Below, in pieces: positions 1-64,000 of a stretch of DNA of 64,000 nucleotides. The position numbers were made by a program, and so were the translations under genes. The notes beneath the pieces are model-generated. The model ran no database searches and was not told the origin of the DNA. It saw only the letters and a list, made by a program, of their open reading frames with translations. Within the stretch, counting starts at the first letter, position 1. The number at the start of each line of letters is the position of its first letter. The DNA comes from Phycisphaerae bacterium (lineage in GTDB: Bacteria > Planctomycetota > Phycisphaerae > Phycisphaerales > Phycisphaeraceae): NCBI GenBank assembly GCA_030426385.1, contig JAUHYI010000001.1, forward strand, positions 1 through 64,000. Direction: 5' to 3'.

Positions 1-18
1 CCCCCCCCCCCCCCCCCC
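1..18. repeat. poly-C homopolymer at window edge
   Basis: Eighteen consecutive C residues open the window. The next 80 bases stay strongly C-rich and almost G-free on this strand, so the reverse strand is G-rich. It lies downstream of the AraC gene stop at 103. It could be a real G-tract, an unstable slippage site, or an assembly-edge artefact; the sequence alone cannot decide. Confidence 0.6.
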
Positions 19-102
19 AACACGCACATACCCGCACCTTTCTACATCGGCCTACACCTGCCCCACCCACATACACCCTCACCCTCACGCCTGAAAGCTA
101 CA

Positions 103-987
103 TCACGAACCGACCTGCACGGTCGCTCGCGTCCAGGCCCGATACTGCCTTGGAGTTTGATGAAACTGTCGTTGAAAGCATCGATAGAAATAGCCAAGGT
201 TCTCAAACCCACTATCCATGGCCACATCTATGATGGCCTCATCGGTCAAACGCAACAACTGCGCCGCATGTTCCAATTTTCGCATCGTCAGCCATTGCGT
301 TGTTGTCACGCCCAACGTGGATTTCATCACGCGATTGACATGCTCACGCGATCGACCACACAACTCGGCAAATTGTTCCACGTTCTGATCAGCCAATTCA
401 TCGTTGTCATCATCCAATTGTCGCATCGCCTGCGAAAGCCATCGCGGTAATACGCGATCACGTTGATGATGTGATGCAAAATTCAAAACACACATCAGCA
501 GCGCACTAAGTGCCAACGGCTCATCGAGCTGCCGCGTCACCGTGTCGGCCAACTGACTAAGCAAGCCCGATTGCTCCGGCTGAATATCCACCATCAAGGG
601 CAACTCATTGACCTCCCACCAATCAGGCATCGAAGATTCATATTGCTGCAGCAAACTCGTCAATCGCTCCTCACGAAATGCCACGTTAACGACCACCAAC
701 GGTTGGTCACTGTCGCACGCAAAACAATGACAATCGTGCGGCCGAATAATGACCATCTGGTGGCGTGCCAGTCGGACCTGACGACCATTGATCAGATGAA
801 TACCTCGGCCATGTTCAACCCAGAACACCTCCGCAAAATCATGCCGGTGCATGTGCAATCGCTTGGTGGAAGCCAGCGACGAATTAAACCGCCCCACATG
901 AGCCACCCCGGCTGGTCCGACAAAATCGCGCCATCGCAACTTTACAATATCGGGCGAAATATCATTATTGTGTAATTTCACATACAT
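103..987 (-). CDS. AraC-family transcriptional regulator with N-terminal cupin sensor
   Basis: Predicted cytoplasmic DNA-binding regulator of 294 residues, a normal AraC-family length. The N-terminal part (about residues 45-85) has a cupin-like sensory pattern with an H-R-H-D stretch, a G-x-G turn and a 'IIRPHDCH' strand typical of sugar-responsive members. The C-terminal 100 residues hold two helix-turn-helix units; the second has the family signature with 'GFENLGYFYRCF' followed by 'TPRQYRAW'. It is transcribed away from the PhyH oxygenase gene starting at 1159, and the 171-bp space between them contains a 10-bp palindrome. Control of that oxygenase, perhaps with the downstream lyase genes, is an inference from divergence only. 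The ligand cannot be read from sequence. Confidence 0.9.
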   Translation of the reverse strand: MYVKLHNNDISPDIVKLRWRDFVGPAGVAHVGRFNSSLASTKRLHMHRHDFAEVFWVEHGRGIHLINGRQVRLARHQMVIIRPHDCHCFACDSDQPLVVVNVAFREERLTSLLQQYESSMPDWWEVNELPLMVDIQPEQSGLLSQLADTVTRQLDEPLALSALLMCVLNFASHHQRDRVLPRWLSQAMRQLDDDNDELADQNVEQFAELCGRSREHVNRVMKSTLGVTTTQWLTMRKLEHAAQLLRLTDEAIIDVAMDSGFENLGYFYRCFQRQFHQTPRQYRAWTRATVQVGS

Positions 988-1158
988 ATTGTGCTAGAAA
1001 CATCATTTTATTGCAATTAGGATATCCTGCGAATGAGTAAAAAAACGTCAGGAATACCCCCCTGGCCACAATACTCCAAATCTGAACCAATCCCCTGGTC
1101 TATTAATTGACTTAATTAATTGACGCCGTACCAACTCTCCAACACAAAGGCCCATCCC
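988..1158. promoter_or_regulatory. divergent AraC/PhyH intergenic region with palindrome
   Basis: This AT-rich spacer separates two divergent genes and must carry both promoters. A perfect 10-bp palindrome, AGGATATCCT, lies at 1019-1028, close to the AraC gene. It is a candidate operator, although AraC proteins more often bind direct repeats. No convincing pair of core promoter boxes was picked out. Confidence 0.4.
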
Positions 1159-2016
1159 ATGCCCACCTCTTCAACACCAGCCCCCGCCGCTGCAACCCAA
1201 TCACGATTAACTCCTGACCAGGTCGAACATTTCAAAGACCAGGGCTATCTGATTGTCGATCAACCGATTTTCAGTGGCGACAAATTTCAGCGACTGGCCA
1301 AGCACTTTGACGTCATGCTGGAACAATGGGTGCAAGACCCACTCATGCGCAGCCCTGAACATATGGATGTACCTCATTTTCATGACCCGGCCTTATTCGA
1401 ATGGTTATTTGACGAGGAGATTCTGTCACTGGTTGAACCAATCCTCGGACCGGACATCGCCCTGTTTTCCAGCCACTTCATCTGCAAGCCGGCCGGCACT
1501 GGCAAGCGCGTGCCATGGCACGAAGATTCAGGCTATTGGAAAGGCCGACTCGATCCAATGGAAGTGGTCACCGTGTGGCTGGCCATTGATCCATCGACAC
1601 CCAGCAACGGCTGCATGCGCGTGATCCCAAGTAGCCATCGCACTGGCAAATGCGGGTTTTCCGATTATGAATCCGTTGACGATGAAAAAAGCAATGTGTT
1701 TGTATTAGAAATCAAAAACACCGACATGGATGAATCGCAAGCTGTCGATTGCATACTGAAACCGAATCAGGCATCGTTGCATGACTCGCGATTGATTCAC
1801 GGATCAAACGCGAACACCGGCGACGTTCGGCGATGTGGCTACACGATGCGATTCATCTCAACTCGCACACGTTTCAAAGAAGATGTTCGCAGCGACGGAT
1901 TTCATATCTATCTCGCCAAGGGCAAAGATCACGCAGGCAATAAATACGGCGATCCGACCAAAGTCAACCAAGCATGGTTTGATGCACACCCGAACGGCTT
2001 TCCCGCGGGCCACTAA
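1159..2016 (+). CDS. phytanoyl-CoA dioxygenase (PhyH) family Fe(II)/2-oxoglutarate oxygenase
   Basis: Predicted cytoplasmic non-haem iron oxygenase of 285 residues. The double-stranded beta-helix iron triad is visible as H121-x-D123 in 'WHED' and a distal H214 in 'LIHGSN', followed by arginines suited to 2-oxoglutarate binding. A TTG codon at 1120 opens the frame 13 codons earlier, but ATG 1159 is preferred because AAAGG sits 8 bases upstream. PhyH-family members hydroxylate or demethylate many small molecules, so the substrate is unknown. Its place beside AraC and polysaccharide lyase genes suggests work on a modified sugar or a small osmolyte-like compound; this is inference. A second PhyH gene lies at 18315. 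Confidence 0.85.
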   Translation: MPTSSTPAPAAATQSRLTPDQVEHFKDQGYLIVDQPIFSGDKFQRLAKHFDVMLEQWVQDPLMRSPEHMDVPHFHDPALFEWLFDEEILSLVEPILGPDIALFSSHFICKPAGTGKRVPWHEDSGYWKGRLDPMEVVTVWLAIDPSTPSNGCMRVIPSSHRTGKCGFSDYESVDDEKSNVFVLEIKNTDMDESQAVDCILKPNQASLHDSRLIHGSNANTGDVRRCGYTMRFISTRTRFKEDVRSDGFHIYLAKGKDHAGNKYGDPTKVNQAWFDAHPNGFPAGH

Positions 2017-2072
2017 ATACAACCTAAATCCAAACCTACGAATTAGCACTTGTGATTCGTGTGGCGCACGTC

Positions 2073-2123
2073 GCGCATGCCACATCCGTCCCAGCACAAC
2101 TGGCCGGATGTGCGTGCGCTTTT
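2073..2123 (+). terminator. hairpin terminator after PhyH gene
   Basis: The arms 2073-2088 and 2105-2119 pair over about 14 positions (GCGCA and CACATCCG blocks against CGGATGTG and TGCGC) around a 16-base loop, and TTTT follows directly at 2120-2123. The hairpin starts 56 bases after the PhyH stop codon, as expected for an intrinsic terminator. Confidence 0.6.
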
Positions 2124-2726
2124 CCACGCGCCGAAAATCTATGCCGCAACCAACGCCTCTGACACGTCAGATGCACCCGCGAAATTGCAAAAACGGGTGG
2201 CCACCTGCTGCTTCATAAACTCCACGTCCCTCCCCAACGCGATCAGCACTTCATGGCTCATGCGGCTCCTACATCGAACTCGCGCGCGTTTCTTGTGGGA
2301 TGAGGTTAGCAGGCACCGAATATCGTGTAGACAACCACAAATTTTCCACCACAACACCCCCAACAATACAACGGTTGCCACATTTGCCCCCTAATCAGCA
2401 ACCCCCCTGCCAAACAGTAAAATTCGCGATAATATGCAATAAAACCACTATCACGACTCAAACCACGCCGTCAAAGCACTTTCCCAGGAGTCCAAAACCA
2501 CAACATTGCAAAAACAAATTACAACTGTTGACATCATGCCCCGGCATCGCCTAGGATATAGGAACACAATATGTGCTCATCATGTGAGATGTGATCTTGT
2601 CGAGTCGTTCGGTCTGATTATTACGACATCCTGCCCCTCTTGCCCGTTTGGGTTTTATGCCGTGAATCACGCTCACAGCAAACACGATTGGTCGTGGTGC
2701 ACATTCGTTTGGGAAAGTGAACCGAC
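2124..2726. promoter_or_regulatory. 600-bp intergenic region with candidate promoter
   Basis: No convincing gene is seen in this stretch; short open frames lack family features and start signals. A candidate sigma-70 promoter reading forward has TTGACA at 2528-2533 and TAGGAT at 2552-2557 with an 18-base spacer. The spacer holds an inverted repeat with arms ATGCC and GGCAT at 2535-2546. If used, it gives the prepilin gene at 2727 a leader of about 165 bases. Confidence 0.4.
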
Positions 2727-3587
2727 ATGCCAAACAAGCGCCAACTCGTTGGGAATCGGAGTATCAATCGAATTATGTTCGACCGATACAACCGCAACAA
2801 CTCACGGATTGGTCACCATGATCATGATCACAACGCATTCCGATCACGACATGGCTCCCCACGCAGCTTCACACAGGGCTTCACAATTGTGGAGCTGTTG
2901 GTGGTGATCAGCATCATCACTTTGTTAATCGCACTGTTACTACCCGCGCTCAAACAGACCCGGGAAGTGGCGAAGATGTCACTATGCCAATCGAATCTGC
3001 ACCAGCTTGGCCTGGCTGTCGCGATCTATGCGGCAGATCATTACGGTTTATACCCATCGGCCATTGCCAATTCCGCAGACCCTCGACATTTTTCGCCATG
3101 GGAAGCGTTGTGGCAAAACAAAGCGATTGGAACGCGTGAAGTGTGGGACTGTCCGGCAGACGAAACCCGGGAACCCAACGGTTGGGATGCGTGGTACATG
3201 CACCCGAGTGTGGCATGGGCAGGACCCTACAACCGTTCGTATGTCTATGAATGGAGTGCTGGCCAATATGACGTGCGTACCACACCACAGTGGCAAACGC
3301 CGTATTACCCTGACCTGGATCCCAATCCCAGCGAAGACCAACTGATATTCGATTACGAAAACGGTCAGACTGACCACAACAATCTAGCCTGGTCTCAGGG
3401 ACATGGGCGCATCATGGGCGCATGGGGTGATACGGCAGCCATCGGTGGCTACGCATTTCGTCACTTGGATTCATTAAACATATTGTGCGCCGATGGACAT
3501 GTTGAAGTCTATCACGTCAACGGCGTGGACTACGCATCGTCGGATAAGCGATGGCAATCTTATGTCGGGGTACGCGTTTATCCCTAA
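2727..3587 (+). CDS. prepilin-type protein with N-terminal methylation motif and H-X9-DG motif
   Basis: Pseudopilin-like surface protein of 286 residues. Residues 51-70 carry the type IV prepilin signal: G51/F52 cleavage site, Glu at position +5 (E56) and a long hydrophobic helix ending in '[14 protein letters not shown]'. Near the C-terminus a His is followed by nine residues and then Asp-Gly, the H-X9-DG motif of planctomycete and lentisphaeral prepilin-type proteins. The leader before the cleavage site is unusually long (51 residues) and contains a His/Asp-rich patch (residues 30-35). A later Met at residue 17 would still leave about 35 residues. The protein is probably processed by a PilD-type peptidase and inserted in the inner membrane or a pseudopilus. 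It directly precedes a polysaccharide lyase gene, suggesting a role in polysaccharide handling. Confidence 0.85.
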
Positions 3588-3685
3588 CCACTGCATGCGC
3601 ATCTAAAAAAAATCGAATGAAATTTTGCCGCCGACGGCGCACGACCAACGAGCAATTTTACGCAAAAAAACAGCAACCAAACACT

Positions 3686-6600
3686 ATGGCTGACGGAGTT
3701 CACATTATCAATTCCCCTTCGGTTACCCATTCCAATACCGCGATACCGGCTGATTTAAAACAGACCGAACAACCCTGTTCGTGGCAGGCCGAACAAGGCC
3801 CGATGGATATTGATTGCCGTGACGCAGACTGGTCGAATCACCGCGTGTTGCAACTGGATATAACCGCGTCACGACAAACCGGCGCTGTCGTGGAACTGCA
3901 TGTGATAGGCACCAACGACACGATCATCGGCCAAGCTGTATTCACGGTGGACTGGTCCGGTCCCAATGCCATGTCACTATGGCTGGCACAACTACGCCAA
4001 CAGGCAGGCGATGTACCGGTGGACTGGTCCGATGTTCGCAAGTTACGGCTGACCTGTACCGAAGATGGATTGTGGCCGACGCAATTACACATTGATGCGA
4101 TTCGCATCAGCGCCCAATCGCCGACGTGGCCAGTCAATGAAAGCGACACAATCATTGATATGGGCTGGCGTGCTGAAACGGCCAATCCCACGGCCTGGCA
4201 GGTTGCAAAAAATCATACGCCTGTAAACGCCGACGAAACACCGGGCGTAAGAGCCGGATCGGTCGCTCGCCATTTTGGCACATATTGCACGACGATTTCC
4301 TATCAACAGTCAGCAACGCCCGGACAATTAACCGTCGAACGCCATTTTGATCTGGATGTTTCGGGTCAACGTGAATTGCTGGGCAAGACCGGATGGGACA
4401 GCGATTGCGAACTGACTGCGATCGCGATTGTTGATGACGGTCGCGAAATTTTACTGCATGATCGCGGCAACTATGATCCGACGATTTCATACTGGGCGTT
4501 CGGAGCAGACCTGCAAGGCGCTAAACGCTTGCGATCCATTCGCTTGACCTTGACTGAAAAAACAGATCGACAAGTGACCGGGCGCACCATCGGGTTGCAG
4601 GTGTTCTGGTTTCTGTTGCGTCGTGCGACACCACTGGACGACCAACCGGTCGAAACGGTTCAAGTGCGACTGCAACGTCCTGATGCATTGCATGACGACG
4701 GCCCAACCACACAACTATCCGTGCGACAAACCCCCAGCCCGAATGCTGAATCAACAACACCCATCGGCGATCCATTGACAGATGGCCTACCGTTTGGGTT
4801 TTTGTTGTCACGCACCGAATTACCCACACTTCGCCAATCGATTCAGCACGGCCGAGCGGCGCGCCTGTTTGCTCAGATGCAATGCGAAGCAGATCAGTCC
4901 ATCAGTACGGAATTGGTTGATCGAAATTTTTACGGCACGGATTTCGGCGGTAGCCTGGGCCATCCCAAGGGACTGCGTGGCGCAGGCATCCGGTTATACG
5001 CACCGAATGTGGCCGCAATACATTTACTCACAGGCGAGGCTCGCTATGCCGAGGCGGCCCGACGTTGGGTTTTGCGAGCAGCACGCAGCGATGACTGGCG
5101 AGCCGACCATGGCGGGCATGCGGATCGCCCCTACCCGGGCCCCGGCTTCAAACACGATAGTTTCATCGGATCAAATCCCAAGGGTTTTGCTGGCTCGACC
5201 AACCACCATTTTTTCCTGGCAGATGTCGCCTTCGGCGTGGTCACCGCCTATGACATGCTCTATCACTGCTTCAACGATTCGGAAAAACGCGAAGTGGAAG
5301 CAGCACTGGCCAACCTCGGTGCGTACGGGTTGTACGACGTCTTACGAAAGCGACGTTTTGCAAAAATAAAAAGTAATCAAGGATTGCTATTCGCGCTGCC
5401 TTTATTGATGCAAGCGGCATTTTTGCGTCAACACGAAAAGGCCGACCCCGTGTTTGAACGAATGTATGAATGGGCTCTGACATTTATGCTCGAATGTGGT
5501 ACGCGGATATGGAATCGCGAAGGGGTGTGCGGCGAAGGCCCGGGCTATGGCGGTGAAACGGCCATGCAGTATCTCGATGCACTCAGGCCGATCGCGGCAT
5601 GCATGGGCAAAACACCAGAACAAATCATGCCACCGGGATTACGTGAAACTTTCGATTATTTATTGCATTGCAGTTCGACATGGTGGACAGATCATCCGCG
5701 CTACCTTGGGTTGGCCGATTTGAGTTTCAAGTGCACCCTACCCGCTGGCATGGTCGCGTACTTTGCCGGATTCGAACAACGCAAGGATGCCCAACAATGG
5801 TGGAAGCAATGGCATGACCAATGCCCACAGGCAAACTTAATCACATTGCAAGCACTGGCGGCATGGGACCAACACGATGCCAATGCAACCCAACTTGGTA
5901 TCGCCAGTAACACCGCGCTTACACCGCAGCCATTGCCGCCGGTCAAAATCTATCGTGATCAACCGATGGCTTTTCTGCGAACCGGTTGCGAACGTGGCGA
6001 CACCCTGGTGTCGTTATCCAACATGCGTGAATGGACCGGACATGGCCATTGTGATCGCGGCAGCGTGATATTTGAATTCAATGGCGAGGCACTTGTATTA
6101 GATCCGGGCAATACTATTTACTCGTCACCCGATTTCAAAGAGTACGTCGCCACGCCATGCCATAGCACGCTGTCGTTCGCCCAACGCAGTCAGTGGCATC
6201 AGCGACCACTAGCGACCGCCATTGCAGGCGATCTATCAACCTCAGGCGATACCTGTCCAGGTCATCGCGGCGGAATCGATTGGGTCGCCGCCGACGCGAG
6301 CGCCGCATATCCCGAGGCCGATCAATTCATTCGGCACTTGTTTTTTCTTCGGCCCAATATCGTGGTGCTGTTTGATGAAGTGATGACCATTCAGCCCGAA
6401 CCCATGGAACTTAATTTCACATGCTTGGGCCCATTGTCGATCATGGACAAAGCCCACAATAGTGAGACCACAACGTCGCAGACTTTTGCATCAACCACAC
6501 TGCGCAACCGACTATTGATTCACACCCAAGCCAACACACCGTTGACGCATACGTTCAAGCAATGGGGAACTACCTGGCCGACCGTTCCGTCATATCGATT

Positions 6601-7012
6601 AATCCAATCGACCACCGCCGCACAGCGCTCGTGTTATTTCCTGACTGTGCTGGCCCCACATGCCATAGACGCACCTTCGCCAATCATCCAATCAATATCT
6701 ACGCCAGGCGGGCTTGGCGTGCGCGTGACGCTGGATGATGCTAGTGAAACGATTGTTTGTCACGAAGGTATTCCGGGGCGCGAACGCAACATTTTTCCAG
6801 GCGTGCAAAGCGATGCTCGCGTGGTCGTAATGCGTCACTATCAAAAGCAATTACGCGGCGCATTAATGCTGCATGGCACACGATTGGCTGTGCCTGACAT
6901 GGGCGATTGCCTGACGTCACATCGACTGGCAAACGTCGCAGGAATTCAACTTGATGACGGAAGTTGGAACGTCTACCACGACAATTCGCGCAGTACGCCA
7001 ACGCATCTATAG
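3686..7012 (+). CDS. heparinase II/III-family polysaccharide lyase-like protein
   Basis: Large predicted polysaccharide lyase of 1108 residues from ATG 3686; the frame is open back to 3551, overlapping the prepilin gene, but nothing before 3686 looks like a signal peptide or conserved start. Residues 1-390 are beta-rich accessory domains. About 390-760 form an alpha-helical toroid with 'NREGVCGEGPGYGGE', seen in heparinase/alginate-lyase folds. From about 779 the heparinase II/III beta-sandwich begins with 'GHGHCDRGS' and 'LVLDPGNT'. Known families cleave uronic-acid glycosidic bonds by beta-elimination; the true substrate is unknown. No secretion signal is visible, so cytoplasmic action on imported oligosaccharide is inferred. 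No strong Shine-Dalgarno precedes the start, which stays uncertain. Neighbours are an H-X9-DG prepilin upstream and a LacI regulator downstream. Confidence 0.8.
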   Translation: MADGVHIINSPSVTHSNTAIPADLKQTEQPCSWQAEQGPMDIDCRDADWSNHRVLQLDITASRQTGAVVELHVIGTNDTIIGQAVFTVDWSGPNAMSLWLAQLRQQAGDVPVDWSDVRKLRLTCTEDGLWPTQLHIDAIRISAQSPTWPVNESDTIIDMGWRAETANPTAWQVAKNHTPVNADETPGVRAGSVARHFGTYCTTISYQQSATPGQLTVERHFDLDVSGQRELLGKTGWDSDCELTAIAIVDDGREILLHDRGNYDPTISYWAFGADLQGAKRLRSIRLTLTEKTDRQVTGRTIGLQVFWFLLRRATPLDDQPVETVQVRLQRPDALHDDGPTTQLSVRQTPSPNAESTTPIGDPLTDGLPFGFLLSRTELPTLRQSIQHGRAARLFAQMQCEADQSISTELVDRNFYGTDFGGSLGHPKGLRGAGIRLYAPNVAAIHLLTGEARYAEAARRWVLRAARSDDWRADHGGHADRPYPGPGFKHDSFIGSNPKGFAGSTNHHFFLADVAFGVVTAYDMLYHCFNDSEKREVEAALANLGAYGLYDVLRKRRFAKIKSNQGLLFALPLLMQAAFLRQHEKADPVFERMYEWALTFMLECGTRIWNREGVCGEGPGYGGETAMQYLDALRPIAACMGKTPEQIMPPGLRETFDYLLHCSSTWWTDHPRYLGLADLSFKCTLPAGMVAYFAGFEQRKDAQQWWKQWHDQCPQANLITLQALAAWDQHDANATQLGIASNTALTPQPLPPVKIYRDQPMAFLRTGCERGDTLVSLSNMREWTGHGHCDRGSVIFEFNGEALVLDPGNTIYSSPDFKEYVATPCHSTLSFAQRSQWHQRPLATAIAGDLSTSGDTCPGHRGGIDWVAADASAAYPEADQFIRHLFFLRPNIVVLFDEVMTIQPEPMELNFTCLGPLSIMDKAHNSETTTSQTFASTTLRNRLLIHTQANTPLTHTFKQWGTTWPTVPSYRLIQSTTAAQRSCYFLTVLAPHAIDAPSPIIQSISTPGGLGVRVTLDDASETIVCHEGIPGRERNIFPGVQSDARVVVMRHYQKQLRGALMLHGTRLAVPDMGDCLTSHRLANVAGIQLDDGSWNVYHDNSRSTPTHL

Positions 7013-7205
7013 CGACCAACCGCAACGGCCAGAACCACAGTCATCAATCAACCCCTTTTTCCACAGAACACCCCTGCAATTCAAGCAAATATGAACAATC
7101 ATAAACAACAATTGACCAACCGTGGGCATCGACTAACTAACCTGTTGCAGTAATACACAACAACTTCTATCCTGAAATCAAGACAAGCAAAACCGAGACA
7201 AACCT

Positions 7206-8282
7206 ATGCCTACACAATCGCGCAACCTCACTATTAAAGCGCTCAAAAAGCGTTCGCGTTCGGTGGCGCTGCGCGATCTGGCGGAACTGGCTTCGGTGGA
7301 TATCAGCACCATCTCACGGGCCCTGAATAACGACCCTCGCGTCAACGAACAACGCCGTCTACAGATTCGCCAATTGGCCGAAGAAGTCGGCTATCGCCCA
7401 CGGCCACTCCGTTCCAAACTCTCACGATCCATCGGCCTGCTGGTCAGCTCGGAATTACAGGGACGAGTCGATCGTGATTTTCATTCACGCATTGCATGGC
7501 AAGCTCAGAAAATTCTCGCTGAACGTGGCTTGCATGTGAACCTCGAATGCGTGGACCGTTCCAAGGATGGCCCCGTCCCCGCGGTGGTGAAACAGAATCG
7601 TGTCGACGGCGTGCTGCTGAGCGGACATCCTTCGGCAAAACTGGTTGCAGAAATTCGCGAACTAGGCATGCCCGCAGTGGCGATCAATGATTCAGTAGAT
7701 CGGCTGGGAATCAGTTGCGTGTGTTCAAATCCTGAACCTGCCATTCACCAAGCCATTGTCAATCTGGCAGCACGCGGCCATACGACATTCGGTTTGTTGT
7801 TGATGGATATGAAATATCCCAGTTCCCAGGTGCGACATCGTAGTTACGAATCGACGCTTCGCGAACTTGGCATTGAACCGGATCCCGCTTGGCTGGTTGT
7901 AAAAGGTGAGGGCGAACTCGCCTGCGGGCGACAGGGAATAATTGAGTTACAACGCCGCGGCCCATTGCCCACGGCCATCCTTTGCGAAAATGACTGGATG
8001 GCGATGGGTGTCATGCAGGAACTCTACCGACAAGGCATGCAGGTACCCGAAGACGTCAGCGTCGTCGGGCACGACGACCTGTGGATTTGCGAACAAACTG
8101 AACCACCCTTGACAAGCATCCATCGTTCTGAAGACACGTTGGTTGCCAAGGCCATGGAATTGCTCTTGAACGAAATCGAAAACGGGCCATCCCAACCTCA
8201 GGAACTTCAAGTCGAAGGGAAAATGGTCTGGCGCCAAAGCGCCGGCCCCGTCTCGCAACGACTCAAAGCCTTGAAAACATGA
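7206..8282 (+). CDS. LacI-family transcriptional regulator
   Basis: Sugar-responsive repressor of 358 residues. Residues 20-65 hold the LacI helix-turn-helix and hinge ('LRDLAELASVDISTISRALN', then 'EEVGYRP'). The rest is a periplasmic-binding-protein-type effector domain, with 'AILCENDWMAMGVMQELYRQG' cut short here to its hallmark 'ENDWMAMG', and 'VPEDVSVVGHDD'. It follows the lyase gene on the same strand after 193 bp and precedes the secreted glycosidase gene at 8662. A 13-bp near-palindrome sits just before that glycosidase start and is a plausible target. The effector is likely a mono- or oligosaccharide, but which one cannot be read. Confidence 0.92.
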   Translation: MPTQSRNLTIKALKKRSRSVALRDLAELASVDISTISRALNNDPRVNEQRRLQIRQLAEEVGYRPRPLRSKLSRSIGLLVSSELQGRVDRDFHSRIAWQAQKILAERGLHVNLECVDRSKDGPVPAVVKQNRVDGVLLSGHPSAKLVAEIRELGMPAVAINDSVDRLGISCVCSNPEPAIHQAIVNLAARGHTTFGLLLMDMKYPSSQVRHRSYESTLRELGIEPDPAWLVVKGEGELACGRQGIIELQRRGPLPTAILCENDWMAMGVMQELYRQGMQVPEDVSVVGHDDLWICEQTEPPLTSIHRSEDTLVAKAMELLLNEIENGPSQPQELQVEGKMVWRQSAGPVSQRLKALKT

Positions 8283-8661
8283 AGTTTTAAAATTTTAAGA
8301 TTTAACCCACCTGAAAAACTAACACGCATCGAAGAACGCGTGAAACAAACAAATTCAATCCTTGAAAATCTTCCCTTTGACAGAGGGGATCAAGTGTCCA
8401 ACGCCGGGCATCAAATACGATCGCCAAAAACCATCACACTCGCTTCGCACAGGATGATTATTGAATCGTGGGTTGACACCATACTCTTACAGCTATGCCG
8501 ATGCAGCTATGAATCACATCACGCTTAAGGCAGAGTCTCCCACCAGTATTAGCTTCAAAACAACCCACAATCGTCTGAACAGTCACGAACTCGACGACCT
8601 GTTCTATTGACAATACGCCAGAACAACTTGTTCAAGTATTTTAAGGTGAAAGGTGTTGACC
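8283..8661 (+). promoter_or_regulatory. 379-bp intergenic region with promoter and candidate operator
   Basis: No gene is seen here. A perfect AT palindrome, TTAAAATTTTAA, is at 8287-8298 just after the LacI stop. A consensus -35 box TTGACA is at 8607-8612, followed by the inverted repeat GAACAA-C-TTGTTC at 8621-8633; the -10 element is poor (TTCAAG at 8631-8636). AAAGG at 8649-8653 is the ribosome-binding site for ATG 8662. The inverted repeat is a candidate operator for the adjacent LacI protein. Confidence 0.45.
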
Positions 8662-11004
8662 ATGACGCCCCTACGTAATTGGCTAAGAACTAAAAAAATC
8701 GGCTGCCTCTATTTTCTATCCTTCGCAATATGCTTCGCATTCACGACTCAAGCCCTGGCAGAATTACCAATCGATATCACGATTTCTCATCGCGATCCTT
8801 GTAATCTGTTCAGCGCTGACGAGTCAGTTCACTTTGACGCCACGTTACATAGCGCCAAAAATTACCTCGGCACTGTCAATGCTTCTGTTGTCGATTATTT
8901 TGGCCACGAAGTCTGGTCGAAATCACAACCTGCAACGCTGCATGCCAATAAAGATATCGCGGTGCCACTCAACATCAGCACCCTACCGCCAGGCTATTAC
9001 GAATTAACTCTGTCGTTTCTCAATGATGACGAACAAGACAAAGCCGTCGAACATACCACGTGCTTCGGTGTGGCCCATTTTGTTAACCGTACCGTCGACG
9101 ACGTAATCAAGAATGATTATCGCTTCGGGTTGAAAATGTGGTATCGCGGTCGGTCACTGAAGTATGGCAAAAACAAAAGCAAACGCTTGGACTTTGATGA
9201 GCGGCAAGTGGCCGAAGCAAGCGTCAAACTGGGCTTGCAATGGACGCGCGCGAAACTTGGTCAAACACAAGAGCTGGCTACAACTGACCTGGCGCGTGAC
9301 TTCGAAACTCATGTGATCATCAATGTTGATCGCTACCCATTGTCATGCTGGGATGTCGAACGTTACGGGCCTTATGACGAATGGACAAAAAAGAATGGGC
9401 GTTACGGCACGATGAAAGCGGTTCCCCAAAAAGAAGCCTACCAACAATGGATACGTCAAGAGGTAGCCAGTATTCCATCACATCAACGTGTCTTTGAAAT
9501 ATGGAATGAACCGTGGGGCAAGATGACGCCAGAAGATTTCGCAACGACATGCCAGTATGCGACGCAAGCCATCCTCGAGATGCGACCGGACGCCATTATC
9601 GGCGCCAACCTTCGCGGCATTGCCAGCAACTATAAATTTGACGGCCGTTTCATCAACGCTGGCGGCATGAATGGCATGAAGATGGTGGCGTTACATCCCT
9701 ACAACATCGACCTGTGGCATAACGGTCGACAAAGGCTGCGCGACTACCATCAATGGATCGAGGAAAAAGTCGGTCGGCCCATTGACTTATACACCACCGA
9801 ATTCGGCAAACATTCAACACCTCAAGGTGCCGCCAAAGCTACCGAACATGAACAAGCTCAATCCGTGCTGCGACAAGCATTGATCCTTTATGCCGAAAAT
9901 TTCAAAGCACTCGTTCCGCATACAGTTGGCCAAACTGAAAATGATCCGTCTGATCGACAAGCGTGGTACGGTTTTGTTAGAATCCCACACGAGCCCAAAC
10001 CAGTGCTCATGGCATACGCGAATGCAGCCTATCTCATCGATGGCAGTACTTATATCGGCGACTTATGGTTTGGCCCCAATGTCTGGGCTATGGTTTTTCA
10101 ACGTGACGGGCGATATGTCATGGCACTATGGACCACCGATGAAAATCCCTTTCAACTCAACGTGGAAACGGGAACGGATCACGTTACGCTGGTTGACATG
10201 GTCGGCAAATCCAGCGTGCCTCTCGTGGTTAATGGCAAGGTTAATGTCATGGTTTCGCAAGACATCACCTATGTGGTCGGACTTGCCGCATCGGCAGTCC
10301 AAGAAGCAACCAAGGAACTCAATCCTAAACGCTGGCCCGCTACGAAAAAAGCATCCACCCGTCACTCGCGCACCATCCATCAATTGGTTAATCCACCAAA
10401 GATCGATGGCATAATCACTTCAACAGATGATGGCCATGTTGAAGAATGGGCCAACAGCACGCGTATCGTCATGCAGCGCTCGGGCATTTCACCTCGAGAC
10501 GGCAGCGGCATAGGTTATGTCGGTTGGGACACACAATATCTCTACGTCGGCGTTGACATAAAAGACAATAAAATCCTGAACACAGTGAAGGGGCCGAAAC
10601 TATTTCAAGAGGATTGCTTCGAACTTTTCATCAGTACCGAACCGCGTGACGATGATGAAGGCTATGGCCCATACGACCGGTATTTTCTCATGACGGTAAC
10701 CAATGGCGATGGCCAATCCGTTCTATATAACGTGATCGAACATTCACCAATCAAGGTCGCACCGGTTGAAGGCGCACAATTCAAAGCCATTGAAACTGAA
10801 GAAGGCTGGGCTCTTGAAGTCGCCTTGCCTTGGTCAAGCTTCAAAGATTTCGAAGCCAAGCCCGGCGCAATCGCCGCAATGGAAATGCGTATCATTGACG
10901 CAGATATACCTGGATCACGCTCGCGTCGATCGTACAACCCCGTGCAAGAACACATCAACATGTCAGGCCCAACCACATGGTCACTCATGCGTTTGGAAGA
11001 ATAA
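8662..11004 (+). CDS. secreted clan-A glycoside hydrolase-like protein with C-terminal CBM9-like domain
   Basis: Exported protein of 780 residues with a Sec signal peptide ending in 'TQALA|E' near residue 33. Residues 40-150 look like a beta-sandwich. A TIM-barrel glycosidase follows, with acid/base E283 in 'IWNEPW' and probable nucleophile E380 in 'TTEFG', the two-glutamate layout of clan GH-A (GH39/GH5-like). Residues about 600-780 resemble a family 9 carbohydrate-binding module ('GYVGWDTQYLYVGVDI', 'ELFISTEPRD'). A GTG at 8653 also opens the frame, but ATG 8662 has AAAGG 8 bases upstream. A paralogue on the opposite strand at 14402-16774 shares the whole architecture. The activity is a guess from fold: retaining hydrolysis of an extracellular or periplasmic glycan. 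Confidence 0.8.
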   Translation: MTPLRNWLRTKKIGCLYFLSFAICFAFTTQALAELPIDITISHRDPCNLFSADESVHFDATLHSAKNYLGTVNASVVDYFGHEVWSKSQPATLHANKDIAVPLNISTLPPGYYELTLSFLNDDEQDKAVEHTTCFGVAHFVNRTVDDVIKNDYRFGLKMWYRGRSLKYGKNKSKRLDFDERQVAEASVKLGLQWTRAKLGQTQELATTDLARDFETHVIINVDRYPLSCWDVERYGPYDEWTKKNGRYGTMKAVPQKEAYQQWIRQEVASIPSHQRVFEIWNEPWGKMTPEDFATTCQYATQAILEMRPDAIIGANLRGIASNYKFDGRFINAGGMNGMKMVALHPYNIDLWHNGRQRLRDYHQWIEEKVGRPIDLYTTEFGKHSTPQGAAKATEHEQAQSVLRQALILYAENFKALVPHTVGQTENDPSDRQAWYGFVRIPHEPKPVLMAYANAAYLIDGSTYIGDLWFGPNVWAMVFQRDGRYVMALWTTDENPFQLNVETGTDHVTLVDMVGKSSVPLVVNGKVNVMVSQDITYVVGLAASAVQEATKELNPKRWPATKKASTRHSRTIHQLVNPPKIDGIITSTDDGHVEEWANSTRIVMQRSGISPRDGSGIGYVGWDTQYLYVGVDIKDNKILNTVKGPKLFQEDCFELFISTEPRDDDEGYGPYDRYFLMTVTNGDGQSVLYNVIEHSPIKVAPVEGAQFKAIETEEGWALEVALPWSSFKDFEAKPGAIAAMEMRIIDADIPGSRSRRSYNPVQEHINMSGPTTWSLMRLEE

Positions 11005-11080
11005 AACAGCTAAAAACACCGATGTTTCATGAGTTTTATGCCGACACCCTCCAAGCAATCATCTACATCAAGACTCGCGA

Positions 11081-13261
11081 TTATTCGTCGTGATCAAATT
11101 CGGGTGGCGATTGTGCCCATGATGTGGGCTGGCTTGACATCACTAATTCCAGCGTGCCGCCCCTGGCGACTTGCTTGGCTGTAAGCCATGCATGGTCAAT
11201 CGCTTCACCATTCAAACGCGCCGAAGCCACATAGATCGCATCAGCACTGCGACCGATTGCGACGATCTCGAAATGCCCGCCAGCCACAACCATCGATACG
11301 CGATCAAACCCAGGCGTTCCGATCAACCATAGTGGTTGGCCAGCTACAGGGAACAGCCCCATCGCTGACCAAACATACCAACTGGACAAACCACCAGAAT
11401 CATCATTGCCAGGTAAACCATAACGACCGAGCCGAAACTGTTGACTGCGCACAGCGTCTATCACTTCGCAAGTCCGATCATGTCGGCCAGCATAAATATA
11501 GGCGTAAGGCGTTTCCATATCCGGCTCATTGTTGAGTCCTTCGAAACGCTGCTCGGCCCACTCGGCATCAGTTAACTCCTCACCTCGACCGAGTTGACGA
11601 ACCGGATCCGCTCCGTAACCAAAAAAGTCATCCAACAGTTCTATAAATCTCGTCACGCCGCCGATATGCTTGATTCGTCCAGCCATATCATGCAACAAGC
11701 GAAACGAATAATTCCATCGCCCGCCTTCGTAAAAAACTGAGTCAATGGCTAAGCCTGACTCAGCATCAATGGCCGCCTGCCACTGATCAGCCAGTTGCAT
11801 CAACTCATTCGCTTTGCCTTCATCCCCCGCGGCTTGTGCAATACGACCAATGCCCCAACACGCCTGCGCCAAATCTAACGTGTGCGATATCGGATGAACT
11901 ACGCCATCATCGCGAAACTTCTCGACTTTTTCGTCGTTGAAAAAGGTTTCGTATAAACGCGAAAACTCCGTTTTCCAATTGGCTGATTCAGGCATGCGAA
12001 AAAATGCGTCCGCCAAAGTGATGTGTCCCAATCCACTCGCTTGCAAACTACAGATATCCGAGCGTAATGCCGGGAGATACGCCCGCCACAAACATCCGAA
12101 GCGTCGCGCGGCTTGAAGCAATGAACCAACCAGTTCTTGTCCCCACTGTGGATACACCGTGAACAACAACGGGTACAGCGCCTTGTATTGATCCCAAAGC
12201 GTTCCCAAATCCAACATGCAAGGCCCCGACTCTGGCCACAATGGACTTTCATCGCGAGCGCTCACCGGCTTGATCAACGTATGGTAAAGCGCCGAATAAA
12301 ATTTTGTTGCATCATCGGCTGAGTCTGTCTCAATTTCGATCGCCCCCAGATGGTCACGCCATTCCTGCTCAGCATCTGCGGCCACAGTGTCAAAACTATC
12401 TTTATCAATTTCCGCCAAACCTTCGCGAGCACGTTCCAAACTGCGATATGAAAATCCCAAACGCACTTCACACGTTGCGTCGGCATCAGACAAATCAAAC
12501 AGTGCGCCAAAGGCATCTCCCCATTCAATCGCGTCAAGATTCAAAAGCGATTCAACATGCTGTGAGCCACGAAACAAATGGGCCCCATCAACCGCAGCCC
12601 GCAATTCGACCGCAATGTAAAGCTGAATGCCATCAATGTGAATCACACCTTCCACGCGGTTGGGCGACACCAATTGAACACTTGCCTTGTTCGGATGCTG
12701 ACGCAGCCGTTCCATGGGTAAATCCAGCCCGGCGGATGCAAAGTCCACACGCAATGATGAATTCGGTGCTTGATGAAATGTGTATCGGTGTAACGCCGCC
12801 CGCCGAGTCACGGTCAATTCTACCCGAGGCCCCACCGCCCCAAAATGAGCCGCGTAATAACCCGGTCTGGCTTGCTCATCGACAAGAGGCTGTTCGATTT
12901 CTTTAAAAGTACCACGCTCCACCATGCTGACCCGAGCATAGTTGTAGTAATGGTCAATCATCCCGGCACCACTGTGGTGAAAGTGCGTCACACCACGCGC
13001 GACATGCCCTTTGGACAAAGGCTTAGGCAACCCGGACCACGAGGCCTCGTAAGGTCCATAACCGGTGACGTATCCGCCGGAGTATGGCAATGCGGAAACC
13101 ATCCCGAGTGGCAGTACTGCACCCGGATGCGTGTTACCCACCAAGGCCTTAGGCAAGCGCCATCTAGCAGCCAAACCTTGGCGAGGCGATGTATCAACTT
13201 CCCAATTTCCTAGAAATGGATCAACCGAAACAATGGGGTCTTGCTTTTTCGAATTATTCAT
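11081..13261 (-). CDS. GH92-family alpha-mannosidase-like protein, no signal peptide
   Basis: Predicted family 92 glycoside hydrolase of 726 residues, close to the usual length for this calcium-dependent inverting alpha-mannosidase family. Family hallmarks are 'GNTHPGAVLPLGM' near residue 41, 'LWDQYKALYPLL' near the middle and 'GLPGNDDSGGLSSWYVWSAMG' shortened here to 'PGNDDSGGLSSWYVW' near residue 640. Most characterised GH92 enzymes are exported, but here the start 'MNNSKKQDPIV' has no hydrophobic segment, so a cytoplasmic enzyme acting on imported mannosides is inferred. It is the last gene of a reverse-strand run: LamG/PEP-CTERM, glycosidase, aldolase, GH92. It converges on the glycosidase ending at 11004 with 76 bp between stops. 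Confidence 0.88.
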   Translation of the reverse strand: MNNSKKQDPIVSVDPFLGNWEVDTSPRQGLAARWRLPKALVGNTHPGAVLPLGMVSALPYSGGYVTGYGPYEASWSGLPKPLSKGHVARGVTHFHHSGAGMIDHYYNYARVSMVERGTFKEIEQPLVDEQARPGYYAAHFGAVGPRVELTVTRRAALHRYTFHQAPNSSLRVDFASAGLDLPMERLRQHPNKASVQLVSPNRVEGVIHIDGIQLYIAVELRAAVDGAHLFRGSQHVESLLNLDAIEWGDAFGALFDLSDADATCEVRLGFSYRSLERAREGLAEIDKDSFDTVAADAEQEWRDHLGAIEIETDSADDATKFYSALYHTLIKPVSARDESPLWPESGPCMLDLGTLWDQYKALYPLLFTVYPQWGQELVGSLLQAARRFGCLWRAYLPALRSDICSLQASGLGHITLADAFFRMPESANWKTEFSRLYETFFNDEKVEKFRDDGVVHPISHTLDLAQACWGIGRIAQAAGDEGKANELMQLADQWQAAIDAESGLAIDSVFYEGGRWNYSFRLLHDMAGRIKHIGGVTRFIELLDDFFGYGADPVRQLGRGEELTDAEWAEQRFEGLNNEPDMETPYAYIYAGRHDRTCEVIDAVRSQQFRLGRYGLPGNDDSGGLSSWYVWSAMGLFPVAGQPLWLIGTPGFDRVSMVVAGGHFEIVAIGRSADAIYVASARLNGEAIDHAWLTAKQVARGGTLELVMSSQPTSWAQSPPEFDHDE

Positions 13262-13444
13262 AGTCCAACGATTCGTTTTCTAGGAAGAATTAAAAATTCA
13301 CAATGATCAATGCATGGCATAGTCACTGCTAACCTAGACAAACGGTGGCCATCGAGACGTATCGCTAGGTCATGAGTCATAGTAACAGACGCCCAATTTA
13401 CCCGCGAGACCGAACCAGAGACGATCCGCTCAGTCGGCATCGAC

Positions 13445-14263
13445 TTAAATATTGATCGCCTCGTGTTCACGCGTTGCCTGGCCAGCACCGACGGCTTCGC
13501 GAAGTTGGCGCACATCGGCGCCGATCTGACGCTGCACCGCAATCAGATCAGCCTGATGAATCAGCAAGTTCGCACCGGATTTCGCCCAACGAATTTCCTG
13601 ATCAAGGACGTCATGCCATATGCCGTGTACACCGACGCCGACGTTTTTTGCTCGCGCCTTAACGATAATCGTATCGATGGCCTCCAGAAATGTCGGATCG
13701 GTCCACTGCTCGGGCACGTCCAAGCTACAACTAAGATCATGCGGTCCAACCAGCAGCGCATCCACGCCGGGTACATCGAGAATATCATCCAGCGCGTCAA
13801 GCGCCGCCACACTTTCAATATTTACAATCGCTGCGCGACCGACATTGCCACGCTGCAGGTAATCCTGCAACCCTGCGTCACACGATCCACCGGCCATAAT
13901 GCTCGCTAATTTTTCGCCTTTGAGTGGCTTGTATTTCACGGCAGCAACCAGTTGTCGAACGACTTCTACCGACTCCACGTATGGCACGATCACCCCCGCG
14001 GCACCCGCATCGATCGCGATGTGCATGTGATTGGCTTCCGGCGACGGCACGCGAACAATCGGCGCTAAACCCATCGCCGCGTATGCGCGACACATCCACG
14101 ACAACTGGCTTCGATCCAGCGCGATATGCTCGGTGTCAATGAACACAAAATCGAGGCCGAGCTTCCCCACAATCATTGGCCATTCAGGAGCAGGAGAAAC
14201 AATCAGGGTGCCGATGGCCGGCGTGCCGTCATGTAAACATCGGATTAGGTCAGTACCGTTCAC
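13445..14263 (-). CDS. HpcH/HpaI-family 2-keto-3-deoxy-acid aldolase
   Basis: Class II pyruvate aldolase of 272 residues. The family pattern is clear: 'DFVFIDTEH' with the general-base His, 'PIVRVP' with the pyruvate-binding Arg, 'GAAGVIVPYVES', and 'VDALLVGPHDLSCSL' with the metal/phosphate-loop G-P-x-D-L-S. These enzymes cleave 2-keto-3-deoxy sugar acids, such as 2-keto-3-deoxy-L-rhamnonate, to pyruvate and an aldehyde. The start is GTG at 14263, supported by AAGGA 9 bases upstream. It sits between GH92 (downstream, 183 bp) and a secreted glycosidase (upstream, 138 bp), so it probably finishes breakdown of a deoxy-sugar or aldonate released by them; the exact substrate is unassigned. Confidence 0.88.
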   Translation of the reverse strand: MNGTDLIRCLHDGTPAIGTLIVSPAPEWPMIVGKLGLDFVFIDTEHIALDRSQLSWMCRAYAAMGLAPIVRVPSPEANHMHIAIDAGAAGVIVPYVESVEVVRQLVAAVKYKPLKGEKLASIMAGGSCDAGLQDYLQRGNVGRAAIVNIESVAALDALDDILDVPGVDALLVGPHDLSCSLDVPEQWTDPTFLEAIDTIIVKARAKNVGVGVHGIWHDVLDQEIRWAKSGANLLIHQADLIAVQRQIGADVRQLREAVGAGQATREHEAINI

Positions 14264-14401
14264 GAGTAAGATTCCTTTGGTAAAACCACAACAAAAACAG
14301 GCAACCAGACATCACGACCAACACATCTGGGATGTCAGCTTTAAAAAACTGGCTTGAACCATTGGGCTAAAATTGCCTGGCCAATAAAATTATTACGCGG
14401 A

Positions 14402-16774
14402 TTATTCCAGCTCCATAAGCGACCATGCCGCTGGGTTCATGTGAGAAAAACCCTGAGCATCGGACAGATCCAACTTGAAGCGCGGATGAGAAGTATCAGC
14501 ATCATTGACGCGAAGCTCCATCGCTAATTGCGCCCCGGGTTTAGCATCAAAATCATTAAGTGCCGCCCAGGGAATTGCAACCTGCACCAACCAGCCAATC
14601 TTGGTAGCCCCCGCATAAAATTGACTATCCGCAATATCGCGTACCTCTACTTCGGCCTGGTCCACAACTTTTCCCAATACGCCCTGGCCTTCTGCAGATG
14701 TGGGCGAGATAAACAACTGATGATCATTGGGACCATAGCCGGTCTCGCTATCACGCGGTTCAGTGCTGATAAAAAGTTCCACACAGTCTTCGCGATACAG
14801 TTTATTGCGTAGCTTGGTGTTCATCATCTGGTTGTCACGCATATCAACAGCGGCATACAAGTATGAATCATCCCAGCCCAAGTAAGCAAAACCGCTCGCA
14901 TCATAACCATTGACCTTGGGATTAATAATCGCCAGTTGCGTCAGGTTTTTCCAAGAAGCCAAATCACCGTCAAACGCCAACGTGTGGGCGACTTGCTTCA
15001 TGCTTCGACGATTACGCGCCATCGTTTCCGGGGCAGGCCAACGCTGTGGATTTAATTCGCGTGTCGCCTGACGAGCAATCTCCGCACTGATGCCGACGAC
15101 GTAAGTGATGTCTTGCGTCACATCGATCGAAAGTTCGCCTTGACTCACATTTCGAGTTGCCTTACGGCCAACCATATCAACCACATCGATCTGGGTGACT
15201 TCCGCCCCGAGCTGGATGACCGCTTGTTTGCCAGGCAAACCTTCACGAACCCACAGCGCCAACGTATGCGTGCCATCACGTTCGAAGACCATCGCGGCGA
15301 TCCCTGGGCCATACCACAAGTCTCCCAAATATTGGCTGCCGTCAATCAGATGCGCCGCATTGGCATAAGCCATTAGCACAGGCTTGGGTTGATGTGGTAT
15401 GCGAAAAAAGCCAAACCAGTCTTCACGATACGTGGGGTTACGACCGAGTTCGCCCATGGTATGCGGAATCAACGAGCGAATACCTTCCGCATATAACACC
15501 AACGTCTGCTGCAAAACTGACTGGGCTTGTTCACGTTCACTGACAGCATCAGGGCCTTCGGGCGTGGAGTGCTTACCAAACTCTGTGACGTGCAGTTCGA
15601 TCGACTCATTGGCATGCGCGTTGATCCACGCTTGATAATCACGCAACCATTGGCGGCCGTCGTGACGAATATGCACGCTATACGGATGCAACGCCACCAT
15701 GCGCACGCCTTTCATCCCGCCAGCCTCGATGAATTTCGCATCATATTGATACCGACTGGTTGATCCCAACAGATTCGGGCCAATGATCGCGTCAGGCCGG
15801 ATCGACAGAATTGCCTCGGTCGCATAATTGCAAACCACAGCAAAATCCTCGGGCGACATCTTGCTCCACGGCTCATTCCAGATTTCATACACGTTCTGCG
15901 CTGGATCTATCGGCTTAATTAACTCGACCAACCAGCGCTGAAACGGCTCCTTTTTCGGAATGGTTCGACGCGTGCCATACTTGCCGTTTTTTTTCGTCCA
16001 CGCTTCGTAAGGGCCATAGCGCTGATCGTCCCAACAGTCGACGGGAAAACCATCAACCTTGAGAACCACTGCCACAGGAAAATCATTCGCCAACTCCGTG
16101 GTCGGCAATTCGCGTGTCTGGTTGATCGGTGCACGCGTCCACGACAAACCCAACTTAGCGCAGGCAGCCATCACTTGCCGTTCGTCAAAATCAAGGCGCT
16201 TGTCGCCGTAATGCAGATATCGACCGCGATACCACATTTTCATACCAAAACGATAATCCCCCTGCCGAATATCATCGACGCGACGATCGACGAAATGACC
16301 AATGCCAAAACACAACTTATCCAGCAGGCGTTTATCTTCACCAGAATCGTCTATTCCAGCCGGCCACGGATTCGGCGCGTCATCAGCCAATGATAACGAC
16401 AACTCGTAATATCCCGGCACAAGTGGCCCAATTTCCAGAGTGAACTGATCGTCCTGGTTGGCCACCAATTCCAGCGTAATCGGGGTATGCCAAACCACAT
16501 CGCCCCAATAATCGATCACCTTCGCGATGGCCTGCCCGACATAATCAGACTTGCTACGCAACGCAATGCTAAATTTCACGGCCTCATCAGCATCGAACAA
16601 ATTACATGGGACGTGATGCTCAAATGTCGCATCAATCACCGGATGGAGGACTGGCTTTGCGGCCATCACCGCATTGCACAAAATCCATGACAAAACAAAC
16701 GCCGCACCAACCAAACCCACGCGCCCATGTAGATTCACCACCAATAATTTCCTTTTCACAAATTGAATTCTCAT
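14402..16774 (-). CDS. secreted clan-A glycoside hydrolase-like protein with CBM9-like domain, paralogue of the 8662 gene
   Basis: Exported protein of 790 residues from ATG 16774; a GTG at 16795 could add seven residues. It has a basic N-terminus, a hydrophobic segment and a likely cleavage after 'NAVMA'. The beta-sandwich, the TIM barrel with 'IWNEPW' acid/base and 'VTEFG' nucleophile, and the C-terminal CBM9-like part ('FAYLGWDDSYLYAAVDM', 'ELFISTEPRD') match the product of 8662-11004 block for block. DNA similarity is clearly lower than protein similarity, so the duplication is not recent. It lies 32 bp after the LamG/PEP-CTERM gene and probably shares its transcript. Substrate unknown. 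Confidence 0.8.
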   Translation of the reverse strand: MRIQFVKRKLLVVNLHGRVGLVGAAFVLSWILCNAVMAAKPVLHPVIDATFEHHVPCNLFDADEAVKFSIALRSKSDYVGQAIAKVIDYWGDVVWHTPITLELVANQDDQFTLEIGPLVPGYYELSLSLADDAPNPWPAGIDDSGEDKRLLDKLCFGIGHFVDRRVDDIRQGDYRFGMKMWYRGRYLHYGDKRLDFDERQVMAACAKLGLSWTRAPINQTRELPTTELANDFPVAVVLKVDGFPVDCWDDQRYGPYEAWTKKNGKYGTRRTIPKKEPFQRWLVELIKPIDPAQNVYEIWNEPWSKMSPEDFAVVCNYATEAILSIRPDAIIGPNLLGSTSRYQYDAKFIEAGGMKGVRMVALHPYSVHIRHDGRQWLRDYQAWINAHANESIELHVTEFGKHSTPEGPDAVSEREQAQSVLQQTLVLYAEGIRSLIPHTMGELGRNPTYREDWFGFFRIPHQPKPVLMAYANAAHLIDGSQYLGDLWYGPGIAAMVFERDGTHTLALWVREGLPGKQAVIQLGAEVTQIDVVDMVGRKATRNVSQGELSIDVTQDITYVVGISAEIARQATRELNPQRWPAPETMARNRRSMKQVAHTLAFDGDLASWKNLTQLAIINPKVNGYDASGFAYLGWDDSYLYAAVDMRDNQMMNTKLRNKLYREDCVELFISTEPRDSETGYGPNDHQLFISPTSAEGQGVLGKVVDQAEVEVRDIADSQFYAGATKIGWLVQVAIPWAALNDFDAKPGAQLAMELRVNDADTSHPRFKLDLSDAQGFSHMNPAAWSLMELE

Positions 16775-16806
16775 TCGATGCGACTCATAGTGCACGCGCT
16801 ATGACT

Positions 16807-17685
16807 TCATCGTGTGCGCCAAGCATTTCGTCGCCGATGTGATACTGCAGCCAAGCCTAGCATCAACATGCCAATCGCCGCAGGCTCTGGCACCGCCAGC
16901 GTCTGTGCTCCAGGATTGTTGTACCAGTACTCGATCAATTCCGGGCTTGCGACAATGTCGGCAATCAATATCTCATCCAACGTCCCATCGAAGTAACGAT
17001 CGACCGACGAGCTACCTGTTCCTTGTGATCCAAAGTAAGCCTCGCCGTTCGCCTGAATGTTCGTGGGCGAACCGCCGATATTATTTGTCGTTGGGGTGCC
17101 ACCGTCGATATATAACCGCAAAATGTTATTGCCGCCTTCAGTGTCACGCACAAACGTGTACATGTGAAACTCGCCATCAGCCGCGATCGTTTCGGTCGTA
17201 ACCACAGAATCTCCGCCGACAACAAAAAGCATCGTATTCGTGTTGTTCACACGGGCAAAGACATTGTTAATGCCATCCGTACCCGCTTTCTGATAAACCA
17301 GCGTATCCCAATCATTGACACGATCGCGGCGAGCCCACAGATTAATCGTGAAGCTATCGGTCCCCAACTGAAGCAGTGGCGTGGTGAATGTAACGCGCTG
17401 TCGATTGTCACTACCGTCATCGAAACGCAAAGCGTTGCCATCCACACCATCACTCACACTGCCACCATCACCCAGGGCGGAATTAAAATTGAATACGGAG
17501 GGCGATAGATCACCCGTGGTATTTCGCGTCCCCGTACTGCCAGCATCGTCTCCTGTGGTTTCGTCCAACGTGTAATAGTCAAGCAAACCTGCAGACGTAT
17601 GACCTGGCGTGATGCCAAAAACAGTGAAGGCAACAATCGTGAACGTTAACAAACCGAGACGGAACGAAATCAAGTGAATGGGCAT
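16807..17685 (-). CDS. LamG-domain PEP-CTERM surface protein
   Basis: Exported protein of 292 residues: Sec signal peptide (about residues 1-30, ending near 'GHTSA'), a LamG/concanavalin-like jelly roll (about 35-250, with 'DSFTINLWARRD' and 'LRLYIDGG'), and a C-terminal PEP-CTERM sorting tail made of 'VPEPAA', a hydrophobic helix and an Arg-rich end. PEP-CTERM tails are handled by an exosortase, which is not in this window. The LamG fold often binds glycans, so a carbohydrate-binding surface role fits the adjacent glycosidase. AGGAG lies 7 bases before the ATG. A strong promoter is predicted about 200 bases upstream. Confidence 0.85.
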   Translation of the reverse strand: MPIHLISFRLGLLTFTIVAFTVFGITPGHTSAGLLDYYTLDETTGDDAGSTGTRNTTGDLSPSVFNFNSALGDGGSVSDGVDGNALRFDDGSDNRQRVTFTTPLLQLGTDSFTINLWARRDRVNDWDTLVYQKAGTDGINNVFARVNNTNTMLFVVGGDSVVTTETIAADGEFHMYTFVRDTEGGNNILRLYIDGGTPTTNNIGGSPTNIQANGEAYFGSQGTGSSSVDRYFDGTLDEILIADIVASPELIEYWYNNPGAQTLAVPEPAAIGMLMLGLAAVSHRRRNAWRTR

Positions 17686-18314
17686 GACTCATCTCCTGTA
17701 CCTAAATAACTAGACGCAAAACAAAAAGAAATTCGCAACGACGCGAGGTGCATATACCAGCGGATGAAAACCTTTGCCTTTTTCCATCGCGATGCCAGCA
17801 ACAACCAGAGCTATAAAAACAGCCACAAATACAACAGACAACGACAGCAACCAGAATGCACAATTAATACAACAGATGCAAAAATTTTAACATGATATGC
17901 AATGCCATGTCAAGTATTTCCATAACGCATAAACATCAATATCTCGAAATAGCCCAAAAATAACATCATAAATCATTTTAAATACCAGTTTTATGCGAAA
18001 ACAAGGACAACTCGACAACAGCCCTGATGGCGTCCTGAAAAACGCCCCGGCACTACACCTAAACAAATCATTGCAAGCCATATCGACAAAACTTACAATT
18101 GGATATTTACAAAATATTGTACAACTATTGTATTTAAAAGAACTGCCCGCTATCCTCACTTGCGAATCCAACCCCACCCAGACCAGCTACACCAAGAAAC
18201 GCACACATTGCATCCAGCCCCAAACTCATTGCCCTAGAACCACAACACCTCATCGCAGCACAGAAAATTGACGTAAACACCAATCCACAACGCAAAGCCG
18301 AGTTTAAACCCATC
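17686..18314. promoter_or_regulatory. 629-bp AT-rich divergent intergenic region with promoter for the LamG gene
   Basis: No gene is seen. Reading on the reverse strand, TTGACA (17913-17908) and TAAAAT (17889-17884) are separated by 18 bases, a good sigma-70 promoter for the LamG/PEP-CTERM gene with a leader of roughly 190 bases. The same stretch contains ACATG/CATGT inverted arms across the spacer. No clear promoter for the forward PhyH gene at 18315 was identified. Confidence 0.5.
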
Positions 18315-19151
18315 ATGAACACCCCTTCACCCACCAACCAGCAAAACGAAATTTACGACGATGATTTGTACCGCCCCATAGCCAAAGCCAAAGTCCTGCC
18401 AAGTCCGCAGCATGTTGATGATTCGTCCCTGTCCTTTTACCGCCAACACGGGTACCTGGCCGTTGGCCACGTGCTGACATCCGATGAGATTGAAAAATAC
18501 CTGAAACACATGGACGATCTGGTGAACGGCCAAATTCCTGGCTACCACGGCGTGCAAGCTGAAAACAATATTCACGACAACCGTCACGACATCGATCACG
18601 TGCGTAAATTGTTTTTTCAAAATGACGAATGCCACCACTGCGGCATGCCCGTCGAACACCCCGTCATCCTTGAGATAGTTCGCAAACTGATGGGAGACAC
18701 TGATCCTCAAATTTTTCAAACGATGGCATTACTCAAACCACCAAAGATCGGCCGAGAAAAACCGTGGCATCAGGATCACGCTTACTTCGATGTCGCACTG
18801 CAAGATCGTATTGTCGGCGTATGGATCGCACTGGATCACGCCACCATCGAAAACGGTTGCATGCAGGTGATCGACGCAGGCCACCTACCCGGGCCAGTGA
18901 TCCACTTCAAACGGCGTGACTGGCAAATTTGCGATAACGACATGCTGGGCAAAGCATCATTAGCGGTGGAACTTAAACCAGGCGAAGCTCTGTTCTTTGA
19001 CAGCCTGTTGCCTCATGGGACACCGGCCAACCAATCCCCCAAACGTCGCCGAGCCATGCAGTTTCACTACGCTCCGATGAATGCACAAGCCATTGACGAA
19101 GCCGACCGCCTAGCTGTGTTCGGCTCCGAAGGCAAAAACGTGGAATGCTAA
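18315..19151 (+). CDS. phytanoyl-CoA dioxygenase (PhyH) family oxygenase
   Basis: Predicted Fe(II)/2-oxoglutarate oxygenase of 278 residues. The iron ligands appear as H152-x-D154 in 'PWHQDHAY' and distal H234 in 'LLPHGTPAN', followed by an Arg-rich 'PKRRRAMQF' that would hold 2-oxoglutarate. A further 'ENGCMQVIDAGH' strand matches the PhyH core. It is monocistronic as far as can be seen and converges on the metallo-lactonase gene ending at 19276. It is a distant paralogue of the protein at 1159. The substrate is unknown; oxidative demethylation or hydroxylation of a sugar derivative is one possibility from context. No Shine-Dalgarno is seen before the ATG. Confidence 0.85.
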   Translation: MNTPSPTNQQNEIYDDDLYRPIAKAKVLPSPQHVDDSSLSFYRQHGYLAVGHVLTSDEIEKYLKHMDDLVNGQIPGYHGVQAENNIHDNRHDIDHVRKLFFQNDECHHCGMPVEHPVILEIVRKLMGDTDPQIFQTMALLKPPKIGREKPWHQDHAYFDVALQDRIVGVWIALDHATIENGCMQVIDAGHLPGPVIHFKRRDWQICDNDMLGKASLAVELKPGEALFFDSLLPHGTPANQSPKRRRAMQFHYAPMNAQAIDEADRLAVFGSEGKNVEC

Positions 19152-19275
19152 ACATAACGACACATCTTTTACGAACAACGTCCAGAGCATGTTTTACGGA
19201 CGCCGCTCGACCAACAGCGCAACCGCATCGGCTCGTCATCAATTCAACAGCGATCAGCTTCAACTATTTGGATCG

Positions 19276-20100
19276 TTATAACCGAACCATTTTTCCGTAT
19301 TCGCATACGAGCGGTTGAACGCCAGGATATTTCACACGCAAATACCGCGTGAACGCATCGGGATCACCCGGATTCATCGCAAACATATCGTAATGCGTGG
19401 GCACGGCATAACGCGCCTGCAATGCGCCAGCCAGATCTACTGCCTCTTGATAAGTCATGTTGCCAATGCAACCACTACTGTAACGCTCCGCATCACGACC
19501 ATTGATCGGCAAACACATTACATCGAATTGCCACGAACGTAGCTTGGCCATTAATCCTTCGTATATGCACGTGTCACCGGCATGATAAAAACATCGATTA
19601 GCAGACTCGATGATAAATCCAAGATATGGGTACTGCCCCGTCGCTTCGTCACGATCCAACAATTCATGAGCGGCTGCCACGGCCGTGATTCGGATATCGT
19701 CATATGCAAAACACTGACCATCATCCATACCAATGAAACGCGAAACATCAACACCAAGATCTCCAGCAAGACCATCTTTCAATAACTGAGGAACAACAAA
19801 TTTCGCTTTAGGCGATGCTGCAGCCAGCGCCGGCCATACTGGGCGATCGATGTGATCACCATGATCGTGGCTACCAAAAATCAAGTCAGCGTTCGTGATA
19901 TCTTCGGGCTTAAAAAGTGGCGAGACCAACCGATCCTTCATCTCGGTCAAAAAAGGATCGATATAAAATATTTTACCCGCAATCTTCAACACAAAACTGT
20001 GTTGACCAAGCCACCAAAACGCTAATTCATTATCAGGCAGTTTCGTATTGCTAATTAATTCAACGAGTTCCCGGCCACGCGCATGGATCGTTGGTGTCAT
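19276..20100 (-). CDS. metallo-beta-lactamase-fold hydrolase resembling L-ascorbate-6-phosphate lactonase (UlaG)
   Basis: Cytoplasmic metal-dependent hydrolase of 274 residues. The metal site H78-x-H80-x-D82-H83 ('GSHDHGDH') is intact, with further ligands in 'AAAHE' and 'HAGDT', and 'PTHYDMFAMNPGDP' near the C-terminus, a pattern of UlaG-type lactonases. UlaG opens L-ascorbate 6-phosphate; related members act on other sugar lactones. It is the last of six overlapping reverse-strand genes; its ATG overlaps the previous stop by 4 bases. The company of an OMPDC-suprafamily protein and two TIM-barrel epimerases recalls the ula pathway, but no phosphotransferase system or kinase is nearby, so the lactone may be unphosphorylated. 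Confidence 0.82.
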   Translation of the reverse strand: MTPTIHARGRELVELISNTKLPDNELAFWWLGQHSFVLKIAGKIFYIDPFLTEMKDRLVSPLFKPEDITNADLIFGSHDHGDHIDRPVWPALAAASPKAKFVVPQLLKDGLAGDLGVDVSRFIGMDDGQCFAYDDIRITAVAAAHELLDRDEATGQYPYLGFIIESANRCFYHAGDTCIYEGLMAKLRSWQFDVMCLPINGRDAERYSSGCIGNMTYQEAVDLAGALQARYAVPTHYDMFAMNPGDPDAFTRYLRVKYPGVQPLVCEYGKMVRL

Positions 20101-20987
20101 CCCCAGTACTCCTTGATTTTTTTCTTGAGGAAATTGACCGAACGCTGCAATTGTTCAAACCCGTCCACACCATCCTCAATACTAATCCAACCATCAAAGC
20201 CAACGTTCTTGAGCGTGCGAAAAATCGCATCGTAGTCATTCATACCTTGACCAATTTCGCCGTGGCTTAATCGACTGGCATAACCGACACTGTCCTCTTC
20301 CATGCGAAGATCTTCAATGGTGCCATGCTTGAGATAACGATCCGAAGCATGCATCGTGACCACACGGCGTTTGACTTTCTCAAGCAACTCCAGCGGATCT
20401 TCGCCAGCAAGAATTGTATTGCTGGGATCATAATTGACGCCAAAATTTGAATAATTCTGTGCGGGCAACACGTCTAGCAATTCGCAAAAAACGTCCATAT
20501 GCTGGGCAAATTCAGGATACGTCCAGTAGTTATCCTTGTAGTGATTTTCAAGGATGAGCGTCACACCACAACTGTGTGCATGACCATGACAAGCGTCAAT
20601 GCAATCGGCAGCGTAACGTATTCCTTCATCACGTGGCACATCAGGCCGACGCTGTCCAGATAAAACGCGACAATATTGACCGCCCAATGCCACCGCCATG
20701 TCGATCCATCGTTTTTCTTTGTCAACCTGTTCGCGACGGAACGCCGCATCAGGATGCGTAAAATCCGGCGAGCAACACAGCATAGGAATACACATGCCTA
20801 GGTCTTCAGCTTTTTGACGATAACCACACCACTTCTTTGAATCACGCAGGTCTATAAAATCACAATAAAACTCTAACCCTGGAACATCTAAACCGGCTGC
20901 CAATGCTATCCACGCATCGAGCGACATCGAGCCATCGACGCATAGCTGATCCATGTACGCTTTTGGAAATGCCGCAAGCTTCGGCAT
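20097..20987 (-). CDS. sugar phosphate isomerase/epimerase-like TIM barrel
   Basis: Xylose-isomerase-like (AP endonuclease 2 superfamily) protein of 296 residues, probably cytoplasmic. Metal-ligand candidates follow the family order: Glu in 'LILENHY', Asp in 'FGVNYDPSN', His in 'VVTMHASD' and Glu in 'GWISIEDG'. Members interconvert keto-sugars or their phosphates; some act instead as 3-keto-sugar eliminases or hydratases. Its ATG shares one base with the upstream SDR stop (TAATG) and its end overlaps the lactonase start by 4 bases, so translation is probably coupled. In ula-like pathways an epimerase acts after decarboxylation, which would suit this position, but the exact reaction is unassigned. 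Confidence 0.82.
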   Translation of the reverse strand: MPKLAAFPKAYMDQLCVDGSMSLDAWIALAAGLDVPGLEFYCDFIDLRDSKKWCGYRQKAEDLGMCIPMLCCSPDFTHPDAAFRREQVDKEKRWIDMAVALGGQYCRVLSGQRRPDVPRDEGIRYAADCIDACHGHAHSCGVTLILENHYKDNYWTYPEFAQHMDVFCELLDVLPAQNYSNFGVNYDPSNTILAGEDPLELLEKVKRRVVTMHASDRYLKHGTIEDLRMEEDSVGYASRLSHGEIGQGMNDYDAIFRTLKNVGFDGWISIEDGVDGFEQLQRSVNFLKKKIKEYWG

Positions 20988-21766
20988 TAATCACCTTCTT
21001 TCAGCAGAAGTCGCCCCACCACCGAAAATTGCTCCAGGTCGATCACTGCCCCACTGATCGGACGCGACTGATCACTAAGCCAGAAGACGGTGTGGGCTGC
21101 GATATCTTCGGGCGAAGTCATGCGACCCGAAGGAACCTCACTACCACCGGCCATGCGCTCCGGCCAATCCTTACCCAAGCCTTCGCTGATTTTCAATTGG
21201 TATTCGTTATCCGTCAGCACCCATCCGACATTAAAATGGTTGAAGCGGACGCGCTTTGATGCATAAGCGTTCGCCAAGTTGCGCGACATCGTCGCATGCG
21301 CCGCTTTTGACATGGCATAGGGCAATTGCCGCGGTTCACCGGTGTAAGCATTAATTGAACCGATGCCAACAACGCTGCCTTCGCTTTTCTGCAGGTAACC
21401 GATTGCTTCGCGAATCATTAGCATCGGCGCACGTGCGTTGACCGCCATAATCGTATCGAAAAGTGTCGAATCGGTGGAAGCCAGATCGCCACGTTTTACC
21501 CACGCCGCATTGTTGACCAGGCCATCAATTTTTCCGAATGCCTTCACCGCCGACGCCACGATTCTTGCAGGCGATTCGGGATCAGCCATGTCATCGATAT
21601 GGTAAGTCGATGCAGAACCAAGCCGTTTAACCAATGCTTTGGCCCGCTCTTCACTTCGCCCATGTACGAGAACTTTCGCCCCCTCATCCACGCATCGCCG
21701 CGCGATCCCAGCCCCTATCCCGGTGGTCGATCCAGTCACAATGATCGCTTTATCTTTTAACAACAT
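20987..21766 (-). CDS. short-chain dehydrogenase/reductase (SDR)
   Basis: NAD(P)-dependent classical SDR of 259 residues from ATG 21766. The cofactor motif is 'TGSTTGIGAGIA' near residue 11, the catalytic triad includes Ser in 'GIGSINAY' and Y-x-x-x-K in 'YAMSKAAH', and a C-terminal 'SGAVIDLEQ' replaces the usual 'G...DGG'. GGAGG 7 bases upstream supports 21766 rather than 21781. The start overlaps the previous gene by 10 bases. Within the operon it probably oxidises or reduces a sugar or sugar acid, giving the cluster two dehydrogenases together with the zinc enzyme at 22626. Confidence 0.88.
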   Translation of the reverse strand: MLLKDKAIIVTGSTTGIGAGIARRCVDEGAKVLVHGRSEERAKALVKRLGSASTYHIDDMADPESPARIVASAVKAFGKIDGLVNNAAWVKRGDLASTDSTLFDTIMAVNARAPMLMIREAIGYLQKSEGSVVGIGSINAYTGEPRQLPYAMSKAAHATMSRNLANAYASKRVRFNHFNVGWVLTDNEYQLKISEGLGKDWPERMAGGSEVPSGRMTSPEDIAAHTVFWLSDQSRPISGAVIDLEQFSVVGRLLLKEGD

Positions 21767-22626
21767 TTTCGTGCCTCCCACGATTTTTGAAAGCCCGCCA
21801 ACCCGCGTTTAACTACATTGCGTGCATCCTGTCGCCACAGCGAATCATCTAATTCATCCCGCGAAAAAATTTCCAGACAGTAGGCCCCGTCATAACCTGT
21901 TGCTTCAATCGCCTTAAGCAGCCTCGGCAGTTCAATAACACCATCGCCAGGCAACACACGATCGCCGATGTGCCGCGGCTCACCGACAGGCCAGTCACAC
22001 ACGTGGACCCCGAAAATCCTACCTCCATCGATCTGCGCCACGCGTTCATATATTGCCGGCTCCTGCCAGATATGCCAGACATCAAGCATCAGTCCAAAAT
22101 TATCTCGCGCCACATCGTTGATCAAGCCCATCGCCGCATCCAGCGAAACGATAAATGCATCCGCATTCATGATGATTGGATTCAACGGTTCAAACATAAT
22201 GCGTAAACCGCGATCCGCCGCATAGTCCGCAAGCGCTGGATATATTCGTCGTGCCGTTTCATGGGCATGACGATAGTTGTGATTCGGCGCGTTACCGCTG
22301 ATTGCCACCAATGGAATGTTTTCACCTGGAAAAACCTCAGAAAACAGATCGATTGTTGAACGGAAGATCGCCGCACGTTCGTCGGGATCATCCACATCCG
22401 GGCACATGCTATCGGCAAACAACGCATGACAGCGAGGCTGCACACTCGTCACTTTCAAGCCGTGTTGTGCAATGATTTGTAATTGCTCGCGAGCTCGTTG
22501 GTAATCACTTGATAGCTTGCGCTCACACACCTCGATCCCTGAAATGCCCAATTCAGCATACAGTGCAACATCAGCCTCAAACGTCTGGTGCCATGTGGTG
22601 AATTCGCTGACTGAAAACGGCGGCAT
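21757..22626 (-). CDS. sugar phosphate isomerase/epimerase-like TIM barrel
   Basis: Second xylose-isomerase-like protein of the operon, 289 residues. Likely metal ligands are Glu in 'IMFEPLNP', Asp in 'LMLDVWHIWQ', His in 'FGVHVCDWP' and Glu in 'YCLEIFSRDE'. The pattern with 'VHVCDW' and 'GDGVIELP' is common to hydroxypyruvate-isomerase- and UlaE-like members. The start shares a base with the dehydrogenase stop (TGATG). The two TIM barrels of this operon are clearly different in sequence, so they probably catalyse two separate steps rather than being a recent duplication. Confidence 0.82.
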   Translation of the reverse strand: MPPFSVSEFTTWHQTFEADVALYAELGISGIEVCERKLSSDYQRAREQLQIIAQHGLKVTSVQPRCHALFADSMCPDVDDPDERAAIFRSTIDLFSEVFPGENIPLVAISGNAPNHNYRHAHETARRIYPALADYAADRGLRIMFEPLNPIIMNADAFIVSLDAAMGLINDVARDNFGLMLDVWHIWQEPAIYERVAQIDGGRIFGVHVCDWPVGEPRHIGDRVLPGDGVIELPRLLKAIEATGYDGAYCLEIFSRDELDDSLWRQDARNVVKRGLAGFQKSWEARKCC

Positions 22627-23663
22627 CAGTGAATCCCTTCCGGCTTGAGGATGGCCTTGATGATTTCTCCACCATGCATGGTTTCAAAGGCATCACGCCA
22701 TTGCGTAATCGGCCACACGCCACCGATGATTGGATCGATATTGAGCATACCTTCGGACAGCAAACTTAACACCCGTTCCCATACCGGCCAATTGTGACTG
22801 AAGCTTCCTTGCAAACGAACATTCTTCTGCACCAATGGGTCCAACGAAAAATTCAACGGCTGTGGCCCCCAACCAACTTTACTGATCCAACCATTAGGAC
22901 GAACGATCGCAAGCGCTTGCTTCAGCGTCGCCGACACACCCGCCGCGTCAATCACACCCTCGGCTCCCAACCCATCGCGATGCCTGGCCCAATCGCTGGC
23001 ATCGGCAATAATCGAATCACATCCATAGTGTTGCTCGGCAATTTCCAAGCGATGGCGATCCTGTTCCAGACCCACCACCGCGACCATCGCACCACGCAAG
23101 CGCGCCATCGCGGCACACAACAACCCGATCGTTCCAGGCCCAAACACCACCACACGATCACCTGGACGAATATCCGCATTCACAACCGCGGCACTATAGG
23201 CCACACAACACGGCTCGGTTAGTGCGGCTTTTTCAAACGACAATCCTGCGGGCAAACGATGCAGACAACGTGCCGGTACACGCACATACTGCGTCATCGC
23301 ACCATCGACTCCATAGCCAAATCCCTGGCGCGTCGGATCCAGATTGTACTGCCCCTGGCGTGTCATGGGATTGTTCGCATCGATCACCGCAGCGGTTTCG
23401 CTGACCACCCTATCCCCCACCTGCCACTCCGCGACAGCTCCACCAACACCGTGGATCACACCACTGAATTCGTGCCCGAGCGTCACTGGATAATTTACCG
23501 GCCAACTATGATCTGCGGTCCACTGATGCAAATCACTGCCGCAAACACCAACCGCTTGCACTTCCAGCAATACATCCTGATCACTAATGGTCGGCACAGC
23601 GACATCACGCAGTTCAACGCGATGCTTTTCTGGCGCATAATTTACGACGGCTTGCATTTTCAT
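22626..23663 (-). CDS. zinc-dependent medium-chain alcohol/sugar dehydrogenase
   Basis: Medium-chain dehydrogenase of 345 residues (sorbitol/threonine dehydrogenase type). Catalytic zinc residues appear in 'GVCGSDLHQ', 'LGHEFSG' and 'TEPCCVA'; the nucleotide-binding turn is 'VFGPGTIGLL'. The loop that normally carries four cysteines for structural zinc (after 'VGDRVVSE') contains none, so that site is missing. Its start overlaps the upstream stop by 4 bases (ATGA), with GAGGG 6 bases before it. It should oxidise a secondary hydroxyl of a sugar, polyol or sugar acid, supplying the keto group needed by the decarboxylase-like or epimerase enzymes beside it. Confidence 0.88.
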   Translation of the reverse strand: MKMQAVVNYAPEKHRVELRDVAVPTISDQDVLLEVQAVGVCGSDLHQWTADHSWPVNYPVTLGHEFSGVIHGVGGAVAEWQVGDRVVSETAAVIDANNPMTRQGQYNLDPTRQGFGYGVDGAMTQYVRVPARCLHRLPAGLSFEKAALTEPCCVAYSAAVVNADIRPGDRVVVFGPGTIGLLCAAMARLRGAMVAVVGLEQDRHRLEIAEQHYGCDSIIADASDWARHRDGLGAEGVIDAAGVSATLKQALAIVRPNGWISKVGWGPQPLNFSLDPLVQKNVRLQGSFSHNWPVWERVLSLLSEGMLNIDPIIGGVWPITQWRDAFETMHGGEIIKAILKPEGIH

Positions 23664-24373
23664 GACTCACCCTCGCCAATAGCAATCTCACCATAGGCAT
23701 GAACCTTTTCACATATCAAACGCAACGCTCCTTCAACATCACCTGCAGCCGTCCGAAACGCGTCGGCATCAATCGTCAGCGGCGCGCCTAACACCACCAG
23801 CGGCGCGCCATAACTCGGCGTCGCCACCGCCTGTTCGATCGACAATCCGCCGACGGCTTGCACCGGCACCTTGACCGCCGCAACCACCTCACGCAATTGA
23901 TCGAGAGGACTGGGCATACGTTCGCCTTGCGCTTCATAGCTGCGACGTTCATCGAAACCGATGTGATGAATCACATAGTCGCAACCCAAATCTTCAAGGC
24001 GCCTGGCACCATCAACCATGTCATCGCACGCCAGATTGTCGCCCATCACTTTTACTCCGAAATCGCGCCCAGCCTTAACCACTTCACGAATCGTCGCATC
24101 GTGTGCTCGTGACATCACCACCACATGCGTCGCTCCAGCTCGAGCCATCACTTCCGCTTCCAGCCAGCCACCATCCATCGTTTTCAAGTCTGCCACAATC
24201 GGCACATCAGGCCAACGATCGCGCATCGCTCGCACCCCATGCATTCCTTCCGCCAGAATTAACGGCGTTCCTGCCTCGAGCCAATCCACCCCGGCCCGCA
24301 AGGCCATATCGGCGGTAGCCATTGCTTCATCCAACTCGATCACATCCAAGGAAATCTGCACAATCGGATTCAT
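23660..24373 (-). CDS. OMPDC-suprafamily protein, 3-keto-L-gulonate-6-phosphate decarboxylase / 3-hexulose-6-phosphate synthase-like
   Basis: TIM-barrel enzyme of 237 residues from ATG 24373, with AAAGG 8 bases upstream; the frame runs further back into the promoter of the divergent gene, which is rejected as coding. The suprafamily active site is clear: D10, E33, and D62-x-K64-x-x-D67 in 'DLKTMD'. The family holds decarboxylases (UlaD/SgbH) and formaldehyde-fixing hexulose-phosphate synthases. Residue 112 is Asp and the motif 'HHIGFD' (136-141) resembles the synthase H-x-G-x-D rather than the decarboxylase type, so the reaction is uncertain. It heads a six-gene operon with dehydrogenases, epimerases and an UlaG-like lactonase. 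Confidence 0.8.
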   Translation of the reverse strand: MNPIVQISLDVIELDEAMATADMALRAGVDWLEAGTPLILAEGMHGVRAMRDRWPDVPIVADLKTMDGGWLEAEVMARAGATHVVVMSRAHDATIREVVKAGRDFGVKVMGDNLACDDMVDGARRLEDLGCDYVIHHIGFDERRSYEAQGERMPSPLDQLREVVAAVKVPVQAVGGLSIEQAVATPSYGAPLVVLGAPLTIDADAFRTAAGDVEGALRLICEKVHAYGEIAIGEGES

Positions 24374-24406
24374 AAACAATACCTTTGAGTCATGTTTAAC
24401 AACAAC

Positions 24407-24450
24407 TTGCAATTGATTATCGATTATATATAATTTGTCGAGGACGTCAA
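24407..24450. promoter_or_regulatory. overlapping divergent promoters between the six-gene operon and gntR
   Basis: Forward: TTGCAA at 24407-24412, 16-base spacer, TATAAT at 24429-24434. Reverse: TTGACG at 24450-24445, 16-base spacer, TATAAT at 24428-24423. The two -10 boxes abut and form the perfect palindrome ATTATATATAAT. Both polymerases cannot occupy the region at once. A smaller palindrome, TGTTTAACA at 24393-24401, lies in the start of the operon leader and could be a GntR site. Confidence 0.65.
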
Positions 24451-24454
24451 TACC

Positions 24455-25111
24455 ATGACCATCAACACCGACAGCATTTCTGCCAACACACTTCTGCAAC
24501 AGGTCTATCAGCGCCTCAAATCGGCCATCCTGGAGCAACGAATCAAACCCGGCGAACGAGTCGTAGCCCAGAAATTTGCCCAGCGCTGGGGTGTCAGTCT
24601 AACTCCCATTCGTGAAAGTTTACGTCTGCTCGAAAAAGACGGCCTCATACTATTCAGACCCCATCGTGGAGCAACCGCGGCTCTGCCAACCCGCGAGGAC
24701 TTCGAAGAACTCTATCGTGTTCGGGCAGCGCTCGAGCAACTCGCCACCGCCGAAGCCTGCCCCAAAATAACGGCGCAGGATTTTGATCGCCTGACACACA
24801 CACAAGACATTGGACGCGATTGCCTCGCTGGCAAACGCGACCCCAAAGATTGGATCGACGCAGACGATCAGTTTCACAACATCATCATCAACTGCAGCGG
24901 CAACCATCTACTCCAGACCATGCTTGCCAGCTTGCGCGACCGCATTGGTCTACATCGACAGGCCTATTTCACACACAACAAACGTATCGCCGCGTCGTGC
25001 ATTGAACACGACGCGATCATCACAGCACTTCGTTCGAAAGACGCCGAACATGCCTCGGCCTGCATGGCAGAGCATCTGAGAAACTATATCGATGTCGCAT
25101 CGCAAACTTAA
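24455..25111 (+). CDS. GntR-family (FadR/FCD subfamily) transcriptional regulator
   Basis: Regulator of 218 residues. The N-terminal winged helix (about residues 15-75) shows 'KFAQRWGVSLTPIRESLRLL' shortened here to 'WGVSLTPIRESLRLL', then 'LILFRPHRGA'. The C-terminal all-helical FCD domain (about 85-215) has 'FHNIIINCSGN' and 'EHDAIITALRSKDAEHA', carrying His residues that usually bind a metal and a carboxylate effector. FCD regulators commonly sense sugar acids. It is divergent from the six-gene operon with overlapping promoters, so it very probably represses that operon and itself. GAGGA lies 10 bases before the ATG. Confidence 0.9.
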   Translation: MTINTDSISANTLLQQVYQRLKSAILEQRIKPGERVVAQKFAQRWGVSLTPIRESLRLLEKDGLILFRPHRGATAALPTREDFEELYRVRAALEQLATAEACPKITAQDFDRLTHTQDIGRDCLAGKRDPKDWIDADDQFHNIIINCSGNHLLQTMLASLRDRIGLHRQAYFTHNKRIAASCIEHDAIITALRSKDAEHASACMAEHLRNYIDVASQT

Positions 25112-25148
25112 CATCACCATGCGCACTCCCGATCACGATCGCATGTGA

Positions 25149-25185
25149 CCCCACACACTGTGCGTGTACGTGTGTGTGGGGGGGG
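25149..25185 (+). terminator. GT-rich hairpin with G8 run after gntR
   Basis: CCCCACACAC (25149-25158) pairs perfectly with GTGTGTGGGG (25172-25181) around a 13-base loop, 38 bases after the gntR stop. The G run extends to 25185 (eight G) and is not followed by a T-tract, so it is an unusual terminator or barrier rather than a classic one. The alternating purine-pyrimidine tract could also adopt Z-DNA. Confidence 0.4.
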
Positions 25186-25411
25186 TATTACATCACATGC
25201 GACAAGAAGTGAGCTACCGCAAAAATGAAAGTCAGCACACAGGATATGTGTGCAACTTATTTTTAAAATGCCGGCAGCTACCAACACCACGATCAGCACA
25301 ACCGCCAAACTCTCAACTCAAGTTCCCCATCGCCACACACACTCACCACTCCTCCCGTCCAACTACCGTCCCTCCCCGACCACCACCCGCAATACTGGTC
25401 TTTACAAAATA

Positions 25412-25442
25412 GGGTACAGCGATGAATTTCACCGCTGTACCC
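25412..25442 (-). terminator. rho-independent terminator of the SUMF1-like gene
   Basis: A perfect 10-bp stem (GGGTACAGCG at 25412-25421 with CGCTGTACCC at 25433-25442) encloses an 11-base loop. On the reverse strand it is followed by TATTTTGTAAA, a T-rich tail, and lies 59 bases past the SUMF1-like stop codon at 25501. Confidence 0.7.
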
Positions 25443-25500
25443 ATTATTGCTGAAGATCAACCCCACAAGAAAATGGTCGAGCCATTCCCTGAATAGCCAA

Positions 25501-26526
25501 TTAGCGCCGACGCGAAACCAGCCCTAAACCAAGGGCAAGAAGCATGGCTGACGCTGGCTCTGGTACAGGAACGATACTTCCTACACGAAAGCCCACGTTG
25601 CCGTTTTCAGTGATCGGATCAAGTTGCGATCGAAACGACACGGCCAGATTACCCGCGCCGCTGCTCCAGCCACCACCACGCAAACCACGATCAGAACCGA
25701 TCAACGCCTCGTTCCATTCCGACACATTGCCATTAAGATCGAAGACACCATACGGGCTATCCGCATCAGTATAAGCGCCGACTTCCGTAAATGGACTCAC
25801 AGCACCAGGAAACGCGGTGCTACCGGTCGCAGCATAGCCGTCATTAAACCCATTGCCATTGTTACCGTCATCGTTGTAGTAGTTGACACCTGTTGCATCA
25901 TCACCGGGCTGATCACTCGCAGGCAGATCATTGCTGGTGGTGGCATAGGTGTAATAAAAACCATCTACAGTTTCACCCCAGTGATACGCCGCTTTGTACC
26001 ATTCATCTTCGCTCGTGATGAAATGTGTCGCACCGGTGTCCCGAGAAATTGCACTAGGGTCGGTTTCAAGTAACGACATGTCGTACGCACCCGCTTCAGT
26101 GGAACCAGTGCCCTGCCCGTTGTGAAGCCAATTCGAAAACCGGGCTGCGTCGTACCATGACACGTACGTCACAGGCGTGTTACCACGGCCAGTCTGCACG
26201 ACATACTTACTACCATCAGCATTGCCCGCCTGGAACTCGATCCCTCCAAAGTTCCCCGTCATGTCACCGTTGTAAAGCGACAAGGTATTCGCACCGGTTG
26301 CGTCAACCGCATTGAGAAACTCAGCGTATTGCGTGTTGGTCACCTCGTGCTTGCTGATGCGATACTCATAGGCAACCGCTCCATATCCGAACCCTGATGC
26401 CCCATTCCCTACATTGCCCACCGTGGCCCAATCGAACGTCACCTCCGCCTGCACAGCACCGGGCGCCAACAAAACGGTCGCCACTAAGCCCGCCGCCGCC
26501 GAAACCATGAAGTCTGATATGCGCAT
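25501..26526 (-). CDS. SUMF1/FGE-fold PEP-CTERM surface protein without cysteines
   Basis: Exported protein of 341 residues: a Sec signal peptide ending at 'GAVQA', a formylglycine-generating-enzyme (SUMF1) type domain with 'ISKHEVTNTQYAEFLNAV', 'VSWYDAARFSNWL', 'DLNGNVSEWNE' and 'RGLRGGGW', and a PEP-CTERM tail ('VPVPEPAS', hydrophobic helix, 'SRRR'). No cysteine occurs in the mature chain, so the two catalytic cysteines of true FGE are absent and sulfatase activation is excluded. A C-type-lectin-like binding or structural role is more likely. ATG 26526 is preferred over 26559 because GGAGG lies 8 bases upstream. It has its own promoter and terminator. Confidence 0.85.
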   Translation of the reverse strand: MRISDFMVSAAAGLVATVLLAPGAVQAEVTFDWATVGNVGNGASGFGYGAVAYEYRISKHEVTNTQYAEFLNAVDATGANTLSLYNGDMTGNFGGIEFQAGNADGSKYVVQTGRGNTPVTYVSWYDAARFSNWLHNGQGTGSTEAGAYDMSLLETDPSAISRDTGATHFITSEDEWYKAAYHWGETVDGFYYTYATTSNDLPASDQPGDDATGVNYYNDDGNNGNGFNDGYAATGSTAFPGAVSPFTEVGAYTDADSPYGVFDLNGNVSEWNEALIGSDRGLRGGGWSSGAGNLAVSFRSQLDPITENGNVGFRVGSIVPVPEPASAMLLALGLGLVSRRR

Positions 26527-26867
26527 GTGTTTTTCCTCCAAAGATGTGTATCCAGCCAATTAAGTAGACAGTCTATTAAACCGTCTATTATTGCGGCGCC
26601 GAACGCTTATGTCAAGAAAAATTTCTGCCCGAATACCCGCTTTTCACAAGCTAGCGCAAATCCCATAAAAACACATAAACCACTACATAAAAACATATTA
26701 CGACACCAATATGCCCTGCGATGGTACACGCCATCCAAAGCTGGCTTCGTATAACACACAAGTTTGTTTTCAAAATCGCCCACAACCACCGATCAGCCAA
26801 CTCGTTTAGCTCTCGTTGACCGCTGAATCTTCCACCCACTGCCCCAACCCTCACAAGGATGCGACAT
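26527..26867 (-). promoter_or_regulatory. 341-bp intergenic region with promoter and palindromic operator of the SUMF1-like gene
   Basis: No gene is seen. On the reverse strand TTGACA (26615-26610) and AATAAT (26592-26587) are 17 bases apart, a strong sigma-70 promoter. Just downstream lies the palindrome TAGAC-A-GTCTA at 26565-26575, and another GTCTA half-site at 26583-26587 within the -10, giving three regularly placed half-sites. This is a good operator candidate for an unidentified regulator. The stretch 26640-26867, after the dehydratase stop, holds nothing recognisable. Confidence 0.55.
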
Positions 26868-28025
26868 TCAGGCCGATATGGTGATACTGTTTTTGGCGTA
26901 TCTCTGGAGCTGCTCGCGATCCAAATCCACCCCCAACCCTGACCGCACCGGCAAGGGCAACGCACCATCCCGATACGGCCAATCCCAATCAGTCAGATGG
27001 TGCTCACGCACGATTGGTCCGACAAGATCTGAAGGCCAAACACAAGCTGGTGCAGCCGCCGCCGCATGTAGCCTCATTGCCTGCGCCACGCCCAGCTCAA
27101 TGCCCGAACCGTGCCAACAAGGCACCCCGATCGCTTCAAGCGCATGGGCCTGTTGCAGGAACCCCCAACTAAGACCGCCCGACGCGTTGAAACCATCGCA
27201 CACACATTCCTGCAAACCACGTTTAAAACTAATCGCATCTCGAGCATGCCAGATTAACGGCAAACCAAAAGTTTCACGAACACGTCGCCATAGTGCCGGT
27301 TCGTCTTGAGGGAATGGATCTTCGATTTTGACGTTGGCATGCGTATCCACCAACTGATTCAAAATCGGCCAGACATGCGAAGGCGTAAGCCACTGAAACA
27401 TTGGGTCAATGGTGATACTGAATTGATCACCAGCCACACGCCGGATAGTTTCAATCTGTTCGAGCACAGGGTCGCCGAGACGGCTTTTCATTTTGATGCC
27501 ATGAAACCCACGAGCCAGCGCCTTCTCAATCGTAACCGCCAGGTCTTGTGGCGTCTGCCGACTACACCAATAATCAACAGGCACAACCGAGCGAACAGGA
27601 CCACCCAACAAGTCAACCACGCGACAGCTCAATCGACGACCGGCCGCATCAAGAAGCGCCGTCTCCAGCGCACCGCCCAAGGCACTGCTTGATACGTAAG
27701 CTGGCAACGGCATGAGCGCATCCAACCCCCAATTCGGTTTGGGATGCCAGGCCTCGGGCTGTTGCGCGGGCGACAATCCTGCGAAGGTGCAACCGATGAG
27801 CTTTTGCATATCATCCTGCACTTGTTTGAGCGTGATTTCCCGACTCACTTCACCCAAACCCCTGACACCATCGGCAAAAACAAATTCCATAAGCACGATG
27901 GGTAAATGATGCCAGGGAACGCCGTCCATACTGGGCCCAAGCGATTCGCTGTCAACGGCACCAGGACGCGCCGGGACCACAACTTCCCACGCATGGATCG
28001 CCTGGATCGTATTCGCTTTATCCAT
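26868..28025 (-). CDS. enolase-superfamily (mandelate racemase/muconate lactonizing) sugar-acid dehydratase-like protein
   Basis: Predicted (beta/alpha)7-beta barrel enzyme of 385 residues. The K178-x-K180 base pair in 'GIKMKSR' and metal ligands D207 ('ITIDPM') and E235 ('VKIEDPF') are present; 'WHARDA' and 'CWHGSGIELG' follow where further ligands and the second base lie. Members abstract a proton alpha to a carboxylate, as in dehydration of aldonates. The exact acid cannot be named. ATG 28025 overlaps the SDR stop by 8 bases; a GTG at 28037 would add four residues. As the last gene of the run from LacI (36299) it would supply a 2-keto-3-deoxy acid. Confidence 0.83.
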   Translation of the reverse strand: MDKANTIQAIHAWEVVVPARPGAVDSESLGPSMDGVPWHHLPIVLMEFVFADGVRGLGEVSREITLKQVQDDMQKLIGCTFAGLSPAQQPEAWHPKPNWGLDALMPLPAYVSSSALGGALETALLDAAGRRLSCRVVDLLGGPVRSVVPVDYWCSRQTPQDLAVTIEKALARGFHGIKMKSRLGDPVLEQIETIRRVAGDQFSITIDPMFQWLTPSHVWPILNQLVDTHANVKIEDPFPQDEPALWRRVRETFGLPLIWHARDAISFKRGLQECVCDGFNASGGLSWGFLQQAHALEAIGVPCWHGSGIELGVAQAMRLHAAAAAPACVWPSDLVGPIVREHHLTDWDWPYRDGALPLPVRSGLGVDLDREQLQRYAKNSITISA

Positions 28026-28923
28026 GAGCCAACTCACTTATCTGGCGACGAATCGCCGCAATTTTATGGCCAACACCCAGTCGGCGCGGATCACCAATCG
28101 GCCTGAGATCAACGGACAATCCGCCGTCCACCGCAAGGGTAGTGCCGGTCATCATTCGTGAAGCATCCGAAAGTAAAAAGACAATGGGTTCTGCAATATC
28201 CTCGGCAACAGCCGCTTGAGGCCACGGTGCCGAAGCGGTGTTGATTTCTCGCACAACTTCCGCTTCGAGGCGAGAAAAATCATCCCATTGATCGCAAGGT
28301 GGCAAAGAACTGTAAGTCAACACATAACCCAAAGCCACCGCATTGACCCGAATGTGATGTTCGGCCAACTCAACAGCCAAGGCACGCGTGAGCCCTTCGA
28401 GTCCTGCCTTGGAACTGGTGTAAGCGGCCTGTTCAAACGTCGTCTGGTGCGCGGTGATCGAACTGACGTTAACAATACTACCGCGACGATTTTTTTTGAA
28501 ATGCGGCAAGAGCAACTTCGCAGATCGCCAAGCAGCGAGCGTATTAACTTGCCATGCTTGATAAAATTGCTCTTCAGTTGAATCCTCAAACGGACATCCC
28601 GGGTTACACATTGCGTTATTTACCCAACCATCAATACGCCCAAAGTGATCAGTGCAAAGCGTGATCGCCTTTTCAACAGACGCCCCATCAGCGACATCCA
28701 ACAACTGACAGAGAAGACGATCAGCACACGAAGTGTGATGCGATGCCAGGACGGATAACGCATTGGCATCTCGATCCATAGCTAATACTGAAGCGCCGCA
28801 ATGCAGCAACTGCGCAACGATCGCAGCACCAATCCCCTTCGCGCCACCGGTGACGCCAAACACGCGTCCTACAAAAGCACGCTCACAAAACGTATGGCCC
28901 GGCTTAAGCCCATCATCAGGCAT
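28018..28923 (-). CDS. short-chain dehydrogenase/reductase (SDR)
   Basis: NAD(P)-dependent SDR of 301 residues, somewhat longer than usual because of about 20 extra residues at each end. Cofactor motif 'GVTGGAKGIGAAIV' near residue 24, 'NNAMCNPG' in place of the classic N-N-A-G, catalytic Ser in 'NVSSITAH' and Y-x-x-x-K in 'YTSSKAGL', and the C-terminal 'GTTLAVDGG'. GGAG lies 8 bases before the ATG. Set in a run of glycosidase, Gfo dehydrogenase, esterase and enolase-type dehydratase, it probably oxidises a sugar to its lactone; this is inference. Confidence 0.88.
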   Translation of the reverse strand: MPDDGLKPGHTFCERAFVGRVFGVTGGAKGIGAAIVAQLLHCGASVLAMDRDANALSVLASHHTSCADRLLCQLLDVADGASVEKAITLCTDHFGRIDGWVNNAMCNPGCPFEDSTEEQFYQAWQVNTLAAWRSAKLLLPHFKKNRRGSIVNVSSITAHQTTFEQAAYTSSKAGLEGLTRALAVELAEHHIRVNAVALGYVLTYSSLPPCDQWDDFSRLEAEVVREINTASAPWPQAAVAEDIAEPIVFLLSDASRMMTGTTLAVDGGLSVDLRPIGDPRRLGVGHKIAAIRRQISELAHG

Positions 28924-29055
28924 CGGTACAACTCCAGTTGATTACGCCCACGTTGTTGATCCTATGGGCCCTATCGACCACGCGAACCAAACCGGACATA
29001 CCAAACCCATTGGTCGCCATCGTTTTTAGCATTGCCCGTCGGATCATTGTCAGCA

Positions 29056-30069
29056 TCATCCCAACCATGTTTCCAGCCATGCATAAGCAAGCTGAGTAGA
29101 ATGATGGAATAACCCATGCCCGGCGTTATGCATGTAGTTCGCAAACTTTTCGGGACAACCGTAGAGCTTGTAAACCTCATGAATTTTCAAAAACATCGAA
29201 GGCAAACAATCCTGCCCATCAAAGGCTGGCTCATCTAACGTCGAAATATCAAGAAAAGCCCTGGGCGCAACGCCTGCGATGATTTCATGAAAATCAACCG
29301 GAGCAGATTTCCCTTGCAGGAACAATGCACGAAGCATCGGAAAATATATGTACCACTCGTCGCGCGACCATAGCATGCGACCCGAATTACCACGGAACGA
29401 AGTGTTGCCACAATTCGCCACCGCACACCGAATTCGCGAGTCATAAAAAGCCAGAAAACTCGCTCCATGCCCACCCAGTGAATGCCCCATACAACCGATT
29501 CGCTGCGCATCCACTTCATCCATGTCGCACAAAATGTCTAATGCGATTTGCGCCTCCCACAAACTTTTGCCAACCGCAGACCAATTCGGAAAACGTCGAT
29601 AAAACTCACTGGTATCGAACGCGCCTTCGCCTGGAATCCGCTTGCCTGCGTTGAAGTGATCCGCACAAAAAGTAACAAATCCACGATGGGCAAGCTCTTT
29701 CCCATAGGCCAAACTTGCCGAATCATCTGTGACGCCCATGATCACTTCACGATCATGGGGCGCAGTTTGTTGAAGACACAAAACCGCTGGAGCCTCGGCG
29801 ACTAAACTCGTAGGTATGTGAATGTATGCATGCGCACGCTCATTATCGTGAACTGAAAATTCGATTTCACGACGCACGAAATTATCACAGAATATTTCCG
29901 AACAAATCGTCACGTTCGGCGAAGGCCTAGCACCACAAGGCCCAGCACCCAGCATCAATTCAAACCGACGGCGAATATCCCTGCTCTTTGATTCCCATTC
30001 AGTGACAGCCTCTATTGCATTGCCTGTACTTGTGAATAGCAAATCATCAAAAAGGTTATCAGGAGGCAT
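29056..30069 (-). CDS. alpha/beta-hydrolase (esterase / dienelactone hydrolase-like)
   Basis: Serine hydrolase of about 337 residues without a signal peptide. The nucleophile elbow is 'GHSLGG', and the late 'NAGHGLFHHS' supplies the catalytic His. An insert around 'GNTSFRGNSGRMLWSRDEWY' is shortened here to 'RGNSGRMLWSRDEWY'. The family includes carbohydrate acetyl esterases and lactone hydrolases, so deacylation of sugar or opening of a lactone are both possible. Start is uncertain: GTG 30081 overlaps the Gfo stop by 4 bases, while ATG 30069 has GGAG about 11 bases upstream. It lies in the LacI-headed reverse-strand run, between a Gfo oxidoreductase and an SDR. Confidence 0.78.
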   Translation of the reverse strand: MPPDNLFDDLLFTSTGNAIEAVTEWESKSRDIRRRFELMLGAGPCGARPSPNVTICSEIFCDNFVRREIEFSVHDNERAHAYIHIPTSLVAEAPAVLCLQQTAPHDREVIMGVTDDSASLAYGKELAHRGFVTFCADHFNAGKRIPGEGAFDTSEFYRRFPNWSAVGKSLWEAQIALDILCDMDEVDAQRIGCMGHSLGGHGASFLAFYDSRIRCAVANCGNTSFRGNSGRMLWSRDEWYIYFPMLRALFLQGKSAPVDFHEIIAGVAPRAFLDISTLDEPAFDGQDCLPSMFLKIHEVYKLYGCPEKFANYMHNAGHGLFHHSTQLAYAWLETWLG

Positions 30070-30077
30070 CAACGTAT

Positions 30078-31130
30078 TCACTCCAAACTTTGCGAGGAAT
30101 GAGCATGAACCATCGGCGATGCTTGACGATTCGCTACCGCACTGGCATTGGCACGTTCGACAAATAACTGTGCCGCCAAACCGTCCTCACCAAGAGCGAG
30201 AAGCCCATCATGTGGCAAGCCTTCAATCCTGGCGACAAACTCCCGCAATACCTTGGGAATGATTCGCTCATGTAAAACCTGCTCGTAAACGTGATTCTCC
30301 GACAGATTCCGGCTGGCCAGTTCCACATGGATTTTTCGATCTGTTCCCTCAACCACATGCAGAATACCTTCAGTGCCGACAATGGTAAAAATTTCCTGAT
30401 AAGCCCACGCCTCAATGTACGCGGTATATGAAAAGCTACTTGTTAAAGAGACGTAAGCACCACGATCAAGCGAGGCAATCACACTGATGTGCGGCGGCAA
30501 CTCGGATGTTTCGCCGAACCACGCCCCTTGCGCCTCAATGCGTTGCCAGTCACCGCCGCCAGCAAAACAACGTGCCAGATCAGCCCGATGAATGCCACAG
30601 TCCAGTGCCCCTGCCACATCCATCAACCGACGGCGCCGAGCCGCCGCTTGACCAAATGCTTTATGGCCATCCCACATCTCATGAATGTGCACTGCCTCAA
30701 CGCGCCCGAGCAAACCTTGACCGATCCACTGATTGGCTTGAATTACCCAATCATAAAAGCGCATTTCAAAATTAACACCTACCACACGATTGGATGCCCG
30801 CGCCGAATCTATAATGCGTTGACATGCACCGCTATCCGTGGCCATCGGTTTTTCACACATGACATGCAGGCCGGACGAAATCGCATCCAGCGCAATGGCC
30901 TCTCGCGCATCTGCCAACGTGGCAATATACACCGCGTCCAAATCACATTCGTGAATCATCTCGCGATGATCGTCAAACGTGCGCACATTCGGCAGATCTA
31001 TCGACTCGAAATTTTCTCGATTCACATCTGAAATGCCGACCAGCTTTAGAAAATCACTGCTGTCACCCAAAGCTGGAATCACCGCCGCTTTGGCATGCGT
31101 ACCACAGCCTATCAGTCCAATGTTCAACAT
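30078..31130 (-). CDS. Gfo/Idh/MocA-family oxidoreductase
   Basis: NAD(P)-dependent sugar dehydrogenase-like protein of 350 residues from ATG 31130 (GTG 31133 is one codon earlier). Rossmann motif 'IGLIGCGTHAKA' at residue 4, the family 'CEKPMATD' with catalytic Lys, and 'ALDCGIHRADLARCF' in the C-terminal alpha/beta domain with the D-x-x-x-H pair. It is therefore a canonical, probably active member. It follows the GH123/DUF4091-like gene after 56 bp and overlaps or abuts the esterase gene, pointing to joint expression. The substrate is unknown; inositols, hexoses and glycosides are all used by this family. Confidence 0.87.
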   Translation of the reverse strand: MLNIGLIGCGTHAKAAVIPALGDSSDFLKLVGISDVNRENFESIDLPNVRTFDDHREMIHECDLDAVYIATLADAREAIALDAISSGLHVMCEKPMATDSGACQRIIDSARASNRVVGVNFEMRFYDWVIQANQWIGQGLLGRVEAVHIHEMWDGHKAFGQAAARRRRLMDVAGALDCGIHRADLARCFAGGGDWQRIEAQGAWFGETSELPPHISVIASLDRGAYVSLTSSFSYTAYIEAWAYQEIFTIVGTEGILHVVEGTDRKIHVELASRNLSENHVYEQVLHERIIPKVLREFVARIEGLPHDGLLALGEDGLAAQLFVERANASAVANRQASPMVHAHSSQSLE

Positions 31131-31186
31131 CACATGTTTACCTGTTTGCTTTGAATGAAAACGTCACAACGGTTCGCTATACATCA

Positions 31187-34100
31187 TTACTTGATGTCAA
31201 CTTCACTCAAACCCATCAAGGTCGGCGTCGTGGCCGCACCACCATTGGCAGCCTGAATGATGCGAATCTTTCGCGTTCGCAATCCGTCGAGTTCAACCAA
31301 CTCCAGTGGTTCGGTCGGCGCATACCACTCGGGCCGACTTGGCACAGGCATCCAATTGTAATCCTCGCTCTGGTAACGCACGCCGATTTTTTCCGGCAAG
31401 GTCGAAAATGTCATCCAGTACAAACGCAATTCGGAAACATCACGCACTTCGCCGAGATCCAGTTCAACCCAGTGATCGGTTCCGCCCGGGCCTGATATCC
31501 ATGCATAATTCGGCTCGAACTTCACTGCCGGCACACAGATACCATCGCTCAGATGACGAGCATCGTAAGGCGTTGACGTACTATCCACCGTAATCTCCGG
31601 AATGATCGTCGCTGATCCACTCCAGATACGGCCCCCTTCACCTGCCAACTCCACCAGACAACGATTAACGCGCCCCGATATTTCAGGCAAGACAATTTCA
31701 GATTGTCCCGAAGCCACCGCTTGCGACATGGTTCGCCAAGGCAAACGACCATCAACCAGATAGCGAAGATGAAGCTGACCACCTTCAGGTGCGTTGACAG
31801 AGACACTGGTTGTGCCTGTCGTTTCAACCATCGATGCTTTGACATTGATTGCATCAGGCAACATCGCCGCAATACGATCAACCGCTTGTTCACGCAACAC
31901 ATCGACACGATCCGCAGGAATGCCTGGATCGATCTGCGTTTCATAACCTTTTTCACGAGGCGCCATCGCCAAGGCCTGATCGTACGCTTCAGCGATGAAC
32001 GCTTGAGCCTGTGTCGACTTGCCAGCCCGATCAGCCACACGTTGTAGCGCATCGAGAACACGGTAATCTTCCTGCCCCGCACGGATAGCCAAGTATCGCC
32101 GTGATACCACCATGCCTTCGCCGTCTGCCGCTGGGTACACCAGATTCTGCGCCTCCACACCTTGCCAAGCTTTATAGGCACGATCATGGCTTGTGTTGAA
32201 CCAGGAATAATGCCCCCATCCAACCTGGTTATATTTGCGACACATCCATGGCATCAATCGGTAATACGCAATCGGATGGAATGTTTCACCGTAAGCCATG
32301 CAATCATAGGTCCACAGCGTGACGCCCAGCGACTGAACAAACGCCATGTTTTCCGGGCTGCATGCTGAAACGATCGGCCCGACAATATCATGAGCCATGG
32401 CGTTTTGCTTCCAGGCCTCGTTCTGGACCACACCACTGCCATAAAACTGCGTCAACATCTTCGGCTCAACTTGTTTAGTCCATTGCGCCATCGCGGTGCC
32501 TGCCGCATAATCAGATGGCTGCGGTTCGTCGTATGTCTCCATAATCAATCGCTCGGGCCCAACACCTAACGTTGCAAAATGCTCGACGATCGCGGCGACC
32601 CATTCTTTGAACGCGCGTTCGAATCGCTTGTCCTCTAACGTTAATTCCCACCCCTTTAAGCGGCTGATCTTTCGCCGCATGTCTTCACCACTGAGGAACA
32701 AGAACTGGGCATCAGGCACAATCTCCAGCATTCTGCGAACATCGATATCGGTTCGCGAAAAATCGGAACGCAATAATTTACCGGCATCATCAAACGTGAC
32801 GTCAATCTCCGCTGTAATCACATCAAATGTGTTCACTCCCAAGTCGATCATCGCCTGCTCGGCATAATCCATACTTCCAAAGCATTCAAGCACGCGAATT
32901 TCAGAGGCCAGCGGCATCAGTGCCTCAGGCAATACCGTCAGGTCAATCTCAATCGTTCGCTGACTGTCAGCATCCAACAATGATTCGACATCGATTGAGG
33001 CCGTGTACTCGCCCGGCGGCAGATCCGACGTATCCACGGAAAATACCAATTGATTAATGCGACCCGAAGCGATCGGCGTGATGCCAGCATTGTTTATTTC
33101 CGGCAACGGATCCGTGAACGCACTCACAATATTCTGATCACCGCGAATCATCGGCACCGCGTAGACTTTCAGCCATTTGGGGCCAGTAAGTTTCAATCCT
33201 AAACGCTCGTTATACAAAACCGAAGGCGTTAATTTCATGCCATAATCATTGCCACTCAGCGATGCGACATTCAAGGCAATATCACGATGCTCGCCACGCA
33301 AACAGGTCATCGACAATTTCAATTGATCATCAAAAGAATCCGGCAAACGGACTTCCGACAATGGAACGTGAGCTGGGCCTGTCCAGATCAACGTGCGCAC
33401 CAAGGCCAATTCGCCAAGTGCTTCATCAATACGCTTACCAAGGTTCGCCCTGGTTTGATCTGACAAGGTGGTGTAAGCCAACAATTGCTTGCGTAACAGG
33501 CTGGCTTGCTTACGTACACCCGACAAACGCGACTTCAAATCCCCGATCGAATCCGATGCAGGCAACTTTTCCAGGGCATCTTCAGCCGCAAATATCTGTC
33601 GCGCCAATGTCCGCAGTTTTGCCAATGCATCTCGAGCATGCCCCGCGTACATCGCTTCAAAATCTGTCGCCTGACTGCCTTCTTCAACCTGCACTTCATC
33701 AATCCAGACGCTGCCAGCATTGTTCGGCGGCCAGTGAATCACAATGTTATAGATGGGATCACCATTGGCATGAAGCTTTGTCTCCGGCGCGACAAACGTT
33801 TTGCTCACGCGCGTCCAACCTGATGTTGTGGCTGGTGGTTCCAATGGAATCGATTTTGATGTCCATGAATAATCCGTCAGGATCAACGCGCCAGCTTGAC
33901 GTTTGGCTTCGGAAATTCCTTCAGATTTAATCATCGCCGAAAAGGTATAGGTCTTACCCACCTCAAGCGGAATATTGTATTGATAGTAATAGTAATTCTG
34001 CTCTGTATTCTTGTCCCCCATATGAAATACCGCGCCATCACGGGACGAATCTTCGGTGGTGATTTTGCCACCTTTATACACAAACCATGTCCATCCTTTT

Positions 34101-34270
34101 CCCTGGTTTTCAAACGAACCATCCTGCACATAGTTTTTGTCGGGTATGGGGATATCTCCAAGCCACGCATCAGCCGCTGCGTCAGTCTCCGCACCAAACG
34201 CCCGTGACACACCGCATAGCGCCAACATACATACAACAACCAGAATCCAATGTAAGCGATCAATAAGCAT
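31187..34270 (-). CDS. large secreted GH123/DUF4091-like glycoside hydrolase with carbohydrate-binding domains
   Basis: Exported protein of 1027 residues from ATG 34270 (GGAG 9 bases upstream); GTG 34306 and ATG 34285 are alternatives. A hydrophobic signal ends near 'SRAFGA'. Order of domains: an N-terminal jelly-roll carbohydrate-binding module (about 35-200, 'GSFENQGKGWTWF'), a short helical linker (about 210-290), beta-sandwiches, a TIM-barrel region (about 420-750) with 'METYDEPQPSDY' carrying a likely acid Glu, then 'RAGQEDYRVLDAL' typical of DUF4091/GH123-type proteins, and a C-terminal discoidin-like sandwich (about 900-1027). GH123 members hydrolyse N-acetylgalactosaminides; activity here is not assured. 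It sits between an H-X9-DG prepilin and a Gfo oxidoreductase. Confidence 0.75.
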   Translation of the reverse strand: MLIDRLHWILVVVCMLALCGVSRAFGAETDAAADAWLGDIPIPDKNYVQDGSFENQGKGWTWFVYKGGKITTEDSSRDGAVFHMGDKNTEQNYYYYQYNIPLEVGKTYTFSAMIKSEGISEAKRQAGALILTDYSWTSKSIPLEPPATTSGWTRVSKTFVAPETKLHANGDPIYNIVIHWPPNNAGSVWIDEVQVEEGSQATDFEAMYAGHARDALAKLRTLARQIFAAEDALEKLPASDSIGDLKSRLSGVRKQASLLRKQLLAYTTLSDQTRANLGKRIDEALGELALVRTLIWTGPAHVPLSEVRLPDSFDDQLKLSMTCLRGEHRDIALNVASLSGNDYGMKLTPSVLYNERLGLKLTGPKWLKVYAVPMIRGDQNIVSAFTDPLPEINNAGITPIASGRINQLVFSVDTSDLPPGEYTASIDVESLLDADSQRTIEIDLTVLPEALMPLASEIRVLECFGSMDYAEQAMIDLGVNTFDVITAEIDVTFDDAGKLLRSDFSRTDIDVRRMLEIVPDAQFLFLSGEDMRRKISRLKGWELTLEDKRFERAFKEWVAAIVEHFATLGVGPERLIMETYDEPQPSDYAAGTAMAQWTKQVEPKMLTQFYGSGVVQNEAWKQNAMAHDIVGPIVSACSPENMAFVQSLGVTLWTYDCMAYGETFHPIAYYRLMPWMCRKYNQVGWGHYSWFNTSHDRAYKAWQGVEAQNLVYPAADGEGMVVSRRYLAIRAGQEDYRVLDALQRVADRAGKSTQAQAFIAEAYDQALAMAPREKGYETQIDPGIPADRVDVLREQAVDRIAAMLPDAINVKASMVETTGTTSVSVNAPEGGQLHLRYLVDGRLPWRTMSQAVASGQSEIVLPEISGRVNRCLVELAGEGGRIWSGSATIIPEITVDSTSTPYDARHLSDGICVPAVKFEPNYAWISGPGGTDHWVELDLGEVRDVSELRLYWMTFSTLPEKIGVRYQSEDYNWMPVPSRPEWYAPTEPLELVELDGLRTRKIRIIQAANGGAATTPTLMGLSEVDIK

Positions 34271-34332
34271 ACGTCGAAACTCCATACGACTAAGAAAAAC
34301 AATCACGCTTAACCATCAAGCCAGTGTTTTAA

Positions 34333-35052
34333 TTACCACCAGTCCTGAGAAATATTGATATAAAATTGAGGCTGCATTTCATCTTTGGATTTCCACGCAG
34401 CATGCCCATCCACGTAGCCTTGATTGGAACCCAGGCTGTGATTATGAGCATCAGGAATTCCATACGTCGGCCACAAAGGACTTTCATCAAAGATGTCTGT
34501 AACTAGCACGCGTTTTGTAATATCGTTCACGCGCTGAATACGTTTAACTGGGTAGGTACCATCTTCATTGCCATCACCTGAGTAGTTATAAAATCTGACC
34601 TCAGGACTATCGACGTCGGGATGCTCACCAAAAACAATGGTGTAGCCGACAAAAACATCTGCCGTTCCATTCCAATAGCTCGCATATTCATCCCATGTTC
34701 GCCATTCCACGCTGGGGCAATACATGATCTGGCCCGATTCCAGGTATGGATCAAACGCCCGACGACTATCACCTGATACTTCCCACAAATAGCAACTCGC
34801 ACCAGGCAGCCAGGTATGCGTGTTGTAAACCGGATACCAGTCATCGCTGTCAAACGCATAGCTGGTGGCGGCCACGGTGATCTGACGAATATTTGATAGA
34901 CAATTCATCCGCTTGCCCTGCTCTCGCGCCTGTCGCAACGCCGGCAAAAGAATGGCAACCATCATCGCAATAATTGATATAACCACGAGCAATTCGATCA
35001 GGGTGAATCCCATCCGGCGGATTCTGACGCTATTTAGCGGTGTATGCGACAA
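34333..35052 (-). CDS. prepilin-type protein with N-terminal methylation motif and H-X9-DG motif
   Basis: Pseudopilin-like protein of 239 residues. The start is probably TTG at 35052, because AGGAG lies exactly 6 bases upstream; TTG 35058 is too close. The leader is 15 residues and basic (R10, R12, R13), with the G15/F16 cleavage site, E20 at position +5 and the hydrophobic helix running to '[11 protein letters not shown]'. Near the C-terminus, a His in '[13 protein letters not shown]' is followed by nine residues and Asp-Gly, the H-X9-DG motif. It lies directly downstream of a LacI regulator and upstream of the GH123-like gene, mirroring the prepilin-lyase pair at 2727-7012. A surface, substrate-linked role is inferred. 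Confidence 0.85.
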
Positions 35053-35216
35053 CGACAACTCCTTTGGAAACGATCAGCCTGAAACGAACCTATGCAAAAT
35101 TGGCAAACGTTGGCTGCACGCCAATAACCGCATGCAGAAACACCGAGCAAAAACGGCCATCAATTACTTGTGCCATATCATTTTTAAACCTGCTCGCCAC
35201 CGGCAGACTTATCGCT

Positions 35217-36299
35217 TTATGGACTGCCTGGAACAGCAGCACAGGTTGCGCGCTCAATCAGCTTGCCGTCGATCATGATTTGATGAACCGGCCGACTGCG
35301 ATCATTGATGCGTTGGATCAACAACTCGGTCGCTGACCGTCCCATGTCTTCCATGGAAAAGCGGTAGGTTGATAACTGTGGGCGGGATTTTTGCGAGTCG
35401 AGCGTATCGTCCATACCGATAAGACTAATGTCCTCGGGTACTCGCAACCCGTGCTCCTGTAACAGCGACAGCAGACTGCACGCATACACGTCCCACGAAA
35501 TCAAAGCCGTCGGACGTGGCGATGCTTGAACAATTTTCTTCACGTACGCGGCCATCACCTTATCGTGCGTTTTTTCATTGATGTCATGCCTTTCACATAA
35601 TTTCGGATTCACGATCGGCTGATCGATATCCTGAAAAAATTGATAAAAAGCACGCTCTTGCCACTTGCGATGAATCGAATCATTCGCCGTAACAAACATT
35701 GCAATATTACGATGCCCCAGTCCCCACAGATAGGCCAACTGACTTTGAACTGCTTTTTCAATGTTCGGCATGACTGAATCAATATTCAAATCATGATTAA
35801 CCCGATCGATGATCGCTATCGGCAAACGATCGGCCAATATTTTCAACAACAATCCAGGCAGATCACCTTCAACCACCAAACCATCAACGCGGTGCTCCGC
35901 CACCATCGCTGGCGGCGCTTCTTCGCCTGACGCGATACTTTTAATCATTAAGTGGTAATCATATTTCTCGGCAGCCAATTGAATCCCCGCCAGCACACGA
36001 CTGTAATAACCGTCATCAACACGGGCCTGACCAAGCAGAAAATCATTGGCACAAAACCCAATGGTTTGCGTTTTTTGTGGCGTGTCATTCCCACCCGCAT
36101 AACGACGCCGAATGGCCTGGCCGAATAATGGATCGGGCTGGTAGTTGAGTTGCTTGACAACCTCCAGCACTTTATGCCGCGTCTCCTCTTTAGGAATCGG
36201 ACTGTTATTAAGCACCAGCGACACGGTCGAGCGAGACACGCCTGCTTTTTTAGCGACATCACGAATACTGACGGGTTTTTTCTTACTTTTGACAGCCAT
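35217..36299 (-). CDS. LacI-family transcriptional regulator
   Basis: Repressor of 360 residues. The N-terminus after a basic tail has the LacI DNA-binding domain ('SIRDVAKKAGVSRSTVSLVL', hinge 'QLNYQPDP'), then a periplasmic-binding-type effector domain with 'ALISWDVYACSLLSLLQEHG' and 'VPEDISLIGMDD'. A C-terminal 'CAAVPGS' shows an unremarkable end. It is divergent from the TIM-barrel/Gfo genes at 36672 and heads the reverse run to 26868. A palindromic operator candidate sits between its own -35 and -10 boxes, so autorepression and control of both arms are likely. Confidence 0.92.
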   Translation of the reverse strand: MAVKSKKKPVSIRDVAKKAGVSRSTVSLVLNNSPIPKEETRHKVLEVVKQLNYQPDPLFGQAIRRRYAGGNDTPQKTQTIGFCANDFLLGQARVDDGYYSRVLAGIQLAAEKYDYHLMIKSIASGEEAPPAMVAEHRVDGLVVEGDLPGLLLKILADRLPIAIIDRVNHDLNIDSVMPNIEKAVQSQLAYLWGLGHRNIAMFVTANDSIHRKWQERAFYQFFQDIDQPIVNPKLCERHDINEKTHDKVMAAYVKKIVQASPRPTALISWDVYACSLLSLLQEHGLRVPEDISLIGMDDTLDSQKSRPQLSTYRFSMEDMGRSATELLIQRINDRSRPVHQIMIDGKLIERATCAAVPGSP

Positions 36300-36671
36300 A
36301 ACGACAAACTTTCAGTCAAAATTGGATTGTCCAGTTGACAGAATACTTTCACCGCGGTAACCTGTCAAGCACCTTCGTGAATTTTCCCGGATATCCCAAC
36401 AATGTCGCATGAGAGCCTGCCCAAAACCACAAACCCAAGCCCACTTTCCGCGACACGGCCGGTTGCAGCGGCAAATGCGACAAGCATCCATTTCACGCGA
36501 CTCTCGCCAGCCAGGCCCAACTGCCCCACCATTCAATCTGATTAATCCGTATCCATCGCGATATGCCTCAACCCGTCTACCTCTTTATATGTTCCGTTTG
36601 ATGTTTTGATTTTGACAGGACCCGACAAAAACCGGCGAGGCTGCCCCAGCCGTAAACCGACGGGTACACCC
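36300..36671. promoter_or_regulatory. divergent LacI/TIM-barrel promoter region with central operator
   Basis: No gene is supported in these 372 bases. At 36335-36368 both strands carry a TTGACA -35 box, facing each other as a 7-bp inverted repeat. Reverse: TTGACA 36368-36363, 17-base spacer, TATTCT 36345-36340. Forward: TTGACA 36335-36340, 17-base spacer, weaker TAACCT 36358-36363. The 8-bp palindrome ACCGCGGT (36351-36358, in TCACCGCGGTAA), with the CG centre typical of LacI operators, lies in both spacers. The forward leader to 36672 is about 300 bases and shows no riboswitch that I recognise. Confidence 0.7.
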
Positions 36672-37589
36672 ATGAAGCAGTTCAGATACGCCATCAACAC
36701 CAACCAGTTTCGCAACCACCAATCGACGGCGGAGATAGTCGACCTGTGCGCCAAAGCACCCGTCCAGGGAATCGAATGGGGACTTCGAAAGGTTGAAACA
36801 TCGGCCAGTGATGTTCGCGAAATGAAGCAGCGCACCGATGACGCTGATCTGGAGATCGCTGGCTTTTTAAATGCGGGGAGCCTTTGGGACTTTGATGAGA
36901 TACGACAATGGAGCGAAGCTGTCGCCCAATGCCGCCCCACCACGCTACGGGTTAATCCACCCTGGTTTGCCTGGGACTACAACGAATCACTGCATCAAAA
37001 GAACTCGTATCTCGACCTCGTCAAACACACCAAAGACGCTCTGCTTCATCTGGCATCGCTAGCATGCGAATACGGCATCAAGTATGTCATCGAAATACAT
37101 GCGGGCAGTATCGCCGCATCGCCATGGGCCATGCACCACATGCTTGAAGATATTGATCCGGATTGCGTGGGCGTGATCTATGACCCGGCGAACACGATCA
37201 TTGAAGGCTTCATTCGGCCACGCGGAGCCTGTGAATTACTGGGAAATCATCTGGCATACGTGCATGCTAAAAATCTCACCTTCGTGCCAGCAGCAACCTA
37301 TTCAGAAACCGACGAACCACGACGATCACATTGGCAATTTCACCGCACATTCCTCGACCAAGGCATGGTGGATTATGTGGAAGTCTATTTCGCACTTAAA
37401 TTAGCTGGGTTTCATGGCTGGATTTCGCTCGAGGAATTCGCAACCAATGACCCGGTTCGTGAAGTGTCACGCAATGTGCACTTTCTGGAACAATGCAATC
37501 AAACTGTTCCAACACAACTGCTCGAACCATTCAGCAATTTCCCCGCGCCTGTAGATCAGTCTGCAAGGGCGGAGTCCGCGCAATTTTGA
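36672..37589 (+). CDS. sugar phosphate isomerase/epimerase-like TIM barrel
   Basis: Xylose-isomerase-like protein of 305 residues from ATG 36672; an upstream TTG at 36606 would add residues without family resemblance. Candidate metal ligands: Glu in 'YVIEIHAGS', Asp in 'GVIYDPANT', His in 'LAYVHAKN' and Glu in 'GWISLEEF'. Besides isomerases, this fold includes enzymes that eliminate or hydrate 3-keto-glycosides and 2-hydroxyglucals made by Gfo/Idh/MocA partners. The next gene, 10 bases away, is a Gfo member, so that kind of oxidation-elimination chemistry is attractive here. It is first in a forward series divergent from LacI. Confidence 0.82.
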   Translation: MKQFRYAINTNQFRNHQSTAEIVDLCAKAPVQGIEWGLRKVETSASDVREMKQRTDDADLEIAGFLNAGSLWDFDEIRQWSEAVAQCRPTTLRVNPPWFAWDYNESLHQKNSYLDLVKHTKDALLHLASLACEYGIKYVIEIHAGSIAASPWAMHHMLEDIDPDCVGVIYDPANTIIEGFIRPRGACELLGNHLAYVHAKNLTFVPAATYSETDEPRRSHWQFHRTFLDQGMVDYVEVYFALKLAGFHGWISLEEFATNDPVREVSRNVHFLEQCNQTVPTQLLEPFSNFPAPVDQSARAESAQF

Positions 37590-37599
37590 GGTTAATCAT

Positions 37600-38838
37600 A
37601 TGGGTATCTGTGTCGGCATCATCGGCGCTGGTGCGTTCGCGCAAGAGTTTATTCCGTTGTTCAAGGCTCATCCACTTGTCGATCACGTGGTGCTGTGCGA
37701 TCAAAACGCCGAAAAATTAGCGGCAGTTTCTCAACAATTCGATATAGCCGAAACACTGCCTAGCCTTGATGACGCATGCGATAGTAACCTCGATGCTGTC
37801 GCCATTTTTACGCAGAACTGGTTGCATGGCCCGCAATCAGTACAGGCATTGCACGCAGGCAAACATGTGTATTCTGCGGTGCCCAGTGCGATTACGCTTG
37901 ATGAGATGACAGCCCTGGTTGATGCGGTGACCCAGACCGGCAATATCTATATGCTGGGTGAAACCAGCTACTATTATCCCGAAGCGATCTACTGTCGTCA
38001 GAAACATGCGGACCATGCGTTTGGCAAAATTGTCTATGCCGAAGCGGAATATCTACATGATTGGGATCACGGCCTGTATGACGTGATGAAATGGCGTGGC
38101 GGCGATCATTGGCTGCGCACGGCGGGACATCCGCCGATGTTTTACCCAACGCATTCAATAGGGATGGTGCTCAGCGTAACCGGCGCACATTTCACGCACG
38201 TATCATGCCAGGGTTTTGAAGATCATCATGACGATGGCATCTATCAACCCAATATCAACGAATGGGACAACCGCTTTAGCAATCAAACCGCGCTATTCAA
38301 AGTCAGCGATGGAAGTTCCTGCCGAATCAACGAATTTCGTCGCGTGGGACACCCGGGTTGTGAACGCATGTCGATATGGGGAACCGACGCAGGCTTCGAA
38401 CACAACTGGGCAGGCCACATGTGGGTCACCAAAGACCGCGAGCGATGCGAACGTCTCGATGATCTGCTCACCTGCCGCGATGCTGTCAAACAAACATCAG
38501 GCGGCATGGAAAAAATCGGCGCTGAAGCGCACAAGGATGTGAGCGCGGTGCATCCTATCGACCGCTTGCCAAGTACCTTCCGAGGTTTGACCAATGGCCA
38601 CGCAGGCTCCCATCAGTTCCTCGTCGATGATTTTGTGAAGGCTGTTAATACCAGCAAGCAACCCCCCGTCGATGTCTGGAAGGCTGCTCGATACCTCATC
38701 CCCGGCCTGATCGCGCATGAATCTTCTGTTCGCCAGGGTGAATTGCTCGCGATTCCCGATCTGGGTGATGGACCGAACGCACACCCGCACGATCAACCCA
38801 GAGTTGACATGCATACCACGTGTACAAACAAAGCATGA
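37600..38838 (+). CDS. Gfo/Idh/MocA-family protein lacking the EKP catalytic motif
   Basis: Rossmann protein of 412 residues, longer than the usual 340-380. The dinucleotide motif 'VGIIGAGAFAQE' is intact, but the family E-K-P is replaced by A93-V94-P95 ('YSAVPSAIT'), so the usual catalytic Lys is missing. The C-terminal domain carries 'FYPTHSIGMVLSVTG' and 'FEDHHDDG', reminiscent of the GH109-like branch, whose members use NAD in a redox-assisted glycosidase mechanism. TGAGG lies 8 bases before the ATG. The stop overlaps the ceramidase-like start (ATGA), showing translational coupling. A non-standard or glycoside-cleaving role is possible, but only by analogy. Confidence 0.83.
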   Translation: MGICVGIIGAGAFAQEFIPLFKAHPLVDHVVLCDQNAEKLAAVSQQFDIAETLPSLDDACDSNLDAVAIFTQNWLHGPQSVQALHAGKHVYSAVPSAITLDEMTALVDAVTQTGNIYMLGETSYYYPEAIYCRQKHADHAFGKIVYAEAEYLHDWDHGLYDVMKWRGGDHWLRTAGHPPMFYPTHSIGMVLSVTGAHFTHVSCQGFEDHHDDGIYQPNINEWDNRFSNQTALFKVSDGSSCRINEFRRVGHPGCERMSIWGTDAGFEHNWAGHMWVTKDRERCERLDDLLTCRDAVKQTSGGMEKIGAEAHKDVSAVHPIDRLPSTFRGLTNGHAGSHQFLVDDFVKAVNTSKQPPVDVWKAARYLIPGLIAHESSVRQGELLAIPDLGDGPNAHPHDQPRVDMHTTCTNKA

Positions 38839-40127
38839 GTCAATTTACGATTTCTACATTTCGATGCGATGTCACGCCACCATTGGGCCACCCGCTTTGC
38901 GCCGGATGGTGTGGTCGTGCTGTGGCGATCGCAGACCCATTGTTTGCACGAGGCGTGGTCATACACGGCGACCAAAAACCAATCGTACTCTGTGCGATCG
39001 ATTGGGCCGAGATCAGCAATGACAGTTACCTGTCGATGTGCCAGTGCTTGGCCAAAGGCGCGGGAACCGATGCGAGTCGAGTCGCATTGCATTGCACTCA
39101 TGCGCATTGCGCGCCATGGCCAGACGCTCAGGCCCATGGGCTTCTTCGCGATTATCCCGATGTGCCGCAAATTATGGACACGTCATGGATGAATGCGGTG
39201 ACAGAGCGCTTAACCAATGCTGTACAACAAGCCACGCCACAAAAAATTCCCGTGACACACATAGGCTTCGGGCAGTCCGCCGTCCATCAAGTGGCATCAA
39301 ACCGGCGTATTCTCGATAGCCACAACCATGTCCAGGCAATTCGCTGGACTAAAACATCCGATCCGACTGTGCGAGCAATGCCCGAGGGACTGATTGATCC
39401 GATCCTGCGCAGCGTGAGTTTCTGGAACGAAGCAAAGGAACTGGCCACGATGCATTATTACGCAGTGCATCCAACCAGCTACGATGACGATCGCACGATC
39501 ACGGCAGATTTTGTCGGTATTGCCCTGCAAAAGTTACAAGAAGACAAGCCCAACACCTTACAGATTTATTTCACAGGATGTGCAGGCAATATAACGGCAG
39601 GCAAGTACAACGACGGATCGCCTGCCAACCGTCAGGTTTTAGCTGATCGCATATATCAAGCCTTAAAGCAATCCAGCCAGAGTACTGACCGTCACCCACT
39701 CAACGAATTGAAATGGTCAACGCAATCGGTGCACCTGCCACCACGCGAAGACCTTGATGAGCAATTGCTGCGACAAACTATCGCCGATGCCGAACAAGAT
39801 CCCATGGTACGCAACAAATCAGCCATCCAATGGGCATACTTGCAACGTCAAGAACGACCGATTCTATTGTCATGCCTGACGCTAGGGGATCATGTCAAAC
39901 TGCTGCACGTACCGGGCGAGGCTTTTGTGGAATACCAACTTGAAGCACAACGCCTCGCGCGCAAACATTTTGTCGCGACGGCGGCATACGGCGATTGTGG
40001 CCCCGGCTATATCTGCTTGGAACGTTCTTCCATCGAAGGTGGCTACGAACCGACCGACTCCTTCGTCGCCGGCCGCAGTGAACATGTCATGCGCGAAGCG
40101 ATTCATCAACTAATCCTCGGCCCATAA
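38835..40127 (+). CDS. neutral-ceramidase-like zinc hydrolase, cytoplasmic
   Basis: Protein of 430 residues resembling the N-terminal catalytic domain of neutral/alkaline ceramidases; the C-terminal immunoglobulin-like domain of true ceramidases is absent. Zinc-site elements are conserved: 'CTHAHCAP' (H89, H91), 'AVHPT' (H212) and 'HVPGEAFVEY' near residue 365. At the place of the G-D-V-S-P-N nucleophile motif the sequence reads 'CAGNITAG', putting T254 where Ser is expected. There is no signal peptide, so a lipid ceramide is an unlikely substrate; an N-acyl or other amide of a sugar is possible. ATG 38835 overlaps the Gfo stop. A second copy lies at 44757. Confidence 0.8.
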   Translation: MSQFTISTFRCDVTPPLGHPLCAGWCGRAVAIADPLFARGVVIHGDQKPIVLCAIDWAEISNDSYLSMCQCLAKGAGTDASRVALHCTHAHCAPWPDAQAHGLLRDYPDVPQIMDTSWMNAVTERLTNAVQQATPQKIPVTHIGFGQSAVHQVASNRRILDSHNHVQAIRWTKTSDPTVRAMPEGLIDPILRSVSFWNEAKELATMHYYAVHPTSYDDDRTITADFVGIALQKLQEDKPNTLQIYFTGCAGNITAGKYNDGSPANRQVLADRIYQALKQSSQSTDRHPLNELKWSTQSVHLPPREDLDEQLLRQTIADAEQDPMVRNKSAIQWAYLQRQERPILLSCLTLGDHVKLLHVPGEAFVEYQLEAQRLARKHFVATAAYGDCGPGYICLERSSIEGGYEPTDSFVAGRSEHVMREAIHQLILGP

Positions 40128-40246
40128 GGTCGCACCACAATACGACACGCTTCCAAATTTTACTTGTTGTTAAACCCCAACCACCAAAACCTCACTCAAA
40201 TTTTCGTAGCACCAACGATAAAAGAATAAAACAAAAGGAACCCTCA

Positions 40247-41158
40247 ATGACTAAACCATTAAAGATAGGAATGATCGGACTCGATACGTCGCACGTCGAA
40301 GCCTTCGCGCGATTAATGACTGACAAGAACGACCCGGACTATGTCGGCGGCGGAACAATCGTCGCCGCGTACCCCGGCGGATCACCCGACTTTGACCTGA
40401 GCATCAATCGCGTTGAGACGTACACCCAACTGCTTCGTGATAAGTATGACACCACAATCGTCGATACCCCAGAGGCTGTCGCGGAACAGTCAGACCTGAT
40501 AATCATTCATTCCGTGGATGGGCGTGTGCATCGCGAGCAATTCGAGCGAATCGCCCGCTTTGGCCGTCCCGTGTTTATCGACAAACCATTTGCCACGACC
40601 AGTGACGATGCCCGTGCTATTTTAGAAATGGCAGAAGCAGACCAAGTTACTGTCATGAGTTGTTCGTCATTGCGTTATGCCGAACCGTTCGCCGAAGCAT
40701 TGCGTGACAATTCCGCGGGCAACATTACGAGTGTGGATGTGTGGGGGCCACTTTCATTTCAGGAAACGCAACCGGGCTACCTCTGGTACGGCGTGCATGC
40801 GTTTGAAATGATGGTGGCGGCGATGGGCGTTGGCTGTCAATATGCGAACGTCGCCATTCAGTCACAAGCGGAAATTGTGAGTTGCCAATGGGACGACGGG
40901 CGCACGGCAACCTACCGCGGACTGATGACTGGCCCTGGTACTTTCGGCGCCGTGATTCATCGTGAAAACGGCGTCCAAGTCGTCGATGTCGCGCAAACCA
41001 AGCGCCCTTACTATGCGGGCTTACTTGAAATGATTTTCAGCCATCTACCATTTGGGCGTAGCGCCATCGCTTCCGACGAGATGGTTGAAGTGATCCGCAC
41101 GATTGAAATCGCCAACGAAGCACGCGAAGCCGCTGCCGTTACCCAAACTACCGCTTAA
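40247..41158 (+). CDS. Gfo/Idh/MocA-family oxidoreductase, short form
   Basis: Oxidoreductase of 303 residues, short for the family. The Rossmann turn is unusual: 'IGMIGLDTSHVEAF' with T-S-H after the glycine region, a signature of a distinct subgroup. A D-K-P triad ('FIDKPFATT') keeps the catalytic Lys. The C-terminal domain has 'GYLWYGVHAFEMM', with the His expected for substrate binding. It probably oxidises or reduces a cyclic sugar or polyol with NAD(P). It stands 119 bp after the ceramidase-like gene and 35 bp before the DegT aminotransferase gene, suggesting that it makes or uses the keto-sugar of that enzyme. GGAA precedes the start. Confidence 0.83.
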   Translation: MTKPLKIGMIGLDTSHVEAFARLMTDKNDPDYVGGGTIVAAYPGGSPDFDLSINRVETYTQLLRDKYDTTIVDTPEAVAEQSDLIIIHSVDGRVHREQFERIARFGRPVFIDKPFATTSDDARAILEMAEADQVTVMSCSSLRYAEPFAEALRDNSAGNITSVDVWGPLSFQETQPGYLWYGVHAFEMMVAAMGVGCQYANVAIQSQAEIVSCQWDDGRTATYRGLMTGPGTFGAVIHRENGVQVVDVAQTKRPYYAGLLEMIFSHLPFGRSAIASDEMVEVIRTIEIANEAREAAAVTQTTA

Positions 41159-41193
41159 TAATATTTTACTTTTCAGATAAGGATTCACCTGAA

Positions 41194-42471
41194 ATGAAAA
41201 CCCTTGATCACGATACGAAACAATTATCCAGCCAGCACCTGGCCGTTAATGGCGGCAAAAAAATTCGTACAACCCCCATGCCCGCGCGCCGATTGTTTGA
41301 TGAAGATGACAAACGCGCGGTAATGGATTTGTTTGATCAGGCCATCGAAGAGGGAAGCCATATCATCGGCTACGGTGGTCCCAAGGAAGAGGCGTATTGC
41401 AAGGCCTTTTGTGAATTCATGGGTGGTGGTTTTGCCGACGGCGTAAATTCCGGAACCAATGCGGTGTACGTGGCACTGCGAGCGATGGAACTGGAACCGT
41501 ACAGTGAAGTGATTGTTCCGCCGGTGTCTGATCCTGGTGGGATTATGCCCGTGGTCATGTGCCAATTGATTCCCGTGCCTGCCGATTGCGAACCAGACTT
41601 TTTCAATATCGATCCCGCTTCGATCGAAGAAAAAATCACGCCGCGCACCGCCGCAATTGTGGTCGCCCATATCTCAGGCCGGCCTGCCGACATGGATGCA
41701 ATCATGGCGATCGCCCAGCGGCATAATCTGAAGGTCATCGAAGATTGCGCACAAGCCCACGGCGCCCGATACAAAGGACGGGCAGTCGGATCGATTGGCC
41801 ATGTCGCCGCATTCTCAACCATGTTTGGTAAACACCACGCCTGCGGCGGACAAGGCGGCCTGGTGTACAGCCGGGATGAATCCACCTATTGGAAAATTCG
41901 CCGACATGCCGACCGCGGCAAACCATGGGGCGTCGAGAATCCCACGGGTAATGTCGGGGCCGATTTAAATTGTAATATGGATGAAATGCACGCGGCACTT
42001 GGCGTCAGCCAGATGCGCAAATTACCCGGCCATCTGAATCACATTCGCAAACTGGCACGTCGGTTGGCCGATGGGATACGACCCCTGCAAGCCGTACACA
42101 TGGTTGATGATCCGCCGAACTGCGAAGGGTCCTTCTGGTTTATTGTCCTTCGCTTTGATAAGCGTAAACTGCCGATTGATAAAGCAACCTTTATAGAAGC
42201 ACTCAATGCGGAAGGCATTCTGTTTTCAGACACCTACATGCATAGTCCCGTTGCTTGGCCATGGTTCGAACAACGCGCAGCCTTTGGCACTAGCCAGCTC
42301 CCCTGGCGTCACCCTGACCAGAAAGCAAGCACTCCGAACCAACTGGAACTACCCCGCTTGCTCGCGGTGGATCGAGATCATTTTTCAGTCAAAATACATG
42401 AAGGCTACTCGATACAAGATGTCGATGACATCGTTGCTGTGCTTGCAAAAGTCGAATCGGCCTTCGCTTAA
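41194..42471 (+). CDS. DegT/DnrJ/EryC1/StrS-family PLP-dependent sugar aminotransferase
   Basis: PLP enzyme of 425 residues. The internal-aldimine Lys is K213 in 'STMFGKHHACGGQGG', the family pattern, preceded by 'VIEDCAQAHGA' with the Asp that contacts the PLP pyridine nitrogen and the stacking His. N-terminal 'NSGTNAVYVALRAMEL' forms the phosphate pocket. These enzymes interconvert keto-sugars or inososes and amino sugars or aminocyclitols, usually with glutamate. They are best known from biosynthesis; here the neighbours are catabolic-looking, so it may remove the amino group from an imported aminosugar or make a 3-amino sugar. AAGGA lies 10 bases before the ATG. Confidence 0.9.
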   Translation: MKTLDHDTKQLSSQHLAVNGGKKIRTTPMPARRLFDEDDKRAVMDLFDQAIEEGSHIIGYGGPKEEAYCKAFCEFMGGGFADGVNSGTNAVYVALRAMELEPYSEVIVPPVSDPGGIMPVVMCQLIPVPADCEPDFFNIDPASIEEKITPRTAAIVVAHISGRPADMDAIMAIAQRHNLKVIEDCAQAHGARYKGRAVGSIGHVAAFSTMFGKHHACGGQGGLVYSRDESTYWKIRRHADRGKPWGVENPTGNVGADLNCNMDEMHAALGVSQMRKLPGHLNHIRKLARRLADGIRPLQAVHMVDDPPNCEGSFWFIVLRFDKRKLPIDKATFIEALNAEGILFSDTYMHSPVAWPWFEQRAAFGTSQLPWRHPDQKASTPNQLELPRLLAVDRDHFSVKIHEGYSIQDVDDIVAVLAKVESAFA

Positions 42472-42505
42472 CTTGTAACATTATCCAAACGATATAGGAC
42501 ACATA

Positions 42506-43411
42506 ATGATCGATTCCCATCAACATGTTTTCTGGTGGAAACGCAACGACGTTGGCCTGATTGCTGACATGGATGAACACGGCATCGAAACGGCCTGGCT
42601 GCTTTCATGGGAAATCGGCCCGTTCGAAGATCATGCCTACTACCACCATGCGCTAAACCCCGTGCATCGTCGTCCGGACGGCACACACGCAGGCATCCCA
42701 CTTAGTGATTTGATCAAAGCCCGCGATCGATATCCCGATCGATTTATTCTGGGATATTGCCCGCACCCCCTGCTCGGTGATGCTCCGGGATTTTTTGAAG
42801 CGGCATATCACATGCACGGCGTACGCGTGTGCGGCGAATGGAAGTTTCGAATGCTATTCGACGACCCTCGCTGCCTGAACCTATTCCGTAAAGCTGGCGA
42901 ACTGGGATGCCCGGTCGTGTTGCATCTGGATGTGCCCTACATCCACGACGAAAAGACAGGCGAACCCACGTACATGACTGACTGGTACGGCGGAACTGTC
43001 GCGAACCTCGAACGAGCTTTGCAAGCATGCCCGCAAACAAATTTCATCGGCCACGCTCCAGGATTCTGGCGCGAAATCAGCGGCGATTCAGACATCGCGC
43101 GCAGTGCCTATCCTCGTGGCCCTGTCACGCAAGGCGGACGCTTGTACGACCTGTTCGATCGTTACCCCAATCTCTATGCAGACATCTCAGCAGGTTCGGG
43201 ACGCGGCGCGTTCGAGCGTGATCTCGAACATGCTCGAACGTTTGCAATTCGATATGCCGACCGCCTGTTGTTTGCTCGTGACTATTACGGCGGGGAATGG
43301 AATCAACTGATCGATTCGCTCGACTTGCCCGAGGATATACGAACAAAAATTTGTGGCGAAAACGCCAAACGCCTGCTGTCTCAAGCGGACAAAGCCGCCA
43401 GCGAAAAATGA
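42506..43411 (+). CDS. amidohydrolase-2-family metal-dependent hydrolase (lactonase-like)
   Basis: TIM-barrel hydrolase of 301 residues. The N-terminal metal motif H5-x-H7 ('DSHQHVFWW') is intact, with later His residues in 'VVLHLDVPY' and 'NFIGHAPGF' and an Asp in 'LLFARDYYGG'. Related proteins open sugar lactones (L-fuconolactone, L-rhamnonolactone) or hydrolyse or decarboxylate small acids. AGGA lies 6 bases before the ATG, 34 bp after the aminotransferase gene. A lactonase role fits the nearby dehydrogenases and sugar-acid dehydratases, but the family is broad. Confidence 0.8.
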   Translation: MIDSHQHVFWWKRNDVGLIADMDEHGIETAWLLSWEIGPFEDHAYYHHALNPVHRRPDGTHAGIPLSDLIKARDRYPDRFILGYCPHPLLGDAPGFFEAAYHMHGVRVCGEWKFRMLFDDPRCLNLFRKAGELGCPVVLHLDVPYIHDEKTGEPTYMTDWYGGTVANLERALQACPQTNFIGHAPGFWREISGDSDIARSAYPRGPVTQGGRLYDLFDRYPNLYADISAGSGRGAFERDLEHARTFAIRYADRLLFARDYYGGEWNQLIDSLDLPEDIRTKICGENAKRLLSQADKAASEK

Positions 43412-43468
43412 TGATACTATCGCATGCAACAAAGCACTCGGCCGCGTGCCCGTGTGTGTGTTTTAGTC

Positions 43469-43526
43469 CCCCGCGAGTCACCGGGGAAGTGGGAGAGTGG
43501 GAATGCGTGCGTGGGGGGTGGCGGGG
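43469..43526 (+). other. G-rich intergenic element with hairpin
   Basis: After the amidohydrolase stop the forward strand holds a 5-bp hairpin (CCCCG 43469-43473 with CGGGG 43482-43486), then G-tracts at 43483, 43491, 43499, 43513-43518 and 43523-43526 with one 11-base loop. It could form a G-quadruplex of long-loop type. An upstream (GT)n stretch is at about 43452-43460. Similar GT/G-run elements occur at 25149-25185 and, as C-tracts, at 1-18. Confidence 0.4.
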
Positions 43527-43697
43527 CATGTCTCAGGCCATTGACCCGAGGTTAACCCGACATGACTTTCAAACTGACCCACCACCAAGTGTTCCGTCAT
43601 GTTAATACTGCAACACGATGCGAACCGAGTTGAACTATCATAAGCCAACCGAGGAACATCCTCACGATCCATTCGAATTAAAGAGGCATTGCTAATC

Positions 43698-44738
43698 ATG
43701 AAAAAAGAATTAGGCGTCGGCATCGTCGGACTCGGCTGGGTAGCGGGTGCGCATATCAATGCAATGAATGCTGTCAATGGTGCCAATGTGACCGCGATAT
43801 GCTCGAGGCGCGAACACAATGTGGACGAACTCGAAGCGCAATTCGGTATTCGCCCGAGGGTTTATCAAGATCTATCCGACATGCTGAACGACCCGGATGT
43901 CGATATCGTCGATATCTGTACACCACATCCTTTTCACAAGGATCAAGCTATCGCCGCGGCCGAGGCCGGCAAAAACCTCATCATCGAAAAACCACTTGCT
44001 ATCAACTGGGACGATGCGCAAGCTATTCGTAATGCGGTCCAAACCGCTGGCGTGCAAGCGTGTGTCTGTTTCGAATGCCGATTCAGCGCACACTTTCGAA
44101 TGATTCGATCGGTCATCGACCAGGGCTTACTCGGCGAAATCCATTACGCCGAAGTGGATTACTATCACGGCATTGGCCCGTGGTATGGCCAGTTCGACTG
44201 GAATGTCAAAAAAGACATCGGCGGCAGCAGTCTTCTCACCGCCGGTTGCCACGCACTCGATGCCATGCTGATGTTCATGGATGGTGCCGTCGAGGAAGTG
44301 ACCAGCTATCACACCAGCTCGTCCTCCGACACATTCAAGCCTTACGAATATCCAACCACCAGCGTCTCAATCGTGAAGTTCGACGACGGCCACATTGGCA
44401 AAGTCACCAGTTGCATCGATTGCCTGCAACCCTACTACTTCCACATTCATCTTGTGGGCAGCGAAGGCTCCCTGCTGGACAATCGCTTCACCAGTCGCAA
44501 ACTTGATGGCTTAAAATCCAACCAATGGAGCACACTGGAAACATCGTTGATTGATAGTGGCAGCGTCGACGATCATCCTTACGAACCCCAGTTCCAGGCA
44601 TTCATCAATGCCTTGCAACAAAACCAGCAGATGCCACAGACTGATATTGAGACTGCTTTCGAATCACATCGCGTGGCTTTTGCCGCCGACTGCTCTGCCA
44701 ATGAAAATCGCACCGTCAAACTGAGCAGCTATCGATAA
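43698..44738 (+). CDS. Gfo/Idh/MocA-family oxidoreductase
   Basis: Oxidoreductase of 346 residues from ATG 43698, with AAAGAGG about 11 bases upstream; a TTG at 43689 is less likely. Rossmann motif '[13 protein letters not shown]', catalytic 'IIEKPLAIN', and the C-terminal '[12 protein letters not shown]' with the expected His/Asp. All conserved residues are present, so it is probably an active NAD(P)-dependent sugar or inositol dehydrogenase. It is the last forward gene of the cluster and ends 18 bases from the convergent ceramidase-like gene. It is the third Gfo member in this series, and each belongs to a different subgroup. Confidence 0.88.
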
Positions 44739-44756
44739 ACGGATCAGGCTTGCGCG

Positions 44757-46175
44757 TTAAGCCCTTGCGCTGTCGCGCAAAAGAATTTCGCCAAGTACCA
44801 CACATTGTTGGATCAACACATCAAGCGCTTTGCCAGTGAACGGACTTTGATGCGCCGCATAGCAATCCATATCCGACATATGATCCGGATACAGATAACC
44901 ACACCAACCATTGGCCACATTCAAAACCAGCACCGAATGATCTGGAAACGCCTCACGCAAGCGCTGTTGTAAATCGGAATAGGCTTCGTTCGGCTGTGCC
45001 ATCAGCAAGGCATCGCCCAAACGCCAACCCCATACCGTATGAATCGCATCACCCTCACGATCAATCTGTTCAACTTGATTAATGCGGCGTCGAATTCGTT
45101 CCGACTGTGCCCGATCGGCACATGAATCCAACTGCGCACGCAATGCCTTAGCCGTTGGTATCGACTTCATCGGCAAATCCAACACGCGCGTGCTTGCATG
45201 GCATGTCGCGCTCGGCTCATCCTCTTGCGTTCGCCACACTGCCAGCGGCGCGCCGGATTCAACCACTTCCTGCATCACCAGTTTATGCCCTGGTAGCAAC
45301 ATACCTGACAGCACACTGAGCACAGCGTAGCCAAGCTGTCGACCATGGCCTTCGGCCACATTCACGTCAGCGACGTATTGCAATCTGGGCGCAAGTTCCC
45401 CCGATGCTCCTTGAAGAAACGCACAAGGCGCACCACCCGTTTCAGCCTCCACCACCGAACGCATTGCCCCCACATAATCGGGCGAGATAAGTTTGTTCTC
45501 CCACGCTAACGTTGTGGGATGGCACGCGTAATTCACGATCGTCGCCAACAATTTCTTATCTGCATTTCCCGTTAGCCGCCCCACCAGCAATGTGTCATCC
45601 GCAGGTTTTTCCGGATTAAAACCACAAACCAAACGCTCACCATCAGGATCCGGAAGATCACGATTGGCCGCAAGATTGCAATGGCCCGTATCCCATGTCA
45701 ACGTACAAGCCTGGTGCTGACTTTGTGCAATAGCCAACGTCGAAATTTGCTTCACACGATCGATCGTCTGTTGAAGGTAAGGCTCGATCATTTCCCCGCC
45801 GGGCAGATCGCTGCGTTCAAGATTAATCATGCCCGCAGCATGCGTATGCGTGCAAGAGATAATCAACCTGGCCGAATCGTCACCCAACATCGCCAGCAAA
45901 GGTTCACGCAACCGAGCCAATTCTCGGCCGGACACAAACACCCAGTCAAGCACAATCAGCAAGAGTGGCAGCTCATTCTTCCCACCTCGGAATGCGAGCG
46001 TTGTGGCCGTAAGCGGTTGATGCACACCACTGCAACGATCATGCGTCGCCGCACCCCACATGCGTGCATACATACCCACCGGCGGCGTGATCTCACACCG
46101 AGTCACACCGGCATACACACTCGATGCGCGCGGTCGCCATTCACGAAGGGATCGATCATGCGAAGCTGCTGACAT
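44757..46175 (-). CDS. neutral-ceramidase-like zinc hydrolase, cytoplasmic
   Basis: Protein of 472 residues, the second member of this family in the window. The zinc-site pieces 'CTHTHAAG' (H110, H112), 'NYACHPT' (H219) and a late Glu in 'MAQPNEAYSDL' are conserved. The nucleophile region reads 'LQGASGELAPR', so Ala262 sits where the ceramidase serine is expected. No signal peptide and no C-terminal immunoglobulin-like domain are present. It follows the SDR gene after 35 bp in a reverse operon with a GalD-type dehydratase, which points to sugar-derived rather than lipid substrates. The true reaction is unknown. Confidence 0.8.
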   Translation of the reverse strand: MSAASHDRSLREWRPRASSVYAGVTRCEITPPVGMYARMWGAATHDRCSGVHQPLTATTLAFRGGKNELPLLLIVLDWVFVSGRELARLREPLLAMLGDDSARLIISCTHTHAAGMINLERSDLPGGEMIEPYLQQTIDRVKQISTLAIAQSQHQACTLTWDTGHCNLAANRDLPDPDGERLVCGFNPEKPADDTLLVGRLTGNADKKLLATIVNYACHPTTLAWENKLISPDYVGAMRSVVEAETGGAPCAFLQGASGELAPRLQYVADVNVAEGHGRQLGYAVLSVLSGMLLPGHKLVMQEVVESGAPLAVWRTQEDEPSATCHASTRVLDLPMKSIPTAKALRAQLDSCADRAQSERIRRRINQVEQIDREGDAIHTVWGWRLGDALLMAQPNEAYSDLQQRLREAFPDHSVLVLNVANGWCGYLYPDHMSDMDCYAAHQSPFTGKALDVLIQQCVVLGEILLRDSARA

Positions 46176-46210
46176 AGTTTTCTAACTTTCTCGCAAGCGG
46201 CTCAGGGATT

Positions 46211-46996
46211 CTAAGATTGGACTTGATATGCTGGCGAAACCAACGAAAGGCCACCATCCATGACAATCGCCTGGCCGGTCACATGCGGGTTGTCTGGATC
46301 GCATAGCCATACCACTTGTCGAGCAACTTGCTCTGCGGTAATCAACTGACGCACGGGAACTTTTTGTTCTGCTTTCTCGCGATTTTCGGGATGATCTTTG
46401 AAAAACTGCTTCGTCAATCCTGCGTCAACATAACCCGGTGCAATTTCATTTACACAAATCCCATGCGGCGCCAGTTCGAGTGCCATGCACTGCATCAACA
46501 TTCGCAACCCTGCTTTAGATACACAGTAAGCGGGGATCTGAGGATGCGCACGATGGGCTGCCCATGAACCCACAAAAACGAAACGCCCAGACTGTTTCAC
46601 ATTGACCATGCGTTTGGCCACAGCCTGAGACATCAACAATGCGCCATCAAGATTCACCGCCAGTTGTTTGCGCCACTGTGCGGGATCAATCGTTAACAGA
46701 TTACCCCTTTCAACCACAGCGGCATTCATCACCGCGATGGTAGGACACCCCAATGTCTCCTCGACCTGATCCACCCACCCGTGCATGGCTTGAGCATCGG
46801 TTACGTCGACCGAATCGTAACGCGCACGAATGCCATACGTTTCCAGATTGCTCACGAATGATTGACCGGCCTGGGCATCCGCTAAATCTGAAATCGCCAC
46901 ATCCGCACCCGCCTGCGCGATTGCCTTAGCAACCGCTCGACCGATGTCGCCTAGACCTCCACTGATCATCGCTACTTGGCCTGCCAGATCTAACAT
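46211..46996 (-). CDS. short-chain dehydrogenase/reductase (SDR)
   Basis: Classical SDR of 261 residues: cofactor motif 'ISGGLGDIGRAVA' near residue 11, 'MNAAVVERG', Ser in 'VGSWAAH' and Y-x-x-x-K in 'YCVSKAGL', ending in 'TGQAIVMDGGLS'. Its ATG shares one base with the dehydratase stop (TAATG), so the two are translationally coupled. It probably oxidises the free sugar to the lactone or acid that the dehydratase uses, or the 2-keto-3-deoxy acid formed from it; both steps are known for related SDRs in fucose and other sugar-acid pathways. Confidence 0.88.
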   Translation of the reverse strand: MLDLAGQVAMISGGLGDIGRAVAKAIAQAGADVAISDLADAQAGQSFVSNLETYGIRARYDSVDVTDAQAMHGWVDQVEETLGCPTIAVMNAAVVERGNLLTIDPAQWRKQLAVNLDGALLMSQAVAKRMVNVKQSGRFVFVGSWAAHRAHPQIPAYCVSKAGLRMLMQCMALELAPHGICVNEIAPGYVDAGLTKQFFKDHPENREKAEQKVPVRQLITAEQVARQVVWLCDPDNPHVTGQAIVMDGGLSLVSPAYQVQS

Positions 46997-48174
46997 TACC
47001 AGTCTCCTACGCTTCCGTCAGGATAAAATGTTCGCTGAAGCACTTCCTGCTCAAACGGGTGGCGCTTCACTTCATCTTCATTGACTTCCACACCTAGACC
47101 TGGCCGTGTGTTCGGCCTCACCAGACGCCCTTTTGACTCAACGGTATAACCCTCACTTACCACGTCGGCACGCCAAGGCACATCCGCATGGACCGATTCA
47201 CAAATCGCATACGACGGCGTGGCAAAACCCAGCTCTAAACTTGCCGCAGTGCTGACCGGCCCCTGCGGATTGTGCGGCGCCAGTATGACACGATAAGTCT
47301 CAGCCATGGCGGCAATTCGCCGAGCTTCACTCAGTCCACCGCAGTGCGTGATGTCAGGCTGCAACACACGGCACGCGCGTTTCTCCAACAACTCACGGAA
47401 CGCATGCTGACTGATCAGTCGCTCACCCGTAGCGATCGGCGTGCCGACAGCTCGCTGAATGTCCGCAATGCTATCGATTGTTTCCGGCCAGCACGGTTCT
47501 TCGAAAAAGTACAACCCATAAGGCTCCAGCGCTCGCGCGAATTGCATCCCCATGGCTGGCGAAGGCCGAGCATGGCAATCCACCATGATGTCAATATCAT
47601 CGCCCACAGCTTCACGCATCGCCGCCACGCACGCCTCTGCATGCCGAACAGGCCGTCGCCCTTCCAACGGCATCGTTTCTGGAACAGCCATGCTTTTGAA
47701 TGCCGTGTAACCATCGGCCACCGCATTCTGTGCAAGCTCCGCAAATCGCTTGGCATTGTCCGTCGACGTTTCGTAAAAGTCTTCCATGCGCCCGCCCCCA
47801 AGATGACAATACAAACGCACATAGTCGCGCACAGGGCCACCCCATAATTGATGGCAAGGCACATTCAATGATTTTCCGAGAATATCCCACAATGCCAGAT
47901 CGATGCCGCTGATCGCTGTCCCGCGCACGATACCATTGCCATGCCAGAAATGTTGGCGATACATCATCTGCCAAAGATGCTCGACGCGACGCGGGTCTTC
48001 ACCTATCAAAAGCTGACTGATATCTTCAATCGCACCGACAACTGCGCGGGTGTGCCACTCCAATGTCGCCTCACCCCAACCCCATAAACCCGGTTGGTCC
48101 GTGAGCACTTTGACAAAAATCCAGTTTCGCATTCTGGCATGACAGACATATGTTTGAATGGCCGTGATTTTCAT
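46996..48174 (-). CDS. enolase-superfamily sugar-acid dehydratase, D-galactonate dehydratase (GalD)-like
   Basis: Enzyme of 392 residues with the GalD/ManD-type active site: D199-x-H201 ('MVDCHAR'), E225 ('FFEEP'), E251 ('ATGERL'), and H301 in '[11 protein letters not shown]'. The N-terminus, '[10 protein letters not shown]' with '[15 protein letters not shown]', matches the capping domain of galactonate dehydratases. These enzymes use Mg to convert an aldonate to its 2-keto-3-deoxy acid. Galactonate, fuconate or another aldonate cannot be told apart here. It is first in a reverse operon (SDR, ceramidase-like follow) and divergent from gntR and a pyruvate-aldolase-type gene, which together make a non-phosphorylative route. 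Confidence 0.88.
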
Positions 48175-48259
48175 GAACTTATTTCCTTAACGACGGATTC
48201 TCACCCCGAGTATTGATCACAATCCAGTCTTACCCAACCCCGTTCATACGCACTGGTTT

Positions 48260-48382
48260 TCCACTGTTTTAACCGACTTTAACAGACACGAATATCACGA
48301 TAAAACACTAAAATACACGATTATTAACGAGAAAATACATTGACGATCTTGCCAAGGTTGTATACAATGTATCCACTGTTTT
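48260..48382. repeat. paired 11-bp direct repeats flanking the gntR promoter
   Basis: TCCACTGTTTT occurs at 48260-48270 and again at 48372-48382, 112 bases apart, on either side of the promoter and palindrome of the divergent region. Both copies are exact. They may be secondary regulator sites; coincidence is possible at this length. Confidence 0.4.
48340..48368 (+). promoter_or_regulatory. gntR promoter with overlapping TTGTATACAA operator
   Basis: TTGACG (48340-48345) and TACAAT (48363-48368) are separated by 17 bases, a strong sigma-70 promoter reading into gntR at 48420. The perfect 10-bp palindrome TTGTATACAA (48358-48367) covers the -10 box. It resembles FCD-type GntR operators (T-N-G-T-N-N-N-A-C-N-A class), so autorepression is likely. 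The enolase-type operon starts on the other side at 48174; its own core promoter was not clear. Confidence 0.65.
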
Positions 48383-48419
48383 TCCGCGATGCAAGCCTGC
48401 CCTCGAAACCTGTACCGCT

Positions 48420-49082
48420 ATGACTTCCAACTCGGTTTATCACAAGCTCAAAAAATGGATTTACCAAGGCAAACTGTCGCCCGGACAGCGCCTTGTCGAA
48501 ACCGATCTGGCCAATCTCATGGGGACAAGCCGGATACCACTTCGCGAATCATTACGGCGACTGGAAACCGAAGGCTTGATCTACAGCATTCCTCACAAAG
48601 CAACCTATGTCGCAGATCTGTCACTGATAGACATCCGCGAAATCCTGCTCATGCGCCGCTTGCTGGAGCCTGCCGCAGCGAACCTGGCAAGCCAACACGG
48701 CACTCCCCGTTTCTTTGCATACCTTCGCCGCTTGGCTAGCCGCATGGGCGAAGCCGCACGCAACGATCAGCCTCACACACTGCATCAACTCGACTATCGT
48801 TTTCACCACGCCATCATCAAAGCCTCTCGATGCCAACGACTATTACGCGCGTACGAAAGTTGTCATATTCAAATTGTGGGACCACGCGTGGACTATCAAG
48901 ATCTGCAATGGGAAACCGGCGAGCTCACCGAAAAGCTACACCTTAGACTGGCGGAACTCATCGAATCTGGTGACGGCGACAAGGCAGAAGATTATGCCCG
49001 CCAAGTGCTCGATGACGCCATAACCGCCATGGACGAATATCATGCAACTTTACCTTCTCACGCTTATCCGAGTGCATCATGA
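48420..49082 (+). CDS. GntR-family (FadR/FCD subfamily) transcriptional regulator
   Basis: Regulator of 220 residues. Winged helix at residues 5-70 ('LANLMGTSRIPLRESLRRLE', then 'LIYSIPHKAT') and an FCD effector domain after about residue 80, with 'DYRFHHAIIKASRC' and 'HLRLAELIESGDGDKAEDYA' shortened here to 'ELIESGDGDKAE'. FCD domains bind metal and carboxylates, suiting a sugar-acid effector. Its stop overlaps the aldolase start (ATGA), and the gene is divergent from the GalD-type dehydratase. A palindromic operator covers its own -10 box. It most likely represses both arms in the absence of the aldonate. Confidence 0.9.
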   Translation: MTSNSVYHKLKKWIYQGKLSPGQRLVETDLANLMGTSRIPLRESLRRLETEGLIYSIPHKATYVADLSLIDIREILLMRRLLEPAAANLASQHGTPRFFAYLRRLASRMGEAARNDQPHTLHQLDYRFHHAIIKASRCQRLLRAYESCHIQIVGPRVDYQDLQWETGELTEKLHLRLAELIESGDGDKAEDYARQVLDDAITAMDEYHATLPSHAYPSAS

Positions 49083-50005
49083 CATCATCTGAAAACAATA
49101 CGAACCAACTCACCGGCGTTTTTTCGGTCATCCAAATGCCGTATCACGATGATGAAACCATCGACTACGATACGCTGGCCCATGAAGTGGATTGGCTCTA
49201 CCGTCATGGCGTCGACGGCCTGGTCGTCGCCATGGTGTCCGAAGTGCTACGCTTAACCGAACAGGAACGCCGCGAGGTGGCCGCATTTCTTGTTCAACAT
49301 GGACAAAACCGCGGCCGGGTCATCACCAGCGTTGGCGCAGAAAGCAGCTACCAAGCATGCGAACTGACGCGCGCTGCCGAAGCCGCTGGGGTAGACGCCT
49401 TGATGGCAGTACCACCGATTGCCATCGCAGCCGATGAATCTGAAATTCGCCGATATTACGAACGGATTGTGCACGCGACGAAATTGCCTGTGATTGTGCA
49501 GGATGCCAGCGGCTATGTGGGCAAACCGATGTCGATCACCATGCAGGCTCAGCTACTCAACGACCTCGGCTCACAAATTTATTTCAAACCCGAAGCGGTT
49601 CCTATCTGCCCAAGACTTACTGCTCTGCTCGAGACAACCGACGGCCAAGCTCGCATTTTCGAAGGAACCGGCGGTATCTCACTGGTGGATAGTTACCGAC
49701 GAGGCATTGTCGGCACGATGCCAGGCGCGGAAATGCCCTGGGCCATTCGCGCGTTGTGGGATGCGCTTGAAGCCAACGATAAACCACGCATCAACAACAT
49801 CTCGCTTCCACTTGCAGCGCTGGTCAGTATGCAAAAAAGCCTTGATACTTTTCTAGCTTTCGAAAAATATCTGCTTGTTAAACAAGGCGTTTTTCAAAAC
49901 ACCATCATTCGCGGACCTGTCGGATATCAAATCGAAAAGCAAACGTGCGTCGAAATCGATCGCATTTTCGACTTGCTGCAACAAGCAGCCAAGCCCACGG
50001 CCTGA
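49079..50005 (+). CDS. DHDPS/N-acetylneuraminate-lyase-family aldolase
   Basis: Class I lyase of 308 residues. The Schiff-base Lys is K170 in 'IYFKPEAVP'; the pyruvate-carboxylate site appears near the N-terminus as 'MVSEVLRL' instead of the common G-T-T-G-E, and 'FEGTGG' follows the Lys strand. The tyrosine site reads 'QDASGYVGKP' rather than 'Y-N-x-P'. In this family such variations are common in 2-keto-3-deoxy-sugar-acid aldolases and dehydratases. Its start overlaps the gntR stop by 4 bases, and the divergent arm encodes a GalD-type dehydratase, so cleavage of the 2-keto-3-deoxy acid to pyruvate and an aldehyde is the likely role. Confidence 0.86.
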   Translation: MTSSENNTNQLTGVFSVIQMPYHDDETIDYDTLAHEVDWLYRHGVDGLVVAMVSEVLRLTEQERREVAAFLVQHGQNRGRVITSVGAESSYQACELTRAAEAAGVDALMAVPPIAIAADESEIRRYYERIVHATKLPVIVQDASGYVGKPMSITMQAQLLNDLGSQIYFKPEAVPICPRLTALLETTDGQARIFEGTGGISLVDSYRRGIVGTMPGAEMPWAIRALWDALEANDKPRINNISLPLAALVSMQKSLDTFLAFEKYLLVKQGVFQNTIIRGPVGYQIEKQTCVEIDRIFDLLQQAAKPTA

Positions 50006-50112
50006 TATCGCTTAACGCATTCTGCATGCATAACCCAATTCATATGGCTTTGTTTAAATCCACGCACAGCTATCCTGCATCGATGATGCACCCATTAATT
50101 GATTGAACCGAT

Positions 50113-51273
50113 ATGCCTAAAAATCATAATCACGAGAAGCCTGCGATACGGCTTGGCTTAATTGGAGCAGCTGGACGCGGCGGCACCCTGGGGCGATTTG
50201 CATCTCACATGGGCCTACATGTGGCAGCGGCATGCGATATCAATCCGGACCAACTTAAGCAAGCCCAAATTCGTTTTGAGTCACCCCATACTTTTACCGA
50301 TTACGAAGCCATGCTCGACTCGGGACTCATCGATGCTGTCGTCATCGGCACGCCTATGCATCTTCACGCAGATCAAGCCATCGCCGCACTCAAACGCGAT
50401 ATTCACGTTCTTTCCGAAGTGACGGCTGCGGTATCCATTGACCAATGCAAGCAACTTGTGCAAGCCACTGAAACATCCCAAGCGATATACATGATGGCAG
50501 AGAACTACATTTATACCCGGCCAAACATGTTTATTGCCGGGCTTGTGAATGCCGGTCTATTTGGTGATGTCTATTACGCTGAAGGTGAATACATTCACGA
50601 ACTCAAAGAACTCTGCGAACAAACAACCTGGCGTCGCCAGTGGCAATCGGGAACGCATGGCATCACCTACCCCACGCACAGCCTGGGGCCTATCCTGCAA
50701 TGGTTTGAAGGCGACCGAGTCGCTCGCGTGTGTTGTGCCGAAAGCGGATCACACCATCAAGACCCACGCGGCAAACCTTATGCTTGTGATACGGCAGTGA
50801 TGCTGGCACAAACAACCGCTGGTCGATTGATCAAAATTCGGATCGATATCGTGTCAGACCGCCCCCATGCCATGACGAACTACCAACTCCAAGGCACTGA
50901 CGGCGCGTATGAATCCAGCCGCGGCGGCCCATGCGATCGCGGCAAGGTCTGGCTTCGGTCCCTCAATACAAACTGTGATGACTGGCTCGATAACGACACG
51001 CTCATGACGCAATCGGCTTTGCGGCAATACCTACCCCAAGGATGGCGCGACGCAGAAAACAATGAAGCGCTGCACGATGCTGGGCACGGCGGCAGCGATT
51101 ATTTCGTTTTTCAAGATTTTGCAAAAACCATTCGCAATGAAATCCCCTGCCCAATCGATATCCACCGAGCCATGGATATGACATTGCCCGGCATCATCAG
51201 CGAACAGTCTGTTAAAAACAGCCAATGGGTTGATGTGCCCGATTCGCGAAGCTGGTGCTCAGGCAATTCATGA
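50113..51273 (+). CDS. Gfo/Idh/MocA-family protein lacking the EKP lysine, GH109-like branch
   Basis: Rossmann protein of 386 residues. The dinucleotide motif 'LGLIGAAGRGGTLG' is present, but the E-K-P triad is E102-V103-T104 ('LSEVTAAVS'), so the usual catalytic Lys is missing. The C-terminal domain has 'TYPTHSLGPILQWFEGDRV', close to the Y-P-T-H-G-L-G-P pattern of GH109 NAD-dependent glycosidases, and 'DAGHGGSDYFVFQDF'. It resembles the protein at 37600 in both features. It follows the aldolase by 107 bp and converges on GH29 with 16 bases between stops. A redox-assisted glycosidase or a binding protein are both possible. Confidence 0.82.
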   Translation: MPKNHNHEKPAIRLGLIGAAGRGGTLGRFASHMGLHVAAACDINPDQLKQAQIRFESPHTFTDYEAMLDSGLIDAVVIGTPMHLHADQAIAALKRDIHVLSEVTAAVSIDQCKQLVQATETSQAIYMMAENYIYTRPNMFIAGLVNAGLFGDVYYAEGEYIHELKELCEQTTWRRQWQSGTHGITYPTHSLGPILQWFEGDRVARVCCAESGSHHQDPRGKPYACDTAVMLAQTTAGRLIKIRIDIVSDRPHAMTNYQLQGTDGAYESSRGGPCDRGKVWLRSLNTNCDDWLDNDTLMTQSALRQYLPQGWRDAENNEALHDAGHGGSDYFVFQDFAKTIRNEIPCPIDIHRAMDMTLPGIISEQSVKNSQWVDVPDSRSWCSGNS

Positions 51274-51289
51274 GATCGCGACATGCTCT

Positions 51290-52573
51290 TTATTCTGGCA
51301 CCAGTCGCGCAATTCGCACGATAAGATCCGTGCCATAAGGATAGCCCGTCGCATTGAATGACATCAAACCAGCCTGGGCATTTTGAGAAAAGTCCAGTTT
51401 CTCCCCATTGTCCAACCAAGCGATTTCACCAATGGCTCGATCGTAGTTGCCTATGGCACGCGGCCCGATGCCTCCACCTTCTAACGTGACATGTGCATCG
51501 CCTTCACGCCCCAACCTGAAAGCGAAATAGTAATCCGCATCACCATCAACGCGGAGCATAAAATCATCACCGGCACATTGAACCTGCGGTAATGGCTGGC
51601 CGTGATAAACCGCGTCCGATGCCTGACGCACCCAATCCCCAGCTCGACGTAACGCCGCTTGCTCATAGTCGGGAATTCCACCCTGTGCTGTGGGCCCGAC
51701 GTTCAACAAATAGTTCGCCCCGACTTTTCGACATTTACATAACATCTCAATGATATGGGCCGGGGATTTATAATTAAAATCTTGCGTACCGATGCCCCAA
51801 TGATTGTTCATGGTCTGACACATTTCGCCAGCCACAAATTTCGCCTGAGCACTCTGATCACGAAAGCTCGGCTCGCCTTGTTCGAACGTTACCGAATCAA
51901 CTTCAGGGTGCCCCAGCTTGCCCTGCTCATCAAGGCCCGTGTTGTTGACAATGATTGCTTCCGGTTGGTGTCGACGAATCAACGCATACAGATCGGCCAC
52001 ATGCCAATCAAGATCGGGCCGACACCAGTTACCATCGAACCACAACCCACCAATCGGGCCGTATTGCGTACAGAGAATTTCCACTGAATCGTTGAGATAT
52101 TGCAGGTACTCATTCATTTCAGCCTGATCAAGATCATAGGTTTTTTTATCTCGCCAGAACCAGTCCATGGTGGTGTGGTAGAGCATGGGCAACAAATCGT
52201 TCCGATTGCACGCATCAATATACTCAGCAACCAGATCACGTTTAGCAGGCGAACTTGGTGCGTCAAAAGTATTGAGCCCCCGCGTGTCATACAACGAAAA
52301 CCCATCGTGATGTCGTGTCGTCAAACACAAATACTTCATGCCGGCATCGGCGGCGAGACGACACCACGCATCGGCATCGAAATTTTCGGCCGTGAATGTT
52401 TTTGCCAGCGCCGCATAGACCTTGCGTTCGACCGGCCGATTATGTTGAACCCATTCGCCACACCCTAGCTGTGAATACAAACCCCAGTGCAAAAACATGC
52501 CGTAACCTAAATTTTGAAACCGATCAATACGAGGCAAAACAGGCAGCGTATTCGAAACATTTTCTTGTGGCAT
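51290..52573 (-). CDS. GH29-family alpha-L-fucosidase-like protein, no signal peptide
   Basis: Glycoside hydrolase of 427 residues from ATG 52573. GH29 hallmarks: 'YGMFLHWGLYS' (H29-W30), 'LTTRHHDGFSLYDT' (H88-H89), and the nucleophile D180 in 'GGLWFDGNW'. A C-terminal beta domain follows after about residue 330. GH29 enzymes remove alpha-L-fucose by a retaining mechanism. The upstream in-frame extension to 52687 has no signal peptide or family similarity and is rejected. A cytoplasmic fucosidase beside an SDR, an aldonate dehydratase and a pyruvate-type aldolase would fit L-fucose use, by inference. Confidence 0.9.
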   Translation of the reverse strand: MPQENVSNTLPVLPRIDRFQNLGYGMFLHWGLYSQLGCGEWVQHNRPVERKVYAALAKTFTAENFDADAWCRLAADAGMKYLCLTTRHHDGFSLYDTRGLNTFDAPSSPAKRDLVAEYIDACNRNDLLPMLYHTTMDWFWRDKKTYDLDQAEMNEYLQYLNDSVEILCTQYGPIGGLWFDGNWCRPDLDWHVADLYALIRRHQPEAIIVNNTGLDEQGKLGHPEVDSVTFEQGEPSFRDQSAQAKFVAGEMCQTMNNHWGIGTQDFNYKSPAHIIEMLCKCRKVGANYLLNVGPTAQGGIPDYEQAALRRAGDWVRQASDAVYHGQPLPQVQCAGDDFMLRVDGDADYYFAFRLGREGDAHVTLEGGGIGPRAIGNYDRAIGEIAWLDNGEKLDFSQNAQAGLMSFNATGYPYGTDLIVRIARLVPE

Positions 52574-53035
52574 GGGTATCTCGTTGTGGTGTGTCAAAGC
52601 TGTCGCGGTACTTAACCAGCTCGGTTCGTGGAACAAAATCATAGCCACCGCAAGGCGTGTTGAAAAATCGCCATGCATTGAATTCAAGGAATAAGCCCAT
52701 CGACATGAGGGGCGGATTCAATGGCCGAATAAAGTTGCCCCCCTCTGGCGATCCACAGGATGCGCTGCGCCTTTAATCGGCTCACGTCTTGCGGCATATC
52801 GCGGAACGAATTTTCACGGCACGTTACCCGTTACCACGTTACATTGTTTTCCTACGGTGCTTTGGGTCGTGCTATTACGGTGTCTTTGGCCGTGTTATTG
52901 CCGAACCGTGCCCCAAAGTTTCAGCACACACACGAGCTTCGACACGGGAGCCGTAAGCCTCGCATGGCGATCGATAGCCGAGATATCATTTCGACTATAG
53001 AATGCCCCCTTTCACAGATTGTCTGGACACACACG
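52574..53035. promoter_or_regulatory. 462-bp divergent intergenic region with short repeats
   Basis: No gene is assigned, although open frames cross the region on both strands. It contains three CGTTAC direct repeats (52822-52827, 52829-52834, 52837-52842) and an imperfect tandem duplication of about 24 bases (52857-52879 and 52880-52903). These may be regulator sites. ATG 52964 and earlier starts could extend the downstream glycosidase, which keeps the boundary uncertain. Confidence 0.4.
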
Positions 53036-55114
53036 ATGCCTCAAGATTTACCTGATTCAACAATATCGCTCTACGCCCTACGAAGAACACTGCCCAAATG
53101 GTGCTTCGACGAACGACTCGAAGAGCTCAGAGAGTTTTGCGGTAAAGCGCATGTTGATGAAGTCATCCTCAAAATAGATTCCGAAGAATTCAGCCATGGG
53201 ATGCCGACGTTGCAATGGGCCCAAGAGTATGTGCCGATGCTCGCTCGCGCCAAACAACAACTTGAAAAGATCGGCGTGGTGTTTTCACTCAACCCCTGGG
53301 TGACGCAAGGCCATGTCGACCGAGGCCGAGATTTACGAGACACTTTTTCTGACTTTCACTGGATGGTAGGCCACGATGGCACCGCATGTCATGCACAGGC
53401 ATGCCCACGATGCGAATCATTTCAAAGCCACATCACGAAGTTGTGGAGTCTGTACGCTACACTGCAACCACGCGTGCTATGGGTTGAGGATGACATTCGC
53501 ACCTTCAATCATTTGCCTGCTCGCTTTGCTTGCTTTTGCGATCAACATATGGACGCGTTCGCACAACGCGCGGGACTAGCACAAGTTCGTCGACAGGATT
53601 TGGTTGAAAAAATTCTTCATCCGGGCAAACCGCATCCCTGGCGTGCTCTTTGGTTTGATCTGCAACGCGATACGATGCGCGAGTTGTGCGGAAAACTCGA
53701 GCAAGCGATCCACACCGTTTCACCCGAGACCACCTTGGGACTGATGTCATCGGGACCCGCGAACCATTGTCTCGATGGCCGCAATTGGCAACAACTTGCC
53801 GAGGCACTCAGCGACAACCAGAAAAGAATCTATAGCCGACCAACGCTTGGCAATTACATTGAAGAATCCGCTCAAGGACTGTACGACAGCGCCGCACAAA
53901 TTCAACGCACACGATTTGTGCTTCCCGCTCAAACGATTGAACAGACCGAAGTGGAAAACGTCCCGTTCACACAATACGCAAACAGCTCCGCATTCACCGC
54001 AGCCAAGATCGCGATATCCATTGCCCATGGTTGTTCAGGCGTTTCGCTAAACCTCTTCGATCACCTAGGCTCGCCCTTAGCCACCACACCCGAGGTCGCC
54101 ACCATGCTCTGCGAGCAACGGCCGACACTTGATGCGTTGCGTTCAGCGTTGAATTCTACGGATTCGTTTACAGGCCGATGCCTTGGCGTACGTATCCTGC
54201 ATCACGAACGAGCCGCCGATGCGAGACACTTGCAACCAGCCAGCGATTATGCCGATCTCATTCCGCCAGATTATGCATTTGAATCAGCCTTGAATAAGCT
54301 GGGCATTCCCACCACATACACCGACTCGCCGGTGGTCGTGATGGAAGGCCAAATGGTCGCAGCATATTCCAATGAAGAGTTGGAAGAAATGTTCAAGGGC
54401 GGAGTCCTGCTCGATGCCACCGCACTGGGCGTACTACAAGAACGCGGTCTTGGCGCATTAGTGGGTGCAAACCTACACGAAATTCGCGAACTCAATACGA
54501 CTCATGTCACGGCCGTTGAAGCATTGACCGACGAATCATTCGGAGGAGCGTCCAATCGTTTTCTCTCATTGACCCTGCCGAGCCTAAGCGGTGGCGGACA
54601 ATACGGCTTCATCGAACCGCACAAAGACGCGACCACGGCCAGTTGGATTGTCGATGAAGATCGACAACGTGTCGCACCAATGCTGACCCTGTTTGAGAAC
54701 AACCTTGGCGGCCGCGTGGCAGTAATGCCCTTGGTTATGGCTTCTTCTTTTGGCAATGCGTTCCTCCACCCATTCCGCAAAGCGCAGCTGGAAGCAACAC
54801 TGAAATGGATATCGCGTAACACACTTCCTATCACAATACATGGCGGTGTGTATCCCTTAGCCATCGGCATAGAGCTTGACCATCGTTATGTGCTAAGCGC
54901 ATTCAATTTGTCTCGCGACCCCTGGGCAAACGTAACATGGAAAATAGCATGCGACAAACCCCAAGCCGCACCAACTTCTATTGAAGTACTCGCGCCGCAT
55001 GCCAATGTGCCCTGCCGAGTTGAACAACAGGACAACCTTCTCACGATCACACTCGATCATGCCTTGCCATTCGGCACACCTATTTCATGCGTCGTGCATT
55101 TTGACAAAACGTAA
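53036..55114 (+). CDS. putative GH42-like/clan-A glycosidase with beta-galactosidase trimerisation-like domain
   Basis: Protein of 692 residues from ATG 53036, or 716 from ATG 52964; no signal peptide. Residues 1-390 look like a TIM barrel: 'HVDEVILKIDSEEF', 'FHWMVGHDGTACHAQACPRC', shortened here to 'DGTACHAQACPRC', and 'RVLWVEDDIRTF' with a candidate acid Glu. Residues about 410-600 resemble the class I amidotransferase-like trimerisation domain of GH42 ('LEEMFKGGVLLDATAL', 'GLGALVGANL'). The C-terminal 90 residues are beta-rich. I do not recognise a named family with confidence. It is divergent from the GH29 gene and convergent with the lyase gene. Confidence 0.65.
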   Translation: MPQDLPDSTISLYALRRTLPKWCFDERLEELREFCGKAHVDEVILKIDSEEFSHGMPTLQWAQEYVPMLARAKQQLEKIGVVFSLNPWVTQGHVDRGRDLRDTFSDFHWMVGHDGTACHAQACPRCESFQSHITKLWSLYATLQPRVLWVEDDIRTFNHLPARFACFCDQHMDAFAQRAGLAQVRRQDLVEKILHPGKPHPWRALWFDLQRDTMRELCGKLEQAIHTVSPETTLGLMSSGPANHCLDGRNWQQLAEALSDNQKRIYSRPTLGNYIEESAQGLYDSAAQIQRTRFVLPAQTIEQTEVENVPFTQYANSSAFTAAKIAISIAHGCSGVSLNLFDHLGSPLATTPEVATMLCEQRPTLDALRSALNSTDSFTGRCLGVRILHHERAADARHLQPASDYADLIPPDYAFESALNKLGIPTTYTDSPVVVMEGQMVAAYSNEELEEMFKGGVLLDATALGVLQERGLGALVGANLHEIRELNTTHVTAVEALTDESFGGASNRFLSLTLPSLSGGGQYGFIEPHKDATTASWIVDEDRQRVAPMLTLFENNLGGRVAVMPLVMASSFGNAFLHPFRKAQLEATLKWISRNTLPITIHGGVYPLAIGIELDHRYVLSAFNLSRDPWANVTWKIACDKPQAAPTSIEVLAPHANVPCRVEQQDNLLTITLDHALPFGTPISCVVHFDKT

Positions 55115-55179
55115 TCATCAATCCGCTGCGCGACCCTACTGCGCAATCATACCGATGACACCAATCCCGTTAAATACTC

Positions 55180-55197
55180 ACGCTTGGATTCAAGCGT
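55180..55197 (+). terminator. short hairpin after the GH42-like gene
   Basis: ACGCTTG (55180-55186) and CAAGCGT (55191-55197) form a perfect 7-bp stem with a GATT loop, 66 bases past the stop codon at 55114. No T-run follows, so it is a weak terminator candidate for either convergent gene. Confidence 0.4.
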
Positions 55198-55261
55198 AGT
55201 TCTCGGCGAATACCGGGAATTTGTGCGAGGGAAAATTTAGACCGCGCGAATTTTTAATACG

Positions 55262-55375
55262 ATGGCTAAAGCAACTGGCGTGATTAATCTTCACGATTTG
55301 GGTGCTCTGGACTTGCTGTTTACACGGAAAGTCCGGGTGACAGTGGAGAAGATTGAAGCCAGTGGCTCTAACTGA
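55262..55375 (+). CDS. possible 37-residue small protein, unrecognised
   Basis: A short frame lies between two convergent genes: it starts 'MAKATGVINLHDLG' and ends 'EKIEASGSN'. Codon use looks natural and the peptide is mixed charged and hydrophobic, but no Shine-Dalgarno and no family match are seen. It could be a gene remnant or chance. It does not overlap either neighbour. Confidence 0.3.
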   Translation: MAKATGVINLHDLGALDLLFTRKVRVTVEKIEASGSN

Positions 55376-55389
55376 ATTAGCACAGGCCA

Positions 55390-58305
55390 TCACAGGTTGC
55401 GAACGGTACAATTCGAACTCGTCTCGCTTGGCAACGGCAGCTCAATCGCCTGAGCATGTCCAGCATGATGTACATGCACAACATTATTTTTGCCATGACC
55501 ATCAACATCGAGATGCGCCGTCATCGGTTCACCGCCCTGCCGTCCTGCGATAATGGTCATAAATCGTCCCGACGCATCGCTGGGCAACGCACAATGCCAG
55601 AATGGCCCCATGCATTGCTGCGTCATCAACTCCGCCCGCTGCGGATGCAGGAAACACACATCGAGACACACACCATCGCCAGCGTCGGCGGTGAGCGTGC
55701 CATGCGAATTGGTAACGAGCTGTGCGGGTGGATGCAACATGAACAGGCAAGGCTCAGTGATCGGATCCCATGTGTCTTCTACCAAGATCACGCCGGTCTG
55801 CTTGAGAAACAGGTAACGCCGAATATGTGTCACCGGGTTGGCAGGCAACAGTTTGTTGTATGGCATGTCATCGAGTCGACGATGATTGTTGTTAACGATT
55901 CGATGAACACCCCAGTCATATTGGCCATTGATTTCGACATGCAACACCTGCGGCGCCTCTTCCAAACCGGTGTATCCTGACGACAGCGCCGGATCGTTAC
56001 CATAGATCAACGTGTTGTGCCATTGCGTTGCGGCTGGTTTTAAATCTCTGCCATCGGAGTACGAGGCGTGATAGCCCGGATCACCGAGCAGCACCTTGCC
56101 GTGTGCGATCAAGTTGATCGACCCCTGATCAAAATCCATATGATTGGTCGCACTACCCGCTCGAAAGAATGCGAAAATATCGCCTTTGGTGTGGCATCGC
56201 GAAATGAGCCCAAGCGACTGACGATACACACTGCGCCGCGGTGGCTCGATCGGCTCGAGGGTCGGATCGATCACGGCCAAGGTGAGGAAGGTATGTTCAG
56301 TGTCGAGCATCGGCATGCCGACATGTCGCCAGGTCCAGGCAAGTTGACTGGCCAATTGAGGATCGGATTCTGCATAGACCGCCATACCTAGAATCAACTC
56401 ACCGCGCGAGACTTGCAATTGCCAATCGCTGCCGGAGTTGCCATTGTTTAGATACGCATGACGAATTGGCGCCGGATCTGCGAGCACGCCTTCGATGCGG
56501 CTGGGGTATTTACATTCGAAATGTCCGTCCAACGAAATGACACAATCCGTAGCCGGTGTGGTAACTGCGATAAAATGCTCGAATGATCCACGAATTCGCG
56601 GATCGGTAAAATAATCGCGAATACCTTTCACCCGTAACGGCCACAGATAACACATCAACATGTTCAGGCTGTGATTGTGATAATTGATCGCCTCGCGATA
56701 GGTGCCATCCGGCTCGTAATATTTTTCGAGATAACTATCGAGCATGGCTATCGTCCAGGTTCGCCAAGCCTGGGCTTCGGGATGATCGGGAAACAACTCA
56801 GCCACCACGCCCACACTGGTAAAATATTCCGCTGAAAAATTCGGTGGGTTAGGGCATGGGCCCATTTCCTGCGCCATCACGCGTACCAAATCTGCGTCTT
56901 CTGGATTGTTTTTGTCTAACCAGAAATCTTTGTAACGCACGAAATCCGAATCGCGAAACATATACGCCAATAACAACATCGACCGCCGAACTGTTCGATA
57001 CGACGCCTCATCAATCACACCCGTGGCCCACATCACATCCAGATTGTATGCCCGCCACTTGACCGACCGGCCGTCAAAAATGCACAGTCGTTCATACCCA
57101 CCGTCATGTAATTCCACTTCCAGCTCACGCGCCCATGCCACCATTTCCTCTACCGCCCGCTGCATGCGTGACGCATCACACAAACAATAGGACACCGCAA
57201 AATAGCCTTGATAAGTAGGCCCAGATGCTGCTGCGTATGCTTCGATTGCCCGGGCAACCTTGTGATCAAGCGCAACACGTTCGCACATGGTTTCCAAATC
57301 TTCGCCGGCTAACAGGTTCAAATCTCTGGATGGCAATGGTGGGTCTAACTCCCACGTGGCAACCTTCGCCACATTCAGATCCGAACAGCTTGTTTTACGA
57401 CGATTCAACAGGCAACACACACCATCGTCGTCCACGTTCGCTTCCTGGCGAGTACTGAGCACGATCCCCCATCGACGTCGTCCTGTTCGCAAAGGCAATC
57501 GCAAAAAATCCGTTTGGCTGTTTTGATTACTTTGGCCACTCGGGTCATTTGGCTCGCTTTGACTGCCAGTAGCATCTTTATTGCTTTGAACCCGTCGATC
57601 ACCTGATCCCTCACGCCACACTTCGAGACGGTTAAGCGCTTCACCACGCCAGTCCGATCCCCAGCCTGTAAAAATCCCCAAGAATTTATTCGAAGGCTCA
57701 TCACCATCACAGAAACCCACCCATGCCAATTGCCATTGATTGACATATGACAGATGGCCCAACGTCCCCATGCGATGTTCGACCTGTGCAGCATCAACGA
57801 CATCCGTGGGATTGAGCGGCACCATAGCACCAGAATTCCGACCATGACCAAACGCGTAAGCTGTCGCCGCATCAGAACCAAACGGCCGCCAATTCAGCAC
57901 AGCATCGCTGTCGCCTTCCATCGTTTCATCCACCAACAACGTATCACCACCCACCGGCCAGGTCACCGTCCACACAACTTTGCCTACCCCTGCTCCAACT
58001 TCATCCTCCACAAGCTTCAACGTTGTGCGCCAGCGCGTCAGTTCGCAATCATGGCGTTCGATCACGGTATCCACCAAACCGCTGCCACCGGACAAGCTTA
58101 ATCCTCGCGTTTCTTCGCCTTCGTCCAAACACCATCGCACCATCGGCCCTACCTCGTCGGACAATTCACCTGATGAGCTGGGCACAAACACACGACGCCG
58201 ACCCGACGTCACCCAGAGTCCGCCGGAACATGTTTGGATGTCAGCCTTTTCGCGCACCACCTCAGAATCAGATGCATCAGACAATATAGAAGGGGATTGC
58301 GTCAT
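55390..58305 (-). CDS. heparinase II/III-like polysaccharide lyase, no signal peptide
   Basis: Protein of 971 residues without a signal peptide. About residues 1-330 are beta-rich and contain a polar Ser/Asn/Gln-rich insert near residue 250-270. About 340-660 form a helical toroid ('EYFTSVGVVAELFPDHPEA', 'YREAINYHNHSLNML'). From about 690 the heparinase II/III C-terminal beta-sandwich appears: 'ATNHMDFDQGSINLIAHG', 'VLLGDPGYH'. The family cleaves uronate-containing polysaccharides by beta-elimination; substrate is unknown. It differs strongly from the lyase at 3686. It follows the AraR-type regulator on the same strand after 140 bp and is probably controlled by it. Confidence 0.78.
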   Translation of the reverse strand: MTQSPSILSDASDSEVVREKADIQTCSGGLWVTSGRRRVFVPSSSGELSDEVGPMVRWCLDEGEETRGLSLSGGSGLVDTVIERHDCELTRWRTTLKLVEDEVGAGVGKVVWTVTWPVGGDTLLVDETMEGDSDAVLNWRPFGSDAATAYAFGHGRNSGAMVPLNPTDVVDAAQVEHRMGTLGHLSYVNQWQLAWVGFCDGDEPSNKFLGIFTGWGSDWRGEALNRLEVWREGSGDRRVQSNKDATGSQSEPNDPSGQSNQNSQTDFLRLPLRTGRRRWGIVLSTRQEANVDDDGVCCLLNRRKTSCSDLNVAKVATWELDPPLPSRDLNLLAGEDLETMCERVALDHKVARAIEAYAAASGPTYQGYFAVSYCLCDASRMQRAVEEMVAWARELEVELHDGGYERLCIFDGRSVKWRAYNLDVMWATGVIDEASYRTVRRSMLLLAYMFRDSDFVRYKDFWLDKNNPEDADLVRVMAQEMGPCPNPPNFSAEYFTSVGVVAELFPDHPEAQAWRTWTIAMLDSYLEKYYEPDGTYREAINYHNHSLNMLMCYLWPLRVKGIRDYFTDPRIRGSFEHFIAVTTPATDCVISLDGHFECKYPSRIEGVLADPAPIRHAYLNNGNSGSDWQLQVSRGELILGMAVYAESDPQLASQLAWTWRHVGMPMLDTEHTFLTLAVIDPTLEPIEPPRRSVYRQSLGLISRCHTKGDIFAFFRAGSATNHMDFDQGSINLIAHGKVLLGDPGYHASYSDGRDLKPAATQWHNTLIYGNDPALSSGYTGLEEAPQVLHVEINGQYDWGVHRIVNNNHRRLDDMPYNKLLPANPVTHIRRYLFLKQTGVILVEDTWDPITEPCLFMLHPPAQLVTNSHGTLTADAGDGVCLDVCFLHPQRAELMTQQCMGPFWHCALPSDASGRFMTIIAGRQGGEPMTAHLDVDGHGKNNVVHVHHAGHAQAIELPLPSETSSNCTVRNL

Positions 58306-58445
58306 GATAAAAAACTATCTCTACGATGTGGCTCGATGTAATACTTTAGGATGCGGACGTTTGTTGATTTCACGGGCACCTGGATTCTCAATTCAGAATC
58401 AGGCAGAGCAATTCATTGGTATATTTCTCGCCATCCACAGCTTGG

Positions 58446-59501
58446 TCATATGTGTGATGGCAACACTTCATGTTCAAATTCGGCTGGGATATGCAACATG
58501 GTTGTTGTTTTTTGCCCCTGGCGTCGTTGCGATTCAATCTGTCCCACGCACTGTTCGACCAGCTTGACACAATCAAAACCCAAGCGGGTGATCGGCATAG
58601 AATCATGCGTTGGCGTTGGGAAATTGGTGTACATCACCACTTCGATATCTTCTTTAATGCGAACGCCTGCCTGCATCAATCCAGCAAGAACCGGCTGCGT
58701 AAGATTGTCGTCATACACGATGATCGAGTCGGGCCTGGACTCACCTTGTAAGTGCATCATCATGTACACCGATGTCGCGACTGAACGTTGCTGGCTATGC
58801 GGTGGTGCCACCAGAATGTGGTGCTGTTGAACTGTTGGATCACTTGCACGCACACGTGTATAAAACGCATCGAGCGACGGCATATGCACCGCATCGTTAA
58901 GCAAATGAGCGATACGCTTTCGCCCGAGTGCGCGCAAGTGTTCAACCGCACGACGATCGAACTCGCGTTCATCCGGATAGATCGCGGGAATGCCGAACGT
59001 GGCTTCCGAAGAAACTTGAACACTGGGAATCCCCGGATCGCTCAACGCAGGCACTTTGGCCAATAGCGATGTTAGCCATAGAAAAATGATGCCCCCGAAT
59101 CGATGATGAATCACATCATCGTGAAGCTGTTCCCATTCATCGCTCTTGATGGATTGGGGATCGATGTAATAAGGCCTGACCGTCAGACCACTTTGCTCGG
59201 CCACTTGCACGGCCGCTTTCATGATGGCCTGAACAAATGGCGACGGGATTGACCCCTGCGTGGGCGCAATAATCGCCAGATCAGCCAGATGCGGTGGATT
59301 GAGCGCGACAAACGTTCCGAGCCGACCACGGGCATGGATGAAACCGTCCCGCGCCAAATGATCGATAGCCGCCTGAATGGTATTGGGACCCGCTTTGTAT
59401 TGATCCGCCAGAGCTTGCCGAGTAGGCAATCGTCGACCGGGTGGCCAGTGCCCGTTGACAATTTTCTGCCGAATTGCATCTGAAATAGTATTGCGTTTCA
59501 T
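58446..59501 (-). CDS. AraR-type regulator (GntR winged helix fused to LacI-type sensor)
   Basis: Chimeric repressor of 351 residues. Residues 1-70 form a GntR winged helix ('LPTRQALADQYKAGPNTIQA', 'DGFIHARGRLGTFV'); residues 70-351 are a periplasmic-binding-like sugar sensor as in LacI and GalR ('RIAHLLND', 'PDSIIVYDDNLTQPVLAGL'). The layout matches AraR, which senses L-arabinose, but the ligand here is unknown. AAGG lies 7 bases before the ATG. It is divergent from the secreted protein gene at 59723, whose promoter carries a 12-bp palindrome, and upstream of a lyase gene. Confidence 0.88.
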   Translation of the reverse strand: MKRNTISDAIRQKIVNGHWPPGRRLPTRQALADQYKAGPNTIQAAIDHLARDGFIHARGRLGTFVALNPPHLADLAIIAPTQGSIPSPFVQAIMKAAVQVAEQSGLTVRPYYIDPQSIKSDEWEQLHDDVIHHRFGGIIFLWLTSLLAKVPALSDPGIPSVQVSSEATFGIPAIYPDEREFDRRAVEHLRALGRKRIAHLLNDAVHMPSLDAFYTRVRASDPTVQQHHILVAPPHSQQRSVATSVYMMMHLQGESRPDSIIVYDDNLTQPVLAGLMQAGVRIKEDIEVVMYTNFPTPTHDSMPITRLGFDCVKLVEQCVGQIESQRRQGQKTTTMLHIPAEFEHEVLPSHI

Positions 59502-59559
59502 GATCGAACCTTACCAGAGGCCATCTAAACCTTTAATTTGCAACCACCTACTCATAAAT

Positions 59560-59597
59560 AATATCGATATTGATAAAATATTCAATAATATTATAAT
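59560..59597 (+). promoter_or_regulatory. promoter of the 59723 gene with overlapping palindrome
   Basis: TTGATA (59570-59575) and TATAAT (59592-59597), 16 bases apart, form a strong forward promoter with a leader of about 120 bases. The perfect palindrome AATATCGATATT at 59560-59571 touches the -35 box. With the AraR-type gene divergent at 59501 it is a good operator candidate. Confidence 0.6.
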
Positions 59598-59722
59598 AAT
59601 TTGTGTAATTTTAAAAACTGTGCGTACCGGTCAGGCGTCTAAATTGACGGTCGCCACGGCGAAGTACAGCTTCCCCCCTCCCACAACGTTTTAAACCACG
59701 ATCACCAATCAACGGAGTTGCC

Positions 59723-62700
59723 ATGCGTAAGATTTCTCAATGTAGATTGTTTGTTCGGACGAGTTTGATGGGCCTCCTGGCCAGTCTGGTGATATCAGTC
59801 ACCAATGCCCAGGCCGCTCATCTTGTGCTGCCCAATATTCGCCATTCCTATTACAGCCACGAAAAAATCGAATTGGCGATTGCCGACCTCGCGGCCGATC
59901 AATCGGCGCAGATCGTATTGAAACCCAAAAACGGAGCCATGCCGTACACATGCACCGTCGTCGGCAAAGGCGGAACGAGTCTGATTGAATTGCCGTCTTT
60001 CACCCTGTCGCCGGGCCAATACCAGATCGCGCTCGATGGCCAATCGGTGCCGGGCATCACCCTAAATATTGCCCGTGCCAATCATTCCTCAGGCATGCTT
60101 TTTAGCGAAACCGGCGCTAACATAACAGGGAATTTCGTGAACTATCACGCCTCGGGTCGATTCGGTTTGATCGATCGTGACGGCAGCGCCTCGGCCGATG
60201 TACGCCAGCGTTCCAGCAATATCCAACTGGCAGATCGGTACATACAAAACAGTATGCCCGCCCTGTGTTACGTCTATTGGACCGGATACGTCACGCACAA
60301 ACCGTGGGGTATGCACAAGGAATGGGTCAGCGACGACATGCTCGAAAACATGCGCCTATTCAATTTCCATGTCGCTCAGCGCTTACGTCGCCAGCGCGAT
60401 CTATGGATTTCGATCGGCGCTATTGATGAGCCCGGCTTACCTTGGGGCAAAACACCGGCGGGTGGTTCGGCATCCGGATTCGCGGATTGGAACACCGCTC
60501 CCTGGCTAGAACAACACGGGTTCGAATTCACCAACGACCCCGGCGCTCTGGGGGACAGCCAATACATGCAATACATGAATTTGCGAAAGCTCATGCTTCG
60601 TGAGCCTCACCAGCAGGCGACTGACGATATCAAATCCATCTGGCCCGAGGCATTATTCGCCTCCGATCTCTACGCACCCGGCGCCGTCGGCGATGGCACC
60701 GATCCGATGAATCAAGTCGTCAACGACATTCCTACCACTCACGTCTTTGCAGATTATGGTTACGGCAAGATCGGCGTCCTCGGCGCCATGTATATGGAAA
60801 AAGCCCACGACCCCACATCCAAACTCGCCCACGCCATGAACGGACAACTCTTCGGTGATCGCAACATGCCTCACCCTCGTCCATTGCATGCATTTCAATT
60901 GATGCGCAACGTATTGCTCGCCTCGGGGCTCGACAGCAATTGGTGGCTTAACCATGCCGCGCTGGGCATAAACCCCCAGGGCAAATCTGATCGCCAACAG
61001 CATCAACAAAACCTCGAAACCGTTAACGAGCCGGCCATACGTATGGGCTCCATCTTGCACAACATGGCACCGGATCAACACGATGTCGCAGTGCTGTGGT
61101 CGTACACAGAAATCGCAATGCGCGGCAAGCCCATCATGCAGATGGAAGCAGGCAACGCCAACGGCGAACAAATCAAGCTCATGATCGCATCGATGCCCGA
61201 AAACACCCAGGACCGCTTCGAAAAAAATCAGATCAACCTATACAGCGTGGGTGGCAATTATCGCAGTGAAATCATTACTGCCCATTCTGCCCTGAGCCGT
61301 GCGGGCTACCCAGCGCATATCATTCACGAAGATCTGTTGGCCAACGGCGTGCTCGATAATTACAAAGTGCTCGTAATCGCAGGCCAGACACATGCGATGA
61401 GCGCCGAATCACATTCGGCCATCAGTGCGTTTGTCGCAAGCGGTGGCAAGGTGCTCGTTGACCAAGCCACCACGGTTGCGTTTGATGGCGCGAGCGTGGT
61501 CGAACTTCCCTCCGTCAAAAACCAGGGCTATCACTGGACTGAAAAGTTTGTGAATTATGTCCAAGCCAAAGACATCCCTGCCGACAAAAAACGCGAGTAC
61601 AGTTATTTCGGTACGAATCATTTCATGGAAAGTTTCAGTCGTGACGCAGCCGAAGCGTTCAGAAATGCCCTGGCACAAACTGATGCTCAGCCTGTCATGG
61701 TCACCGACAGCCACGAGTTGGCTTCCGAACGGCATGCCGGCGGCGATGGGCAAATGATCATGATCATCAACGGCTACGAAGAGTTACCCGATTTAACGGA
61801 TGACAAGCATTACTACCTCTGGAACTATGCCGCATACGATGCGACCTATTCATTACCCACCATCAAAAACAGCGATGCTGTGTACCTGATCGAAGGATCC
61901 GACTGGCAACAGGTTTCGCAAATTAATAACCCCACCGCATTGCAGACCGCAAGCTTTGAACCGGGCGAAATGAAAATGTATCTCGTCGCTCCCAATGCTC
62001 CGAAGGGATTGACAACTACTGCTAAATTGATTGACGGACGCATCGATATCAGCGCCTCACTCGAGGGCCTGAAAATGCCTTGGCCCTTGACCGTTACCGT
62101 GACCGATCCCACAGGCGAAGCGATCGTCACGCTCTATCGTGCGACCGACACAGACGGCCAATTCAAAGAAACCATCGCCTTGGGCAAAAACGCTTCCGAC
62201 GGACAATACACCGTCACGGTTGCAAGCCCGGCGGGCGAACTACACACCAGCGAATCGTTCACGCACCAATCGAAATCGATTGAACCGTCCATCATCGTGC
62301 AAGCGGTGCGTGTCTTTGACGCTGTCGCAATCAAAGATTTCCTATCAAGCAAACCCGCGATAACCATCGCCACACCCAGTGATGCCTACCAGGCAGCCGC
62401 AGAGCAACTCGCATCACAATTACGTGATCGCGGCATCAAAGTAACGATCAAACCCGAGCAGCAAACCTGGGCCAAAGCCTCCTATCCGCGTGTATGGGAT
62501 CCGTATGGCAAGTTGTACGTTGCTGAAGACGAGACCAAGCCGTTGCCTGAAGGCGTAGAAAAAGCACAGGAACTGGTTATTCAAAGTGACTATTTCGAAA
62601 CGCCCACCATCACAACTTTGCAAGGCAAAACGTTTACAGACAGTTGGCAAACCGCAGGCAATGTGTTGACTGTTGGCGAAAAAGGATACATTCATCTCGG

Positions 62701-63160
62701 CTCGGGCGAATCGTTTTATGAGCCAGGCTGCGTTATCGCGTTCGTACCCGTGGACATGAAAAACCCAACGGGTCGCCAACGCCTGGTCACGCTTAACGGC
62801 AAACATACGCCGACAAAAACGGATGACGCATTCCGCGCGAAGTGGTCACGTTCGTGGCAAAAATTACGATCCTACAACGGCGGCCACATTCTCACACCAC
62901 AGTTGCCCGAAGCCTACGCATCAGACGACAACCTGATTCTCATGGGCAGCAGCGATACAGGCGAACTGGTTCGAGCGTTGCAAGCCTCGGAACTTCTCCA
63001 ACAGACAGTCGATGCCTCATATCCCGGACCGGGCAAAGCGCTCATCCAAATGGCATGGAGTCCATTCGCTGTCGAGAAAAACGTGATCTACCTCGGCGCC
63101 ACTGACCAGAATGGGATTAAGGCTGCCATCGATCAACTGGCCAAGTTGTTAGTCGACTGA
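59723..63160 (+). CDS. large secreted GH42-like multidomain glycosidase
   Basis: Exported protein of 1145 residues; signal peptide ends near 'NAQAA' (about residue 33). Domains: N-terminal beta-sandwich (to about 130), a TIM-barrel-like part (about 130-480) with 'ISIGAIDEPGLPWG' holding a candidate acid Glu, an amidotransferase-like beta-galactosidase trimerisation domain (about 500-640, 'YKVLVIAGQTHAM', 'SGGKVLVDQAT'), beta-rich linkers, and a C-terminal domain (about 870-1145) with 'AAAEQLASQLRDRGIKV' and 'VIYLGATDQNGIKAAI', like the N-terminal substrate-side domain of GH67/GH20-type enzymes. GGAG lies 5 bases before the ATG. Substrate unknown. Confidence 0.7.
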   Translation: MRKISQCRLFVRTSLMGLLASLVISVTNAQAAHLVLPNIRHSYYSHEKIELAIADLAADQSAQIVLKPKNGAMPYTCTVVGKGGTSLIELPSFTLSPGQYQIALDGQSVPGITLNIARANHSSGMLFSETGANITGNFVNYHASGRFGLIDRDGSASADVRQRSSNIQLADRYIQNSMPALCYVYWTGYVTHKPWGMHKEWVSDDMLENMRLFNFHVAQRLRRQRDLWISIGAIDEPGLPWGKTPAGGSASGFADWNTAPWLEQHGFEFTNDPGALGDSQYMQYMNLRKLMLREPHQQATDDIKSIWPEALFASDLYAPGAVGDGTDPMNQVVNDIPTTHVFADYGYGKIGVLGAMYMEKAHDPTSKLAHAMNGQLFGDRNMPHPRPLHAFQLMRNVLLASGLDSNWWLNHAALGINPQGKSDRQQHQQNLETVNEPAIRMGSILHNMAPDQHDVAVLWSYTEIAMRGKPIMQMEAGNANGEQIKLMIASMPENTQDRFEKNQINLYSVGGNYRSEIITAHSALSRAGYPAHIIHEDLLANGVLDNYKVLVIAGQTHAMSAESHSAISAFVASGGKVLVDQATTVAFDGASVVELPSVKNQGYHWTEKFVNYVQAKDIPADKKREYSYFGTNHFMESFSRDAAEAFRNALAQTDAQPVMVTDSHELASERHAGGDGQMIMIINGYEELPDLTDDKHYYLWNYAAYDATYSLPTIKNSDAVYLIEGSDWQQVSQINNPTALQTASFEPGEMKMYLVAPNAPKGLTTTAKLIDGRIDISASLEGLKMPWPLTVTVTDPTGEAIVTLYRATDTDGQFKETIALGKNASDGQYTVTVASPAGELHTSESFTHQSKSIEPSIIVQAVRVFDAVAIKDFLSSKPAITIATPSDAYQAAAEQLASQLRDRGIKVTIKPEQQTWAKASYPRVWDPYGKLYVAEDETKPLPEGVEKAQELVIQSDYFETPTITTLQGKTFTDSWQTAGNVLTVGEKGYIHLGSGESFYEPGCVIAFVPVDMKNPTGRQRLVTLNGKHTPTKTDDAFRAKWSRSWQKLRSYNGGHILTPQLPEAYASDDNLILMGSSDTGELVRALQASELLQQTVDASYPGPGKALIQMAWSPFAVEKNVIYLGATDQNGIKAAIDQLAKLLVD

Positions 63161-63210
63161 TTATCACTGACCGTTTGCACCGAACTGTATCCACACAAAA
63201 GGAATATTTC

Positions 63211-64000
63211 ATGCGCCGGATTTTGTATTTACTCATCATGCTCACAATCAGTGCGAGCATCGCCAGCGCAAAGCCGTACGTTTTTGAACAAGTGATCTCT
63301 CACGAAAACCCACGCTTTGATCCAGTCAAATCCACGCTTACGATTGGTCGCGACGGCAAGGCCTACCTGGTGCATAACTCATATCCGTCAGTCGTGCTGC
63401 GCGTCGATCCAAGCACCAGCGCGATCGAAACTTTCGATCTCCCCAAAGCGGTCAGGAACGCCACCGCCGACACATCGGGCAACATCGCCACAGCCAATTT
63501 GCATTTCGCCCGCTCGTTATACATCTATGATTCTGAACGCCGTAACATCGGCGAGTCGACGGATTTTCTTGCAGGCGACGAGTATTCATGGAGCTCACCG
63601 CTGCATGTCGAGGCTGGACTCAGTGGCGATTTTTATGCACCCGACCATCATCGCAATCAGGTTCGACGCGTTAGTAAAAACGGTCAGCTTATCGAACTCT
63701 ATCCGCTCAAAGCCGAAGACGAACCGGATTGGCCCAGAACGCCCTTGAACATGCGCGTTCACGAAGCGTCCCAGACTTTCACATGGCAACTAAGCAACCT
63801 ACTGATCCGGACCGATACACAAGGCCGCGAACAATGGCGTTTGCAAGTCCCGATCGATCACTACTCCGGCGGTTACGACGTCGATGATCAAGGCCATGTC
63901 CTCGTGATCGGCAGACATGACCCAACCGTTCGGACATATGACAACGATGGGCAACTGATTTCAGAGGTGACCCTGAAGGTTAACAAAGACACGACACCAG
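63211..64000 (+). CDS. secreted beta-propeller (NHL/SMP-30-like) protein, truncated by window end
   Basis: The frame runs from ATG 63211 through the last base without a stop, so only the first 263 residues are seen. AAAGGA precedes the start. A signal peptide (about residues 1-20, ending 'ASIASA') is followed by repeated blade-like units with 'IGRDGKAYL', 'DFYAPDHHRNQVRRV' and 'GYDVDDQGHVLVIGR', each ending in D-x-x-G turns typical of NHL or SMP-30/gluconolactonase propellers. It lies 50 bp after the large glycosidase gene and is probably co-transcribed. A lyase or binding role cannot be settled from a partial chain. Confidence 0.7.
   Translation, partial: MRRILYLLIMLTISASIASAKPYVFEQVISHENPRFDPVKSTLTIGRDGKAYLVHNSYPSVVLRVDPSTSAIETFDLPKAVRNATADTSGNIATANLHFARSLYIYDSERRNIGESTDFLAGDEYSWSSPLHVEAGLSGDFYAPDHHRNQVRRVSKNGQLIELYPLKAEDEPDWPRTPLNMRVHEASQTFTWQLSNLLIRTDTQGREQWRLQVPIDHYSGGYDVDDQGHVLVIGRHDPTVRTYDNDGQLISEVTLKVNKDTTP

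Follow-up and report, generated by a model that had tools for sequence, protein, structure and literature searches.

Organisation of the locus

The window, that is, the whole stretch of 64,000 nucleotides analysed here, contains an operon at 36606–44738, which encodes a TIM-barrel protein, a ceramidase-fold protein, three Gfo/Idh/MocA proteins, a DegT aminotransferase and an amidohydrolase. The features of the region are the following:

35217–36299, minus strand: LacI-family regulator, divergent from the operon
36606–37589, plus strand: xylose-isomerase-like TIM barrel (AP_endonuc_2, IolE-like; PF01261, E 3e-22, the score with the IolE model being well below its cut-off)
37600–38838, plus strand: Gfo/Idh/MocA dehydrogenase, upstream of the ceramidase-fold gene
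38835–38838, plus strand: ATGA overlap of the ceramidase-fold gene start and the stop codon of the Gfo/Idh/MocA gene before it, probable translational coupling
38835–40127, plus strand: ceramidase-fold protein, 430 aa, cytoplasmic, without C-terminal domain (translation, PF04734, AlphaFold, Foldseek to 2zws/4wgk)
40247–41158, plus strand: Gfo/Idh/MocA-type protein, whose relatives lie 3′ of the ceramidase-fold gene in Acidobacteriota
41194–42471, plus strand: DegT/DnrJ/EryC1 aminotransferase (PF01041, E 1e-68; PLP lysine kept, FGK motif; PDB relatives)
42506–43411, plus strand: amidohydrolase family 2, possible lactonase (PF04909)
43689–44738, plus strand: Gfo/Idh/MocA dehydrogenase (domain matches)
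44757–46175, minus strand: second ceramidase-fold protein, 472 aa (PF04734, 31.2 bits; Ala aligned at the Ser position, GELAP)

The coordinates and frame of the 38835–40127 gene given in the earlier note, which was made from the sequence alone, proved to be right, as the translation yields 430 aa. The start at 38835 is credible because it overlaps the stop codon of the preceding gene in ATGA, and translation of the pair is probably coupled. Judged by its PDB relatives, the DegT protein is similar to aminotransferases of sugars and of scyllo-inosose, including NtdA, and since the PLP lysine is kept, it is not of the dehydratase kind. Sugar dehydrogenases, a sugar-type aminotransferase and an IolE-like TIM barrel in one operon support the sugar-related role that the earlier note suggested. 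Around the operon, the window forms a carbohydrate island with fucosidase, GH92, heparinase-like and enolase-family genes, and it also contains a glucuronyl-esterase-like gene; the genes scanned comprised neither glycosyltransferase nor nucleotide-sugar genes. A 1039-aa neighbour in the window was considered as a GH123 enzyme, but it gave no GH123 match and the assignment was dropped. The second ceramidase-fold gene lies within 5 kb of the first, is only distantly related to it, and is followed on the same strand by genes of SDR-type and enolase/mandelate-racemase-type proteins.

Fold and active site of the 430-aa protein

The sole Pfam match of the 430-aa protein was PF04734 (Ceramidase_alk) with 33.0 bits versus a cut-off of 32.1 (E 3.5e-08), and no NCBIfam model matched it. 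This score, over the gathering cut-off, is marginal but backed by the predicted structure. The AlphaFold model, built from an input of 34 sequences, had a mean pLDDT of 96.5 and a pTM of 0.94, and a Foldseek search with it against the PDB retrieved the neutral ceramidases 2zws, 2zxc and 4wgk with E-values of 1e-24 to 3e-27 and TM-scores of 0.72–0.74 by query length (bacterial 2zws, E 2.5e-27, TMq 0.72; human 4wgk, E 6.5e-25, TMq 0.74). Beyond these nothing meaningful was found in the PDB, the next match having a probability of 0.25. A PDB profile search by sequence alone also found 2zws and 4wgk and nothing else credible; the profile was needed for this, as the single-sequence search gave no matches. 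Thus, as modelled, the protein firmly shares the catalytic fold of neutral ceramidase (ASAH2; Pseudomonas aeruginosa 2zws, human 4wgk; PF04734), as the earlier note had proposed, and belongs to the PF04734 fold family. The residues of interest are located as follows:

39099–39107, plus strand: H89-A-H91, H89 a predicted zinc ligand and H91 the predicted catalytic His, aligned to HTH of 2zws/4wgk
39303–39305, plus strand: R157, the equivalent of human Arg257, NR motif aligned (role per PMC6952831)
39468–39470, plus strand: H212, a predicted zinc ligand, aligned to the later His of ceramidases
39594–39596, plus strand: T254, at the ceramidase Ser position, variable and not a nucleophile
39918–39920, plus strand: E362, a predicted zinc ligand, aligned to the P-x-E glutamate of 2zws
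40008–40046, plus strand: Y392 and Y404, 12 residues apart as human Tyr579/Tyr591 in an ungapped alignment

In the alignment of 78 relatives, the catalytic set H89, H91, R157, H212, E362, Y392 and Y404 is essentially invariant: H89 and H91 are conserved in 76/76 sequences with letters there, R157, H212 and E362 in 78/78, and each of the two tyrosines in 77/78. The zinc ion in ceramidase structures is held by two His, a Glu and a Tyr, and the second His (human H196), with which H91 aligns, is not known to be a ligand itself. The zinc set, the second His, the Arg (R157 falls on the Arg of the ceramidase N-R-S in the profile alignment) and the second Tyr of neutral ceramidase are all aligned and conserved here, as is their spacing. 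The earlier note had listed H89, H91 and H212 as kept zinc ligands; all three are at these positions and conserved, but H91 corresponds to the catalytic second His, and the list was incomplete, as R157, E362, Y392 and Y404 also belong to the ceramidase set and are all kept. A review lists His196, Arg257, Tyr579 and Tyr591 as catalytic-pocket residues of human neutral ceramidase (PMC6952831).

The profile alignment placed T254 on the Ser of G-N-L-S-P in 2zws, exactly where the earlier note had seen it, and the protein reads GNITAG at the G-D-x-S-P-N motif, so the Ser of neutral ceramidase is missing. However, the column is not fixed for Thr either: it contains 32 T, 18 A, 13 G, 11 S, 2 N, 1 K and 1 R in the 78 sequences, its variability was also evident in a separate alignment of 65 close relatives, and it needs about 16 changes on a tree of 76 sequences, where the least possible number is 6. 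Ala and Gly offer no nucleophile, therefore position 254 is not a nucleophile in the family at large, and the idea that Thr stands in for a nucleophile did not survive, the zinc site being kept throughout. Judged from the alignments, T254 is unremarkable, an ordinary residue at a freely varying position. In the human enzyme, Ser354 stabilises the position of Arg257 according to a structure-based review, which replaced the older assignment of this Ser as “the nucleophile” (PMC6952831). Since column 254 varies and the human Ser only positions the Arg, a zinc-activated water is the likely mechanism.

The differences from neutral ceramidase (EC 3.5.1.23) are considerable. The protein is about 15% identical to it, consists of the catalytic domain only and belongs to a sugar-catabolic operon; it has Thr and A-G-K-Y-N-D-G where ceramidases have S-P-N. 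In contrast to neutral ceramidase, it has no C-terminal immunoglobulin-like domain and no sign of export or membrane association: the Pfam scan gave no match for such a domain in its 430 aa (versus 646–688 aa), and the search for a hydrophobic N-terminal segment found none, consistent with the truncated and cytoplasmic form described in the earlier note. Lacking the Ser motif, the C-terminal domain and any sign of export, the protein should not be classified as a neutral ceramidase.

Relatives and the aminotransferase partner

The close clade includes uncharacterised ceramidase-like proteins of Planctomycetota, Verrucomicrobiota, Acidobacteriota and Bacteroidota with 38–48% identity, which share the signature F-[NT]-G-x-x-G-N-[IV]-x-A-G-K-Y-N-D-G, in which K257, Y258 and N259 are conserved across the clade, and differ from the 430-aa protein at residue 254 and in their gene neighbours. 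Relatives with E ≤ 1e-10 were patchily distributed, being found in 62/392 genomes of the phylum; among seven other genomes of the same family only one had a relative, a weak match. Outside the phylum, the clade is represented in Verrucomicrobiota, Acidobacteriota and Bacteroidota and in a single Actinomycetota genome. The nearest relative on the tree (L010) comes from another family, suggesting transfer or repeated loss. Literature searches on ceramidases in Planctomycetes or Verrucomicrobia brought up no relevant paper.

Unlike the 430-aa protein, many relatives carry Sec or twin-arginine signals. Many members in one large family of the phylum start with S-R-R-x-F-L and seem to be exported via the twin-arginine route, while the protein of the window and the Gemmata-type group are without a signal peptide. 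The twin-arginine-like signals of L011–L030 suggest that this type of enzyme occurs both as an exported and as a cytoplasmic protein. At L040, L047, L051, L068, L074 and similar Gemmata-type loci, a protein of ~1000–1400 aa is encoded directly 3′ of the close relative, the two genes overlapping at L040, L051 and L074; this larger protein has matches to ceramidase-fold proteins and looks like another domain of this kind fused to further parts. In Verrucomicrobiota, frames of ~760–800 aa at L044, L045 and L052 join a ceramidase-fold domain to another part.

The genome contains about 13 ceramidase-fold genes and 10 strong DegT genes, and 4/10 of the latter have a ceramidase-fold gene within 4 kb, versus 0.20 expected (20-fold, p 6e-05), in a test picked after the operon of the window had already been seen; without the case in the window, 3/9 are still so placed. 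In the same test, Gfo/Idh/MocA genes were 4.6-fold and AP_endonuc_2 genes 2.5-fold enriched, thus the DegT link is stronger than the overall tendency of sugar genes to cluster. In seven genomes taken together, six pairings were counted versus 0.67 expected, but in the six other genomes alone the association was weaker (two cases versus about 0.5). On the contigs C41, C147 and C121 of the same genome, DegT and ceramidase-fold genes adjoin on one strand. On C147 (L107:7602-10554, minus strand), the neighbour of DegT is a tandem ceramidase-fold pair, one with Lys and the other with Thr at the Ser position.

Similar pairings were found in Acidobacteriota, Bacteroidota and Verrucomicrobiota, and many close relatives have no DegT gene nearby. 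The order ceramidase-fold–Gfo–unknown–DegT recurs several times in Terriglobia. A ~457 aa protein is encoded 3′ of the Gfo gene in clusters of this type (L061:4124-5497, L062:3813-5186, L063:3555-5231, L071:1987-3405); at three of these four loci the DegT gene comes after it, and two scanned copies of the protein gave no Pfam match. The gene order in a Bacteroidales genome is DegT–ceramidase-fold–GH20, and on C121 a GH123_N protein, assigned by one N-terminal-domain match, precedes DegT–ceramidase-fold; GH20 and GH123 are glycosidase families known for N-acetylhexosaminidases. All ceramidase-linked DegT proteins keep the PLP lysine. That they form one subfamily was considered and dropped, as the link arises in several DegT lineages.

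Proposed function and alternatives

What the analysis establishes is the catalytic fold, the conservation of the catalytic residues, a varying position 254 and the genes nearby; zinc binding, cleavage of an amide bond, an amino-sugar substrate and the sequence and direction of the reactions are inferred. The reading we favour, with a probability of roughly 45%, is that the 430-aa protein is a zinc-dependent N-acyl-amino-sugar (or amino-cyclitol) amidase, which feeds the DegT enzyme in a LacI-regulated catabolic operon. In the active site, zinc held by H89, H212, E362 and Y392 would activate a water molecule, R157, H91 and Y404 would bind and polarise the carbonyl, and T254, at the Ser position of ceramidases, would have no role as a nucleophile. 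The enzyme would act in the cytoplasm and deacylate the amino group of an amino sugar or amino-cyclitol. Next, the DegT aminotransferase would remove the freed amine, and the Gfo/Idh/MocA dehydrogenases and the TIM-barrel enzyme would process the carbon skeleton. A zinc amidase supplying a free amine would account for the intact ceramidase site as well as for the aminotransferase partner. The earlier note had guessed at N-acyl hydrolysis; the recurrent DegT partner lends support to this, while the amide bond and the substrate are suggested by the context. Counting against the amidase reading are the weaker DegT pairing in the other genomes, the many close relatives without a DegT gene nearby, the several lineages of the linked DegT proteins, the single domain match behind the GH123 link together with the 1039-aa neighbour that gave none, and the DegT enzymes studied so far, which to our knowledge work in the biosynthetic direction.

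The same zinc site and water mechanism could instead serve to cut an acyl-oxygen bond, such as that of an ester or lactone, in a sugar acid or an acylated sugar, which we consider rather unlikely. The site itself is neutral as to amide versus ester, the dehydrogenases of the operon could produce lactones, and a glucuronyl-esterase-like gene is present in the window; against this, the amidohydrolase of 42506–43411 could already be the lactonase, and the DegT partner indicates nitrogen chemistry. The resemblance of the DegT protein to sugar and scyllo-inosose aminotransferases including NtdA also brings up a biosynthetic operon, in which a dehydrogenase and DegT would build an amino sugar or amino-cyclitol and the ceramidase-fold enzyme would strip a protecting acyl group. 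Indeed, the NtdC/NtdA system of kanosamine similarly has a dehydrogenase and a sugar aminotransferase in one operon, but the pairs of this kind known to us are biosynthetic and without a ceramidase-fold hydrolase, while the setting of the operon in the window looks catabolic. As the LacI regulator, the IolE-like TIM barrel, the amidohydrolase and the surrounding fucosidase, GH92, heparinase-like and enolase-family island all fit breakdown, and the genes scanned included none for a glycosyltransferase or nucleotide sugars, biosynthesis seems improbable.

The two other explanations retain little weight. The fold and the catalytic residues are those of a true ceramidase or N-acyl-lipid hydrolase, but the sugar operon, the cytoplasmic location, the 15% identity, the lack of the C-terminal domain and the clade's own signature A-G-K-Y-N-D-G make this activity very improbable. 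That Thr254 acts as a covalent nucleophile replacing the ceramidase Ser would agree with Thr being the commonest residue of its column (32/78), but Ala and Gly together are equally common (31/78) with the zinc site intact, and with the 16 tree changes and the Arg-positioning role of human Ser354 (PMC6952831) we rejected this mechanism as hardly credible.

The amidase reading can be extended, though only as a tentative and rather doubtful generalisation, to the whole of a large uncharacterised multi-phylum branch of the ceramidase fold, whose members would be zinc N-acyl-amino-sugar/amino-cyclitol amidases within a breakdown route using a deaminating DegT and Gfo/Idh/MocA enzymes. Because of PF04734, such proteins will probably be annotated as ceramidases, in bacteria without an evident ceramide role. 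The conserved zinc site together with a Ser position free to vary clarifies which part is catalytic across the family, and the recurrent aminotransferase partner provides a substrate class to test and may point to an undescribed route of amino-sugar breakdown.
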